This document shows positions 1-47,014 of a DNA stretch of 47,014 nucleotides, in pieces. The position numbers and the translations under genes are program-made. Under the pieces are notes generated by a model. It did not search any database and had not been told where the DNA came from. It saw only the letters and a program-made list of their open reading frames with translations. Origin of the DNA: Phycisphaerales bacterium (GTDB taxonomy: Bacteria; Planctomycetota; Phycisphaerae; Phycisphaerales; SM1A02); assembly GCA_022446905.1 (NCBI GenBank), contig JAKVBT010000005.1, positions 1-47,014 on the forward strand, in the 5' to 3' direction. Within the stretch, counting starts at the first letter, position 1. Every line of letters begins with the position of its first letter.

Positions 1-578
1 TGATATTGCTCGTAGAGTTCCCATGTCGATGGCGCAAACTGACGTCGCCATGACTTTTCTGCGTCGTTGGTCAGGGAACTTACACGATGCTCATAGAGCG
101 CACTTCGCATTTCGGAAAGCGGTGTCGTCGCTTCGTACACCAATGCTTGCTCATCGGCTTTGTGGCTGATGTTGTTGGTGACTCCAGCAACGGACTTGAG
201 GGTGTAGTCCATTGCCCAGCCGGCGACCACAATGTAGAACGACAGAATGATGAACCCGGCGACAACGCCGAGCCATCCAACCAATGACCATCCCGTGCGG
301 CCACCTTGCAACTTCTTGAATGCCAAGACCGGTTGAGCTTGTGCGGCCCGACCGATCATGATTTCGGCAATCAGGATGGGGAGTCCAACGAGCGCGATGC
401 AAATCAGATAGATGAGGACAAAGAGCCCACCACCATTTTCACCGGTGATGTATGGGAACTTCCAAATGTTGCCCAATCCAACAGCAGATCCAGCCGCGGC
501 CAAGATGAACCCAGTTCGGGTTTTCCAATGTGATCGGTGCGTCGATGATCCAGAAGGACCCGGTGAATCCTCGGCCAT
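1..578 (-). CDS. Sodium:neurotransmitter symporter family (SNF/NSS) transporter, N-terminal part
   Basis: Translating the minus strand from an ATG at 578 gives about 192 residues open to the window edge, so the 3' end is missing. Residues 1-20 are a short hydrophilic lead. They are followed by the NSS transmembrane-1 signature: a glycine/alanine stretch reading GSAVGLGNIWKFPY, which in LeuT-type transporters contains the unwound helix forming the sodium and substrate sites. A second hydrophobic helix (LFVLIYLICIALVGLPILIAE) and a third after the GWSLVGWLGVV stretch also match. A GGAG sits 8 bases before the ATG. Family knowledge: secondary uptake of amino acids or similar solutes driven by sodium. 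Divergent from the hypothetical gene starting at 659, leaving about 80 bases for two promoters. The family call is strong; the substrate is unknown. Confidence 0.9.
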   Translation of the reverse strand, partial: MAEDSPGPSGSSTHRSHWKTRTGFILAAAGSAVGLGNIWKFPYITGENGGGLFVLIYLICIALVGLPILIAEIMIGRAAQAQPVLAFKKLQGGRTGWSLVGWLGVVAGFIILSFYIVVAGWAMDYTLKSVAGVTNNISHKADEQALVYEATTPLSEMRSALYEHRVSSLTNDAEKSWRRQFAPSTWELYEQY

Positions 579-658
579 GGGCCAGTCTCCGTCTTCAGGG
601 GCCAATCACGCCAAGCCATGTCGCGACTGAGCCCCATCCTCGAGGTGGCGACCCTACC

Positions 659-1657
659 ATGAACACCATGGAGCCGCCGTTCCGAATGCGATCCGATCTG
701 GTCCGCCTCGTCGAGGGAGGCTTCGCCTTTCCACTCGGCGTCGAACATGGAGGGTTGCGACCTCAGCAGCCTGGGTGGGCCGTCGAGCATCGTCCTGCTG
801 GTGAGACAGTCTGCAGCAGTTTGACCTACACCATCGTCGTTTCCCATGAGTTGGTGCGGCCATTGGTCAGAGAATTGATGCGTCTCTTGCCGGATCAACT
901 GTGTGGGATTTTGGAACTTGGCAGTCGTGATGCGTATCGCGAGGTTGATGTCTTCCTTGGTGAGCCAATCAGTCGCGACGCGTTCTTGGGGCCGTGGGAG
1001 TTGTTCGAGACGTTGTTGCTAGAAGATGCGACGCTAGGGGTCGGTGTCAATGCACCAGAACCACTGGTCGAGATCTTTTTGGATCATGACAAGCGCTTGT
1101 TCATCCACGTCGATCCTGTCTTTGAGCAGGCAGTAGAGTCGGTGCTCACTGCATGGCGCATTCCCCGCCGTCGACGACCAGAACTGGATGCCAGAGTGCA
1201 TACGCCAGTTATGACCCGCCCAGTGTTGCGGGATCTTCCCCGATCGATGGTTGATACAGATCATCTGCTGGCTGAACTCCGGATGGACTGGAAACTCCAC
1301 CTTGATGAAGACCCGGATCGCAATTTAGATGGGCGCGGCCGTGAACTTGGTGAGACACTTTGGCGGGCAATCCTGCTTGTCGATCAGGAAGATCCCGCCG
1401 GTCGTCGCCAGGCCCATGCGCACGTCTGGGCCGTTGCCGGATCGCGCCGCGAGATGCAGATCATGGTTGATCAAGCAATGCGTTCAGACGTGGAGTGGGA
1501 ATTCCAGATGCTCCTATCCATGGATCGCGTGGCATTTGATGACCGTCCACAGGAATTGAATGCACTCCTGCCGCAAGTGGCCGATGCTGGCGTCCTGCTC
1601 TACCGCGTTGACCCAGTGGGGACGGTGGCGGGGACGTGGGATGAGCGTGATGGGTGA
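659..1657 (+). CDS. Hypothetical protein, first gene of a coupled pair with a YkgJ-type protein
   Basis: About 332 residues, no family recognised. The frame is open further upstream to 530, but the ATG at 659 is preferred: it has an AGGTGG about 10 bases upstream, and earlier starts would run over the divergent symporter start at 578. No signal peptide or membrane helix is visible, so it is probably cytoplasmic. The middle is rich in acidic and aliphatic residues (e.g. LVRPLVRELMRLLPDQ, VFLGEPISRDAFLGPWELFE). A basic patch IPRRRRPELDAR and a segment around HLLAELRMDWKLHLDEDPDR follow. Its end overlaps the next gene, which suggests translational coupling and a shared function. Coding appearance is good (long frame, conserved-looking composition), but the function is not inferable. 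Confidence 0.75.
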   Translation: MNTMEPPFRMRSDLVRLVEGGFAFPLGVEHGGLRPQQPGWAVEHRPAGETVCSSLTYTIVVSHELVRPLVRELMRLLPDQLCGILELGSRDAYREVDVFLGEPISRDAFLGPWELFETLLLEDATLGVGVNAPEPLVEIFLDHDKRLFIHVDPVFEQAVESVLTAWRIPRRRRPELDARVHTPVMTRPVLRDLPRSMVDTDHLLAELRMDWKLHLDEDPDRNLDGRGRELGETLWRAILLVDQEDPAGRRQAHAHVWAVAGSRREMQIMVDQAMRSDVEWEFQMLLSMDRVAFDDRPQELNALLPQVADAGVLLYRVDPVGTVAGTWDERDG

Positions 1658-2096
1658 TTCCACAGCACCCTGGTATGAGAAGGGGTTGTCGTTCGAATGT
1701 TCTCGGTGTGGCAATTGCTGTACTGGTCCACCCGGAGCTGTCTGGTTTTCAAAGTCCGAGGGCAGAGCGATGGCAGCCCACCTCGGGCTTTCTGAGGCAG
1801 ACTTCTTGGCCACCTACGCCCACCAAATCGACGGCAAATGGTCGCTCCGCGAAACAAAGGGGACCCAGGGCTGGGATTGTGTGTTTTTGACCCGCGATCG
1901 GGATGGTCTAGCCGGCTGTCGGCTGTATCGAGCACGCCCCGTGCAGTGCCGCACCTGGCCCTTCTGGCCGGAACTGCTGAAGTCTCCTGAAGCCTGGCGG
2001 GCTGCTAAGCGGGAAACCCCATGTCCAGGGATGGATGCTGGTCCGCTCATTCCTGTCGAGGAGATTGTTCGGCGGCTTGAATCACAGCGTGGTTGA
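1641..2096 (+). CDS. YkgJ-family cysteine-cluster protein (UPF0153, zinc/iron-chelating type)
   Basis: About 151 residues. Near the N-terminus it has the CSRCGNCC cluster, the C-x2-C-x2-CC hallmark of the YkgJ/UPF0153 family. Two later cysteines follow, one in LAGCRLYRARPVQCRTWPFWPE, whose CRxxRxxxCRxxPF-like pattern is also typical, and another at ETPCPG. The family is proposed to chelate zinc or iron-sulfur; its biochemical role is poorly defined. The ATG at 1641 is preceded by GGGG with 7 bases spacing and overlaps the upstream stop by 17 bases; an ATG at 1650 overlaps by 8. Either way it is translationally coupled to the hypothetical gene before it. Confidence 0.85.
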   Translation: MSVMGDSTAPWYEKGLSFECSRCGNCCTGPPGAVWFSKSEGRAMAAHLGLSEADFLATYAHQIDGKWSLRETKGTQGWDCVFLTRDRDGLAGCRLYRARPVQCRTWPFWPELLKSPEAWRAAKRETPCPGMDAGPLIPVEEIVRRLESQRG

Positions 2097-2171
2097 ACAC
2101 TCGATCGTCCCGGGCACGTAGGATGCTCTGTCCGGCCAGATGGAGTCGGACGTTAGATACAGGAGATGGTT

Positions 2172-3674
2172 GTGACTCAATTTGTAGCAATGATGGCGGC
2201 ATCCTTGGTGGCGTTGACCAGCGTGGCAGTGGCTGAAGAGCCAGCCAAGCCTTCAGCAGAGGTTGCTCCGCCCGTGTACGTGGAAATGCAGACCAGCATG
2301 GGCGACATCATGCTGGAGTTGGATGCGCAGAAGGCACCAGTGACCGTTGAGAACTTCGTGGCCTATGCCAATGGCAAGGAGTATGACGGCACGATCTTTC
2401 ACCGGGTAATCCCAAACTTCATGATTCAGGGTGGCGGTTTTGAGCCGGGCATGGTCAAGCGTGACACGCGACCTGGGATCAAGAACGAATGGGAGAATGG
2501 ACTCAAGAACAAGCGGGGCACGATCTCGATGGCTCGCCTGGGTGGCCAGCCGAATTCTGCAACCAATCAGTTCTTTATTAACCACAAAGACAATACGGCG
2601 CTGGATACCCCTCGTGATGGATCTGGCTATGCCGTCTTCGGGAAAGTGGTTGCGGGTATGGAGGTCGTCGATCTCATCGCCGAGACTCCAACGCACCATT
2701 CGCACGCAGGTGGTGGGCACTGGGACGACGCACCAGTCGAGGACATTGTGATCAAGGAGGTAACCATCGTGGACTCAGAGAAGGCGGCAAGCAAGATCGC
2801 TGAAATCAACAAAGATGCAGCCGAACGTGGAAAGGATGCATCCGCACGCACAACCATGCTGACGATGCCACCAGCTGATGCGGTCAAGAAACCAGGAGAA
2901 CTTCCCGGCGCCGGTGTCGAAGATGCCAACGCGGATACCTCGCCGTCTGGTTTGGTCTGGTACGACCTGAAGGCCGGCGAAGGGGCGTCACCTGCAAGCC
3001 CTGCTGATATCGTCAAGGTGCACTACACCGGGTATCTCATGGATGGCACCAAGTTTGACAGCAGTGTCGATCGTGGTGAACCCATTGAGTTTCCTCTAAA
3101 TCGCGTGATCACCGGATGGTCAGAGGGTGTCGGTTCCATGAAGGTGGGTGGCAAGCGGAAACTCGTGATCCCGTCCAATCTTGCATATGGCCCAAACGGC
3201 AATGGTCCGATTCCTGGGGGCGCGACGTTGGTCTTCGACGTTGAGTTGCTTGATGTTCGGGAAGACAAGACAACAATGAGTCCAGCCGACGCCTGCAAGG
3301 ATGCCGCTTCGCTACCAGGGGAGCCTGTTGGAGATGCCAAGGCACAAGGCAGCGACAGTGGCTTGATGTGGTTTGATGTGGTTGAGGGAACAGGGGACAT
3401 GCCTGCCGATGAATCAACCACCGTGCGTGTGCACTACACCGGGTACTTGATGGACGGCACCAAGTTTGATAGCAGTGTCGACCGTGGTGCGCCCATTGAC
3501 TTTGCACTCAACCGAGTCATCTCGGGATGGACCGAGGGCGTTGGTTCGATGAAGGTTGGCGGTAAGCGCAAGTTGGTCATTCCCGGCGATCTGGCCTATG
3601 GTCCACGCGGCAACGGCCGTATTCCTGGCAATGCCACACTGGTCTTTGATGTGGAATTGTTAGAACTTCCCTGA
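2172..3674 (+). CDS. Exported cyclophilin-FKBP-FKBP chimeric peptidyl-prolyl isomerase
   Basis: About 500 residues (502 if the ATG at 2166 is used). I prefer the GTG at 2172 because AGGAG at 2161-2165 abuts the ATG but lies 6 bases from the GTG. A signal peptide (residues 1-21, ending AVA-EE) precedes a cyclophilin domain at about 36-200 with FHRVIPNFMIQGG and QPNSATNQFFI. Two FKBP domains follow, about 260-363 and 397-500. Both carry VHYTGYLMDGTKFDSSVDRG, GWxEGVGSMKVGGKRKLVIP and the final TLVFDVELL. The two FKBP units and their linkers are about 137 residues apart and nearly identical in the core, a tandem duplication. Both enzyme families isomerise X-Pro bonds; an exported version would assist folding in the periplasm or cell envelope. 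It stands alone between the YkgJ pair and the HNH gene. Confidence 0.93.
   Translation: MTQFVAMMAASLVALTSVAVAEEPAKPSAEVAPPVYVEMQTSMGDIMLELDAQKAPVTVENFVAYANGKEYDGTIFHRVIPNFMIQGGGFEPGMVKRDTRPGIKNEWENGLKNKRGTISMARLGGQPNSATNQFFINHKDNTALDTPRDGSGYAVFGKVVAGMEVVDLIAETPTHHSHAGGGHWDDAPVEDIVIKEVTIVDSEKAASKIAEINKDAAERGKDASARTTMLTMPPADAVKKPGELPGAGVEDANADTSPSGLVWYDLKAGEGASPASPADIVKVHYTGYLMDGTKFDSSVDRGEPIEFPLNRVITGWSEGVGSMKVGGKRKLVIPSNLAYGPNGNGPIPGGATLVFDVELLDVREDKTTMSPADACKDAASLPGEPVGDAKAQGSDSGLMWFDVVEGTGDMPADESTTVRVHYTGYLMDGTKFDSSVDRGAPIDFALNRVISGWTEGVGSMKVGGKRKLVIPGDLAYGPRGNGRIPGNATLVFDVELLELP
2856..3674 (+). repeat. In-gene tandem duplication of the linker + FKBP unit
   Basis: Two in-frame copies of about 405 bases (roughly 2856-3260 and 3267-3674) encode a linker beginning MPPADA or MSPADA, a GLxWxD strand, and a full FKBP domain. 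The best-conserved stretch starts at about 3016 and again at about 3427 and differs by only a few synonymous bases over 60 nt. Near-identity at the DNA level points to a fairly recent duplication or gene conversion. Confidence 0.85.
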
Positions 3675-3815
3675 TCCCTGTTGGACAAGACCTCAATCTG
3701 CAGCCATGCTGTCTTCAGGCAGTGTGGCTGCTGTCTTGAAGGCCTTCATGCTGAGGGAACTGAAGGCCCATAGGGCAGTCATGCTGTGGTGATCGGAGCA
3801 CATACGTCCGATACT

Positions 3816-3893
3816 ATGAGCAGTGTGATCGACCCAGGAGAATCGGCAATCGACTACATGAGATCTGCTTGGCGGGGCAAACCGAACCAATGA
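3816..3893 (+). CDS. Possible 25-residue leader ORF overlapping the HNH gene start
   Basis: An ATG at 3816 opens a 25-codon frame (starts MSSVIDPGES, ends RGKPNQ). Its TGA overlaps the ATG at 3890 of the HNH endonuclease as ATGA. This is the layout of translational coupling and supports 3890 as the downstream start. No good ribosome-binding site precedes it, and short ORFs arise easily by chance, so this is tentative. There is no evidence for a function of the peptide itself. Confidence 0.25.
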   Translation: MSSVIDPGESAIDYMRSAWRGKPNQ

Positions 3894-4522
3894 CAGCATT
3901 GCACTGCTTCTTGGATGACCCAGTGTTGGTACTCAATCGAGGGTACGCAGCAACGCGTGTTGTTCCTGTTCGTCAGGCCTTTCTGCTGCTCTTCCGCCGT
4001 GTTGCTGAGGTGATTTCCGTTGTCGATGGGCGTTGGGAGCAATTCGACATTTCATCATGGCTTGAAGTTGCAGCCCTGCAACAGCAGTACGAAAGCGGAC
4101 GGCACGATTGGATTCGAACGGCCAGTTGCGAAGTGGCTGTGCCGGGCATTATTCGTCTTTCCACATGTCACCGTCTTCCCGATCACAGTGTGCGATTAAA
4201 TCGTCGCAACCTCTACGCACGAGACAGCAACAAGTGCCAGTACTGCGGAAAACGATTTCCGACAGCAGAGTTATCCATCGATCATGTTGTCCCGCAGTCG
4301 CGGGGTGGTGTGAACTCCTGGCAGAATCTGGTGTGTGCTTGTGTTCGGTGTAATGCAAGAAAGGGCAACCGCACACCTGGAGAAGCGGGGATGCATCTGG
4401 TCAAGAAACCTCGGAAGCCACGCAAATGTCTGGACCGTTCGGTTCGATTGCGGCGCCGCCATTATGAAGCATGGAAGGTCTTTCTGAATGAGGCATACTG
4501 GACTGTCGAACTTCGCGACTGA
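3890..4522 (+). CDS. HNH endonuclease
   Basis: About 210 residues from the ATG at 3890; an in-frame TTG at 3869 would add seven. The C-terminal half has an HNH nuclease fold: zinc pair CQYC, then IDHVVPQSRGG with the first catalytic histidine. Next comes SWQNLVCACVRCNARKG, with the central Asn, the second zinc pair and the last catalytic Asn. The N-terminal part (VLVLNRGYAATRVVPVRQAFLLLF) matches the conserved lead of a widespread stand-alone HNH protein family from memory. Such proteins nick or cut DNA, but the physiological role of this subfamily is not established. It lies upstream of two tRNA genes on the other strand. No intein, intron or phage genes are seen next to it, so it is not obviously a homing enzyme. 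Confidence 0.88.
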   Translation: MTALHCFLDDPVLVLNRGYAATRVVPVRQAFLLLFRRVAEVISVVDGRWEQFDISSWLEVAALQQQYESGRHDWIRTASCEVAVPGIIRLSTCHRLPDHSVRLNRRNLYARDSNKCQYCGKRFPTAELSIDHVVPQSRGGVNSWQNLVCACVRCNARKGNRTPGEAGMHLVKKPRKPRKCLDRSVRLRRRHYEAWKVFLNEAYWTVELRD

Positions 4523-4623
4523 GTTCATTTTCCGACTCATGATGGCCGGCTTGCAGCCGCCGGCAACATGCCCTGTCTGGGTCGGCACTTCACATCGAGA
4601 TATCTATCGCAGTCATCAGGCGC

Positions 4624-4731
4624 ATGCCCCATGTGGTTCGCGTCGCCATCGATCTGGCACTCCGAGACGCCGGCATTGACCAACTACAGTGGTCACCGTT
4701 TCGTGAGTCTTCCTCTGATTTGATTCTTTGA
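4624..4731 (+). CDS. Possible small protein (35 residues) ending at a terminator
   Basis: From an ATG at 4624 the frame reads MPHVVRVAIDLALRDAGIDQ and continues for 15 residues to a TGA at 4729-4731, exactly where the bidirectional terminator hairpin begins. In-frame codons continue upstream to about 4550 without an ATG, so it could be the tail of a decayed gene. The amphipathic VVRVAIDLALRDAGI stretch and the position in front of a terminator are the only arguments for coding; the ribosome-binding site is weak. No family recognised. Confidence 0.3.
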   Translation: MPHVVRVAIDLALRDAGIDQLQWSPFRESSSDLIL

Positions 4732-4758
4732 AAAACGCCGCCTGAAAGGCGGCGTTTT
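4731..4758. terminator. Bidirectional intrinsic terminator
   Basis: Stem AAAACGCCGCCT / AGGCGGCGTTTT with a GAA loop. On the minus strand it is followed by five Ts immediately downstream of tRNA-Pro. On the plus strand it ends in TTTT after the 4624-4731 ORF and HNH gene. It therefore probably ends transcription from both sides. Confidence 0.85.
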
Positions 4759-4761
4759 GAA

Positions 4762-4836
4762 TCGGGCTGAGAGGATTCGAACCTCCGACCTTCTGACCCC
4801 CAGTCAGACGCGCTAACCAAGCTGCGCTACAGCCCG
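4762..4836 (-). tRNA. tRNA-Pro: tRNA-Pro(GGG)
   Basis: Full cloverleaf on the minus strand: acceptor stem CGGGCTG/CAGCCCG with discriminator A, D arm GCGC...GCGC, anticodon stem TCTGA/TCAGA. The seven-base loop CTGGGGG gives anticodon GGG, and the T arm GGAGG-TTCGAAT-CCTCT completes it. The CGG start is typical of bacterial tRNA-Pro. No CCA is encoded. The terminator hairpin follows within 10 bases, so it is the last gene of its transcript, perhaps shared with tRNA-Ser upstream. Confidence 0.95.
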
Positions 4837-4905
4837 TCATAATGAATCAGGCATGGTAACAGGCGCGTCTATGCGTCCCGTGACCCTCCGTGTCATACCA
4901 TGCGA

Positions 4906-4937
4906 CCGTCGGAGCACCCACGATGGGTGGCCGACGG
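4906..4937 (-). other. Strong hairpin between tRNA-Ser and tRNA-Pro
   Basis: CCGTCGG / CCGACGG encloses CACCCA / TGGGTG with a three-base CGA loop, about 13 base pairs in all. It begins 7 bases downstream of the tRNA-Ser 3' end (minus strand). No T-run follows, so it is either a weak terminator or a 3' processing/stability hairpin separating the two tRNAs. Confidence 0.5.
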
Positions 4938-4943
4938 CGGCAA

Positions 4944-5031
4944 CGGACAGGGTGGGATTCGAACCCACGGTACGGGTAACCCGTACACAGCATTTCCAGT
5001 GCTGCACCTTCAGCCGCTCGGTCACCTGCCC
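4944..5031 (-). tRNA. tRNA-Ser: tRNA-Ser(GGA)
   Basis: Class II tRNA of 88 bases on the minus strand. Acceptor GGGCAGG pairs CCTGTCC with one G-U. The anticodon stem GCAGCA/TGCTGT has loop CTGGAAA giving GGA. The long variable arm GTACGGG-TTA-CCCGTAC is diagnostic of Ser/Leu, the T arm is GTGGG-TTCGAAT-CCCAC, and the discriminator is G as expected for serine. No encoded CCA. Confidence 0.95.
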
Positions 5032-5088
5032 TGAGGAAGGAACCATTCTACGACCCGCAGGAGGCCATGGCTACCGTAGGCTGTTCGC

Positions 5089-5811
5089 ATGTCTGACCAC
5101 GATCCAGTTACAGCAGGGTTCCTTGTACTGGACAAGCCCGTGGGCCCTTCATCCATGAAGGCTGTGGCGGTCGTGCGCCGCCGTGCAGGGGGGATCAAAA
5201 CGGGACATGGCGGGACGCTTGATCCTCTGGCGTCTGGTGTTCTGGTGTTGGGTTTGGGCCGAGCAACTCGGCTCTTGGAAAAGGTGGTGGCTACGAACAA
5301 GGAATACCTCACCCAGATCGACCTGTCGATGACCACGGCAACGGATGATCTTGAGGGCGAGCCAGCGTACGTGGAGGTCTCATCTCCGCCAGAGCTCCCA
5401 ACAGTGGAAGCTGCGCTGCAGTCGTTTACAGGGGACATCATGCAACGCCCGCCCGCCTATTCAGCCATCAAGGTGCATGGGCGTCGGGCGTATGCGCTGG
5501 CCAGACGAGATCAACCAGTGGACATTCCTCCACGACAAGTGCGTGTCGATTGTTTGAGGCTGGTTGACTACACCTGGCCACAAGTGACCGTGTCAATTGC
5601 GTGTGGAAAGGGGTTCTATGTGCGATCGTTGGCCCGTGACCTTGGCGCGTCACTTGGCCTTGGTGGTTGCTGTGTGTCCATTCGGCGGACTGCGGTGGGA
5701 CCGTTCTCATTGAATGACGCTGTCACACTGGACGATGTTCCCGATCCGTTGATCGCTGCTCATGTAATACCAGTTGAAGAAGGGCTTAGTCGACTCGGCT
5801 CGCAGCCTTGA
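5089..5811 (+). CDS. truB: tRNA pseudouridine-55 synthase TruB
   Basis: 240 residues, the shorter TruB form. Makes pseudouridine-55 in the T loop of tRNAs. The catalytic motif GHGGTLDPLASGVLVLG is present with the nucleophilic aspartate at residue 45. The start FLVLDKPVGPSSMKAV matches the family's LDKPxGxTS motif, and RPPAYSAIKVHGRRAYALAR and GKGFYVRSLARDLG are also conserved. The C-terminus is short, without a clear PUA domain. It lies beside two tRNA genes, though on the opposite strand. Its last 26 bases overlap convergently with lspA. Confidence 0.96.
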   Translation: MSDHDPVTAGFLVLDKPVGPSSMKAVAVVRRRAGGIKTGHGGTLDPLASGVLVLGLGRATRLLEKVVATNKEYLTQIDLSMTTATDDLEGEPAYVEVSSPPELPTVEAALQSFTGDIMQRPPAYSAIKVHGRRAYALARRDQPVDIPPRQVRVDCLRLVDYTWPQVTVSIACGKGFYVRSLARDLGASLGLGGCCVSIRRTAVGPFSLNDAVTLDDVPDPLIAAHVIPVEEGLSRLGSQP

Positions 5812-6454
5812 GCGCGCGCTGCCGTTGACGGTCTTCCCAGGTCAGATAGACCAGCACGATGCCCATGCCAGTCAACAATGAGACATCTGCCACATTGAAG
5901 ATCCATGGCCAGATCTCTGGATTGCCCCCAGGCCATGTCAGTCCAAAGGGCAACTGCCACCCGGGCAGCATGTAAAGGAAATCACGAACTCGACCAATGA
6001 AGAGTCGGTCCCAGAGATTGCCAATAGCACCGGCGAGAATCAGGCTAATGCCGATGTGCAGCCAGGTCGCGCGGCGGTCTGTTCGCCATCCAAATATCCA
6101 CAACGCGATAGCAATCGCGGTGATGCTGAAGAGCACGAAAAACCACCGTTGATGGGCACCAAACCCAAACACAGCACCGCTATTGAGCACCAGGCGGAAG
6201 TCCAATAAGTTCCATGGAAGCACCGAGAGACCCTGGTGTGGGGGAATGGGATTGGCCCCTGCCTCTGCCACCAGTTGTGATCGATCAAGGTTGACAGGTG
6301 CTCCGGCGACTGATTGAAAGGCTGCATGCTTGGACCAAAGGTCCAAGCCGAGGCTCAGTCCGATCACGATTAGCAATACCAACCAAGCTCGGCAGCTTTT
6401 TCGCGCCGGAAGGATCGAGCTTCGGCAATGCTTCGGGCCGGTGGAGCAGCTCAC
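5786..6454 (-). CDS. lspA: Lipoprotein signal peptidase LspA (signal peptidase II)
   Basis: 222 residues from a GTG start that shares GTGA with the stop of the upstream TraR/DksA gene, so the two are coupled. Four hydrophobic segments lie at about 23-39, 96-121, 133-147 and 186-205. The family motifs are GNLWDRLFIGRVRDFL and FNVADVSLL; the catalytic aspartates correspond to D158 and D190. It cleaves the signal peptide of prolipoproteins in the inner membrane. Several neighbours in this window (MltA-like, redoxin, Ysc84 and YtkA-like proteins) carry lipoboxes and would be substrates. Slightly longer than usual because of a periplasmic loop at about 50-80. Confidence 0.96.
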   Translation of the reverse strand: MSCSTGPKHCRSSILPARKSCRAWLVLLIVIGLSLGLDLWSKHAAFQSVAGAPVNLDRSQLVAEAGANPIPPHQGLSVLPWNLLDFRLVLNSGAVFGFGAHQRWFFVLFSITAIAIALWIFGWRTDRRATWLHIGISLILAGAIGNLWDRLFIGRVRDFLYMLPGWQLPFGLTWPGGNPEIWPWIFNVADVSLLTGMGIVLVYLTWEDRQRQRALKAASRVD

Positions 6455-7374
6455 CGGACGTGCTTATCACGCTCGCGAGCCGAGTCAATGTTCATGCGCG
6501 CCCAAGGCTTGGCACGTAATCGAGCCTTGCGAATGGCCTTGCCTGTGACCTCACAAATGCCGTACACACCATCTGCAATGCGTTGCAGTGCAGCATCGAT
6601 CTCTCGAATCAGTGTTCGTTCTGAAGCAGAGATACTCAGGTGTAGATCCTGCTCAAACACATCGGATCCAATGTCCGCCATGTGAATCGGCATATGAGAG
6701 CTATCTCCTGACTGGTTGCGGAGTGACTCGGTTTCCAATGAGTCGATGGCATGTAGTACTTGCCGCCGTTTCAGAAGGAGGGCATCACGGAACTCGGCAA
6801 GATCTGTTTCGCTGAGTCTGGACTTCTTGGGTGCAGTTGACTTCGCTGTCTTTGCATCGGTAGCGGTTGCGGACCGCTTACGCTTCCGACCCACCTTGGA
6901 TGGGTCGGTGGCGATGCGGCGGACGCGGCGGCCATTGATGATGATGTAGCCATCCTTATCCGCATCTGAACTTAAGGCAACGTCAACGACAGAGCGTCGG
7001 CGTCCACGTGAAGTCTTGGACTTGGATTCTTCCTGCTCACTCTCTGCAGTCGCAGTGCTGGAGGCCTTCGTTGAGGATTTTTTTGTCGTGGTCTTCTTGC
7101 CCACAGACTTTTTGGTGGTTTTCTTCTTTGTAGTGGCCTTCTTCTTGGCGACTTTCTTTTTGGTCGTGGTCTTCTTGGCCGTCTTCTTCTTCGCTGTTTT
7201 CTTTTTCTTCGCGGCTGCCTTCTTGGCGACTTTCTTTTTGGTCGTGGCTTTCTTGGTGGTTTTTTTCTTCGCCGTGGCCTTCTTCTTTCGGGCCGTGGAA
7301 GTGCGCTTAGCCGTCGATCCACCTCGGGCGGGGGTCTTCTTCTTGGCCTTCTTCTTGGTCGTCTTCTTAGCCAC
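6451..7374 (-). CDS. TraR/DksA-family protein with a histone-H1-like lysine-rich N-terminus
   Basis: About 307 residues from a GTG at 7374, chosen because AGAGAGG lies 8-10 bases upstream; a TTG at 7419 would add 15. Residues 2 to about 110 are almost entirely K, T and A in KKTTKKK/AKKK repeats, like histone H1 or AlgP tails. A basic/acidic linker follows, with DGYIIINGRRVRRI. The C-terminal ~115 residues match TraR/DksA: a coiled coil from SETDLAEFRDALL and the end segment YGICEVTGKAIRKARLRAKP. Only the first of the four zinc cysteines is kept, as in other planctomycete variants I recall. DksA proteins bind RNA polymerase; the H1-like tail suggests DNA binding as well. Forms an operon with lspA by a GTGA overlap. 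Confidence 0.88.
   Translation of the reverse strand: MAKKTTKKKAKKKTPARGGSTAKRTSTARKKKATAKKKTTKKATTKKKVAKKAAAKKKKTAKKKTAKKTTTKKKVAKKKATTKKKTTKKSVGKKTTTKKSSTKASSTATAESEQEESKSKTSRGRRRSVVDVALSSDADKDGYIIINGRRVRRIATDPSKVGRKRKRSATATDAKTAKSTAPKKSRLSETDLAEFRDALLLKRRQVLHAIDSLETESLRNQSGDSSHMPIHMADIGSDVFEQDLHLSISASERTLIREIDAALQRIADGVYGICEVTGKAIRKARLRAKPWARMNIDSARERDKHVR
7141..7247 (-). repeat. 29-bp direct repeats inside the lysine-rich tail
   Basis: The same 29 bases occur at 7141-7169 and 7219-7247, 78 bases (26 codons) apart and in frame. They encode part of the repeated K/T/A tail. Such repeats allow in-frame length change by slippage or recombination. Confidence 0.85.
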
Positions 7375-7541
7375 GGGGGCGTTCCTCTCTAACCCGCTGA
7401 CCGCTTCCGTGGTCACCAATATCGCCGCGAGGAAAGTTCACAAACCCATTCCGTGCAACGATTTAGCGACCCAACCCGCAGTTTGGGGTCATTGCGAATC
7501 CCAGAGGATACGAGATCCCCATCCAACTCGTCAATCAGGGC

Positions 7542-8519
7542 TTAGCTGGCCTGTGGGTTGGCGGTGCCCATCTGTCGAAACTTGTCGTATCGCCGATCCA
7601 CCAGTGTTCTGGGGTTCAGCCGCGTGACCTCTCTCAGCCGATCCACCAGATGCCGTTCAAGCCGTTCGCTTGCTTCAGCCACATTGCGATGGGCGCCTCC
7701 TGTGGGCTCCTCGACAATGCCATCGATGATTCCATTGGCCAGGTTGTGCTTCGCGGTCAAGGCCAAGGCTGAAGCGGCCTGAGCATTGGTCGTATCGTTG
7801 GCCTCTTTCCACAGGATGGCCGCACACCCTTCTGGGCTGATGACTGAATACCAAGCAAATTCAAGCATGTCGACTCGATCCGCGACACCAATCCCCAGTG
7901 CACCACCAGACCCACCTTCGCCGATGACCACACTGACAATCGGGGTTTGGAGACCACTCATTTCTTTCATCGAAACGGCGATGGCCTCAGCTTGGCCACG
8001 CTCCTCGGGTCCCATGCCTGGATAAGCGCCTGGTGTATCAATGAGCGTGACCACTGGCAGCCCAAATTTCTCTGCCAGTTTCATCTTGGCGATCGCCTTT
8101 CGATACCCCTCCGGGTGGGCACAGCCGAAGTGACATTTGATGCGCTCTTCAGTGGTCCGGCCTTTTTGATGACCGACGACCAGCACCTTGAAGGGTCCGA
8201 CTCTTCCGAATCCTGTGATGATGGCTGGATCATCGCCAAACCTACGGTCACCGTGCAGTTCACGAAAATCACGGAAGATGTTGTTGATGTAGTCAGCCGT
8301 CTGAGGTCGTCCTGGATGCCGTGCGACTTTGACTACATCTGCTGGTGAGAGCTCGGCATACAACTTTCGAAGTACGTCCTCCCGACTCTCTTCCAACGCT
8401 CGAATCTGTTCGACCCATTCCGTAGCGTCCTCACGTTCCTTCATGGCGCGGATCTGCGATTCCAGATCAGCGACCGGTGTTTCGAAGGGGAGAATGGCAG
8501 GGGTTTCGGGCGTGCTCAT
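7542..8519 (-). CDS. accA: Acetyl-CoA carboxylase carboxyltransferase subunit alpha
   Basis: 325 residues, usual length. Transfers the carboxyl group from carboxybiotin to acetyl-CoA in fatty-acid synthesis, as a heterotetramer with AccD. Recognised from the N-terminal ADLESQIRAMKER-type helix, then HPGRPQTADYINNIFRDFRE, ELHGDRRFGDD, GHQKGRTTEERI, LPVVTLIDTPGAYPG, GEGGSGGALGIGVADRVDML and SVISPEGCAAILWK. Cytoplasmic. Divergent from proC with about 60 bases between the starts. accD is not in this window. Confidence 0.97.
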   Translation of the reverse strand: MSTPETPAILPFETPVADLESQIRAMKEREDATEWVEQIRALEESREDVLRKLYAELSPADVVKVARHPGRPQTADYINNIFRDFRELHGDRRFGDDPAIITGFGRVGPFKVLVVGHQKGRTTEERIKCHFGCAHPEGYRKAIAKMKLAEKFGLPVVTLIDTPGAYPGMGPEERGQAEAIAVSMKEMSGLQTPIVSVVIGEGGSGGALGIGVADRVDMLEFAWYSVISPEGCAAILWKEANDTTNAQAASALALTAKHNLANGIIDGIVEEPTGGAHRNVAEASERLERHLVDRLREVTRLNPRTLVDRRYDKFRQMGTANPQAS

Positions 8520-8580
8520 CGGTCGTTCCAGTCAGGGCAATGGTATCGGCCCATCGAGGGCGATGTATCCTCGTGGCATC

Positions 8581-9378
8581 ATGTCCAGACCAATCACCAT
8601 GCTGGGTGCCGGGCACATGGGGTACGCCATCCTCGCCGGCGCCATCAGGGCCGAGATCATCGATCCTTCCGAAGTCACTGTGGTCGACGTCTCCGAGCAG
8701 GCACGGAAGCGTGCACAAGATCTCGGGTGTACGGCCAAGTCGTCCGCATCAGAAATACCAGCGAGCAATGTTTTGATATTGGCGGTTCGACCGCAGGAAT
8801 TTTCAGGTGTTGCCAAGTGCTTGCATAGCGATGCTGACAGGCTTGCAATTTCCATCATGGCCGGTTTGACCTCAAACGTGATTGCTGAACAACTTGGCTC
8901 AATGACTCGTGTTGTTCGGGCTATGCCCAATGCCCCCGCATCAATCAATAAGGCGATCACGACCATTGCTGCCGGGCAAGGCGCGACGGAGTCAGATGTG
9001 GCTTGGGCAAAGTCCTTGTTCTCAGGGATTGGCTCCAGTGTAGAAGTGGAAGAAGCCCACAAGTTTGCCACGACCGCAGTCTCGGGTTCCGGTCCGGCGT
9101 GGGCATTCAGTCTCGCAGCGGCGATCTTCGAGGAAGGAGTAGCGTTGGGCTTGCCCCCCGATGTGGCCGACAAACTGACCCGCGAAATGATTTATGGGGC
9201 TGCGGCATTGCTCGTCGACAGCAACCTGAGCATCGAAGAATTAGTCAGATCAGTGGTGACGCCCGGAGGAACGACCGAAGCTGGTTTAGCAGCGATGTCC
9301 GAGGCTGGCATGGCTGATGCCATTCGCGCTGGTGTACGTGCTGCCTGTCGGCGTGGCGAAGCATTGGCATCGCAGTAG
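8581..9378 (+). CDS. proC: Pyrroline-5-carboxylate reductase
   Basis: About 265 residues from the ATG at 8581; the open frame extends upstream to 8329 but that part is antisense to accA. Last step of proline synthesis, NAD(P)H-dependent. The N-terminal Rossmann motif ITMLGAGHMGYAILAG, VRPQEF, MPNAPASI, the C-terminal domain SGSGPAWAFSLAAA and the signature SVVTPGGTTEAGL are all present. The ribosome-binding site is weak. Convergent with the ABC permease gene, 20 bases between the stops. Confidence 0.96.
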   Translation: MSRPITMLGAGHMGYAILAGAIRAEIIDPSEVTVVDVSEQARKRAQDLGCTAKSSASEIPASNVLILAVRPQEFSGVAKCLHSDADRLAISIMAGLTSNVIAEQLGSMTRVVRAMPNAPASINKAITTIAAGQGATESDVAWAKSLFSGIGSSVEVEEAHKFATTAVSGSGPAWAFSLAAAIFEEGVALGLPPDVADKLTREMIYGAAALLVDSNLSIEELVRSVVTPGGTTEAGLAAMSEAGMADAIRAGVRAACRRGEALASQ

Positions 9379-9398
9379 GTCGCCGGATTGCATTTTGC

Positions 9399-10574
9399 TT
9401 AGAAATCACGCCGGCGAAAGATCAGTATGGCTCCGCACAACACAACGCACTCAAAGATGAGTGATTTGGTAATGATCCACCAAGCTGGCACAGCCTGCTC
9501 ACGTTCCATTGTTGCTTCCATGGAAGCACGTCTGCGTTGTGCTCGTTCTTGCCAGCGGCGGGTGTCTTCGTCGTCCTCGCCATAGGCCATCTCTTCAGCA
9601 ATGGCTTGCTCATCATCTTCCTCAAAGGCCTTGCCGGTCATGAGATCTGTAAAGCTGATGTCAGTGTGTCGTTCCAATGAACGCTGCAGCAAGCCGATGG
9701 TGCGTGCTGTCTCCGGCACAATAGCCCTCACTCGAGATATCCAAACCGCCCAAGGATCGAGTAGTTCCGAAGTTTCGAGTGCATCATCGATTCGATCATG
9801 CTGACGGGCCAGTTGATCGTCAATGTCATCGAGTGCACGGCTTGATCCATCAAATTCGATTTTGGCACGCGTTTGCAGCAATTCGCCGATCCGCGTCTCA
9901 ATCTGTGCTATTTGAAACTGGTTAGCAAATTGTCGACTTGCAATGAGGTCATCTGCCTGTCTGATGGCAAATGTCGTTGACCAAAACACCATGGTCGCCA
10001 AGAGCGCTACCAAAGTTGAACGGGTAATCACGCCCACAAGTACGTTGATGCAGAAGAGAAAGCTGTAGAAAAGCGTGATAAGCGGAATGGCCAGAAAGAT
10101 GGCCGGATCCCAGAGTCCAATGCGCCATCCAGATGCGAGAAAGGCGCCGATTGTGAAGACACAAACTTGCAATCCGACCCAGAGAAGACCGCCTGCATAT
10201 TTGGTCAGAAAGACCGTGCTTCGTCGAGGCGGTCTCGACAGCACCAATTCAACGGCGCCCTGCGATAAGAATGTTGGAAATATGGAGGATGTGGAAATCA
10301 ATGCAAGGATGGCCGCAATCCAGCCGAGCCAGATGTTCACGATGAAAGCGGAATAGATGCTCAGATAGAGGGTTGTTGCGAGCGGTGAACCGCTGTAGAT
10401 GAACTCATTTTCGTAGTGCCATGCTCCATAGAAGATGAAAAACCCGGTCTTATCAAAACCAAGTGAGGCATAGGCAAAGACAACAAGGATGTTGAGTGCC
10501 AAAACAACCTTGAAGAGCCGCTCGGCGCGAAGCGTTAGCCACGATTCCCGAAGCAGTGCAAGGATTGGAATCAT
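9399..10574 (-). CDS. ABC-2 type transporter permease
   Basis: 391 residues. Its start overlaps the stop of the ATPase gene by 4 bases, so the two form a transporter operon. About five hydrophobic segments occupy residues 20-205, including LWLGWIAAILALISTSSIF and the LSRPPRRSTVFLTKYAGGLLWV stretch typical of ABC-2 membrane proteins. A long hydrophilic, partly coiled-coil and very acidic insert (about residues 215-365) comes before a final membrane helix. The substrate is not deducible. The large insert is unusual and may be extracytoplasmic. Confidence 0.9.
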   Translation of the reverse strand: MIPILALLRESWLTLRAERLFKVVLALNILVVFAYASLGFDKTGFFIFYGAWHYENEFIYSGSPLATTLYLSIYSAFIVNIWLGWIAAILALISTSSIFPTFLSQGAVELVLSRPPRRSTVFLTKYAGGLLWVGLQVCVFTIGAFLASGWRIGLWDPAIFLAIPLITLFYSFLFCINVLVGVITRSTLVALLATMVFWSTTFAIRQADDLIASRQFANQFQIAQIETRIGELLQTRAKIEFDGSSRALDDIDDQLARQHDRIDDALETSELLDPWAVWISRVRAIVPETARTIGLLQRSLERHTDISFTDLMTGKAFEEDDEQAIAEEMAYGEDDEDTRRWQERAQRRRASMEATMEREQAVPAWWIITKSLIFECVVLCGAILIFRRRDF

Positions 10575-11515
10575 GTATTTTTGCCCCGCACTGCCCCCGG
10601 TGTCGATGCATCATCTGATTCTGCAATAGCCAAAGCGCGCATAAACAGTTCTTCTAAAGTCTCCCGTTGTTCGTAGACGGATTCGATGATGCACCCCGCG
10701 GATCGAAGTCGATCAATGATTGGCTGCACGTCATTGACGCCTACGCCTGTCATCTTGATCACGCCATCCTCATCACTTGCCTGAATGTCTAACTCATCAA
10801 GTGAAGGTGCGTTGCCTTGATATCGGATTTGCCAAAACTCGTGACCTGCAGTCAATTCATCAATCGTGCCCTCCATCGCGACTTGGCCTTTGACTAGTAC
10901 TGCAAGTTGATCGCACACATCTTCAAGTTCAGCGAGGATGTGGCTGTTGATAAGAATGGTGTGCCCCTCATCTCGCAGGCGAGTGAGCAGCTTGCGGATA
11001 TCGCGGCGGCCAACTGGGTCGACACCATCGGTGGGCTCATCGAGCAAAAGCACCTCAGGCTCATGCAAAAGTGCTTGAGCAAGGCCAATGCGTTGCTGCA
11101 TGCCCTTCGAGAAAGTTCCTATGCGATGTCCGCCCCAAGCAGACATGCCCACTAGATCGAGCATTTCGGCAATCCGAGCCACTCGCCGTTTGCGGGGCAT
11201 TCCCTGAAGTCCCCCGTAGTAGTGCAAGGCCTGATTGGCTGTCAGATAGAGCGGGAATCGGTGATGCTCTGGGAGATAGCCGACTTTCCTCAGAGTTGGC
11301 TTGTGGCCAATGGTGTGTCCAAGCATGCTTCCATCGATGCTTGTGGGCCGCACGATGGTCATGAGAATTTTGACCAAAGTCGATTTCCCCGCACCATTGG
11401 GGCCAAGCAGGCAGAAAATCTGACCTTTGTTCACACGCATGGTCACGCTACGCAGTGCATGTACCTGGCGGCGAAAAGTCTTGGTGGCATTCTTAATTTC
11501 GATGATGGCGGACAT
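10571..11515 (-). CDS. ABC transporter ATP-binding protein
   Basis: 314 residues. Walker A GPNGAGKST at 38-46, signature FSKGMQQRIGLAQALL, Walker B LLLDEPTDGVDP, and the switch histidine in ILINSHILAELEDVCD. After the nucleotide-binding domain there is a roughly 90-residue C-terminal extension of the kind found in ABC-2 exporters. It powers the permease encoded immediately downstream. Divergent from the UbiD-family gene with about 60 bases between them. Confidence 0.95.
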   Translation of the reverse strand: MSAIIEIKNATKTFRRQVHALRSVTMRVNKGQIFCLLGPNGAGKSTLVKILMTIVRPTSIDGSMLGHTIGHKPTLRKVGYLPEHHRFPLYLTANQALHYYGGLQGMPRKRRVARIAEMLDLVGMSAWGGHRIGTFSKGMQQRIGLAQALLHEPEVLLLDEPTDGVDPVGRRDIRKLLTRLRDEGHTILINSHILAELEDVCDQLAVLVKGQVAMEGTIDELTAGHEFWQIRYQGNAPSLDELDIQASDEDGVIKMTGVGVNDVQPIIDRLRSAGCIIESVYEQRETLEELFMRALAIAESDDASTPGAVRGKNT

Positions 11516-11575
11516 AGTTCAGGCCAAGTGTATCACTGTGCGTTGATGTCCCAACGGGACGGGTACCATTGGTTT

Positions 11576-13525
11576 ATGGCTGCTCGATGCCACACCCTTG
11601 CCGACTTTCTAGAACGTCTCGAAAGAGATGGTGAGTTGCGACGCGTAGCAGCATCAATATCACCACTTCTAGAGCCGGCAGCGCAGGCAGTCAGTGAATC
11701 ATCCCAACTTGTGCGCCGCCCATCAAAAGAGGCGTTGTCATTTGACCCATTTGGTGCCTCGCTCGGTGGTCAAGCCATCCGTTTTGACCAAGTCGAGGGA
11801 TCCGATTTTCCTTTGGTAATGAATGTCTTTGGCTCGTGGTCGCGCATGGAAGCGGCGCTGGGGGAGCCGGTCGAGGCATTGGCAGGTCGAATCGAAGCCA
11901 TTACCCATCTCACACCACCGGCAGGCTTCCGGGATGCTGTGCAGCGCATCAGACAAGTGCTACCGATGCTTCGCGCCGCGCCGCGTCGAGTCAGTCGAGG
12001 TGTTTGTCAGGAAGTCGTTCGGTTGACTGATCAAGGAGAAGTTGATCTTCGACGTCTTCCGATGATCAAATGTTGGCCGTTTGATGGGGACCCTCAGGCT
12101 GTAGGTTGGCCCTTGTCAGCGGAGGCTTCAGGCACTGCGAAAGGGCAGGGGCGGTACATCACGCTTGCTGGGATGCACACGATTCATGCGCGGGATCGAC
12201 ATGCCAAGCGACCTGCAAGCCACAACATCGGTATGTATCGGGCTCAGTTGGTTGACTCAACTCACTTGGCAATGCACTGGCATCTGCACCATGATGGCGC
12301 GGCGCATTGGCGCAGTTGGAAAGAGATTGGCGAGCCGATGCCCATTTGCATCTGCCTTGGAGGAGAACCAGTCTTGCCCTGGGCAGCCACAGCACCACTG
12401 CCCCCGGGAATCAGCGAGTTGCTCATGGCAGGCTTTGTGCATGGTCGGGGTATTCCAATGGTCGAGGCGAAGACCGTGCCATTACGCGTACCTGCCAATT
12501 CGGAAATTGTGATTGAAGGGTGGGTTCACACGGAGGCTGGGGGGCCTGGATGGGATCCAGCATCTGGTGAGCCGATTGGGCCCGGTGCTGTGTTAGAAGG
12601 TCCATTTGGGGACCACACTGGGTACTACTCGTTGCCTGACCGATATCCCATCGTTGATGTGACTGCGATCACTCACCGACGTGAGGCCGTTTTTCCAGCA
12701 ACCGTTGTTGGACCGCCACCTCAGGAGGACTACTGGCTCGGAAAGACCACCGAACGCGTCTTCCTGCCATTGCTCAAGACGCTTATCCCAGATCTTGAGG
12801 ACTATGATTTGCCAACTCCTGGTTGTTTCCATAACTGGGCAGTTGTAGGTATTCGCAAGTCCTATCCCTATCAAGCGCGTCGCATCATGCATGCGGTCTG
12901 GGGTGCCGGGCAAATGGCCTGGACCAAGTGTGTCATGGTGGTAGATGCCGATCAGGTTGATGTGCATGACCTTGATCAGGTCTTGCGTGCCGTGTTCACC
13001 CATGTCGACTTTGGCCGTGATTTGGAATGTGCGTACGGGCCTTTGGACATCCTTGATCATGCAGCTACGCACCTTGCTGCTGGTGGCAAGATTGGCTTTG
13101 ATGCCACACCACGCATGGATGGAGAGCAGGCTGGGACACAATCGATCGTTCCGCCAAGCAAACCCAGTGCTGATGATGTTTCGACGCTGCTTGATTCCTT
13201 AGATCATCAACCACCGTTCGATGTTCCAGATTGGGGCTGTCATCGTTGTGTGGTGATTGGCTCAGACAAAGCAACTCCAGAGGCCTTGTTGGATGCGTCT
13301 GGCTCTTGGACCGGTCTAGTGCTCTTGATGGATTCAACAGTTGATGTGGGTAACCGAGATCAAGTGTGGTTCCATGTCTTGGCTGGGATCGATCCTGCAC
13401 GCGATCTGTGCAGAAGGAATGGCCGCGCCGTCATCGATGCGAGAGCCAAGCAGCCTGATGCATCGATGCCAGGTCCGGTGCGGCCCTGGCCGCCATTTCT
13501 CGGATGGTCAGTGCGCGGCCAGTGA
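11576..13525 (+). CDS. UbiD-family decarboxylase
   Basis: About 649 residues from the ATG at 11576; upstream frame to 11222 is antisense to the ABC gene. UbiD enzymes (de)carboxylate aromatic or unsaturated acids with prenylated FMN. Visible hallmarks: TLADFLERLERDGELRRV at the start, RYITLAGMHTIHAR, the HNIGMYRAQ motif with the metal-ligand Asn, EIVIEGWV carrying the conserved glutamates, and EGPFGDHTGYYS. It is longer than E. coli UbiD (about 490), with an insert near 25-90 and a C-terminal extension. In planctomycetes such genes often belong to menaquinone synthesis, but no ubiX or mqn genes are here, so the substrate is open. Overlaps mltA by 18 bases at the 3' end. Confidence 0.92.
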   Translation: MAARCHTLADFLERLERDGELRRVAASISPLLEPAAQAVSESSQLVRRPSKEALSFDPFGASLGGQAIRFDQVEGSDFPLVMNVFGSWSRMEAALGEPVEALAGRIEAITHLTPPAGFRDAVQRIRQVLPMLRAAPRRVSRGVCQEVVRLTDQGEVDLRRLPMIKCWPFDGDPQAVGWPLSAEASGTAKGQGRYITLAGMHTIHARDRHAKRPASHNIGMYRAQLVDSTHLAMHWHLHHDGAAHWRSWKEIGEPMPICICLGGEPVLPWAATAPLPPGISELLMAGFVHGRGIPMVEAKTVPLRVPANSEIVIEGWVHTEAGGPGWDPASGEPIGPGAVLEGPFGDHTGYYSLPDRYPIVDVTAITHRREAVFPATVVGPPPQEDYWLGKTTERVFLPLLKTLIPDLEDYDLPTPGCFHNWAVVGIRKSYPYQARRIMHAVWGAGQMAWTKCVMVVDADQVDVHDLDQVLRAVFTHVDFGRDLECAYGPLDILDHAATHLAAGGKIGFDATPRMDGEQAGTQSIVPPSKPSADDVSTLLDSLDHQPPFDVPDWGCHRCVVIGSDKATPEALLDASGSWTGLVLLMDSTVDVGNRDQVWFHVLAGIDPARDLCRRNGRAVIDARAKQPDASMPGPVRPWPPFLGWSVRGQ

Positions 13526-14776
13526 GCCAGGACCCTGCCAGTCAGCATTGACTGCAGCGACTTCTTCGGGCTTCAAGAAAAAGTAATACAACTTGCCTTC
13601 AGCGTGTTGCCGCCCGGCGAGTAACTCTGCCATCGGTCCAGCGCCGAGGTAGAGGTCTGCTCGGCCTGGTGCACGAATGGCGCCACCGGTGTCTTGGTCC
13701 AACATGAATTCAGAAAAGTGTTCGTCTTCCCCACTAAACCGAGCAGCTGTGGTATCTGCAAGCACAATGCTGCCTCTTGGAAAGACCGACTTGTCAGTTG
13801 CCACGCTCCGCCGTGCAGTTACTGGGAAGCCAAGTGAGCCTGCTGGCCATGAGCCACCGTCGTACTCCTGAAAGAACACAAATGACTCGTTGGCGTGCAT
13901 GGCATTTTCAACCATCTCTGGATTTTTCTTCCAGGCGCGACGAATGGACTGCAGGCTGACTCCGTCGGCGGGCAGCGTTCCTCGATCGACCAATTCCCGC
14001 CCCAGGCTGGCATAGGGCCGATCGGTCTTTCCTGCATATCCGACATAGATCGTCGTGCCATCTTCCATCCTGAGTTTGGCTGAACCATTGACGTGTGCGA
14101 TGTAGGAATCGATAGGAGATTCCAGCCACACAAGTTCACTTCCCTCGAGCAAGCGAGCACGTTCGATTTCGGCGCGGGATGGCCACGGATCAATGCCGCC
14201 ATCTGGGCGGCGGCGTCCAAGGGGTTCGCCAGATTCTGGGTGTGTGACCAGTTCCTGTGGTCTGGTATAGAGCGGCGATTCAAAGCCAGTCCGTTGTGTC
14301 CGGCTGGCGCGGAAGGTTGGGGAGCAGTAGGCCGTGAAGAGCACGGTTCCTTCATCATCACACCCCACCGATTCATAGACATCAAATCGCCGAAGCAGCT
14401 CACTTCGAAAGGCGGGCCCGTCAGGTGCTGATCGACAGAGATCTCTGAACGCAACCACACTGGCTCGTGCGCGATCATGATCGACTTCACAGATTGGGAA
14501 CCATTGCAAAGTCGATGGCTTGTCATACCACGTGATCGATTCGTTACAGGCGTCCTGTAGGAAGAGATCACGTTGTGTCCAGCCACGATCGATGCAGGTC
14601 AATGCGTGGGGATTTTCAACTTTCCGCAGTGCCATCTGGCCCTCTGGAAGCGGGCGGGAATAGTTCTTGGTGGCGACCTGCTGTGGGCTGTCCACCCGCT
14701 CCTGCTGACATGCGGTCAGTGTCATGGCGGCGAGCAGGGGACAAATGGTGATCCAGCGATGTGTATGCGTCATCAT
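13508..14776 (-). CDS. mltA: MltA-type lytic murein transglycosylase, lipoprotein
   Basis: 422 residues. The N-terminal signal ends in a lipobox LTAC with Cys23, so it is probably a membrane-anchored lipoprotein and a LspA substrate. The MltA domain occupies the middle (VLFTAYCSPTFRASR, WLESPIDSYIAHVNGSAKL, YVGYAGKTDRPYASLGRELV). The C-terminal 3D domain contains FMLDQDTGGAIRAPGRADLYLG, whose aspartate (about D362) is the catalytic acid. It cleaves peptidoglycan to 1,6-anhydromuropeptides during wall turnover, which is notable for planctomycete wall biology. Divergent from tatA; AGGGAG precedes the ATG. Confidence 0.93.
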   Translation of the reverse strand: MMTHTHRWITICPLLAAMTLTACQQERVDSPQQVATKNYSRPLPEGQMALRKVENPHALTCIDRGWTQRDLFLQDACNESITWYDKPSTLQWFPICEVDHDRARASVVAFRDLCRSAPDGPAFRSELLRRFDVYESVGCDDEGTVLFTAYCSPTFRASRTQRTGFESPLYTRPQELVTHPESGEPLGRRRPDGGIDPWPSRAEIERARLLEGSELVWLESPIDSYIAHVNGSAKLRMEDGTTIYVGYAGKTDRPYASLGRELVDRGTLPADGVSLQSIRRAWKKNPEMVENAMHANESFVFFQEYDGGSWPAGSLGFPVTARRSVATDKSVFPRGSIVLADTTAARFSGEDEHFSEFMLDQDTGGAIRAPGRADLYLGAGPMAELLAGRQHAEGKLYYFFLKPEEVAAVNADWQGPGSLAAH

Positions 14777-14942
14777 GGTCCGGACTCCCTTCCGGTAATC
14801 GTGCCTCAGGCGGCATTGGTTTCATTTATAGCATCGGTCGGTGCGTGCCTTTGGGTGCAGGATCGGCACACGATGATCGCCATTTCGTCCGGTGGAGGGT
14901 ACACTGATACTCGGCCTGTACACAGGCCTGCGGAGATGACCT

Positions 14943-15251
14943 ATGCCTGAACCGACGACAATGCAGCCGCTGCTGGCCTTTGGTCTGCCTCATGGCTCAG
15001 AGTGGATCATCATTTTGGTCATCGGCCTTCTGCTGTTTGGACGCCGCCTCCCAGAGGTCGGCCGAAGCATCGGCAAGAGCATCGTTGAATTCAAGCGGGG
15101 GGTCAAAGGCATCAATGATGAGATCGAGTCGGAGTCTGGGAAGCCCAACTCCTCGCCAGCTCAACTGGCCGATGACACGGTTGCTCGCAGTGATGCAGTG
15201 GACGTGACTGACCCAGCTGCAGCACAGAGCGGCGACAAGTCAGCCTCCTGA
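14943..15251 (+). CDS. tatA: Twin-arginine translocase subunit TatA/TatE
   Basis: 102 residues. One N-terminal membrane helix (EWIIILVIGLLLFGRRLPEV) is followed by the amphipathic GRSIGKSIVEFKRGVKGIND, including the FGxxxLPEVGRxxG signature of TatA. An acidic, low-complexity tail follows. It would multimerise into the pore of the Tat export system. GGAG lies 7 bases before the ATG. Single TatA-like gene; tatC is not in the window. Confidence 0.94.
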   Translation: MPEPTTMQPLLAFGLPHGSEWIIILVIGLLLFGRRLPEVGRSIGKSIVEFKRGVKGINDEIESESGKPNSSPAQLADDTVARSDAVDVTDPAAAQSGDKSAS

Positions 15252-15307
15252 CCAACCTCCAAGTTGTCGGGCTATACTTCGACGTTTCTGGCCACTGGCC
15301 AGACTTT

Positions 15308-15381
15308 GGGCGATTAGCTCAGTTGGCTAGAGCGCACGGATCACACCCGTGAGGTCACAGGTTCGAGTCCTGTATCGCCCA
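15308..15381 (+). tRNA. tRNA-Val: tRNA-Val(CAC)
   Basis: 74-base cloverleaf: acceptor GGGCGAT/ATCGCCC with discriminator A, D arm GCTC...GAGC, anticodon stem CACGG/CCGTG. The loop ATCACAC gives anticodon CAC. The T arm is ACAGG-TTCGAGT-CCTGT. No encoded CCA. Located 56 bases after tatA and followed at once by a terminator. Confidence 0.93.
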
Positions 15382-15388
15382 CGTTCAG

Positions 15389-15423
15389 CGGCGGACGGAG
15401 TTTTCGACTCCGCCGCCGTTTTT
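15389..15423 (+). terminator. Intrinsic terminator of tRNA-Val
   Basis: Stem CGGCGG(A)CGGAGT / ACTCCGCCGCCG, 12 base pairs with one bulged A, followed by TTTTT. It begins 8 bases after the tRNA and would end the tatA/tRNA-Val transcript. Confidence 0.9.
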
Positions 15424-15459
15424 CTCTGGATGGTGGCTCACCCCAGCAGGTGCGCAACT

Positions 15460-15477
15460 GGCGGGCTTTGGCCCGCC
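15460..15477. other. GC-rich inverted repeat downstream of the tRNA-Val terminator
   Basis: GGCGGGC and GCCCGCC separated by TTTG form a perfect 7-bp hairpin in the spacer between the tRNA-Val terminator and the sulfotransferase stop. No T-run follows on either strand, so it is at best a weak terminator for the minus-strand gene. Confidence 0.35.
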
Positions 15478-15533
15478 CATCCTCTTAGACTTCCGACTTC
15501 AAGCCGAGCGCGGAGTTCTGTGCCCGCTGAATT

Positions 15534-16562
15534 TCAGCGGCCAGCTTTGATGCGGCGAATGGTGCGTGTGATCAGATGTCGTGGGCTTCTCTTGATCCGA
15601 GTGAGGTAGCCCCATGCATATCGTATTGGAGCAATGCGTAGGGCCCGCCGGGCTTGACGCTTCGCTTGTATTGATTGTGAGCCGATGTCGTGAGGAAGCT
15701 CGGGGAAGTGTTGTTGCACCACACTGCCCAGTCCATACCGATCGATGAGTAGATCCGTTGCTGCGATTTCTGCTTCTGTTAAACGCTGGACGTACTGGAA
15801 TTGCTTAGAGCGATTCAGGCCACGTGTTTCACTCTCCATCTTGAATTTTTCTTCCGATGGGTTGACGTGTGGTACGTCAAGCAGAGAATCGCTGTACGGC
15901 TCACCCATCCATTCGCAAACGGATTGGATGACATCAGTACTTCGTTCGCCAGTCATATCTTCGTAGCGCACGATCTTGAATCGTTCTGGGTGGTCCCGAT
16001 GCATGGCTTGTGCAATCTTGAGCCCGCGACTCCAGCCCATCATGGTGCTCAGCACTGCTTCGGCAGTTGGCTCGCGTCGTCGCCGTGATGCGACGAGGTC
16101 CCATGGATTGCGCAGCAAGTAGATCATGGTTGCATCTGGTATTCGTTCGAGAATGTCTGAAGCGTAAAAGATGTAACTGGTTGCCTTCTGTGCCCAACGA
16201 TGGCAATCCATTCGCGTTGCTAGCGCATTCATGGTGTCGAGATATATGGATAGCGTTGGACTTCCTGGTGATTCGCAGAACTGCCGTTGGAGTTCTTGTG
16301 AGAGCCAGGCTTGATGTGCATCAGCTTCGAGTGCAATCAGGGTGTCGAGGCGTTTGGCTCGATCTGCTGGATTACTGACGCGATCTAGAAGACTGTGCAC
16401 TTCAAACACGGTCGATTCGTCGGTCTGCGCGTAGACTCCCGGCATACCGCCAATCAGGACCGACATCACCGTATTCCCACAGTGTTGCCTGCCAGATATG
16501 AATAGCGGCCCAGGGGCAGTGTCCGCTGTATCGCAGGTGTCATGCATTGCAGTGTCTGACAT
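15534..16562 (-). CDS. Sulfotransferase family protein
   Basis: About 342 residues from the ATG at 16562; an open frame to 16640 exists but would overlap the divergent flippase. The PAPS-binding P-loop-like segment PLFISGRQHCGNTVMSVL, the later IYLLRNPWDLVASRRRR (3'-phosphate-binding region) and IVRYEDM are the classic sulfotransferase_1/3 pattern. A basic C-terminus follows. It would transfer sulfate from PAPS to a glycan or lipid acceptor. Paired back-to-back with a polysaccharide flippase, which suggests sulfated surface polysaccharide, plausible for a marine bacterium. A palindromic CCGCTGAATTTCAGCGG covers its stop codon. Confidence 0.88.
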   Translation of the reverse strand: MSDTAMHDTCDTADTAPGPLFISGRQHCGNTVMSVLIGGMPGVYAQTDESTVFEVHSLLDRVSNPADRAKRLDTLIALEADAHQAWLSQELQRQFCESPGSPTLSIYLDTMNALATRMDCHRWAQKATSYIFYASDILERIPDATMIYLLRNPWDLVASRRRREPTAEAVLSTMMGWSRGLKIAQAMHRDHPERFKIVRYEDMTGERSTDVIQSVCEWMGEPYSDSLLDVPHVNPSEEKFKMESETRGLNRSKQFQYVQRLTEAEIAATDLLIDRYGLGSVVQQHFPELPHDIGSQSIQAKRQARRALRIAPIRYAWGYLTRIKRSPRHLITRTIRRIKAGR

Positions 16563-16632
16563 GGAGCAGGTACTGTACCTATCACGTCTCCGGGAGTCGA
16601 ACCCAGCAGGTGTTGAGTAAGCGAGCCGGTTT

Positions 16633-18222
16633 GTGGTCAATGAAGCTCAAAGAGGAATGGTTCGCATCGGCAGCAATTATGCTCGCCTGTTGACGACGCT
16701 GATCTACGGCATTGCCATTGTTCCACTGATGGCAGCATGGCTTGGTGGAGATGCGCTGGGGCTTTATCTCTTTATCGTTTCACAGGCTGGCCTAGCTGCC
16801 ATCTTTCACGACATCGTTTTGACGAGCCTGGTGCGTGAGTTGGCAGCTGCCTGGCATCGACAGCGTGATTTTCGGGAAACGTGTGATGCAGCCATGCTTG
16901 TATGTGTGGTCGTTGCCTTTCTTGTTGCGGTGACCTTCGCTGTCCTTTGGCTTGTATTGCCATTCTTGAACATTTCAGAGGCGTTGCTTCCAGCAGCGCA
17001 GTGGATGATTCTTCTTGAGGGAGCGTTCACGATTATCTATGTTCTGGTGGCGCCTGCCGTGACGATGTACATCGCGCGTGAGGAATTCATACTCCAGAAT
17101 TTCTTTACCGTCCTCCGGCGTTCCGATTTTATTGTGTCGTTGATTGTCTGTAGTGCTGTCTGGCCATCGATTGATGCGGCAGAGGGTCTTATCCGATTCA
17201 TGGCAGTGGCGATTGCCATCCGCGTGTTTGCCGTGCTCGTGGCAGCCGTATACATGTGGATTCGTGATCGTTCTGTGCTAGGCCGCCCATGGCGTGCGAG
17301 CCGAGAACGAATCGTGGCGATTCGCAGCACCTTTGGTTGGAATACTGGTGTGATTGTGGCGAACAATCTGCATGACCGATCCGGTGCGCTTTTGATCAAC
17401 ATTTGGTTTGGGCTGTGGGGCAACACGGTCTTTGGCCTTGCCAATCGTCTGGTGTCATATGTCAGGCGACTGACAACTGGGATGACATTTGGAATTGAGG
17501 CGGTGGGTGCGCGACTTGCAGAGGCCAGCGACGAAAAGGCCAGCATGAAGCGGATGCTGCATGCTGTGAGCCGCTCTCACGCTTTGGTCGCGTGGCCGGG
17601 TGTCGTGATCACATTTGTGCTGGCTGATGAGTTGATTCGATTGTGGCTGGGGCGATCGCTCGATGATCCGGATCGATATGTGTCGATAGCAGCTCTGCTT
17701 GTCCGTATCGGTGTGTTTGGATTGGCTGCGCGAGCGATTTCTGATGGCTGGATTTTCTTGCTGTATGGAGCCGGGCACATCCGTCGCTATGCCAAGGTGC
17801 TCTTCCTTGGAGGCTTGCTCAATCCGGTGTTGGCGATTGTGCTCATTCTGACACTGCCTGATCTTGGGGAAGATGTGTCGCCTGCGAACAACATTACGGG
17901 TGTGTCGTGGGCCATCACGGTGGCCTTCGTGTTGTTCAATGGCATCTTGATTCCAATGCGCGGTGCTCAGATTCTGGAGTTACAGATGCGAGACTTTCTG
18001 GTGCCGCTGATTCCAGGCCTACTTTTAGCCGTGGTCTTGGGGCCGCTTCTGCTATTGCCCGATTGGATTCCAGGGCTCCGGGAGCCCGGTGAATTGTGGG
18101 GTCTTCTTGACTTGGCTATCAGTCTTGCGGCCTACAGCCTGGTCTATGGCATCGCGGCCTTCTTTGTGCTCCTCAATAGTGAAGAACGCCGCCGAGTGCG
18201 CCGTTTGATCCCTGGGCTGTGA
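16633..18222 (+). CDS. Polysaccharide flippase-type membrane protein (MVF/MATE superfamily)
   Basis: 529 residues with about 12-14 hydrophobic segments along the whole length, and the lead ARLLTTLIYGIAIVPLMAAWLGGDALGLYLFI typical of Wzx/oligosaccharide flippases. The middle has NNLHDRSGALLINIWFGLWGNTVFGLANRL. It would move lipid-linked glycan across the inner membrane. The start is uncertain: GTG at 16633 or ATG at 16657, where GAGGA sits directly against the codon. Divergent from the sulfotransferase gene, forming a likely surface-glycan pair. No glycosyltransferases adjoin it. Confidence 0.88.
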   Translation: MVNEAQRGMVRIGSNYARLLTTLIYGIAIVPLMAAWLGGDALGLYLFIVSQAGLAAIFHDIVLTSLVRELAAAWHRQRDFRETCDAAMLVCVVVAFLVAVTFAVLWLVLPFLNISEALLPAAQWMILLEGAFTIIYVLVAPAVTMYIAREEFILQNFFTVLRRSDFIVSLIVCSAVWPSIDAAEGLIRFMAVAIAIRVFAVLVAAVYMWIRDRSVLGRPWRASRERIVAIRSTFGWNTGVIVANNLHDRSGALLINIWFGLWGNTVFGLANRLVSYVRRLTTGMTFGIEAVGARLAEASDEKASMKRMLHAVSRSHALVAWPGVVITFVLADELIRLWLGRSLDDPDRYVSIAALLVRIGVFGLAARAISDGWIFLLYGAGHIRRYAKVLFLGGLLNPVLAIVLILTLPDLGEDVSPANNITGVSWAITVAFVLFNGILIPMRGAQILELQMRDFLVPLIPGLLLAVVLGPLLLLPDWIPGLREPGELWGLLDLAISLAAYSLVYGIAAFFVLLNSEERRRVRRLIPGL

Positions 18223-18254
18223 TGCCAATCTGCTGATGCATGTATGGTGCCGCA

Positions 18255-18896
18255 ATGCCTCATCCGGAACATCCCAATCTGCAAGTGCTAGAGCATCCAT
18301 TGATCCAGGACAAGTTGGCCCGGATTCGTGAGATCGATACTGAACCTGGCTTCTTTCGCAAACTGGTTGGGGAAGTTGCTGGTCTGATGGTCTTTCAGAT
18401 CAGTCGAGATCTACCTACCCGCTCAGTATCTGTAGCGACTCCACTTGAAGAGACTCAGGCTCAGCGCTTAGCTACACCAGTGACAATCGTGCCAATTCTA
18501 CGCGCAGGGATCGGAATGGCAGATGGGGTGTCATTGCTGATGCCTGAAGCGCGGGTGGGTCATATTGGCTTGTACCGTGATGAAGACTCTCTGGACCCGG
18601 TCAGTTACTACTGCAAGTTGCCAGAGGACATTGGTCATGGGCCAGTGTTTTTGGTGGATCCCATGTTGGCCACGGGAGGCTCAGCGGTTGCTGCAGTGGA
18701 GGAACTGCGCGCTCATGGGTGTGAGGATATTCGCTTGGTGTGTTTGGTCGCAGCTCCGGAGGGCGTTATGGCTGTACATGCGGCTGACCCAGAAGTGCTT
18801 GTCTTTACCGCTGCGCTGGATCGCACCTTGAATGACATCGGTTACATCTTGCCTGGTTTGGGAGATGCTGGAGATCGCATGTTTGGGACTCGCTGA
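18255..18896 (+). CDS. upp: Uracil phosphoribosyltransferase
   Basis: About 213 residues from the ATG at 18255; an ATG at 18240 would add five. Salvages uracil to UMP with PRPP. Motifs: PLIQDKLARIRE near the start, VPILRAGIGMADGV, HIGLYRDEDSLDPVSYYCKLP, the PRPP loop VDPMLATGGSA and the uracil-binding end GYILPGLGDAGDRMFGT. Normal length. It follows the flippase by about 30 bases and may be cotranscribed. Confidence 0.97.
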   Translation: MPHPEHPNLQVLEHPLIQDKLARIREIDTEPGFFRKLVGEVAGLMVFQISRDLPTRSVSVATPLEETQAQRLATPVTIVPILRAGIGMADGVSLLMPEARVGHIGLYRDEDSLDPVSYYCKLPEDIGHGPVFLVDPMLATGGSAVAAVEELRAHGCEDIRLVCLVAAPEGVMAVHAADPEVLVFTAALDRTLNDIGYILPGLGDAGDRMFGTR

Positions 18897-18973
18897 GCCT
18901 TCTCTGGGCAGCAACAAAGCCATCTTGCGATGTCTTTGTTAAACCACATTTGGATTTTGGATCCCAGTCTGAA

Positions 18974-19039
18974 AGCGATAGCGTGGTTGGGGTCGACGAT
19001 ATTCTGCTCGTCATTGCTCATTGGGGCCCGTGCATTTAA
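18974..19039 (+). pseudogene. Remnant of a dockerin-like C-terminus
   Basis: In a frame different from upp, ending at a TAA at 19037, the DNA reads ESDSVVGVDDILLVIAHWGP then CI. This is the second half of a Phycisphaerae dockerin repeat; compare DGVVGVNDLLMVIADWG in the M12 peptidase of this window. The residues before it do not form a protein of this class and there is no start. The calcium-loop aspartates are partly lost (S for N/G). I read it as the decayed tail of a deleted secreted-protein gene. Confidence 0.6.
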
Positions 19040-19076
19040 GCGTGTGGGACTTCTCGAGGTAGCGGTCTGTTGCACA

Positions 19077-20837
19077 TCAAAATGATGTGCTGATAACTGT
19101 GCAGTCCGTAGGCTGAATTGACTTCGGGAGACGTTGCTTCCACCAGTCGAGGAATGTAGTCGCGGTGTTCTCTGGAATGTTGTACGCCTGCATCATGGTA
19201 TTCGCGCAATGCGATAAAGCCTTGTGTGGTGTGCCATCCTGATGGGCTTGTACAAACAACTCTGCTGCTGCATCCCATGCGCACTCATCAGATGGGCAAG
19301 GAAGCATGAGAACATCTGAGGCCGAAAGTTTAATGGCATCTGGTGTGCGCGCCGTGCCAAGGCGGCGGTGCACAGCCAGCAGTGAAATCAGTGGGCACAA
19401 CAACATCGCGCCAATGCGGCCAAGCAAGTGATCTGGTGCTGTCAAGGAGATGATTGGCACGCTTGGAAGCCAGCGGCCGGTTTGGTCTAGAACAGGTTCG
19501 AGTACCCGTGTCTGCGTGGGAAGAAGCACTTTGGGGACCAGCCGAGCCTGCGCCCAATTCTGCATGTTGCGATCAAGTTGATCAAGTTTGACAATGGGAC
19601 GTTTCCAGGTCTGCCCATGAATACGGCATGGCCGATGCCCCCAAGCACACTGCGCTGGGTCAATCAGGCCAGTTGTTACTAGTGGGGGCCCCTGATGTGT
19701 TTGCTCATCCTTATCCGCTTCAGCAACGGCGCCTTTCAGCCCGTAGTACTGGTCACGAAAGTCTGCAGTGGCAAAGGCGAAGTCGCCAAGCGTGCCACAA
19801 GTTCGCCAAGGGGGCATGTCAGGAATTCCAAGTGCTGTAGTTGCAAGTGATGACCAAGTCATGTCTATCGTTGGAGGTGCGATTGGCGTCAATCGTTGTG
19901 GTGGTAAGCCACCGAATCGCTCCACAAGCGCAGGTTTCGTCGGCGTTCGTGACAAAGACAGGACGCAGGTATGGACCTGAGCATCAAAAACTGATGTGGC
20001 AGAAGCCCAAGTGGACTGTAGTGATGTGATTTGCAGTACTTGGTCGCGAATAGCACCTGTGTCACGCGCAGCAAGCACAGAGATTGGTTGAACCAAGGAC
20101 ATTCTTCCATTTGCTCGCAGTGCTGAAGCACTTAAGAGGAGAAAGACGGCAGCCATGTCAGCGTAGGGGCCCAATGGTTGTTGTAGTACGGTGGCAGCAC
20201 GTTTTCGGATTTTTTCGGCATCGGTGGTATGGCGGAGCGGGGTGCCAAATGGTGGATTGCCAAGAATGACATCGGCGGTGATCTGCGGCAGCGCGCCATC
20301 AGCCAGGGCATCAGTTTGGCGGATGGATTTACTTGCGCAAGGGTCATCGCCGGCCAAAGTATTCAGCCGGCCTTGTAGCCAAGCGATTGGAAGTGGGTCA
20401 CGATCGAATCCATGCAAGTGTGGCCCAATTTTGCTCCAGGCCTCTTGTTGACTACAGAGTGTGTCAGCAGTCATTCGGTCGACCAGGCGCTGACCAGCGG
20501 CCAAGAGAAATCGACCAGTTCCACAACATGGGTCTAGTACATCTGGGATGAGATCTGGATCATGCTGGTCAAGCCATGGGTCCAGCGACTGATCGAGGCA
20601 GTGATTCACCAGAGCAGTTGGGGTGTAGAAAGCCCCAGCATGACGACGTGCTGCAGTTGATGACGACGTGTCTTCTTGGAGTGCAGCGCTTAGTTGAGGG
20701 ATCAGTGACTCAACATCGTCTTGATTGCGCGCAAGTTGGCGTAGGAGCGTTGCGGCCTGTTGCAACCGATCCACTGGCGTCGTGGAGTCAATCTCACTAT
20801 CAATCTTGGCGATCAGCGCTTCCAGAGCCGCTTTCAT
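19077..20837 (-). CDS. N6-adenine DNA methyltransferase, apparently solitary
   Basis: About 586 residues from the ATG at 20837; the frame continues upstream to 20897. The N-terminal helical part has RRHAGAFYTPTALVNHCLDQ, the entry motif of N6-Mtase domains. SAM motif I is DVLDPCCGTGRFLLAAG and catalytic motif IV is NPPFG in DVILGNPPFGTPL. A target-recognition-like C-terminal half lacks a recognisable nuclease motif. It methylates adenine in DNA. There is no adjacent restriction or specificity subunit, so it may be an orphan regulator or an isolated remnant of a type I/IIG-like system. Divergent from the YHYH gene. Confidence 0.88.
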   Translation of the reverse strand: MKAALEALIAKIDSEIDSTTPVDRLQQAATLLRQLARNQDDVESLIPQLSAALQEDTSSSTAARRHAGAFYTPTALVNHCLDQSLDPWLDQHDPDLIPDVLDPCCGTGRFLLAAGQRLVDRMTADTLCSQQEAWSKIGPHLHGFDRDPLPIAWLQGRLNTLAGDDPCASKSIRQTDALADGALPQITADVILGNPPFGTPLRHTTDAEKIRKRAATVLQQPLGPYADMAAVFLLLSASALRANGRMSLVQPISVLAARDTGAIRDQVLQITSLQSTWASATSVFDAQVHTCVLSLSRTPTKPALVERFGGLPPQRLTPIAPPTIDMTWSSLATTALGIPDMPPWRTCGTLGDFAFATADFRDQYYGLKGAVAEADKDEQTHQGPPLVTTGLIDPAQCAWGHRPCRIHGQTWKRPIVKLDQLDRNMQNWAQARLVPKVLLPTQTRVLEPVLDQTGRWLPSVPIISLTAPDHLLGRIGAMLLCPLISLLAVHRRLGTARTPDAIKLSASDVLMLPCPSDECAWDAAAELFVQAHQDGTPHKALSHCANTMMQAYNIPENTATTFLDWWKQRLPKSIQPTDCTVISTSF

Positions 20838-20960
20838 GGTCCTACCATAGGGCCAAGGTCGCCAAATGGACATTTCTTTAGGGATGTACTGGTACAAAGG
20901 CCGGTATCACGCCACAGTGTTGGGGCGAAATGGCGGTCGTGCTACGTGAGGAATTGGGCA

Positions 20961-21989
20961 GTGAACTATCGAATCATGAAAGTGGGCATTCTGTGTCTGG
21001 GCGTAGCCGGATTAGGCGGGCCAGTACAGGCTGATTCCACGACTCGGCTGGGATGTGATGGTGATGTGACCTATGACGGTGTGGTGAGCACCAATGATGT
21101 CTTGGCGCTGATTGGAGCTTGGGGTACTGGTCAATATGATCAGGATGGGGATGGTGTCACTGGCGTTGCTGAGTTATTGACTGTTCTCGAAGAGTGGGAT
21201 CGCCCCTGTCATCCATTTCATAACAACATGCAGGTCACCTTTGATCCAGTTGAGGATGTTGCAATCATCACAGGATCGGGACTAGCGGACCATCCAATGG
21301 GTCCGTTTGATGGATCGACTGGATGCTTCAATCCAAATACACCGACAGCGCAGAATGACACCTGGCGTATACCACTGAAGCCAGTCGTGGGCAACTCCAG
21401 TGGTGTTGTGTATTTCAATCAGATGGGCAAGGTCAGCGTGGCCTTAAATGGCGTGGCCTACTACAACCCTTTTGATGCTGGTGGGGTCGACGCGCCAAGT
21501 ACGATCTGTATGGATGACTACAACGGACATCCATCGCCGGACGGCCGGTATCACTATCACCAAGCGCCTGCATGGGGATATGGTGTTGATCCGACGGGGC
21601 ATTCGATCATTGTGGGCTATTCCAGTGATGGCTATCCAATCTATGGCCCTTATGAAACCGATGGGGTATTCGCCAAAGACCTGAGTGGAAGTATGGCACT
21701 TGATGACTGCAATGGCCATACGGATTCAGACCGTGGCTACCACTACCACGCCATCTCATTTGATCTAGATCCCATGGGTTACCCATGGGTGCAGGGATGC
21801 TGGCATGGAACCCCGAACTCAAGCAACTTCGACTCTGGCAATGGTGGTGGTTGCAATGGGTGCGCTCAAGCCATGATTCCTCCACCGATTTGCCATTGCG
21901 TTCGTACCACACCTGGCTATGAGAGCTGTTGTTTTAACTGGACCTCGGAGTGTCAGGACTATGCAGACGCGTTCTGCAACACGCCGTGA
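20961..21989 (+). CDS. Secreted YHYH-domain protein with N-terminal dockerin-like pair and Cys-rich tail
   Basis: About 342 residues from a GTG at 20961, chosen for AGGA 8 bases upstream; ATG 20976 is possible. Signal peptide KVGILCLGVAGLGGPVQA. Directly after it are two EF-hand-like segments, CDGDVTYDGVVSTNDVLALI and YDQDGDGVTGVAELLTVLEE, a dockerin-like pair placed at the N-terminus instead of the usual C-terminus. The YHYH domain spans about 85-285 with two exact YHYH motifs (DGRYHYHQAP, DRGYHYHAIS) and IYGPYETDG. The end is cysteine-rich (CNGCAQ...CHC...CCFNW...C). The YHYH domain has no firmly assigned activity. Probably extracellular. Confidence 0.87.
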   Translation: MNYRIMKVGILCLGVAGLGGPVQADSTTRLGCDGDVTYDGVVSTNDVLALIGAWGTGQYDQDGDGVTGVAELLTVLEEWDRPCHPFHNNMQVTFDPVEDVAIITGSGLADHPMGPFDGSTGCFNPNTPTAQNDTWRIPLKPVVGNSSGVVYFNQMGKVSVALNGVAYYNPFDAGGVDAPSTICMDDYNGHPSPDGRYHYHQAPAWGYGVDPTGHSIIVGYSSDGYPIYGPYETDGVFAKDLSGSMALDDCNGHTDSDRGYHYHAISFDLDPMGYPWVQGCWHGTPNSSNFDSGNGGGCNGCAQAMIPPPICHCVRTTPGYESCCFNWTSECQDYADAFCNTP

Positions 21990-22027
21990 TCATCAGCACC
22001 CCTAACTCGATTTTCCTTCGACGAATC

Positions 22028-22597
22028 ATGACTGCTTTGATCGTGATTCCACTCTTATGGATTGCATCTTGTGGTACTCAGAAGATTGCGACCATTCAGG
22101 GAGCTGATCACCAGATGCACCAGCCACTTGAGGGTGCAGCAGGAGAGGTGGTCGTAGTTATTGTGACCAGCCCCGATTGCCCGATCGCCAATGCCATTGC
22201 GCCTGAGATGGAACGATTGCATCAACAGACGCAGGCAGGTGGGGGGCGATTTTACATCGTGCATGCGCGAGATGATGTCACACCTGCAAGGGCTCATGAA
22301 CACGCACGCCAGTATGGCCTTGCCGCGCCAATTCTCATTGATGGTGATCACGCGCTCGTATCGCAAATCAAGGCAACTGTCACCCCAGAAATTGCAGTAT
22401 TGAGATTGGATGGTCGTGGTGGATGGGACACTGTGTATCAGGGGCGAATCAACAATCTCTACGCCAGCCTTGGCAACCGTCGTAACAAGGCGACGGAACA
22501 CTATGCTCGTCGAGGGATCGAAGCTGCATTCAATGGCGAGATCATGGATCCAGCATATATTGCCCCTTTAGGGTGCTACCTTGAGGTTCGTCGCTGA
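22028..22597 (+). CDS. Redoxin-like lipoprotein
   Basis: About 189 residues from the ATG at 22028. Signal with lipobox WIASC (Cys16), so lipid-anchored. The thioredoxin-like fold has SPDCPIANAIAPEMERL with a single redox cysteine, then HARQYGLAAPILIDGDHALV and VTPEIAVLRLDG. The closing YQGRINNLYASLGNRRNKAT is the pattern I recall from the N-terminal redoxin part of planctomycete and acidobacterial redoxin-cytochrome-monooxygenase proteins. Here that part is a separate gene ending one base before the cytochrome/monooxygenase gene, so the two probably form one functional unit. No CxxC pair is present. Confidence 0.8.
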   Translation: MTALIVIPLLWIASCGTQKIATIQGADHQMHQPLEGAAGEVVVVIVTSPDCPIANAIAPEMERLHQQTQAGGGRFYIVHARDDVTPARAHEHARQYGLAAPILIDGDHALVSQIKATVTPEIAVLRLDGRGGWDTVYQGRINNLYASLGNRRNKATEHYARRGIEAAFNGEIMDPAYIAPLGCYLEVRR

Positions 22598-22598
22598 C

Positions 22599-23906
22599 AT
22601 GATTCAAACACTGTTTGTGATGTTCGCGATCTCATTACCTTGTGCCGATGCTGCGACTTCACCTGTGCAGACGCCCACGTGGGGGGATCCGATACGCGCG
22701 ATCATGCAGCAACATTGTGTGTCCTGCCATCATGATCGTGGTGCTGCACCATTTGCGCTACAGACCTACGAGCAGGTGGCTCGCCGGGCGGACTTTGTCG
22801 CGGCGGTGACCAGTGAAGGCCTGATGCCACCTTGGCCTCCAAGTGATCAAGGGCTTGCCCTTGCTGATCACCGTGGTTTGTCGGCGGCTGAGCGGTCGGC
22901 CATCAGGGCCTGGGCGAATGCTGGCATGCCGATCGGTGATGACAAGAGTCCAGCTGTCATTCCCTCTGCGGAGTCCATTCGTCATGACATGGTGCTGTCT
23001 ATGAACGAAGCTTGGCCTATGCCAGCTGAAAGTCGAGAAAATTGGGGGCGGCGGGATACAGATAAATGGACCTTTGTGCTTCCATTGGACAATGCAGAAG
23101 GGCTTCAAGTTCAAGCCATCGAGCATGTCACGGCCGTTCCCACTGCAATGCATGCGATCTCCTATCTGACTGATCACACCAATCTCCCTCAATGGCAGGA
23201 TGCGAGAACGGAGGGTCCAGGTCATTACATGGCAGGAGATGTGTATGACGCGCCAACGGGATTGATGGGAACCACTGGTGTAGGTGGGCGTGTGCGCCGC
23301 TTGCCAGACGGATACCACTGGCCGGTCAGGGCCAGATCCAGCCTGATCATGCAGTCGCACTATCGGCCGACCGGTAAAGCAGAACAGGTGCAGGACACTG
23401 TGATTCTTGAACTGTCCGCTGATGAAGACTCAAGACCAGTTAGGGTCATCAACTTGATGAAACGTTTCATCGACCTCCCGATCGGCGGCGTCGAAGTTTT
23501 TCGCGATTCGCTGACCATTCCCGAAACCGTAGAGCTTGTGGGCATGACGCCACGCGTCATGGGAATTTGCACGTCTCTTCAGGTGACGGCAGATATTCCT
23601 GGTGAGGGTCTAATCGTTCTGCTTGATATTCCAGACTACGATCCACACTGGCGGATGATGTTTCAACTCGACAGTCCCTATGAATTGCCAGCGGGCACTT
23701 TGTTGACCGCACAATGGACGATTGAGAACACAGAAGAGAATGAGCGAAATCCATTTGTGCCACTTGACCGCTTGGCTATGGCTAAACGGACTGGTTCATT
23801 GTCGATTTTGCTTCATGTGGCGGCCGAAGATGCGGTAGCGGATCAATCGCTCACCGAGTGGCATGTGCTGGAGATGCTCTCGCGGTTGCGACGACCAGTG
23901 CCCTGA
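22599..23906 (+). CDS. Exported monoheme cytochrome / copper type II monooxygenase-like protein
   Basis: About 435 residues. Signal peptide to about 19. Heme c motif CVSCH at 40-44, followed by APFALQTYEQVARRADFVAA and GLMPPWPP, whose methionine is a likely distal ligand. From about 150 the sequence resembles ascorbate-dependent copper monooxygenases (PHM/DBH fold): VTAVPTAMHAISYL, GHYMAGDVYDAP and SLIMQSHYRPTGKAEQ. In the usual family pattern the last is HYHPTGK; here Arg replaces the second histidine, so one copper site may be altered. It starts one base after the redoxin gene's stop and is surely cotranscribed. Likely periplasmic. The oxidation substrate is unknown. Confidence 0.8.
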   Translation: MIQTLFVMFAISLPCADAATSPVQTPTWGDPIRAIMQQHCVSCHHDRGAAPFALQTYEQVARRADFVAAVTSEGLMPPWPPSDQGLALADHRGLSAAERSAIRAWANAGMPIGDDKSPAVIPSAESIRHDMVLSMNEAWPMPAESRENWGRRDTDKWTFVLPLDNAEGLQVQAIEHVTAVPTAMHAISYLTDHTNLPQWQDARTEGPGHYMAGDVYDAPTGLMGTTGVGGRVRRLPDGYHWPVRARSSLIMQSHYRPTGKAEQVQDTVILELSADEDSRPVRVINLMKRFIDLPIGGVEVFRDSLTIPETVELVGMTPRVMGICTSLQVTADIPGEGLIVLLDIPDYDPHWRMMFQLDSPYELPAGTLLTAQWTIENTEENERNPFVPLDRLAMAKRTGSLSILLHVAAEDAVADQSLTEWHVLEMLSRLRRPVP

Positions 23907-23957
23907 TCGCAATGCAGTATGGTGTTCGAACCTTTGAGTCCCTAGGAGGTCACCACT

Positions 23958-24509
23958 ATGTGTTATCGATTGACTATTTGCGCGTTGTTCCTGCTGACAT
24001 TGACGTATTGCTTTGGCTGCTCATCGGGCAGTTCCGCGCCGAAGACCGAAGGAGCGCGGGTTGACTTGGCCAATTCAACTGCCTCAGCATTGGCAACCTT
24101 CAAAGCCGACCCTCGTTCATCCAAGTTTTTTGATACAGCCTATGGCTGGGCAGTATTCCCGAAAATCACCAAGGGTGCTGCGGGTATTGGGGTTGCTCAG
24201 GGCCAAGGTGAGGTCTACCAAGGCGGCGCAATGACTGGCTGGGTGAAGATCACCAGTGTGACCGTCGGCGCACAGCTTGGGGGACAGAGTTTCTCTGAGA
24301 TCATTTTCTTCCAAAACCAATGGGCATATGACAAGTTCACCAATAACCAGTTTGCCGGTCAGGCGACCGCCACGGCTGTTGCTGGTAAAAAGGGTGGTGG
24401 GCAAATTGCTGACTACAGCGATGGTGTGGCAGTATTTACGAGCAACAACGATGGTCTGATCGTGGCTGCAGATGTCGGTGGTCAGCAGTTCGATTTCACC
24501 CCTCGCTGA
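23958..24509 (+). CDS. Ysc84/SYLF-domain lipoprotein
   Basis: 183 residues. The signal ends at CFGC, a likely lipobox (Cys21). The SYLF domain covers the rest: FFDTAYGWAVFPKITKGAAGIG, GEVYQGGAMTGWVKITSVTVGAQLGGQSFSEIIFF and DYSDGVAVFTSNNDGLIVAADVGGQ. In eukaryotes SYLF binds phosphoinositides and actin; in bacteria it is an envelope-associated lipid-binding protein of unclear role. AGGAGGT lies about 7 bases before the ATG, one of the strongest ribosome-binding sites in the window. It is the last protein gene before the non-coding region. Confidence 0.92.
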   Translation: MCYRLTICALFLLTLTYCFGCSSGSSAPKTEGARVDLANSTASALATFKADPRSSKFFDTAYGWAVFPKITKGAAGIGVAQGQGEVYQGGAMTGWVKITSVTVGAQLGGQSFSEIIFFQNQWAYDKFTNNQFAGQATATAVAGKKGGGQIADYSDGVAVFTSNNDGLIVAADVGGQQFDFTPR

Positions 24510-25026
24510 TCGAATTCATCCACCACCATTCCACGGACTTGTCCACTGATTTATGCACCGACTTTGAGTTTGTTGCAGGCCATTGGCCATTGACGTATCA
24601 CTTCACTCGGTTGTCGCTGACTGCTCGGCCGAGGCCGGGCTGGCGTAAGGCTCTTTGAGAAGTGATGAAACACGTGTCGGATGGCGATGAACGCCCGGGC
24701 ACGACCATGCAAACTCTTTCGAGTGTGCACATCGACGTTTGCGGTTTCTAGACAAACCTTGACGTTGGTGGGTCTGCCAGATCGGGAGCACCGATTCATC
24801 GCTTGCCATGCCCGGGTCATCCTTTCTTGAAATGAGATTGAATGGCACTGCAGAAACCGGGTGGTCGTCGGCGTGAAACGTATTGGTCAGGTGCTTATGC
24901 ATCTCATCCGTCTTGACGGAAACCGATCGAGTTCACCACACTATGCGACGGCCTCACAGACATCATCGCGATGCACATTCGCAAGAAATGCGTTGCAATG
25001 CTGTATGGAAGCAAAGGCAGTCCGAG
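24510..25026 (+). other. Non-coding stretch upstream of the structured RNA candidate
   Basis: No convincing ORF on either strand. Several pairings are visible. A long-range helix forms from GATGA(acg)CCCGGGCA at 24686-24701 with TGCCCGGGTCATC at 24809-24821. The hairpin TGCA-ACTC-TTTC-GAGT-TGCA lies near 24708-24730, CCGTC-TT-GACGG at 24908-24919, and CGCA-AGAAA-TGCG near 24980. These suggest the RNA described next may begin near 24.6-24.7 kb. No clear promoter was found by eye. Confidence 0.4.
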
Positions 25027-25641
25027 CCTGACATGTTGCCGAGGCTGAGCGTCCCTGAACGCACAGCCTCGAACATGCATCAGGATTTGAGGGCGGTATA
25101 GCTGCTCGGACCGGCGGTTCCGGCGGCCCGAGCAATTGATACCGCAGACTCCGCACACAACCAAGTTGAGCAATTGAGATGTAGTCTGGATCGCCCCTAG
25201 ACTCGTCGACGACAGTAATGTCGACGACTTATCAGTGGAAGTCTTGCCAAGTGAGTGTGCCGGGAGATGGTGAAGATCGTGTTCGGAATCCGGTGCACCG
25301 ACGGGTGTTCCGGGAGGACGAGTTTCGAACCGTCGAATCAACATCGCTCGAATGAGGTGGGGTGAACATGCCAACAAAACAGTCTCCGGCGACGGCATCG
25401 CTGGGGAGGCACCACCATCTTGTAAGGACACCGACACGCCCGCAGTGCACCGGGTAAGGCGAGGCCGCTCGCCGAGATCATCCAGAGCGCCGATGGTTGT
25501 TGCGTCACAAGACCAACACATTCATGCGGTCTGGTCCTGCCCGGTCGAGCAGGCAGCGACGCCGCTCGGATCACATTCCGAGGGGGACGAAGAGAAGCAG
25601 CGAGGACGAGATCCATCACAATCTCGTCCTCGCGTTCTTTT
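25027..25641 (+). ncRNA. Candidate large structured non-coding RNA
   Basis: A chain of strong helices leads into an intrinsic terminator. At 25027-25084: CCTGA, CATGTT, CGAGGCTG and CGT pair with ACG, CAGCCTCG, AACATG and TCAGG (22 pairs). At 25093-25145: GCGGTAT...ATACCGC encloses TGCTCGG...CCGAGCA. At 25183-25203: AGTCT/AGACT. TCGTCGAC/GTCGACGA straddles AGTAAT near 25203-25228. CGGAA...TTCCG with an inner CACC/GGTG lies near 25285-25315. GGCGAG-GCCG-CTCGCC is at 25458-25473. AGACC/GGTCT, CCTGC/GCAGG and CTCGGA/TCCGAG lie between 25510 and 25582. The minus strand has no supported gene, and the plus-strand terminator demands a transcript. It does not match tmRNA, RNase P, SRP or 6S signatures that I know. 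Function unknown. Confidence 0.5.
25600..25641 (+). terminator. Strong intrinsic terminator
   Basis: A perfect 13-bp stem GCGAGGACGAGAT / ATCTCGTCCTCGC with an 8-base loop, then GTTCTTTTT. The T-run is on the plus strand only, so it ends a plus-strand transcript although no protein gene precedes it for about 1.1 kb. It lies about 75 bases beyond the stop of the opposing small gene. Confidence 0.9.
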
Positions 25642-25717
25642 TGAATTGTGGGTTCTGCTTATTGCCCCTTCGCATGCAGTGTTCCAAGTCGCATGTGATA
25701 TCGGTGAATGCAACTGG

Positions 25718-26089
25718 TCAGCCTGCGCGAGCGCCGTCAATTGGCAATGCTGGAGGAGGCTCTTCTTCTGAAGGCATCATGATGTCGAGTGCATTGATCC
25801 ACGCCTTTGGAATCTTCTGCACGCCACCGATCTGATCAGGCCCACGAGAGTCGGTCAACGCAATGAAGTGGTCGCACTCATAGATCAGCAGACCCACCGT
25901 GTGGACTTCGGCTAGCGGACGGAGTGCAAACTCGACCATGTCCTCAGGGTCTTCCCAGCCTGGGCCACCTCTTGCCTCGGCATCGACCCAACGAACCGAG
26001 ACCACTGGCCAAGATCGATCGAGTGCGCGTTCGACCTCATCCGAGTGGATTGGGCTACTGGATTCAAATGTCGGCCTGATCTGCGGCAT
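25718..26089 (-). CDS. Small conserved-type hypothetical protein, possibly phage-related
   Basis: About 123 residues. The ATG at 26089 is preferred over 26110 because AGGAGG lies 7 bases upstream. The body reads VVSVRWVDAEARGGPGWEDP, then HTVGLLIYECDHFIALTDSR and IGGVQKIPKAWINALDIM. The order of a W-x-D-A strand, GW, a V-G-x-L-I strand and a closing IPKxxI resembles small proteins common in phage genomes, as I recall; no function is assigned to them. The C-terminal tail (PSEEEPPPALP) is disordered. It converges on the structured RNA candidate. Confidence 0.75.
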   Translation of the reverse strand: MPQIRPTFESSSPIHSDEVERALDRSWPVVSVRWVDAEARGGPGWEDPEDMVEFALRPLAEVHTVGLLIYECDHFIALTDSRGPDQIGGVQKIPKAWINALDIMMPSEEEPPPALPIDGARAG

Positions 26090-26312
26090 CGATATCCTCC
26101 TGATAGACAATGATTTGTAGTCAGATTCCTTTCGCCTGCTGAGGGGTCTTGATGAGGTTTTTGGGGCTTCATGGGACTCGCTGGGGCTCTGGGCCGCCCA
26201 GCAGGGATCTCCTTGCCTTCTATGTGGGTGGAGGGCACTTTCCTGGCCATACCCGGGCCAAGGTGCTGGTCAGGTGGCAGGCATTGGCCCCAGATAGCAT
26301 CAGGAGATGAAG

Positions 26313-27725
26313 ATGAAGCACAGACGAATTTTGGCAAGTTGGACCGCAGTGGCCTCCATCAGCCTTGTCTCTTATGGGGTCATGGCCGCTGTCAAAACAT
26401 CACCACACCCAGGTCGTTTGCCCGATCCTGTAGTCGAACTTCCCACGCTGCGCATCTGGGCTGCTCAGGGAGAATCATTGCTTGGGGTCAAGTTCAAGCA
26501 CCCACTTGCAGCGGCCATCATTGCCAATGACATTCCGAAGTTGAAGGCTGGCTTGAAGGCTCATCAGGGCAAGCCACTACCAACCCTTGAAGGTGGCTAT
26601 TCGCTTGTGCAACTTGCATGCGAATTGAGTCGTAGTGACTGCCTCAAATTGTTGATCGAGCATGGTGCTCAAGTCAATCAACAGGGAGGAGGTCCTTGGA
26701 AGCCTACGCCACTCATTGATGCGACATCCGTTAAGTGCCATGAATGTATCAAGTTGTTGCTGACGCACGGGGCTGATCCGAATGGATTGAGTGGTGAACA
26801 GTCCAACCATCTCAAAATGTCACCCTTAGCGAATGCCGCTGCTGTGAACGACTCAACGGCGATCAAGATGTTGATTGATGCTGGCGCTCTTGTCAACGGG
26901 CCACCAGACACAACGCCACCGCTGATCATGGCAGCGATCCGGTGCAATTCTGAAGCAGCAACATCACTCTTGAGCCATGGGGCTGATCCCAATGCGGCAG
27001 GGCCAAAGGACCGCATCACACCAATGACGGCCTGTGCAAGTGGAGCATGTCCTTCGATTATGTCGCAACTGCTTTCGCATGGCGCAGATCCACATGGGGC
27101 ACTCAACCATGGTCAGACGCCACTGATCCAAGCAGCATGGTGGGGGAGTCCACAGTGTGTGGAATTACTGCTCAAGCACGATCCTGACCTTTTAGCCATG
27201 GACCACTTTGGTCATGATGCGACCATGATGGCTTGCATGCGAGGGCATGCCGATGTGTTGAAGTTACTGATCAAAGCAGGAGCAGATGTCAATCGTGCCA
27301 ATAGTCGTGGATGGACGCCACTGATGTTTGCGGCCCGTCATGGGGCAGAAGCATGTGTGCAGATATTGATAGAGCATGATGCTGATCTAAACGCCAATGC
27401 AGACGGGTGGACTCCGCTGAAGGAAGCCGCTGTGAAGTGTCATCCAGCAATCGTTGCCAAACTTGGAGCGGCGGGTGCAAATATCGGATATCGGGATCGA
27501 TCGGGCTATACGGCAATGGATAATGCCGCAGCATCTGGTTGTTTGGAGTGTCTGAAGTTTCTTATCGAAGCTGCGAGCCCAACACAGTCGGAGCGTGATC
27601 GGGCCAGGAAAGATATTGAGCGAGTGCTGTCGCATGATCATATTTCCAAAGCCCAAAAGGCGCGCTTGACGGCATGTCTTGCTTTGCTTGATGGGCACGC
27701 AAAATCAGATACAGAGAATCCCTGA
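26313..27725 (+). CDS. Exported ankyrin-repeat protein
   Basis: About 470 residues from the ATG at 26313; AGGAG at 26302-26306 abuts an ATG at 26307 but is 6 bases from 26313. Signal-like start HRRILASWTAVASISLVSYGVMAA, then roughly ten ankyrin repeats from about residue 60 to 430, with repeated cores LLIEHGAQVN, LLLTHGADPN, LLSHGADPN, LLIKAGADVN and GWTPLMFAARHGAEACVQIL. Ankyrin arrays bind other proteins; with a signal sequence this one probably works in the periplasm or at the surface. Its stop shares a base with the STAS gene's ATG (TGATG), so the two are cotranslated. Confidence 0.92.
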   Translation: MKHRRILASWTAVASISLVSYGVMAAVKTSPHPGRLPDPVVELPTLRIWAAQGESLLGVKFKHPLAAAIIANDIPKLKAGLKAHQGKPLPTLEGGYSLVQLACELSRSDCLKLLIEHGAQVNQQGGGPWKPTPLIDATSVKCHECIKLLLTHGADPNGLSGEQSNHLKMSPLANAAAVNDSTAIKMLIDAGALVNGPPDTTPPLIMAAIRCNSEAATSLLSHGADPNAAGPKDRITPMTACASGACPSIMSQLLSHGADPHGALNHGQTPLIQAAWWGSPQCVELLLKHDPDLLAMDHFGHDATMMACMRGHADVLKLLIKAGADVNRANSRGWTPLMFAARHGAEACVQILIEHDADLNANADGWTPLKEAAVKCHPAIVAKLGAAGANIGYRDRSGYTAMDNAAASGCLECLKFLIEAASPTQSERDRARKDIERVLSHDHISKAQKARLTACLALLDGHAKSDTENP

Positions 27726-28072
27726 TGCAATTTACTCCCAAGGAGATTGACGGGAATGTGATGGTCATCGAGGTTGACGGGGGGCTTGATGCCAGTAACG
27801 CAGACGCCTTCACACGTGATGTGATCGGTATGGTTGAAGGTGGGGTGTCGCGATTGATCATCGACTGCAGACACTTGACGTCCTTGTCGAGTGTTGGCGT
27901 CGGCGCGCTCATTCGTCTTCATAAGCGTGCGGCCACGCAGGGGGGCGACGTCAAGTTGTGCAGTGTCCCTGGGATCGTCATGCAGGTTCTCTCACTGATG
28001 CGGATGGATCGTGTTTTTGAGATCTATCCAGATCTTGGTCGAGCACGATTGGCATTTCGAGAAGGACCCTAG
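27725..28072 (+). CDS. STAS-domain anti-sigma factor antagonist
   Basis: 115 residues, a single STAS domain: VMVIEVDGGLDASNADAF, LIIDCRHLTSLSSVGVGALI and VKLCSVPGIVMQVLSLMRMDRVFEIY. The SS in LTSLSSVGVG aligns with the serine that partner kinases phosphorylate in SpoIIAA-type proteins. It would release a sigma or other regulator from a serine-kinase anti-sigma factor in the cytoplasm. No RsbW-type kinase or phosphatase is next to it. It starts on the last base of the ankyrin gene. Confidence 0.93.
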   Translation: MQFTPKEIDGNVMVIEVDGGLDASNADAFTRDVIGMVEGGVSRLIIDCRHLTSLSSVGVGALIRLHKRAATQGGDVKLCSVPGIVMQVLSLMRMDRVFEIYPDLGRARLAFREGP

Positions 28073-28124
28073 GCCATTATCTGCTCTGTTCTTCATCGCC
28101 TGTACGTGCTAGCCTTTGGTTGAT

Positions 28125-29561
28125 ATGCAGTGTCTACTCGTACTGTTTTTAACGATGCTCTCCGCGGATGTTGTCGAACAGCCTGAGGCTGATTCGCCGT
28201 TTCCAAATATCGTCATTGTCTTTGTAGATGACATGGGCTGGGGCGATTTGCCATCTCAGGGTGCTACCGGCTGGGAGATGCCGAACTTGACGCGAATGGA
28301 GCGTGAGGGGACACGCTTTACAGACTTCACGGTCGCGCAGCCGGTATGTTCGGCGTCCCGGGCGGCGCTATTGACCGGGTGTTATCCCAATCGGCTTGGC
28401 ATTCACGGGGCGCTTGGGCCATGGAGTGAAGTCGGCCTCCATGCGAACGAAGTCACATTGGCCGAGATGGCCAAGACGCGGGGATACGCAACCGGCATTT
28501 TTGGTAAGTGGCATTTGGGACATCACGACGAGTTTCTTCCGACGCGACACGGCTTTGACGAGTACCTAGGTATCCCATACTCAAATGACATGTGGCCAGG
28601 CCATCCAGAGCGTCCTAAGCAGTGGCCTCCTTTGCCGCTGATTGATGGCGTCGAGACGGTGGAGCAGATCAGTACGCTCGAAGGGCAAGATCCATTGACG
28701 GAACGATTTACGCAGCGAGCCGTGTCATTTATTGAATCACATCAAGACGGGCCATTCCTGCTCTACCTCGCTCACCCACAACCTCATGTGCCACTGGCAT
28801 GTGCGGAGCGATGGAAGGGATCCAGTGCTCAGGGAATGTATGGCGATGTCATGCAGGAGATTGACTGGAGTGTTGGGCAATTACTTGACACCCTTGATCG
28901 CTGTAATCTCTCGGACCGCACGATCGTGATGTTTATGAGTGATAACGGGCCTTGGTTGTCCTACGGCGATCATGCAGGAACCAGTGGGGGTTGGCGGGAA
29001 GGCAAGGGGACTACCTTTGAGGGCGGTATTCGAGTGCCGTGTTTGGTGCGTTGGCCTGGCCATGTTCCGTCAGGCGCTGTCAATGCTTCACCATGGATGA
29101 CCATCGATGTCTTTCCGACCCTTGCTCGAGCCATGAACGTGGATGTGTCGCATGAGGTTGATGGTGTAGATGCCACCGATGTGTTGGTGTCCAAGTCGAT
29201 GGGCTTGCCAGATGATCATGTGGTTTTCTATTACTACCGAACGAATGAACTACAGGCTGTTCGAAGTGGTCAGTGGAAGTTGCACTTGCCACATGGATAT
29301 CGTTCCTTAGAAGGTCGGCCAGGTGGAACTGGCGGTGCGCCGACGCGTTACTCCTGGAACCTGCCACAGCCACTGGCGCTCTACGATCTCTTATCTGATC
29401 CGACTGAGCGCAAGGATGTGCAGTCTGATCATCCAGAGGTTGTTGCACGCTTGATGGCCCATGTGGAGCGGGCTCGTAGCGATCTTGGCGATACGCTCGT
29501 GGACCGTACTGGTTCTGGGCAGCGTATTCCGGGACGTGTCGAGGTTAATCCAACACCTTGA
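28125..29561 (+). CDS. Arylsulfatase-type sulfatase, exported
   Basis: About 478 residues from the ATG at 28125; a TTG at 28116 is in frame. Signal peptide CLLVLFLTMLSADV. Type I sulfatase hallmarks: the metal aspartates in IVFVDDMGWGD; the formylglycine motif CSASRAALLTG (Cys75, the C-x-A/P-x-R signature); GIFGKWHLGHH; and FMSDNGPW. Active-site formylglycine would need a maturase, which is not in the window. It hydrolyses sulfate esters, typically on algal polysaccharides in marine planctomycetes. Overlaps the GNAT gene by 17 bases at the 3' end. Confidence 0.95.
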   Translation: MQCLLVLFLTMLSADVVEQPEADSPFPNIVIVFVDDMGWGDLPSQGATGWEMPNLTRMEREGTRFTDFTVAQPVCSASRAALLTGCYPNRLGIHGALGPWSEVGLHANEVTLAEMAKTRGYATGIFGKWHLGHHDEFLPTRHGFDEYLGIPYSNDMWPGHPERPKQWPPLPLIDGVETVEQISTLEGQDPLTERFTQRAVSFIESHQDGPFLLYLAHPQPHVPLACAERWKGSSAQGMYGDVMQEIDWSVGQLLDTLDRCNLSDRTIVMFMSDNGPWLSYGDHAGTSGGWREGKGTTFEGGIRVPCLVRWPGHVPSGAVNASPWMTIDVFPTLARAMNVDVSHEVDGVDATDVLVSKSMGLPDDHVVFYYYRTNELQAVRSGQWKLHLPHGYRSLEGRPGGTGGAPTRYSWNLPQPLALYDLLSDPTERKDVQSDHPEVVARLMAHVERARSDLGDTLVDRTGSGQRIPGRVEVNPTP

Positions 29562-30045
29562 TCATCTGAAGACATGGACAGTCTTCGGCCCACAAAGTTG
29601 GAAACTCAGTCAGTGGGCTGAACCCCATGGCTTCATAGAAGTGACGGGTTTTTTCATAGTGTTCACACTGTCTTTTCGGGGATACCGTTTTGACTTGAAG
29701 GAACCTTGCCCCAGTTCGCTTAGCATGATCCTCAGTTGCCTCCAGTAGTGCTTTCCCGATTCCACGTCGATGCCACTCTGGCCGAACGCAGAGCACGTGG
29801 AGTTCAGCCGATGACGGGAAGTGCTGCTCAAGGGACATGAACCCAATGGCCTGCTGATTGTGAGTGTCGGATTGCTGGAGCACAGCAAGGACTGTGGGCA
29901 GTTCAGCAATGCGGGTCACATACTCCTCAACACTGCCTTCGATTCCAAACCATTCAGGTGCACTGCGTAGGATCGGCTCACATACACCAGAGAGTCCAGT
30001 TGCTGCAGGAAGAATAGAAACGTGCTCAGGAAGTGTGGTCGTCAT
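29545..30045 (-). CDS. GNAT-family N-acetyltransferase
   Basis: 166 residues. The acetyl-CoA-binding core is LHVLCVRPEWHRRGIGKALLEA, motif A with R/Q-x-x-G-x-G/A, preceded by AIGFMSLEQH and followed by FLQVKTVSPKRQ and HFYEAMGFSPLTEF. The acceptor is unknown (small molecule or protein). Its ATG overlaps, on the opposite strand, the earliest ATG of the RarD-type gene, so the start of that neighbour is probably further in. Confidence 0.92.
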   Translation of the reverse strand: MTTTLPEHVSILPAATGLSGVCEPILRSAPEWFGIEGSVEEYVTRIAELPTVLAVLQQSDTHNQQAIGFMSLEQHFPSSAELHVLCVRPEWHRRGIGKALLEATEDHAKRTGARFLQVKTVSPKRQCEHYEKTRHFYEAMGFSPLTEFPTLWAEDCPCLQMIKVLD

Positions 30046-31012
30046 GATGGCGAGCGTAGCACATGCAGTATGCTCCGCTCCCTTGTTGCCGACTCAGCAC
30101 AGCACGAACAGACCCCAGATCGCCGGAGTCGTGATGGCTGTGGGAGCATACGGGTGGTGGGCGGTCGTAGCCCCGCTCTACTACCACGTGGTTGAGGAGG
30201 TCTCAGTAGGCGAACTGCTTGCATGGCGGGTGGTGGCTGGCCTTCCACTATTGACACTCATGCTTCTGGCTGTTGGCCGTCTTCATGAAGTCGTGGCGGT
30301 GTTGAAGCGACCTCGTGTGCTGGTCACCTTGGGTCTATCTGGCATTTTGATCGCCGTCAACTGGACTGTGTTTGTTGTGTCGGTGATCGAACATCGTCTA
30401 AGCGATGCAAGCCTTGGTTATTACATTTGTCCTCTCTTCTCAGTGGCCCTGGGCATGGTTGTGTTGGGCGAACGCATGCGGTTGGCTCAGTGGGTCGCCA
30501 TTGGCTTGGCAGCAGCCGGCGTCGGAGTACTTGCGTGGCGCACGGGTGGATTACCTTGGATTGCCTTGGCGCTGGCGGGCTCGTTTGGGCTCTATGGATT
30601 GATCCGAAAGCAGGTTGATGCAGCACCTGCACCGGGCCTTGCAGTAGAGATGTTGTTCTTGCTGCCGTTTATGGTCGTGCTCTTGTTTGTTGATCATTCA
30701 ATCAGCGGAAGTACTTTTATGAAAGGATCCTTGTGGACGGCCATAGTGCTTTTTGGTGGTGGCATCGTCACAGTCGTCCCACTGATCCTTTTTGCCGGCG
30801 GCGCACGACGCCTGCAGTTGTCAACGGTAGCGATCCTGCAGTACATCTCTCCGACCGGGCAACTTTTGTTGGCTGTTCTAGCATTTGACGAGCCGTTTGG
30901 AATCGACCAAAGCATTGCGTTTGCATTGATTTGGATGGCGGTGACGGTTTATTCGATTGATACCGTTCGTTCCGCTCGCCGGCCAGCAGTCACCATTCCG
31001 GGAGAAGCCTGA
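30044..31012 (+). CDS. rarD: EamA-family transporter, RarD type
   Basis: About 322 residues as given. The start is uncertain: ATG 30044/30047 overlaps the divergent GNAT start, and TTG 30083 or ATG 30134 fits the family length better. Ten membrane helices begin with GVVMAVGAYGWWAVVAPLYY. RarD features are LAWRVVAGLPLL, WTVFVVSVIEHRLSDASLGYYICPLFSVALG and LSTVAILQYISPTGQLLLAV. RarD was named for chloramphenicol sensitivity; EamA proteins export or import small metabolites. An inverted repeat GCCTGA/TCAGGC covers the stop codon. Confidence 0.9.
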   Translation: MMASVAHAVCSAPLLPTQHSTNRPQIAGVVMAVGAYGWWAVVAPLYYHVVEEVSVGELLAWRVVAGLPLLTLMLLAVGRLHEVVAVLKRPRVLVTLGLSGILIAVNWTVFVVSVIEHRLSDASLGYYICPLFSVALGMVVLGERMRLAQWVAIGLAAAGVGVLAWRTGGLPWIALALAGSFGLYGLIRKQVDAAPAPGLAVEMLFLLPFMVVLLFVDHSISGSTFMKGSLWTAIVLFGGGIVTVVPLILFAGGARRLQLSTVAILQYISPTGQLLLAVLAFDEPFGIDQSIAFALIWMAVTVYSIDTVRSARRPAVTIPGEA

Positions 31013-31149
31013 GGCTTCAGGCACGATCATTTCAATCGAATGACCCTGCGTGCTTAAGCCGGAAGAGAAAACAGGCTCAGTTCATCAGGTCTGGTCTTCA
31101 GATCTGCTCAGACGGACTAGACTGGTGGGGATACAGGAGGACCGCTTTC

Positions 31150-32508
31150 ATGTGCGGACATATATCAGTGGCAGCAGTGCTGCTGGCGGCGACGACCGCC
31201 ATGGCCCAGTCAGAACTATCACCAAAGGGAACCCCTGCCCCAAGCCAGCCGGCTGTGGGTGGTGTCGTTGACGCCAACGGGACCCTGTCAACCAAAGCAT
31301 CAGAGTCACTTCCAGATGTCAAGGAACTGATTGAGGCGTATGTGCAGGCCACTGGTGGGTCAGCTGCATGGGCGGGACTGCGCGGCTTGGAGTCATCCTG
31401 GGTTTGGTCACTGGACACTGAGTCTGGAACACTGAACATCAAAGCCGATGTATCGGGCGCATTTCGATCTGAGATGGCCATGAATGAGTCTGAATGGCAG
31501 GAGAGTCAAGGTTGTGATGGCAAACAAGCTTGGATTGAAGACGCCGCCGCTGTGTGTCATGTTGCAAGCGAGGCAGTGCGCACTCAATTGCAGATGCAGT
31601 ATGACCCGACAGCAGTGACGCATCTGATGTCCTATGCCAAAGCCGTGACTACCTCCGGAGAGGTCACGATTGCAGGGCGTCCGACTTGGCGCGTCATTTT
31701 GGTGCCGAAGGTCGGCAGTAGCATGTATTTCTTCTTTGATCAGGAAACCAATCTCCTTGTGCGCTGGGAATTCAGCCGCCCGACCGGGGGATCGCCCGTT
31801 CTCGTCGAGCGTGGCTTTAACGACTACCAGCCTGTTGGCAGCCTGATGATTCCACACACCATTCGTGAACGATCCCGAGCCGGCACTGTCGAATTCAAAC
31901 TCGAATCAGTCTCTGCAAAGGAGATTCCTGCAGCCATGCTGGCGATGGATGAATGTGCCAAGGAGGCATTTGCACTGGCAGCACCAGCGACTCGATCAGC
32001 AGATCAGGATTCCCATCGTTCAGACGGGCCGATGCACGAGAATCTTGTCAAGTTGATCGGCCCTGATTTGATGACTGCATCAGGACAGGCCATTGATTCA
32101 CGCGTGCTCAATGATGTGCCAAACGTCCTGCTCTACTTTTCAGCCAAGTGGTGCGGACCGTGCAGACGCTTCACCCCACAGTTGGTGAATTACTACGAAG
32201 AAACTGGTGCAGATCGCGACTTTGCGGTGGTGTTGGTAAGTAGTGATCGTTCAGCTGACAACATGTTGGAGTATATGAAGGGCTCCAAAATGAATTGGTA
32301 TACCGTTCCGTATGAGCGCATTCAGCCGTCTGGTATCAAGCAGGCTTGGGGTGGTCGTGGAATCCCCAATCTCGTCTGGCTTGGTCCTGCAGATCAGGTC
32401 ATCGAACGCAGTTATGTCAACGGCCGCTATGTGGGTCCGAATCATGTACTCAATGCATTTAAGACCAGAAACGGCGACTCGGCTGAAGCATCTGCTGCTG
32501 GTTCATGA
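31150..32508 (+). CDS. Exported tryparedoxin/nucleoredoxin-like thioredoxin protein
   Basis: 452 residues. Signal peptide to AMA-Q20. Residues about 55-270 resemble an outer-membrane-lipoprotein-sorting-like beta domain (TVEFKLESVSAKEIP end), not firmly identified. The C-terminal thioredoxin domain has SAKWCGPCRRFTPQLVNYY with the CGPC active site at 335-338. It continues with VVLVSSDRSADNMLEYMKG and WYTVPYER, the pattern of tryparedoxin and nucleoredoxin. It would reduce or exchange disulfides outside the cytoplasm. AGGAGG precedes the ATG. Overlaps the following methyltransferase gene by 4 bases (ATGA). Confidence 0.88.
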   Translation: MCGHISVAAVLLAATTAMAQSELSPKGTPAPSQPAVGGVVDANGTLSTKASESLPDVKELIEAYVQATGGSAAWAGLRGLESSWVWSLDTESGTLNIKADVSGAFRSEMAMNESEWQESQGCDGKQAWIEDAAAVCHVASEAVRTQLQMQYDPTAVTHLMSYAKAVTTSGEVTIAGRPTWRVILVPKVGSSMYFFFDQETNLLVRWEFSRPTGGSPVLVERGFNDYQPVGSLMIPHTIRERSRAGTVEFKLESVSAKEIPAAMLAMDECAKEAFALAAPATRSADQDSHRSDGPMHENLVKLIGPDLMTASGQAIDSRVLNDVPNVLLYFSAKWCGPCRRFTPQLVNYYEETGADRDFAVVLVSSDRSADNMLEYMKGSKMNWYTVPYERIQPSGIKQAWGGRGIPNLVWLGPADQVIERSYVNGRYVGPNHVLNAFKTRNGDSAEASAAGS

Positions 32509-33113
32509 ACACACAGTCCTTCGAAGCCTATCAACACGCTATTGACGTGCATGGTGCTGGTTTTGCTGCCACGCTTTGGGGATCTGCTGGAACGCAGTCA
32601 TTGCGCTTTCAAGTGCTGGTGGAGATGATTGGCGGACTGGCCGGTTGCTCGCTATTGGATTTGGGTTGTGGCGATGGCGCTTTGGAACGTTGGTTGATCG
32701 ATTCGGGGCAGATGCCAACTTCTTTGGCTGGATTGGATGCTATTGGCCCGCAGGTGGATCTTGCTCGCAGTCAGGCCGCAGATTGGTCGGAGTACATGCA
32801 AGTTGACTTGTTGGATGAGACCATCGCCTGGCCAATTGCCGACTGGGTGATTGTGTCAGGGACGCTTAACACGATGACAGAATTCGAGGTCGGAGCGGTA
32901 TTGGAAAGGGCTTGGTCTTCCAGTCAGGCCGGTCTGGCCTTCAATCTACTTTCCGATCGTCCCAGTGCAGAGTGGGATCAGCGACCGTTAGGTCCAGCAC
33001 GTCGTCATGATGGATTGTCTTGGATGGCTTGGGCGCTCGAGCGCACTGCTTTGGTAGCGTGTCGTCAGGACTATTTGAGTGGACATGATCTGACCATTGT
33101 CATGAAGCGCTAG
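32505..33113 (+). CDS. Class I SAM-dependent methyltransferase
   Basis: 202 residues. Motif I CSLLDLGCGDGALERWLI, with the acidic ribose contact in SLAGLDAIG, then YMQVDLLDE and DWVIVSGTLNTM. Substrate unknown. Its ATG overlaps the stop of the thioredoxin-like gene, so they are translationally coupled, though the link between an exported redoxin and a cytoplasmic methylase is not obvious. Its 3' end overlaps the DUF2520 gene by 14 bases. Confidence 0.88.
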   Translation: MNTQSFEAYQHAIDVHGAGFAATLWGSAGTQSLRFQVLVEMIGGLAGCSLLDLGCGDGALERWLIDSGQMPTSLAGLDAIGPQVDLARSQAADWSEYMQVDLLDETIAWPIADWVIVSGTLNTMTEFEVGAVLERAWSSSQAGLAFNLLSDRPSAEWDQRPLGPARRHDGLSWMAWALERTALVACRQDYLSGHDLTIVMKR

Positions 33114-33972
33114 GATTCGCCCGTCTCTCGAACGCAAGCCGTACGGCATCGGCAGATGCTGCTTCAAGTGTGTTGTTGGCTTGTGACCAATCAAGACATC
33201 GCTCTACCAGCGACTGATACATATCTTCCATGTGTGGATACTGTGCTTGGAGGACATCAAGATGTTTGGCGATCGTTCCTGCATCGCCTCGAGCGGCTGG
33301 CCCCATGACTGGCCCTGGCCCTTCAGATCGGCTCATTGTTCGCCCAATTTCCTGAACCATCAGGCCAAGTGCAGCAGAGGCGACGGCCTTTGGGACACCC
33401 GCGTCCGTCCAAAGCTTGACTGCATCGGCCAGTACGCCGGTGAGTAGTCCACCTGCAAGCGCAGCGGCAAGATGATGTTGTGTGCGTTTGGTAGTTTCAA
33501 TTTGTACAGGGGTCATGCCAATGTCGATTGCGAATGAACGGAGCCAAGGAGCTGCAACCTCATTGCCGTCGACGGCTGCCACTGCGCCTTTCAGTGCTTC
33601 AGCGCGTCGGCCACCAGGCATCAGCACCATGACCGGGTGGATCGAGCCTGCATGGGCATCTGATGTGGTAATGGCCTCCAAACCAAGTGAACCTGCAGTA
33701 TGCGCCACAATCGTTCCAGGCGCTACTTGGAGCGTCGAGGCTGTTGCAGTCACATGGTCGTCAGGCACACAAATCAACACTGTGTTCGCCTGAGATACAG
33801 CGGAGATGTCACTGGTGACCACGGTTTGTTTGGAGTCGATCCAATCACAGGCCGCAGGTCGCCTCGTCACGATGACCGAGATGGTCCGCCTGGCGGCCAT
33901 GGCGGCTTCGGCCATGGCTCGACCTACAGCACCAGCGCCGATGATTGCGATGGAATGGTCGTGATTGGTCAT
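33100..33972 (-). CDS. DUF2520 / Rossmann-like oxidoreductase-type protein
   Basis: 290 residues. The N-terminal Rossmann fold SIAIIGAGAVGRAMAEAA is followed by VLICVPDDHV and VAHTAGSLGLEAI. GSIHPVMVLMPGG and the all-helical C-terminal domain (AALAGGLLTGVLADAVKL, GPAARGD) are typical of the DUF2520 family, related to proC and ketopantoate reductase. An NAD(P)-dependent role is likely, but the reaction is not established. GGAGG precedes the ATG by three bases. Confidence 0.88.
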   Translation of the reverse strand: MTNHDHSIAIIGAGAVGRAMAEAAMAARRTISVIVTRRPAACDWIDSKQTVVTSDISAVSQANTVLICVPDDHVTATASTLQVAPGTIVAHTAGSLGLEAITTSDAHAGSIHPVMVLMPGGRRAEALKGAVAAVDGNEVAAPWLRSFAIDIGMTPVQIETTKRTQHHLAAALAGGLLTGVLADAVKLWTDAGVPKAVASAALGLMVQEIGRTMSRSEGPGPVMGPAARGDAGTIAKHLDVLQAQYPHMEDMYQSLVERCLDWSQANNTLEAASADAVRLAFERRANPSAS

Positions 33973-34180
33973 GGTCCTCCGAGGCGACGATGGGGAGGGT
34001 CGGTGTATTCAATGGTACGCCTGTCAGCCCCCAGCCGTGTGCTCAATTTCAGTCACTAGCTGAAGAGATGGCTGGCGCGATGGACGCACGATCGATCTGG
34101 ATGTGTTTCTGGTAAGTATTCTGCCCGAGCTGCGCACACAACAGCAAGCATCAGCTTGTGTCTTGCACATGGTGTTTGGC

Positions 34181-34759
34181 TCAGCGTCGGCGGCGTCGGG
34201 ATCTGGCAGCGGCGATGCCGAGCAGGATCAGGGCACCAGGGGCTGGGATTGGAGCATAGATCAGTGCCAGGATGCCTGAGAGGTAGTGTCCAGCAGGCAG
34301 CCCACTGCCATCCTCCCATGTGCTTCCACCAAGCACGCTTACATGGCCGCTCTGGTCGGCAAACATGTCGACCAGGAGCAGGTCAAGGGAACCATCAACT
34401 GGTCCAAATGGGCCTGGGCCTGAGTTGGCATCTGGGAAGGGGAAGAAGTACTCACTGAAGGATTCTCCAGCTGTATTGATTGCCTCAATCCCGAGGACTG
34501 CTTCGCTGCCCCAATTGGGTACGCCAACATTGTCATAGGTCTCAAGGACAACATTTTCCCATCGGAACTCCACCAGACGAGCTGAGGGGCTCACCTCAAG
34601 AATGGCGAAGAGTTGCGGGGGGCCGCCAAAGTACTCCACCCCAGTCAGGTCATAGAGCACCTTTTCAGTGGTTTCATCGCTGCCATCAGCCAGTGCGATA
34701 CTGGCAGATGTGAAGGCGGCCAAAATGCCGCAAAGCAATGTCATAGAACGACTTCTCAT
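34181..34759 (-). CDS. Secreted protein with PEP-CTERM-like sorting tail
   Basis: About 192 residues from the ATG at 34759 (GGAG just upstream). Signal peptide MTLLCGILAAFTSASIALA. The body is beta-rich without a known domain (YFGGPPQLFAILEVSPSARL, FFPFPDANSGPGPFGPVDGS). The C-terminus is PIPAPGALILLGIAAARS followed by five arginines. A PxPxGA + short hydrophobic stretch + Arg cluster is the Phycisphaerae variant of PEP-CTERM signals, read by an exosortase-type system. The hydrophobic part is shorter than a full membrane helix. No exosortase gene is in the window. Confidence 0.8.
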   Translation of the reverse strand: MRSRSMTLLCGILAAFTSASIALADGSDETTEKVLYDLTGVEYFGGPPQLFAILEVSPSARLVEFRWENVVLETYDNVGVPNWGSEAVLGIEAINTAGESFSEYFFPFPDANSGPGPFGPVDGSLDLLLVDMFADQSGHVSVLGGSTWEDGSGLPAGHYLSGILALIYAPIPAPGALILLGIAAARSRRRRR

Positions 34760-34959
34760 TCTCTCTCCACCGACTGCAGAGCATACTCGACACCACCCTA
34801 TTCGCAAGCCCAAGAGGCTTGGATTCGCCACTCTGGGGCCTATCTGGGGGATTTATGTTGGTTCTGGGGTGGACTTCAGATGTACTGCAGCACCTGGAAT
34901 GGTGGGGCCAGGGGCTGTGGATCATCCGTTTCAGGGGCATGAAGTGGCCTATGGCTTGC

Positions 34960-35175
34960 TTACCGCAGTCCAAGTGCCTCCGTGATGACTGCAGCGGCTT
35001 CTCCTGGCGTCCAGCCGTAGGACCACAACTCATGGAGATCCTGAGGAGCGGTAGCAGTCGCCAGAAGGATCTCGCCGTGGCAGAGGTCATATCTGGTCTC
35101 TGTCAGGCCCAGCAGGTGGGTTAGGCGGCCTCTCCAGGCCTCCCAATTCCAGTCATGTGGTGTCTGCGTATTCAT
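34960..35175 (-). CDS. Small hypothetical protein (71 residues)
   Basis: Reads NTQTPHDWNWEAWRGRLTHL, then LCHGEILLATATAPQDLHEL and GWTPGEAAAVITEALG. Tryptophan-rich start and a helical end; no signal peptide or family. The ribosome-binding site is weak, and the case for coding rests on protein-like composition and its position between two other genes. Function unknown. Confidence 0.5.
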   Translation of the reverse strand: MNTQTPHDWNWEAWRGRLTHLLGLTETRYDLCHGEILLATATAPQDLHELWSYGWTPGEAAAVITEALGLR

Positions 35176-35356
35176 CTATGTATCTCGTGTTGCGGCGGCG
35201 GTGTGTATCCGTCGCTCATGATCACCTACGCATGTGATCGGCCTGTGGTGTGTCCGAGAATGCTCAAACTCTGAAAAAAGCCCAAATGAACTTGATGCCA
35301 GCCAGAGCCGTAATTGGGCTGGCCCGTTGCCCAACCATGATTCAGAAAGTGCTCTG

Positions 35357-36259
35357 ATGCCAAAGAAGATGCCAGATAAACGTCCAGGATTCCGTTTTGC
35401 TGCCCTGCTTGGGGTGTCCATTCTGGCACTTGGTTTGATCATTGCGGTTGCCGAGGGGGTCTATTTGGTGCAACGGACCGCCGCTTTGGGCTCGGTGTGG
35501 GCTTGGTTGGTCACAGTGGTGGGTGGACTGGCAGCAGTGGCGGGGGTTGGCCTGATATGGCGTGAGTGGCGTGGCTGGGCCCGCGTACGGTGCGTGGACG
35601 CACTGCGTACGCGTTTGCAGGAGGTCACTGTGCTCGATGATGCCCTTGACGTCGCCGTGTCACGATGGCGAGCGCAGTTAGATGGCCCACAGGAGGCGCT
35701 TCAAGATTTCGATCGTCACTGGCTGGCAGGCACCCCAGAGGATTCACTGTGTGCATTGCATCGACTGGTGCAGACACTCGATCGCATGTGCGAGTCTGAA
35801 ATTCGTCGAGAGGCTGCTCGTACCGGCGTGCTCGTCACGTTATCTGGTGTAGCTCTCTTCGATGCGGCATTGTGCTGTTGGCGCAACCTGCGACTGATGC
35901 GCCGAGTGGCAGAGTGCTATGGCGCGCGTCCTGGTTTCTGTGGCACCTGGCGCCTCTGCCGAATGGTGTTGACCCACGCTATCGCCGTTGATTTGACGCA
36001 ACATGCTGCCGATGCCGTGTCTACGCGAGTAGGCGCAGTGGCAGCAGCCGGGGGACAAGGGCTTGTGGCGGCGACATTGACGGTTCGACTTGGACTTTGG
36101 ACCCAATCGGTATGTCGTCCGCTTTCCAGATCACCGCGCACAATTGGCACATTCATCGTGGCGAGTGCTGCGGACAACCTTGGTCATCGAGTGCGACGGA
36201 CGATTCGACGTTGTGTTGGGGCGATCAAGGCGCGCCAGCCATCAACGGTGGCGAAGTAA
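35357..36259 (+). CDS. YcjF/DUF697-like membrane protein
   Basis: About 300 residues from the ATG at 35357; 35369 is an alternative. Two N-terminal membrane helices (FAALLGVSILALGLIIAVAEG and LVTVVGGLAAVAGVGLIW) precede a cytoplasmic helical region with conserved-looking EIRREAARTGVLVTLSGVALFDAA. The ending pattern AASAADNLGHRVRR is similar to YcjF (here VASAADNLGHRVRR). YcjF/DUF697 proteins are often paired with a YcjX-type GTPase, which is not seen here. Role unknown. Confidence 0.75.
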   Translation: MPKKMPDKRPGFRFAALLGVSILALGLIIAVAEGVYLVQRTAALGSVWAWLVTVVGGLAAVAGVGLIWREWRGWARVRCVDALRTRLQEVTVLDDALDVAVSRWRAQLDGPQEALQDFDRHWLAGTPEDSLCALHRLVQTLDRMCESEIRREAARTGVLVTLSGVALFDAALCCWRNLRLMRRVAECYGARPGFCGTWRLCRMVLTHAIAVDLTQHAADAVSTRVGAVAAAGGQGLVAATLTVRLGLWTQSVCRPLSRSPRTIGTFIVASAADNLGHRVRRTIRRCVGAIKARQPSTVAK

Positions 36260-36369
36260 ACAGGTGTGAGGATCCTCATCATTGACCGGTACGCTGGCGT
36301 GCTTGAGCGGTCACGGTGCCCACACATCTGCCGCCACTGCATCCAAATTGTTCCGTATACAGGGACGGC

Positions 36370-37782
36370 CTACATAGAGATGCTGATGATCCCCAGGGCG
36401 AGTACCAGCAATGCCAAGCAGTTTCGAATCCAACCCAAGAGAGGGCCCGTCGGCGGTCGAATGCCAACGCGGATAGTGCCTCGCGCAGTTTGAGGCCATA
36501 GTTTGAGTAAGAGGGCATCGTCAAACATCGTCAAACACAACACGATGATGAGCCAGTTGAAAAACCCGTAGTTCCCCGTGGCGAGGATGCCGATCATCAG
36601 CAGCATGATCAGACTAGCGCCGATCGCTCGGGGAACTCGTGGAAACAGCAGTAACACTGGTGCGACCAAACCAATGATGAACATCAGCACACAGGCCAAT
36701 TTGGATACCACTGCTGGCAGGGCGTCTGCATACCAAGCAGTGCAAAGTGGAAGTGGTTGCATCCAAAGGTAGTTGGTCAGTGCTGCAGAGTCTGAGTCAA
36801 TCGAGTCACCAGTTTGCAGTTTGAATAGGCTCCCGAAGAAGATCAATTTCCCAAGGAGTAGGAGGATGAGCCAATAGACGAGGCGCGATGGTCTTTTTGC
36901 TTCCAGGCTGTTGAGCCGCCATGAACCTGGCGACCATAGAACCGCCAGCAAGCCAACCTCTAAGAGCAGCGCATCCCATGGTTGCTGAAATGAGACGCCC
37001 CCAAATATGAAAATAATCAAGTACGCCAACCAAGCCATGATCGCTGACCAGATCGGGAAGAAGCCGATTGTCATCATTCCACTTCCGAGAGCGCCAATGA
37101 GTACAAGGGCCTGCATACGTGTTTCTGTCAGATTGAGTGGCAGTAGTTGGAGATCCGCCATGCGCCACCAGTGGACGGTGTCATCGGTTGCGTGCTGGAC
37201 AAGATGTGCAGCTGGCAAGAGCTCCTGATCACCAAACAGACTTGGAAGTTGGGTGCCGATGGAAATAAAGGCGGCGAGCAAGATCATGCCCATGAGTCGA
37301 AGAAAGACCCGCCTGGTCAGGAGGAATGTGCTTGGTAGTTCAACTTTTCCAAAGAGCATGCTTGAGAGTTGGTTAGCGATGCCGCGGTGATTGGCGACAG
37401 AACGATAGAACAAGTCGCATGCCCAGTGGAAGGGTGGTACGTGGCGGTACAAGGCCAGCGGCCATCTGCGGAGGCCGATTCGATCCATGATGGTGAACAT
37501 GGCCTCAGCACCGTGCACTGATTGGCCATTTGGCTGAACCACATGGACCGCCTTTTGGAGTTCATCCAAAGTCAGCAGCGGCAGATGAGGTGCTGCAGTT
37601 GTTGCTGGTGCCCAGTCAAGCGTGTCCCCAGAGAGCTCGTAGTATCGGCGCATCCAGCGGCGACAGAAAGTGCAGTCGCTATCCCAGACGACGAGCGTCT
37701 TCAAAGTTGGAAAATCGGCAGTTGGTGGCGCCTGAGTACAACCGCCGTTTCCACAGGAATTGCATGAGGCACAGTCGCTCAT
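36370..37782 (-). CDS. DCC1-like thiol oxidoreductase fused to LMF1-type membrane domain
   Basis: 470 residues. The cysteine-rich N-terminus (CASCNSCGNGGC) is followed by a DCC1/DUF393 domain at about 28-130 with WDSDCTFCRRWMRRYY, the DxDCxxC signature. From about 155 there are 8-9 membrane helices matching lipase maturation factor 1: IGTQLPSLFGDQELLPAAHL, FQQPWDALLLEVGLLAVLW and LIFFGSLFKLQTGDSIDSDS. The usual globular C-terminal LMF1 domain is absent: the protein stops after the last helix. A role in folding or oxidation of exported enzymes is inferred from the families. Preceded by a long hairpin. Confidence 0.85.
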   Translation of the reverse strand: MSDCASCNSCGNGGCTQAPPTADFPTLKTLVVWDSDCTFCRRWMRRYYELSGDTLDWAPATTAAPHLPLLTLDELQKAVHVVQPNGQSVHGAEAMFTIMDRIGLRRWPLALYRHVPPFHWACDLFYRSVANHRGIANQLSSMLFGKVELPSTFLLTRRVFLRLMGMILLAAFISIGTQLPSLFGDQELLPAAHLVQHATDDTVHWWRMADLQLLPLNLTETRMQALVLIGALGSGMMTIGFFPIWSAIMAWLAYLIIFIFGGVSFQQPWDALLLEVGLLAVLWSPGSWRLNSLEAKRPSRLVYWLILLLLGKLIFFGSLFKLQTGDSIDSDSAALTNYLWMQPLPLCTAWYADALPAVVSKLACVLMFIIGLVAPVLLLFPRVPRAIGASLIMLLMIGILATGNYGFFNWLIIVLCLTMFDDALLLKLWPQTARGTIRVGIRPPTGPLLGWIRNCLALLVLALGIISISM

Positions 37783-37799
37783 GGTGTGCAGGATACGAC

Positions 37800-37829
37800 A
37801 GCCCGCCCCGGTCTATACCGGAGCGGGCT
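37800..37829 (-). terminator. GC-rich hairpin between choice-of-anchor-B gene and DCC1-LMF1 gene
   Basis: AGCCCGC(C)CCGG / CCGG(A)GCGGGCT with loop TCTATA, 11 pairs interrupted by one mismatch. It lies 25 bases after the stop at 37855 and 17 bases before the next ATG. No T-run follows on the minus strand, so it may be a poor terminator, or a leader structure that shields the DCC1-LMF1 start. Confidence 0.45.
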
Positions 37830-37854
37830 ATGGGTTCATGAAAGAGATGTGGAC

Positions 37855-40062
37855 TCAGCACTCCTGGCCAAAGGCACCCAGAATGACCAAGAGGTCATTG
37901 ACATCGTAGACGGTGCCGAATTGGGCGACCGCCAGGAGGATGTCCTCGACGTCGACTACGCCGTTGCCATCGATATCGCCAGTACAACTCTCGCAATCAA
38001 TAGTCGAGAGTTTGACGGCGTCGACTGCTGCTTCAACCACCGAACCGCTTCCAAGGTCATTGGCTTCGAAGGCTAAGCGGAATTGGTCAGAGGGGTTGAT
38101 GCCAGAGATAGACCCGATATCAAACTGGAGGAAATACCAGCCACCTGAGGCTTCCGGTCCAGTCGGGCCGACTTGTTCCAGAGGCACCCAAGTCGCGCCG
38201 CCGTCATCGGATACACGGACATAGAAAATGTCCTCGTTGGGTGAGGCGCCGAAATCATTGCTGAACCAGCGTGCGTACTCCACTACGGCGTTTGGATCGG
38301 ACGCATCGAGTACGGGAGAGATCAGTGTCGTTGTGCCACCATCGACATCAGAATTGCCCTGCACATTGTCCGTCAGCCAGCAGGCTCCACTGCCATCGGC
38401 ATCGTTCGCGGGTTCGCCACGTACGCCACCACCGGCCGGTACACCCCGATTCCACTGGCCGTCGGCGCAGTCATTCTCAACTGTCCATCCCGGATCGGTT
38501 TCGCCATTGTCATTAAACACGTCGTCAATGTCATTGGCGGAAAGGAGGTTGCCGGATGTGACGGTGACGGTATACCCGTTCGTGGTCGCAACTTTGGCCT
38601 CAAAAGACACTTGTTGGCCGCATTCGGTCGCTCCAAAGGTTGCACGAAGAATGACTGGTGTGCTCGGATCTTTAATATCCATCGAGGCAGATACCCAGCC
38701 AGAACCGTCGTTCCACCGCAACTCAGTGGCATCTAGATCAAGCGTTGCATCTTCCACGAGCGTCGCAGACACACGGAAAGAGTCGCCGCCAGCAGGATTG
38801 AGCATGTCAGGCAGAGGATCAATCACGGTAGCGACTACCGCTGGGGGAATGAGCGTCCAGACAAACAAACCACGTTCCAGATCGGATCCGATGACAGTCC
38901 CGCTGGGGAAGTATGGATAGGTGCTCCAGATGCCGTTCAGTTGAGAATTATCATTTGCTGGATAGGTATCAAACCAACTGATCTGTTCAGGCGCCAGACG
39001 ATTCGTGATGTCAAAGATCCGAAGTCCACTTCGATAATTGGCTTGGAACATCAAGTTGTCCTTGATGTAGAGATTGTGATCTGTAGATGCTGTCCCCGTC
39101 GTGCATGTGCCGACCTGCGTGGGATTTGACAGATCACTGATGTCAATGATGCGGGTTGTTGTTGGTGTGCCCGTATTTTGCTCATCAAGTTCATCATTGA
39201 GATACAAATGTTGCAAGTCATCGGTGACCCACCCCTGATGGGAGTAGTTGTTATTGGAGTGCTGCACCTCACCAATGGTGAAAATGTTTGACTTGTCCGT
39301 AACGTCAAGAATGGTCAGCCCGGTTTCAGACCAGCCCCCATTAAATCCAGCAAAGCAGAAGGCAATCTGGCGACCTGCATACTGTGATCCGGGCGGATAC
39401 GTCACAACTTGTGCGTCGTGAACATACTTATTGGTCCATGTTGCCACATAGGGTGGACTGGTCAAGCTGGCATTGAGATCGTAGATTCGAAGCCCATTGT
39501 CCCCACCTCCGGTGCGATAGAGAAATCCACTGGTGACATCAATGACGATGTTATGTGTGACTGTCGTGCCGCCAGTGGTGACTGTGTTGACCAGTGGAGC
39601 AACGCCGATATCGATGTTCGACATGTCAACGACCTGAATACCTTGCCCGCCTTCGCTGACAATGTAGGCGTGGTCACTGTAGACCTTGACATCACGCCAC
39701 AAACTGCCAGGTCCAGCCACCTTGTTGATGATGACCGGGGCAGTGGGATCAGTAATGTCAACAAAACTCGTGCCGTCGCTATCACAAATGATGGCATACT
39801 CGCGTCCACTGGCTGAGACGTAGCCCCAGCAGTCACTGCCGGTATCTGCACCGCCGAGATCATCGAGGGTCAGCCAGGATTGAAGTTCAATATCGCCAGC
39901 TGAATCGAACATTCCAGCAGCCATTGGGATCTCACTACTGCGTTGCCAGCCGGGCCCTTTGTAGGGGCCAAAGCGATCGAGCAGTTTGGGATCATCCTGA
40001 TGGGCAAGTGCGCCTGATGACACCACCAAGCCCGCCAAAGTCGCTATAGCGATTCGATTCAC
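37855..40062 (-). CDS. Secreted choice-of-anchor-B (LVIVD-repeat) protein with C-terminal dockerin-like end
   Basis: 735 residues from a GTG at 40062, with AGGAG 6 bases upstream. Signal peptide RIAIATLAGLVVSSGALA. Residues about 60-420 match the choice-of-anchor-B region, a beta-propeller built of LVIVD-like units: SFVDITDPTAPVIINKV, IQVVDMSNIDIG, LTILDVTDKSNIF, TRIIDISDLSNPTQVG and LRIFDITNRLAPEQI. A beta-sandwich region with a jelly-roll-like end (about 560-690) follows. The C-terminus CTGDIDGNGVVDVEDILLAV has one intact EF-hand loop and a shortened second one (YDVNDLLVILGAFG). Extracellular; function unknown. Confidence 0.9.
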   Translation of the reverse strand: MNRIAIATLAGLVVSSGALAHQDDPKLLDRFGPYKGPGWQRSSEIPMAAGMFDSAGDIELQSWLTLDDLGGADTGSDCWGYVSASGREYAIICDSDGTSFVDITDPTAPVIINKVAGPGSLWRDVKVYSDHAYIVSEGGQGIQVVDMSNIDIGVAPLVNTVTTGGTTVTHNIVIDVTSGFLYRTGGGDNGLRIYDLNASLTSPPYVATWTNKYVHDAQVVTYPPGSQYAGRQIAFCFAGFNGGWSETGLTILDVTDKSNIFTIGEVQHSNNNYSHQGWVTDDLQHLYLNDELDEQNTGTPTTTRIIDISDLSNPTQVGTCTTGTASTDHNLYIKDNLMFQANYRSGLRIFDITNRLAPEQISWFDTYPANDNSQLNGIWSTYPYFPSGTVIGSDLERGLFVWTLIPPAVVATVIDPLPDMLNPAGGDSFRVSATLVEDATLDLDATELRWNDGSGWVSASMDIKDPSTPVILRATFGATECGQQVSFEAKVATTNGYTVTVTSGNLLSANDIDDVFNDNGETDPGWTVENDCADGQWNRGVPAGGGVRGEPANDADGSGACWLTDNVQGNSDVDGGTTTLISPVLDASDPNAVVEYARWFSNDFGASPNEDIFYVRVSDDGGATWVPLEQVGPTGPEASGGWYFLQFDIGSISGINPSDQFRLAFEANDLGSGSVVEAAVDAVKLSTIDCESCTGDIDGNGVVDVEDILLAVAQFGTVYDVNDLLVILGAFGQEC

Positions 40063-40125
40063 AGCTCACTCCTCTGTCCCGTCCACGACGTTCAAGGTAC
40101 ACGATCGATGGCCTTGGTCGAGTGT

Positions 40126-41412
40126 CTATTCGTGGATCGGCGCCCCTTTGGTTGCGGCTGGCGGGGTGGAATGCCGAATTTGATCTCCGGGAATGGCGGT
40201 TGGGGGCGTGTCCTGAAGTGGACCCAAGAGATGGGTGGCTGGAGGTGCTCCACTGAGTGACCGAAGGAAGGCCTCAAGGTCAGCCAATTGGGCGGCATTC
40301 AGATTCAGCGGCTGAAGCACATCTTCGGCGTGGTGGTGGCGCCTGGCCTGCGTTTCAAGGGTGTTGTAGAACTCGAGTACCTCAGCGATCGAGGCAAAGC
40401 GACCGTCATGCATATAGGGCGCTGTGAGGGCCACATTGCGCAGAGACGGCGTGCGAAACGCGCCCCAGTGTTCTGGGCCGATGCGAGCTGCTGCAGCGCG
40501 TCGCGCTGCGCGGCTCTCGGGCGCATCACTCCAAGGACCATCTGCTCGAAATGAACTGGCACGCAAGGTTGCGTAGCCTTCCCCACGACCGGGGTCGGTG
40601 CTGGGGCTTCCATCCGGGGCTGGAAGTCCGAGGTCATGAAACTCTCGATCAGACAGCAGCGGCCCAAAGTGACACTGCCAGCAGCCTGCATCTCCGGTAA
40701 AAAGTTGGAAGCCACGAATTGCTGAGTCTGAAAGAGCTGGACCTGCATCAGGTGATTCAAAGGAAGCGACCCAGCGGTCGAAATCTGAATCCCCTGGCTG
40801 CAGTTGACGTTCATAGGCTGCAAGGCACTTGCAGAGGTTGACGAAGATCTCATTGACAGATTGCTGTTGCGTTGAGGTCAACGAATTCCATTGCTCAGAC
40901 TCGGGTGTAAGTCCAGCAGGTAGTGCCCCCAATTCAGGAATGGGGCCGAATAGCGATTCGTATCTTCTTCGTAGCTGTGGTGTGTGGGCTATGAATTGCA
41001 CAACATCGCCACGAGCAGCGTTCATTTCAAGTGGGTCTTCGATTGGGTGGGTTGCTTGCATCCACAGACTGTCAGCTCGTCCATCCCAGAAAAACCAACG
41101 TTGGTGGGCAGCACCGAGTAGTGTCGGCGCATTGCGAATTCCAACTCCAGCTCCAGTGGAGACATGGCGTCCATCACTAAATGCCAGTGTTGGTTGATGG
41201 CATGAACTGCAGGATGTCGTGCCCTTTCCCGAAATTCCTGGTTCAAAAAAAAGAGATTGTCCAAGGAGTGCAGCAGCAGGGTCATCAGCCATCGCGTTGG
41301 TTGGGCTAGAGGGCGGGGGAGGCACTGGTGACATCGACCTCGCAGTACGGATTTGATCCTCCGTTAACGTCGGAGCCATCAGCACTGCAGGCAATATGAA
41401 GAGGTACAACAT
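40126..41412 (-). CDS. Di-heme cytochrome c peroxidase / MauG family
   Basis: 428 residues. Two heme c sites: CSSCH after LFFEPGISGKGTTS, and CWQCH in LFTGDAGCWQCHFGPL. Family motifs LAFSDGRHVSTGAGVGIRNAPTLL, FFWDGRADSLWMQATHPI and FRTPSLRNVALTAPYMHDGRF (the Met of YMHDG) are present. Exported, with a short hydrophobic start. Reduces peroxide or oxidises a protein partner in the periplasm. Its ATG shares a base with the stop of the YtkA-like gene. It is the last gene of a run that also encodes a propeller and a peptidase. Confidence 0.94.
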   Translation of the reverse strand: MLYLFILPAVLMAPTLTEDQIRTARSMSPVPPPPSSPTNAMADDPAAALLGQSLFFEPGISGKGTTSCSSCHQPTLAFSDGRHVSTGAGVGIRNAPTLLGAAHQRWFFWDGRADSLWMQATHPIEDPLEMNAARGDVVQFIAHTPQLRRRYESLFGPIPELGALPAGLTPESEQWNSLTSTQQQSVNEIFVNLCKCLAAYERQLQPGDSDFDRWVASFESPDAGPALSDSAIRGFQLFTGDAGCWQCHFGPLLSDREFHDLGLPAPDGSPSTDPGRGEGYATLRASSFRADGPWSDAPESRAARRAAAARIGPEHWGAFRTPSLRNVALTAPYMHDGRFASIAEVLEFYNTLETQARRHHHAEDVLQPLNLNAAQLADLEAFLRSLSGAPPATHLLGPLQDTPPTAIPGDQIRHSTPPAATKGAPIHE

Positions 41413-41819
41413 TAATGCACCACAATGGGCATGGTGGCCCGATGTAACACGCCAGAGGTATCGATCACATCAATGGTTAGTACCCAGTCGCCCGGCATGT
41501 GTAGCAACATGTCCTGGGTGAGCCAGATGTCGGAGGTGGTGCGGACCGTATCCACCTGAACGTTCATCCCATGTCGATGGGCAGGCATGCCAGCATCGGC
41601 GCGCACCTCTACTGGAGCGCTGGGACCGCGGATGACACGAATCTCCAGATCGAAATACTCGTTCAGAGGCCAGGTGTCGGAGCTGCTTGAAACGATGACA
41701 TCCCATTGGCCATCAGTCGTGCGCATCAGATGACCAGGTGGTGGTGCGAGCTGATGTCCTGCGCTGCATCCTCCGAGGGCGGCGAGCATTACTAGAGCGA
41801 CGAGTGTTCGAGTCATCAT
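41412..41819 (-). CDS. YtkA/FixH-like lipoprotein
   Basis: 135 residues. Lipobox LGGC (Cys18). A single small beta domain: YFDLEIRVIRGPSAPVEVRA, then MPAHRHGMNVQV and LLHMPGDWVLTIDVID. The His/Met-rich MPxHxHGM and the MPGDW strand are the YtkA-like pattern, related to FixH and to copper-handling envelope proteins. Metal binding is an inference from these residues. Coupled to both neighbours: ATGA overlap with the NHL gene and TAATG with the peroxidase gene. Confidence 0.82.
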   Translation of the reverse strand: MMTRTLVALVMLAALGGCSAGHQLAPPPGHLMRTTDGQWDVIVSSSSDTWPLNEYFDLEIRVIRGPSAPVEVRADAGMPAHRHGMNVQVDTVRTTSDIWLTQDMLLHMPGDWVLTIDVIDTSGVLHRATMPIVVH

Positions 41820-43648
41820 GGTGTGCTTTCGTTGTTCTCAGTTGGTAGAGATTCAGTTGGAAGTCTGCCAAATCCCCATCGCCAGGCTCGGCCACCACCA
41901 AAGGTCATCAGCCAAGTGCCCTCAGGTGTAAACATTTGTGCGCGATGATTGCCATGGTCTAAAACGATGACCCGGTCTTGGCGATCAACAACGACTGCAG
42001 CTGGTCGCCAGAACTCTTCGTGATCGATGCCTTGTCGCCCCCAAGATCCAAGCGGCTGCCCGTTGGGATCAAAACGATGTACTCGATGACCGGCGCGATC
42101 GACCACAAGAACATCGCCATTTGAGGTCATGGCCATGTCTACCGGTTCTTCGAGGGCATCAAGTGCAATCCAGTCAGCTGCCGAACTATTGGGATCTGCG
42201 TGGAGCAACTTGATGCGTTTGGAGATGCCATCAAGGACAGCAATTGTTGTATGACCTGCGGCAGATGATCGGGTCATGATGGCAGCGGAGGGGTTTGGGC
42301 TGAGTTCAAGATTGCTCATGCGATGGTCCCCCGATTCGCTGATCTCCCAGGCTTGCGCGTTGGCTTGGTCGATGAAGAGCAACCCCTGATCGGTGTACAT
42401 CAACTCTCCAGGTCCGGCCATTGGGAGGGGGATCGACTTGCTCAGAACAGCAAGATTGGGATCGAAACGCGGGGCGTCTGAGGGTGGTGGGGTGAGTGCC
42501 CATTGGTGAATTCGACGGTTGCTTGAATCGACGGCCCACAATCGTTGTGACTCTGCGTCAAGTGCTAGGGCGGTGATGTTTCCAATTTCCCCGGGTCCAT
42601 TGCCAGGCGTGCCGAAGGTGGACAGTCGGATGGGAGTCTCTCGTTCTAGATCAAAAAGGTGAATCGCTCGAATCTCTGGTTCCCAGGTAGAGAAGAAACG
42701 CCCACTGGTTGCAGCAATAGGTCCAAAATGTGACTGAGCGCCACGTGGCGCCATGGATGGGGGTTCAATTTCGACGCCTTCAACGCCGAAGTGCTGGACG
42801 CGTTCTTCAAATGGCTCAGCAACGACGACACTGCCGTCATCCAGCAGCGCGACATCCGCTGGATAGTGCACCTTGCCTTGCCCTTCTCGTGGGCGGAAGG
42901 AATGCATGCCCCACGATTCAGTCAGTGTGCCGGTCTCGGCATCAAATACTTGGATGCGGTGATTGAGTTGATCAGCCACGACTACTCGTCCATCGTGCGC
43001 GTCGATGCCAGTGGGTTGCATGAAGTGCCCTGGAAAAGTGCCCCACGTGCCGATCCGGTGTACGACTGATCCATCTTTTTTGATGCAGAGCACACGATGT
43101 TGCTCGGTATCAGTAATCCAGATTCGATCGAGGTCATCTATCGCCACACCTTGAGGCCCGCGAAGTTCCCAGTCTGTTTGCGGCAATGTGCCAATATGGC
43201 GCCCGTTGTGTTCGTACAACTGAATACGATCATGGCCGGTATCAGCGACCGCCACGAAGGAGTTGTTGACGTCAATGGCATGCGGTCGACGCAGTGCATG
43301 CGGGGCGTCACTGCGTCCGCCGAATCCGCCAAGGAGTTGACCCTGGGCATCAAAGAACATCACACGATGCTGCTCGCGATCGACGGCGTAGATGACACCG
43401 TTTGGACCGATGGCCATGCCGTGTGGTCGATGGACAAAGGGTGAAAGATCAAGTGTTGGGTTCTCTGGCGACTCTGGCCATGAGACCTCTGCAGTGTCGG
43501 CGTTCAGGACCGCCCATTCATTGCGACCGGGTACGTCAGCTACTGCATGGACGTCGCCGAGATCGTCAATCGTTGCTTGCCATCGGCCAATGTCAACAGG
43601 AGCAGCGCCGAGACAAGCAGAAGTGATAAGCAGAGTGAGGCAGTTCAT
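41816..43648 (-). CDS. Exported NHL-repeat beta-propeller protein
   Basis: About 610 residues from the ATG at 43648; a GTG at 43693 would overlap the upstream gene. Signal peptide NCLTLLITSACLGAAP. Many NHL repeats: RPHGMAIGPNGVIYAVDREQHRVMFFD, then LRGPQGVAIDDLDRIWITDT, MQPTGIDAHDGRVVVADQLN and WRPAAVVVDRQDRVIVLDHG. Probably two propellers, separated by a stretch near 240-330. NHL propellers bind proteins or RNA, or carry enzymatic sites. Here, next to a YtkA-like protein and a peroxidase, a periplasmic scaffold or electron-transfer partner role is a reasonable guess. Confidence 0.9.
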   Translation of the reverse strand: MNCLTLLITSACLGAAPVDIGRWQATIDDLGDVHAVADVPGRNEWAVLNADTAEVSWPESPENPTLDLSPFVHRPHGMAIGPNGVIYAVDREQHRVMFFDAQGQLLGGFGGRSDAPHALRRPHAIDVNNSFVAVADTGHDRIQLYEHNGRHIGTLPQTDWELRGPQGVAIDDLDRIWITDTEQHRVLCIKKDGSVVHRIGTWGTFPGHFMQPTGIDAHDGRVVVADQLNHRIQVFDAETGTLTESWGMHSFRPREGQGKVHYPADVALLDDGSVVVAEPFEERVQHFGVEGVEIEPPSMAPRGAQSHFGPIAATSGRFFSTWEPEIRAIHLFDLERETPIRLSTFGTPGNGPGEIGNITALALDAESQRLWAVDSSNRRIHQWALTPPPSDAPRFDPNLAVLSKSIPLPMAGPGELMYTDQGLLFIDQANAQAWEISESGDHRMSNLELSPNPSAAIMTRSSAAGHTTIAVLDGISKRIKLLHADPNSSAADWIALDALEEPVDMAMTSNGDVLVVDRAGHRVHRFDPNGQPLGSWGRQGIDHEEFWRPAAVVVDRQDRVIVLDHGNHRAQMFTPEGTWLMTFGGGRAWRWGFGRLPTESLPTENNESTP

Positions 43649-43677
43649 GGGGAACAGGATAGGATGCGTATTGATGC

Positions 43678-46230
43678 TCAGCAGTCGCCCCACGACTCCA
43701 GGATCAGAAGTAGGTCAGTGGTATCAACCAATCCAGAGCCATTGATATCGGCAGGGCTTTCAGAACGTCCCCAGTCGGCGATGACCATCAGAAGATCGTT
43801 CACCCCAACAACACCGTCACTATTGATGTCCGCAATGCACTGGCATTCATCGAGGACGCCGTCGCCATTGGCATCCCCTTGGTTCAGTTCACAGTCATCG
43901 GGTAGGCCATTGGCGTTGCAGTCAAGGTCACTTGCGACCTTGATAGCGATATCCAGCGGTGTGGTCAGTTCGTAATCGCCGCGGATCATGGACCTGCGAT
44001 ATCGGCCTTGAGCGTCATATTCAACAATTCTGGCAGGCTCAGCTGTCTTCACGATCAAGATGCGATTGGGATCAATCGGCGTGATGTCGGTCGGCGTCGC
44101 GAGTCCGTACTCGTCTGTAAAGGACCCGAGTGAATCACCGGTTTGTCCATCAAATCGCCACACTAATTGTCTGTCCGAAGAGCCGGCGATGACATCGCCA
44201 TTGTCCAGCACGGCCACGCTGTCGACATCGACAAAGGGTAAATAGAGCACCAGAGTTTCAATGAAAGCCCCATCTGCCAGATCAAAGGACCGGATTTCGC
44301 TGCTGTTACATGCCACTAGAAGTCGATCGCCATCAATGGCCATCTTGCGTGGTGATGTGACGCCAAAGGGGCCACTGGCGATGAATGTGCCCAAACTGGT
44401 CAGTGTGTCAAGGTCGATCGCGATAATGACATTGGCCGTGGTATCCGAGATCAGCAAGCGGCGATCTGGGGTGACAATCATGCCAGAAGGTTCGATGAGG
44501 GTGGGAGCAACCCCAAGCGGTACGGCTTCGGTCGTGCCCGGATGAACCATGTGCAGTGTTCCATCAACCTGCGCTACTAGAACAGTTCCCAAGGGGACAT
44601 CTGTGGATTCCATTGCGGACGGCGTATCGACAATCGCGACTGAGATCGGGTCAGCTGTCAAGCCCATGTGGGTGGCGAGCAGCACACCACTCTGGGCGTG
44701 ATACTCGCGGACGGTCGAATTGCCAACGACAATGAAGTTGCCTGTGCCACCAGATGCCAACCACTCCGGGCCAGCGGGGCTGCCGCAGTCCCAGCAGGCA
44801 TCGAGCAGTCCGTCTCGATCGAGATCGAGCGTTGGATCTGAAGCGATATCCGCAAAGTCAATGATCTTGTTTTCATCGCAATCGGTTTCGCAACTGTCCG
44901 GCACCAGATTGCCGTTGACGTCTGCAAAACCAAGGGAGTCAATGTCCCATGCGTCTGGAATACCGTTCTGATTGCAGTCTGGCATGCATTCGTCCGGAAT
45001 GGAATCGCTGTCGATATCTAGGGAAACTCCAGATGAGATGTCCAGCGAGTCCAACTGTCCATTGTTGTTGCAGTCGCGGCATTCGTCTGGGATCTCATCT
45101 TCATCAACATCCAGACTTGTTCCCTCCAGAATGTCAATAACATCGTCGACACCATTGTCATTGCAGTCGTGAGGCAGACAATCACCTGGCGGGTTGAGTT
45201 CGATTAGGAAGTCTTGTACACGCGCATGCATTCTGAGGTCTATGTTGAGCAGGCCACCCGGATGAATATGGCAATAGCTCATGATCGTGCCGCGCGGGGC
45301 TGTCACTCCATTGCCGCAGTCATCGATCGTTGGGTCATAGCCGTCGTGGGTGTGGTAGGTGCCGAGGTTATGCCCCATCTCATGAGCGACGACGTTGATA
45401 TCCCATATGTCGAGGCTTGGCGGCCCAGGTTGTGGAGGAAAGCCACCAAGTTGGAATGCGCTGATCCCGAAGGCGCCCTGATTACACGCTGTGGCGAGGT
45501 AAGCCACGCCGCCAAATGGGGTATCTCGGCGTCCACTGAGTAGATGGACAAAGTTGTAGGACTCATGATCTTCATTGTCGATCCACCATGATCTAAAGGT
45601 CGACAGCGATGACACGTCCCATGGCTCGTCGCCATCGGGCCAGAGACGCACGAATGCAACCTCCAGTCTGATACCAAGGTCACGCTCGTAGATAGCGGAG
45701 ACCTCGGCGATCAATGCGGTGATGCCGTCCATCGTCGCAGCTTCATCTCCGTCATATCGATCGATGTAGGCCTGATCGGCGTCAATCGCAACTCGAGCGG
45801 TGCGTGGTCCTGCTGCATTGGTTCCGCCGGACCGAGTTGGTACAGCAAGCGGGCGGACAGGCGGATCTACTCCGCAAAGGACCGGGGCATCTGGGGGTAC
45901 TGCCAACTTCACGGACTCGATAAACGCAAGTCTGAGCTGTTCGTCTTGGACTGTCCCAGCAAACGTGTGGTGGCGTCCATCGGCGTAGGTCAGGCGGGCT
46001 GAAGCGCGGCCATGTTCATCGAGGACTAGGACGCCGTTACTTGTCTGCTGTTGAATCCGCCAGAAAGACAACTTGGGGGCGTCGAGCAATACAGCCTCGT
46101 TGCGACGCATGCTGATGAATCGTGCATCGTCGGCGATCACATGCATTGGTGTGGTGGACAGCATCTGGTCCGAAGCCGTGACCAATGGTGGTCCAGCCAG
46201 CGCCAGGGTCGCCATAAGAATCATGCACAT
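43678..46230 (-). CDS. Secreted M12-type zinc metallopeptidase with Ca-binding repeats and dockerin
   Basis: About 850 residues from the ATG at 46230 (GGAG 7 bases upstream). Signal peptide MILMATLALAGPPLVTA. A pro-like region leads to a metzincin domain at about 145-350 with the zinc site HEMGHNLGTYH (283-293) and Met-turn GTIMSYC (M317). Several D-rich, thrombospondin-3-like calcium repeats follow (DCNDNGVDDVIDI, DEDEIPDECRDCNNNGQLDS, DCNQNGIPDAWDI). A six-bladed-like propeller region at about 480-770 precedes two complete dockerin EF-hands (DINSDGVVGVNDLLMVIADWG and DINGSGLVDTTDLLLILESWG). It cleaves extracellular protein. Twenty-nine bases upstream of the NHL gene, likely cotranscribed. 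Confidence 0.92.
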   Translation of the reverse strand: MCMILMATLALAGPPLVTASDQMLSTTPMHVIADDARFISMRRNEAVLLDAPKLSFWRIQQQTSNGVLVLDEHGRASARLTYADGRHHTFAGTVQDEQLRLAFIESVKLAVPPDAPVLCGVDPPVRPLAVPTRSGGTNAAGPRTARVAIDADQAYIDRYDGDEAATMDGITALIAEVSAIYERDLGIRLEVAFVRLWPDGDEPWDVSSLSTFRSWWIDNEDHESYNFVHLLSGRRDTPFGGVAYLATACNQGAFGISAFQLGGFPPQPGPPSLDIWDINVVAHEMGHNLGTYHTHDGYDPTIDDCGNGVTAPRGTIMSYCHIHPGGLLNIDLRMHARVQDFLIELNPPGDCLPHDCNDNGVDDVIDILEGTSLDVDEDEIPDECRDCNNNGQLDSLDISSGVSLDIDSDSIPDECMPDCNQNGIPDAWDIDSLGFADVNGNLVPDSCETDCDENKIIDFADIASDPTLDLDRDGLLDACWDCGSPAGPEWLASGGTGNFIVVGNSTVREYHAQSGVLLATHMGLTADPISVAIVDTPSAMESTDVPLGTVLVAQVDGTLHMVHPGTTEAVPLGVAPTLIEPSGMIVTPDRRLLISDTTANVIIAIDLDTLTSLGTFIASGPFGVTSPRKMAIDGDRLLVACNSSEIRSFDLADGAFIETLVLYLPFVDVDSVAVLDNGDVIAGSSDRQLVWRFDGQTGDSLGSFTDEYGLATPTDITPIDPNRILIVKTAEPARIVEYDAQGRYRRSMIRGDYELTTPLDIAIKVASDLDCNANGLPDDCELNQGDANGDGVLDECQCIADINSDGVVGVNDLLMVIADWGRSESPADINGSGLVDTTDLLLILESWGDC

Positions 46231-46378
46231 CGACTTGCTCCAGAGGCCTACATCTCGCCCGGTTCGAGTATAGGGCGACCCCAACTTGAGGCCAGCAGGA
46301 TTGTCAAATGTGCCCTCTGATCACTTGGTCATTCAGTCAGTACTACGCCCAATTCAAGAGTTCTGCCCGCCAATGGGC

Positions 46379-47014
46379 TCAGACCTTGAGAATCGGGGCG
46401 GGTGCATAGTGACGCCCAAGCACGGTCTTGGCATCAGCGCCCATCCAGTTCTGCAGTACCGCCGCATAAATCTGGCGGAAGTCCACATTGAATCGAAGGT
46501 CGCCATCGTCGAGATTGGTCATGCTCGGGTGGGCTCCCAGTACTCCAGGTTGCACCATGGGGCCGACCAAGAACAATGGGGCCGCAGTTCCATGATCGGT
46601 GCCGGCGGAGCCATTCTCGCCGACGCGGCGGCCAAACTCGGAAAAAACCATGGTCAGAACCCGGTCGTCATTTCCCTGCGCACGAAGTTCATTGCTGAAC
46701 GCTTTGAGTGAGTCGCCAACTTGTCGGAGCAGTCGCTGGTGCGAACCAGTCTGATTTGCGTGGGTATCAAAGCCGCCTAGTGTCACGTAATAGACTCGGG
46801 TCGTCATGCCCGATCGAATCATTCCTGCGACCATGCGTAGTTGATTGGCCAAGTCACCAGTTGGCCATTGGGCCATTGGATTCAGCGCTGCAGCCTTGCG
46901 GACCTGATCAGATGAAATTTGAGCGTCCAGTGATGTCCGCTTGAGAAAAGCAAGGTTGTCGTCTGTACTTGAAGGAGCACCTTGCACGGCACGGTAGGCA
47001 GAATCCAAGTCGGG
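46379..47014 (-). CDS. DUF1501 protein, C-terminal part
   Basis: The last ~212 residues are in the window; the frame is open to the right edge, so the N-terminus lies outside. Features of the DUF1501 (sulfatase-like fold) family: GMTTRVYYVTLGGFDTHANQ, LTMVFSEFGRRVGENGSAGT followed by DHGTAAPLFLVG, and VDFRQIYAAVLQNWMGAD. These proteins are abundant in planctomycetes, usually beside a DUF1800 gene, and are thought to be exported by Tat; the activity is not established. About 150 bases separate it from the M12 gene, so it may be in the same transcript. Confidence 0.92.
   Translation of the reverse strand, partial: PDLDSAYRAVQGAPSSTDDNLAFLKRTSLDAQISSDQVRKAAALNPMAQWPTGDLANQLRMVAGMIRSGMTTRVYYVTLGGFDTHANQTGSHQRLLRQVGDSLKAFSNELRAQGNDDRVLTMVFSEFGRRVGENGSAGTDHGTAAPLFLVGPMVQPGVLGAHPSMTNLDDGDLRFNVDFRQIYAAVLQNWMGADAKTVLGRHYAPAPILKV

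Follow-up and report, generated by a model that had tools for sequence, protein, structure and literature searches.

The window analysed here is a stretch of 47,014 nucleotides from a Phycisphaerales bacterium (contig JAKVBT010000005.1). In it, 1.2 kb without a supported protein separate a Ysc84-like gene (23958-24509, plus strand), whose product scores 23.0 bits and thus falls below the Pfam cut-off of 25.1, from an opposing gene (25718-26110, minus strand) that has no Pfam match. Homologues, folding z scores and a codon-phase test place in this interval a non-coding RNA gene of about 1.03 kb on the plus strand (24610-25642), with exact ends that we infer. The window's genome, G000, has a single copy of the region. 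An initial annotation of this DNA had proposed a structured RNA of 0.6-1 kb without a known family; the proposal is supported, except for its 5' boundary and two of the three helices that it named, the true start lying about 75 bases upstream of the position given for it, 24686.

In total, 14 genomes carry the RNA, 13 of them with both ends, the copy of G004 being cut by a contig end. They span the genus of the window, two further genera of its family and two other families of the order, and the layout is the same throughout. A DNA search of 61 genomes (G000 and 60 relatives) returned collinear blocks in six of eight congeners, and a single short piece each in G028 and G029, from the two other genera of the family, where the motifs follow on reading the same order as in the window RNA. 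Two covariance models were built, R1 from the core of nine sequences and R2 from 13 sequences. R1 matched 15 of the 181 family genomes at E<=0.01, nine strongly and six weakly; the weak matches (G202, G190, G120, G074, G097 and G122, E 3e-5 to 0.0096) lack the motifs, show coding-like sequence and were dropped. Over the order, R1 matched 15 of 400 genomes at E<=1e-4, namely the nine of the family, four new relatives that reading confirmed (G040, G048, G056 and G230), and two that were dropped after reading (G202 and G335), leaving 13 of 400 as true; in the phylum three of 392 genomes passed, all already among the order matches. R2 found 9/181 genomes in the window's family, as many as the strong R1 matches, four of nine genomes in one other family, adding G210, which was confirmed on reading, one of 51 in the second other family, and four of 397 genomes of the class. 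Three of 39 genomes were found in a more sensitive model run. The homologues outside the genus are seven: G028, G029, G040, G048, G056, G210 and G230. The model searches gave one core match per genome; where they cover more than 40 genomes they evaluate only a small number of candidates, so that an unmatched genome may still carry a copy. An exact core pattern, blind to more distant copies, was found in eight records of the GTDB collection, which we take to be G001-G005, G007, G028 and G029.

The segment 24612-25561 has a minimum free energy of -417.5 against -354.0 +/- 7.0 for 30 dinucleotide shuffles (z -9.05), and so displays the folding energy beyond shuffled controls that the initial annotation called for. 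With the same number of shuffles each, the 12 sequences tested, the window's included and G001 and the truncated G004 left out, gave z values from -6.35 to -11.81. In 200-nt windows a strong excess is confined to 25000-25300 and 25500-25700, where both strands show it, the other windows within 24500-25600 having plus-strand z values of +0.1 to -2.7; a fold with a large share of long-range pairing would give such a patchy local excess. Sequence conservation peaks in the 3' part of the RNA.

Covariation in homologues, likewise looked for on the initial proposal, is present in helices P1, P2 and P3 and in the core hairpins, as measured by fixed-column counts; the arms were picked by eye or with RNAalifold before counting, which favours them, and slid and permuted controls serve as the safeguard. 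The closing helix P1 joins a 5' strand at 24613-24630 to a 3' strand at 25543-25560. Its inner 10 bp are paired in 130 of 130 cells over 13 homologues, all 10 columns showing two or more pair types, and its eight outer columns in 91 of 104 cells. Over 14 pairs, 178 of 182 cells are paired, whereas permuting whole arms (10,000 permutations) gave 131.2 on average and 164 at most, and the inner arms of one genome fit each other at 10/10 positions versus 2-9/10 for arms of other genomes (seven representatives from the 13). An earlier free-duplex comparison ranked the cognate 3' arm first in no more than 7 of 13 rows; it was noisy, with G029 misanchored and near-identical congeners included, and the fixed-column count was used in its place.

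Inside P1 lies a conserved 5' block (CTCTTTGA..GAAACACGTGTCGG, 24651-24680), which can be made out in all 13 homologues with a 5' end. Its 3' end (24673-24680) forms the 5' strand of P2 and pairs with 25431-25438, in 40/40 cells in five congeners. Counted over nine columns, P2 is paired in 103 of 117 cells, with compensatory changes in five columns and a ninth column that is mostly unpaired; the 14 lost cells belong to G040 and G230 at the second pair, to G028 and G029 at the eighth and to ten sequences at the ninth. The fourth pair is A-U in G002 alone and G-C in most sequences. P3 is a stem-loop (25093-25145, outer strands 25093-25099 and 25139-25145) paired in 91 of 91 cells over 13 homologues, a count that omits G056, the fourteenth, which is unalignable there; five of its seven columns carry compensatory changes. 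It corresponds to the nested pair of the initial annotation, which held up (75/80 cells in five congeners, 9 compensatory). The other two helices named there did not: the long-range helix 24686-24701/24809-24821 is paired in 32 of 63 cells in the same number of congeners (4 compensatory) and is unsupported, and the 25027-25084 hairpin, with 23 pairs in this genome, is not conserved in five congeners (30/66 cells paired, 49 gapped), its 14 compensatory cells standing in uncertain alignment. P1, P2 and the core hairpins had been overlooked in that annotation.

Core hairpin A (25438-25455) bears a palindromic loop, GUGCAC (25445-25450), and core hairpin B (25458-25473), with 97.4% of cells paired, is followed by GAGATCA (25474-25480). 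GUGCAC and GGGUAAG are invariant in 13 aligned homologues and were read in the fourteenth, G210, as well. Among the five pairs of hairpin A, one varies on both sides (G-C, A-U, C-G) and three never vary; hairpin B has changes on both sides in four of six pairs. Core hairpins and closing stem together are paired in 97.2% of cells, against 20-43% in slid controls, and 14 cells are changed on both sides, as compared with 3.8 in shuffles (0/500 as high); shuffles reached the observed values in 6/500 cases for pairs with both-side change and in 25/500 for pair types. In the minimum-energy fold of G000 hairpin A is not formed, the stretch being paired elsewhere. A possible fourth helix, P4 (25266-25273 with 25338-25345), stands before a GCTC motif that G056 lacks; it is paired at 9/9 positions in G028, at 8/9 in G029, G040 and G048 and at 6 or 7/9 in the other nine sequences with the motif; its pairing within the genus is uneven, and it is not claimed. 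Inner P1, P2 and P3 contain 20 G-U and 4 A-C cells, an excess that favours the plus strand, within a count that leans to plus by the choice of arms, G-U having been scored as a pair.

Both borders of the gene carry candidate signals. Upstream lie TTWTNCACA-like boxes (24516-24558, plus strand), which resemble the consensus of DnaA boxes and are 11-12 bp apart in some homologues. They were noticed before the enrichment test. In the 170 nt that precede the RNA, 13 homologues together have 32 of them (at most two mismatches), against 7.5 +/- 3.2 at random places of the same loci (maximum 20 in 1000), 13.7 +/- 3.8 in shuffled upstream regions (maximum 26 in 1000); the opposite strand has 12. When the pattern is relaxed to NNNTBCAC, three times within 42 nt between starts, the sole cluster of the 47-kb window is 24492-24558; such a cluster precedes the RNA in nine of 13 homologues (not in G001, G048, G230 and G210) and also occurs elsewhere in the loci of G001, G003, G007 and G040. 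DnaA is one possible box-binding factor; around the best DnaA-domain hit of four genomes, in 3.5 kb per genome, there was a single strict TTWTNCACA match in total and no array. The candidate promoter, read by eye, is TTGCAG, 17 nt, TATCAC (24573-24601, plus strand), a weak match to the sigma-70 consensus at 7/12 positions in a count by eye. TTGC and TAT(T/C)A recur within a base of the same place in six genus genomes; in G000 a script preferred another 7/12 hexamer pair, and a promoter scan did not call the candidate.

At the 3' end, a terminator scan called an intrinsic terminator of 13 bp with a loop of 8 and a T-run (25600-25642, plus strand). Its stem at 25600-25633 is perfect, is followed by GTTCTTTTT, and is paired over seven pairs in five congeners in 35/35 cells, 3 of them compensatory. 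The initial claim of a perfect 13-bp terminator with a T-run on the plus strand holds as regards the stem and its conserved pairs; it is qualified by a call of the same stem on the minus strand, which has the poorer T-run, and by the count of terminator-like sites, two in 1.4 kb, in no excess over shuffles (mean 1.2, sd 1.3). Because of the minus-strand call, the stem may serve the opposing gene too. In other genera and families the scan found a terminator after P1 on the RNA strand in G028, G040, G056 and G230 and a weak one in G029; it called none after P1 in G048 and G210, where a stem and T-run are seen by eye.

The interval could hide a conserved protein gene masked by frameshifts, as long open frames on the minus strand (205 aa here, 285 codons in G028) would suggest. 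Substitutions among six genus genomes, however, are even over the three codon phases whichever of the six serves as reference (p 0.20-0.98), while the adjacent Ysc84-like gene, treated by the same method, is strongly periodic (p 1.3e-34). Moreover, most indels of the region are not multiples of three and its four ORFs have no Pfam match at E<=0.01. A masked protein gene thus has a negligible chance of being the explanation, and the earlier statement that no supported protein lies here is upheld, homologues showing no conserved frame. A different reading would make the RNA a long structured 3' UTR of the Ysc84-like gene, which ends at 24509 on the same strand, or the mere end region of two convergent genes, in keeping with a terminator stem called on both strands and a weak promoter. 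Against it, the flanking genes differ between families and the RNA keeps its ends, which argues that it is not the UTR of one gene; the genes on either side adjoin in G006 and G008 without the RNA between them; and in homologues the boxes are concentrated just ahead of the RNA. We regard this reading as highly improbable. Synteny with Ysc84 was not used, as the gene was not seen at the loci of other families, with the exception of G056 (L076), where it begins about 1.3 kb downstream of the core and not upstream as in the genus. In three loci of one family (L077, L079 and L076) the RNA follows similar genes, judged by eye to encode a cysteine-rich protein and a histone-deacetylase-like one, and a long repeated 'gacgcggacacg'-type run stands beside the G029 copy (L009, about 930-1200).

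The same site is occupied in some congeners and empty in others, as might be expected of a self-splicing or mobile RNA element such as a group I or II intron or a HEARO-like element. Neither model finds a match elsewhere in the genomes of G006 (93% complete) or G008 (86% complete), and a one-gene tree (9 rows, 384 columns, four of six forks open) puts them on different branches, so that two changes are needed. At gathering score, Rfam 15, which we take to include OLE, GOLLD, ROOL, HEARO, RNase P, tmRNA and introns, matches only three tRNAs in the window. Relaxing the threshold to E<=5 over 24400-25800 adds two chance matches far below gathering, and at E<=0.5 the loci of nine of the 14 homologues give three tRNA matches above gathering and five to microRNA families below it, none of them lying between the P1 arms. 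A blastn search of the RNA against 50,697 phage and 72,556 plasmid records gave no match, nor did the exact core pattern, which misses more distant copies, in viral contigs. Together with the single core match per genome, these results make a mobile element very unlikely as the cause of the patchiness. A diverged housekeeping RNA (RNase P, tmRNA, SRP or 6S), to which the size and the pairing of 5' and 3' ends might point as reminiscent of RNase P RNA and tmRNA, is more improbable still: the Rfam searches give it no match, no tmRNA was called in the window, and a housekeeping RNA should be carried by all relatives, whereas the fractions in the three families are those given above for R2, from large searches with strict filters and with some genomes incomplete. 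The earlier view that no known large-RNA family is involved stands as far as these searches reach, that is, for the window and the nine homologue loci.

We therefore favour, with a probability of about 0.93, a stand-alone gene at about 24610-25642 for a structured non-coding RNA of about 1 kb, which represents a new class of patchy occurrence in the order. The RNA appears to be new, in that no Rfam family matches it in the window or at nine of the 14 homologue loci and that no title or abstract start among the open-licence papers retrieved reports it; the accessible part of PMC11109978 makes no mention of Planctomycetes. Its own transcript is presumed from the conserved ends only, and it would act as a folded molecule rather than as an mRNA or antisense RNA. 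It is accessory and not a housekeeping RNA, because its site is empty in two congeners and no copy was detected in most relatives. As homologues occur in three families, its distribution is most simply read as vertical descent with repeated loss; the gene may also have been transferred horizontally. As judged from sequence, the RNA can be counted among the giant 'ornate' bacterial RNAs in the broad sense, but in no tested family of these: from one P1 arm to the other it spans 754-1318 nt in 13 homologues, and the folding excess in all 12 sequences tested is accompanied by covarying P1-P3.

In the architecture that we propose, transcription would run from the RNA's own promoter to the terminator, and a factor bound to the upstream boxes may control it. 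Sequence evolution shows that the two ends of the RNA pair as P1 and that, just inside, the conserved 5' strand pairs as P2, whose 3' strand directly precedes the two small conserved hairpins near the 3' end; the middle consists of P3 and arms that vary with lineage. The RNA thus has a small conserved core drawn from its two ends, together with variable peripheral arms. Such a core and arms, with no constant neighbour and no coding, fit an RNA acting by its fold, and the most likely role would be that of a scaffold or assembly of the 'ornate' kind. To our knowledge, few bacterial non-coding RNA classes of such size are known. A further class that covaries strongly, differs in length and is naturally present in some close relatives and absent from others would offer a direct test of whether self-assembly of giant RNAs is general, and planctomycetes would gain an RNA gene invisible to protein-based annotation.

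How such a scaffold might be built is suggested by analogy. In the accessible part of PMC12286853, OLE, GOLLD and ROOL are described as RNA assemblies in solved structures, the function of GOLLD and ROOL being unknown, in which symmetric kissing loops join copies; the contact in the OLE dimer holds a palindromic tetranucleotide and that in GOLLD a palindromic dinucleotide. Because these three RNAs share such loops, we tentatively suggest a homo-oligomeric RNA or RNP scaffold in which the GUGCAC loop is a candidate symmetric kissing contact between two copies, a possibility that we hold to be rather less than even. The loop is invariant and covariation cannot test the contact; G000, G040, G048 and G230 contain a further GUGCAC, with which an intramolecular contact is possible. 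A separate class of giant RNAs, with a core from both ends, GUGCAC-mediated homo-dimers or larger assemblies, and synthesis coupled through upstream DnaA-type boxes to replication or the cell cycle, is a speculative and unlikely extension.

In RNase P RNA and tmRNA a 5'/3' closing helix encloses a multi-branched RNA, as P1 would here, and the present RNA differs from both in its patchy presence and in having no Rfam match. The Rhodopirellula-1 motif is also a candidate RNA of Planctomycetes, without an Rfam number; in the accessible part of PMC2864571 it is described as probably cis-regulatory, and by that description it may be distinct. ROOL is, in the part of PMC12286853 available, a large ornate homo-oligomer with kissing loops, a likeness to the form proposed here, while its Rfam family finds no match in our RNA. 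The same part of that source describes GOLLD as encoded by phages or prophages, often near tRNA islands, with many members above 800 nt and a 3' region that is conserved, the 5' region less so. The 3' part is the most conserved in sequence in our RNA too; it may differ from GOLLD in its setting, having no blastn match in the phage records searched, and it differs in having no Rfam match and in a core that comes from both ends. OLE, of about 600 nt and found mostly in Bacillota according to the accessible part of the literature, is again set apart by the lack of an Rfam match. The likeness to OLE is that of a large, conserved, stand-alone non-coding RNA, in which the palindromic kissing loop of OLE would have its candidate counterpart in the GUGCAC loop described here.
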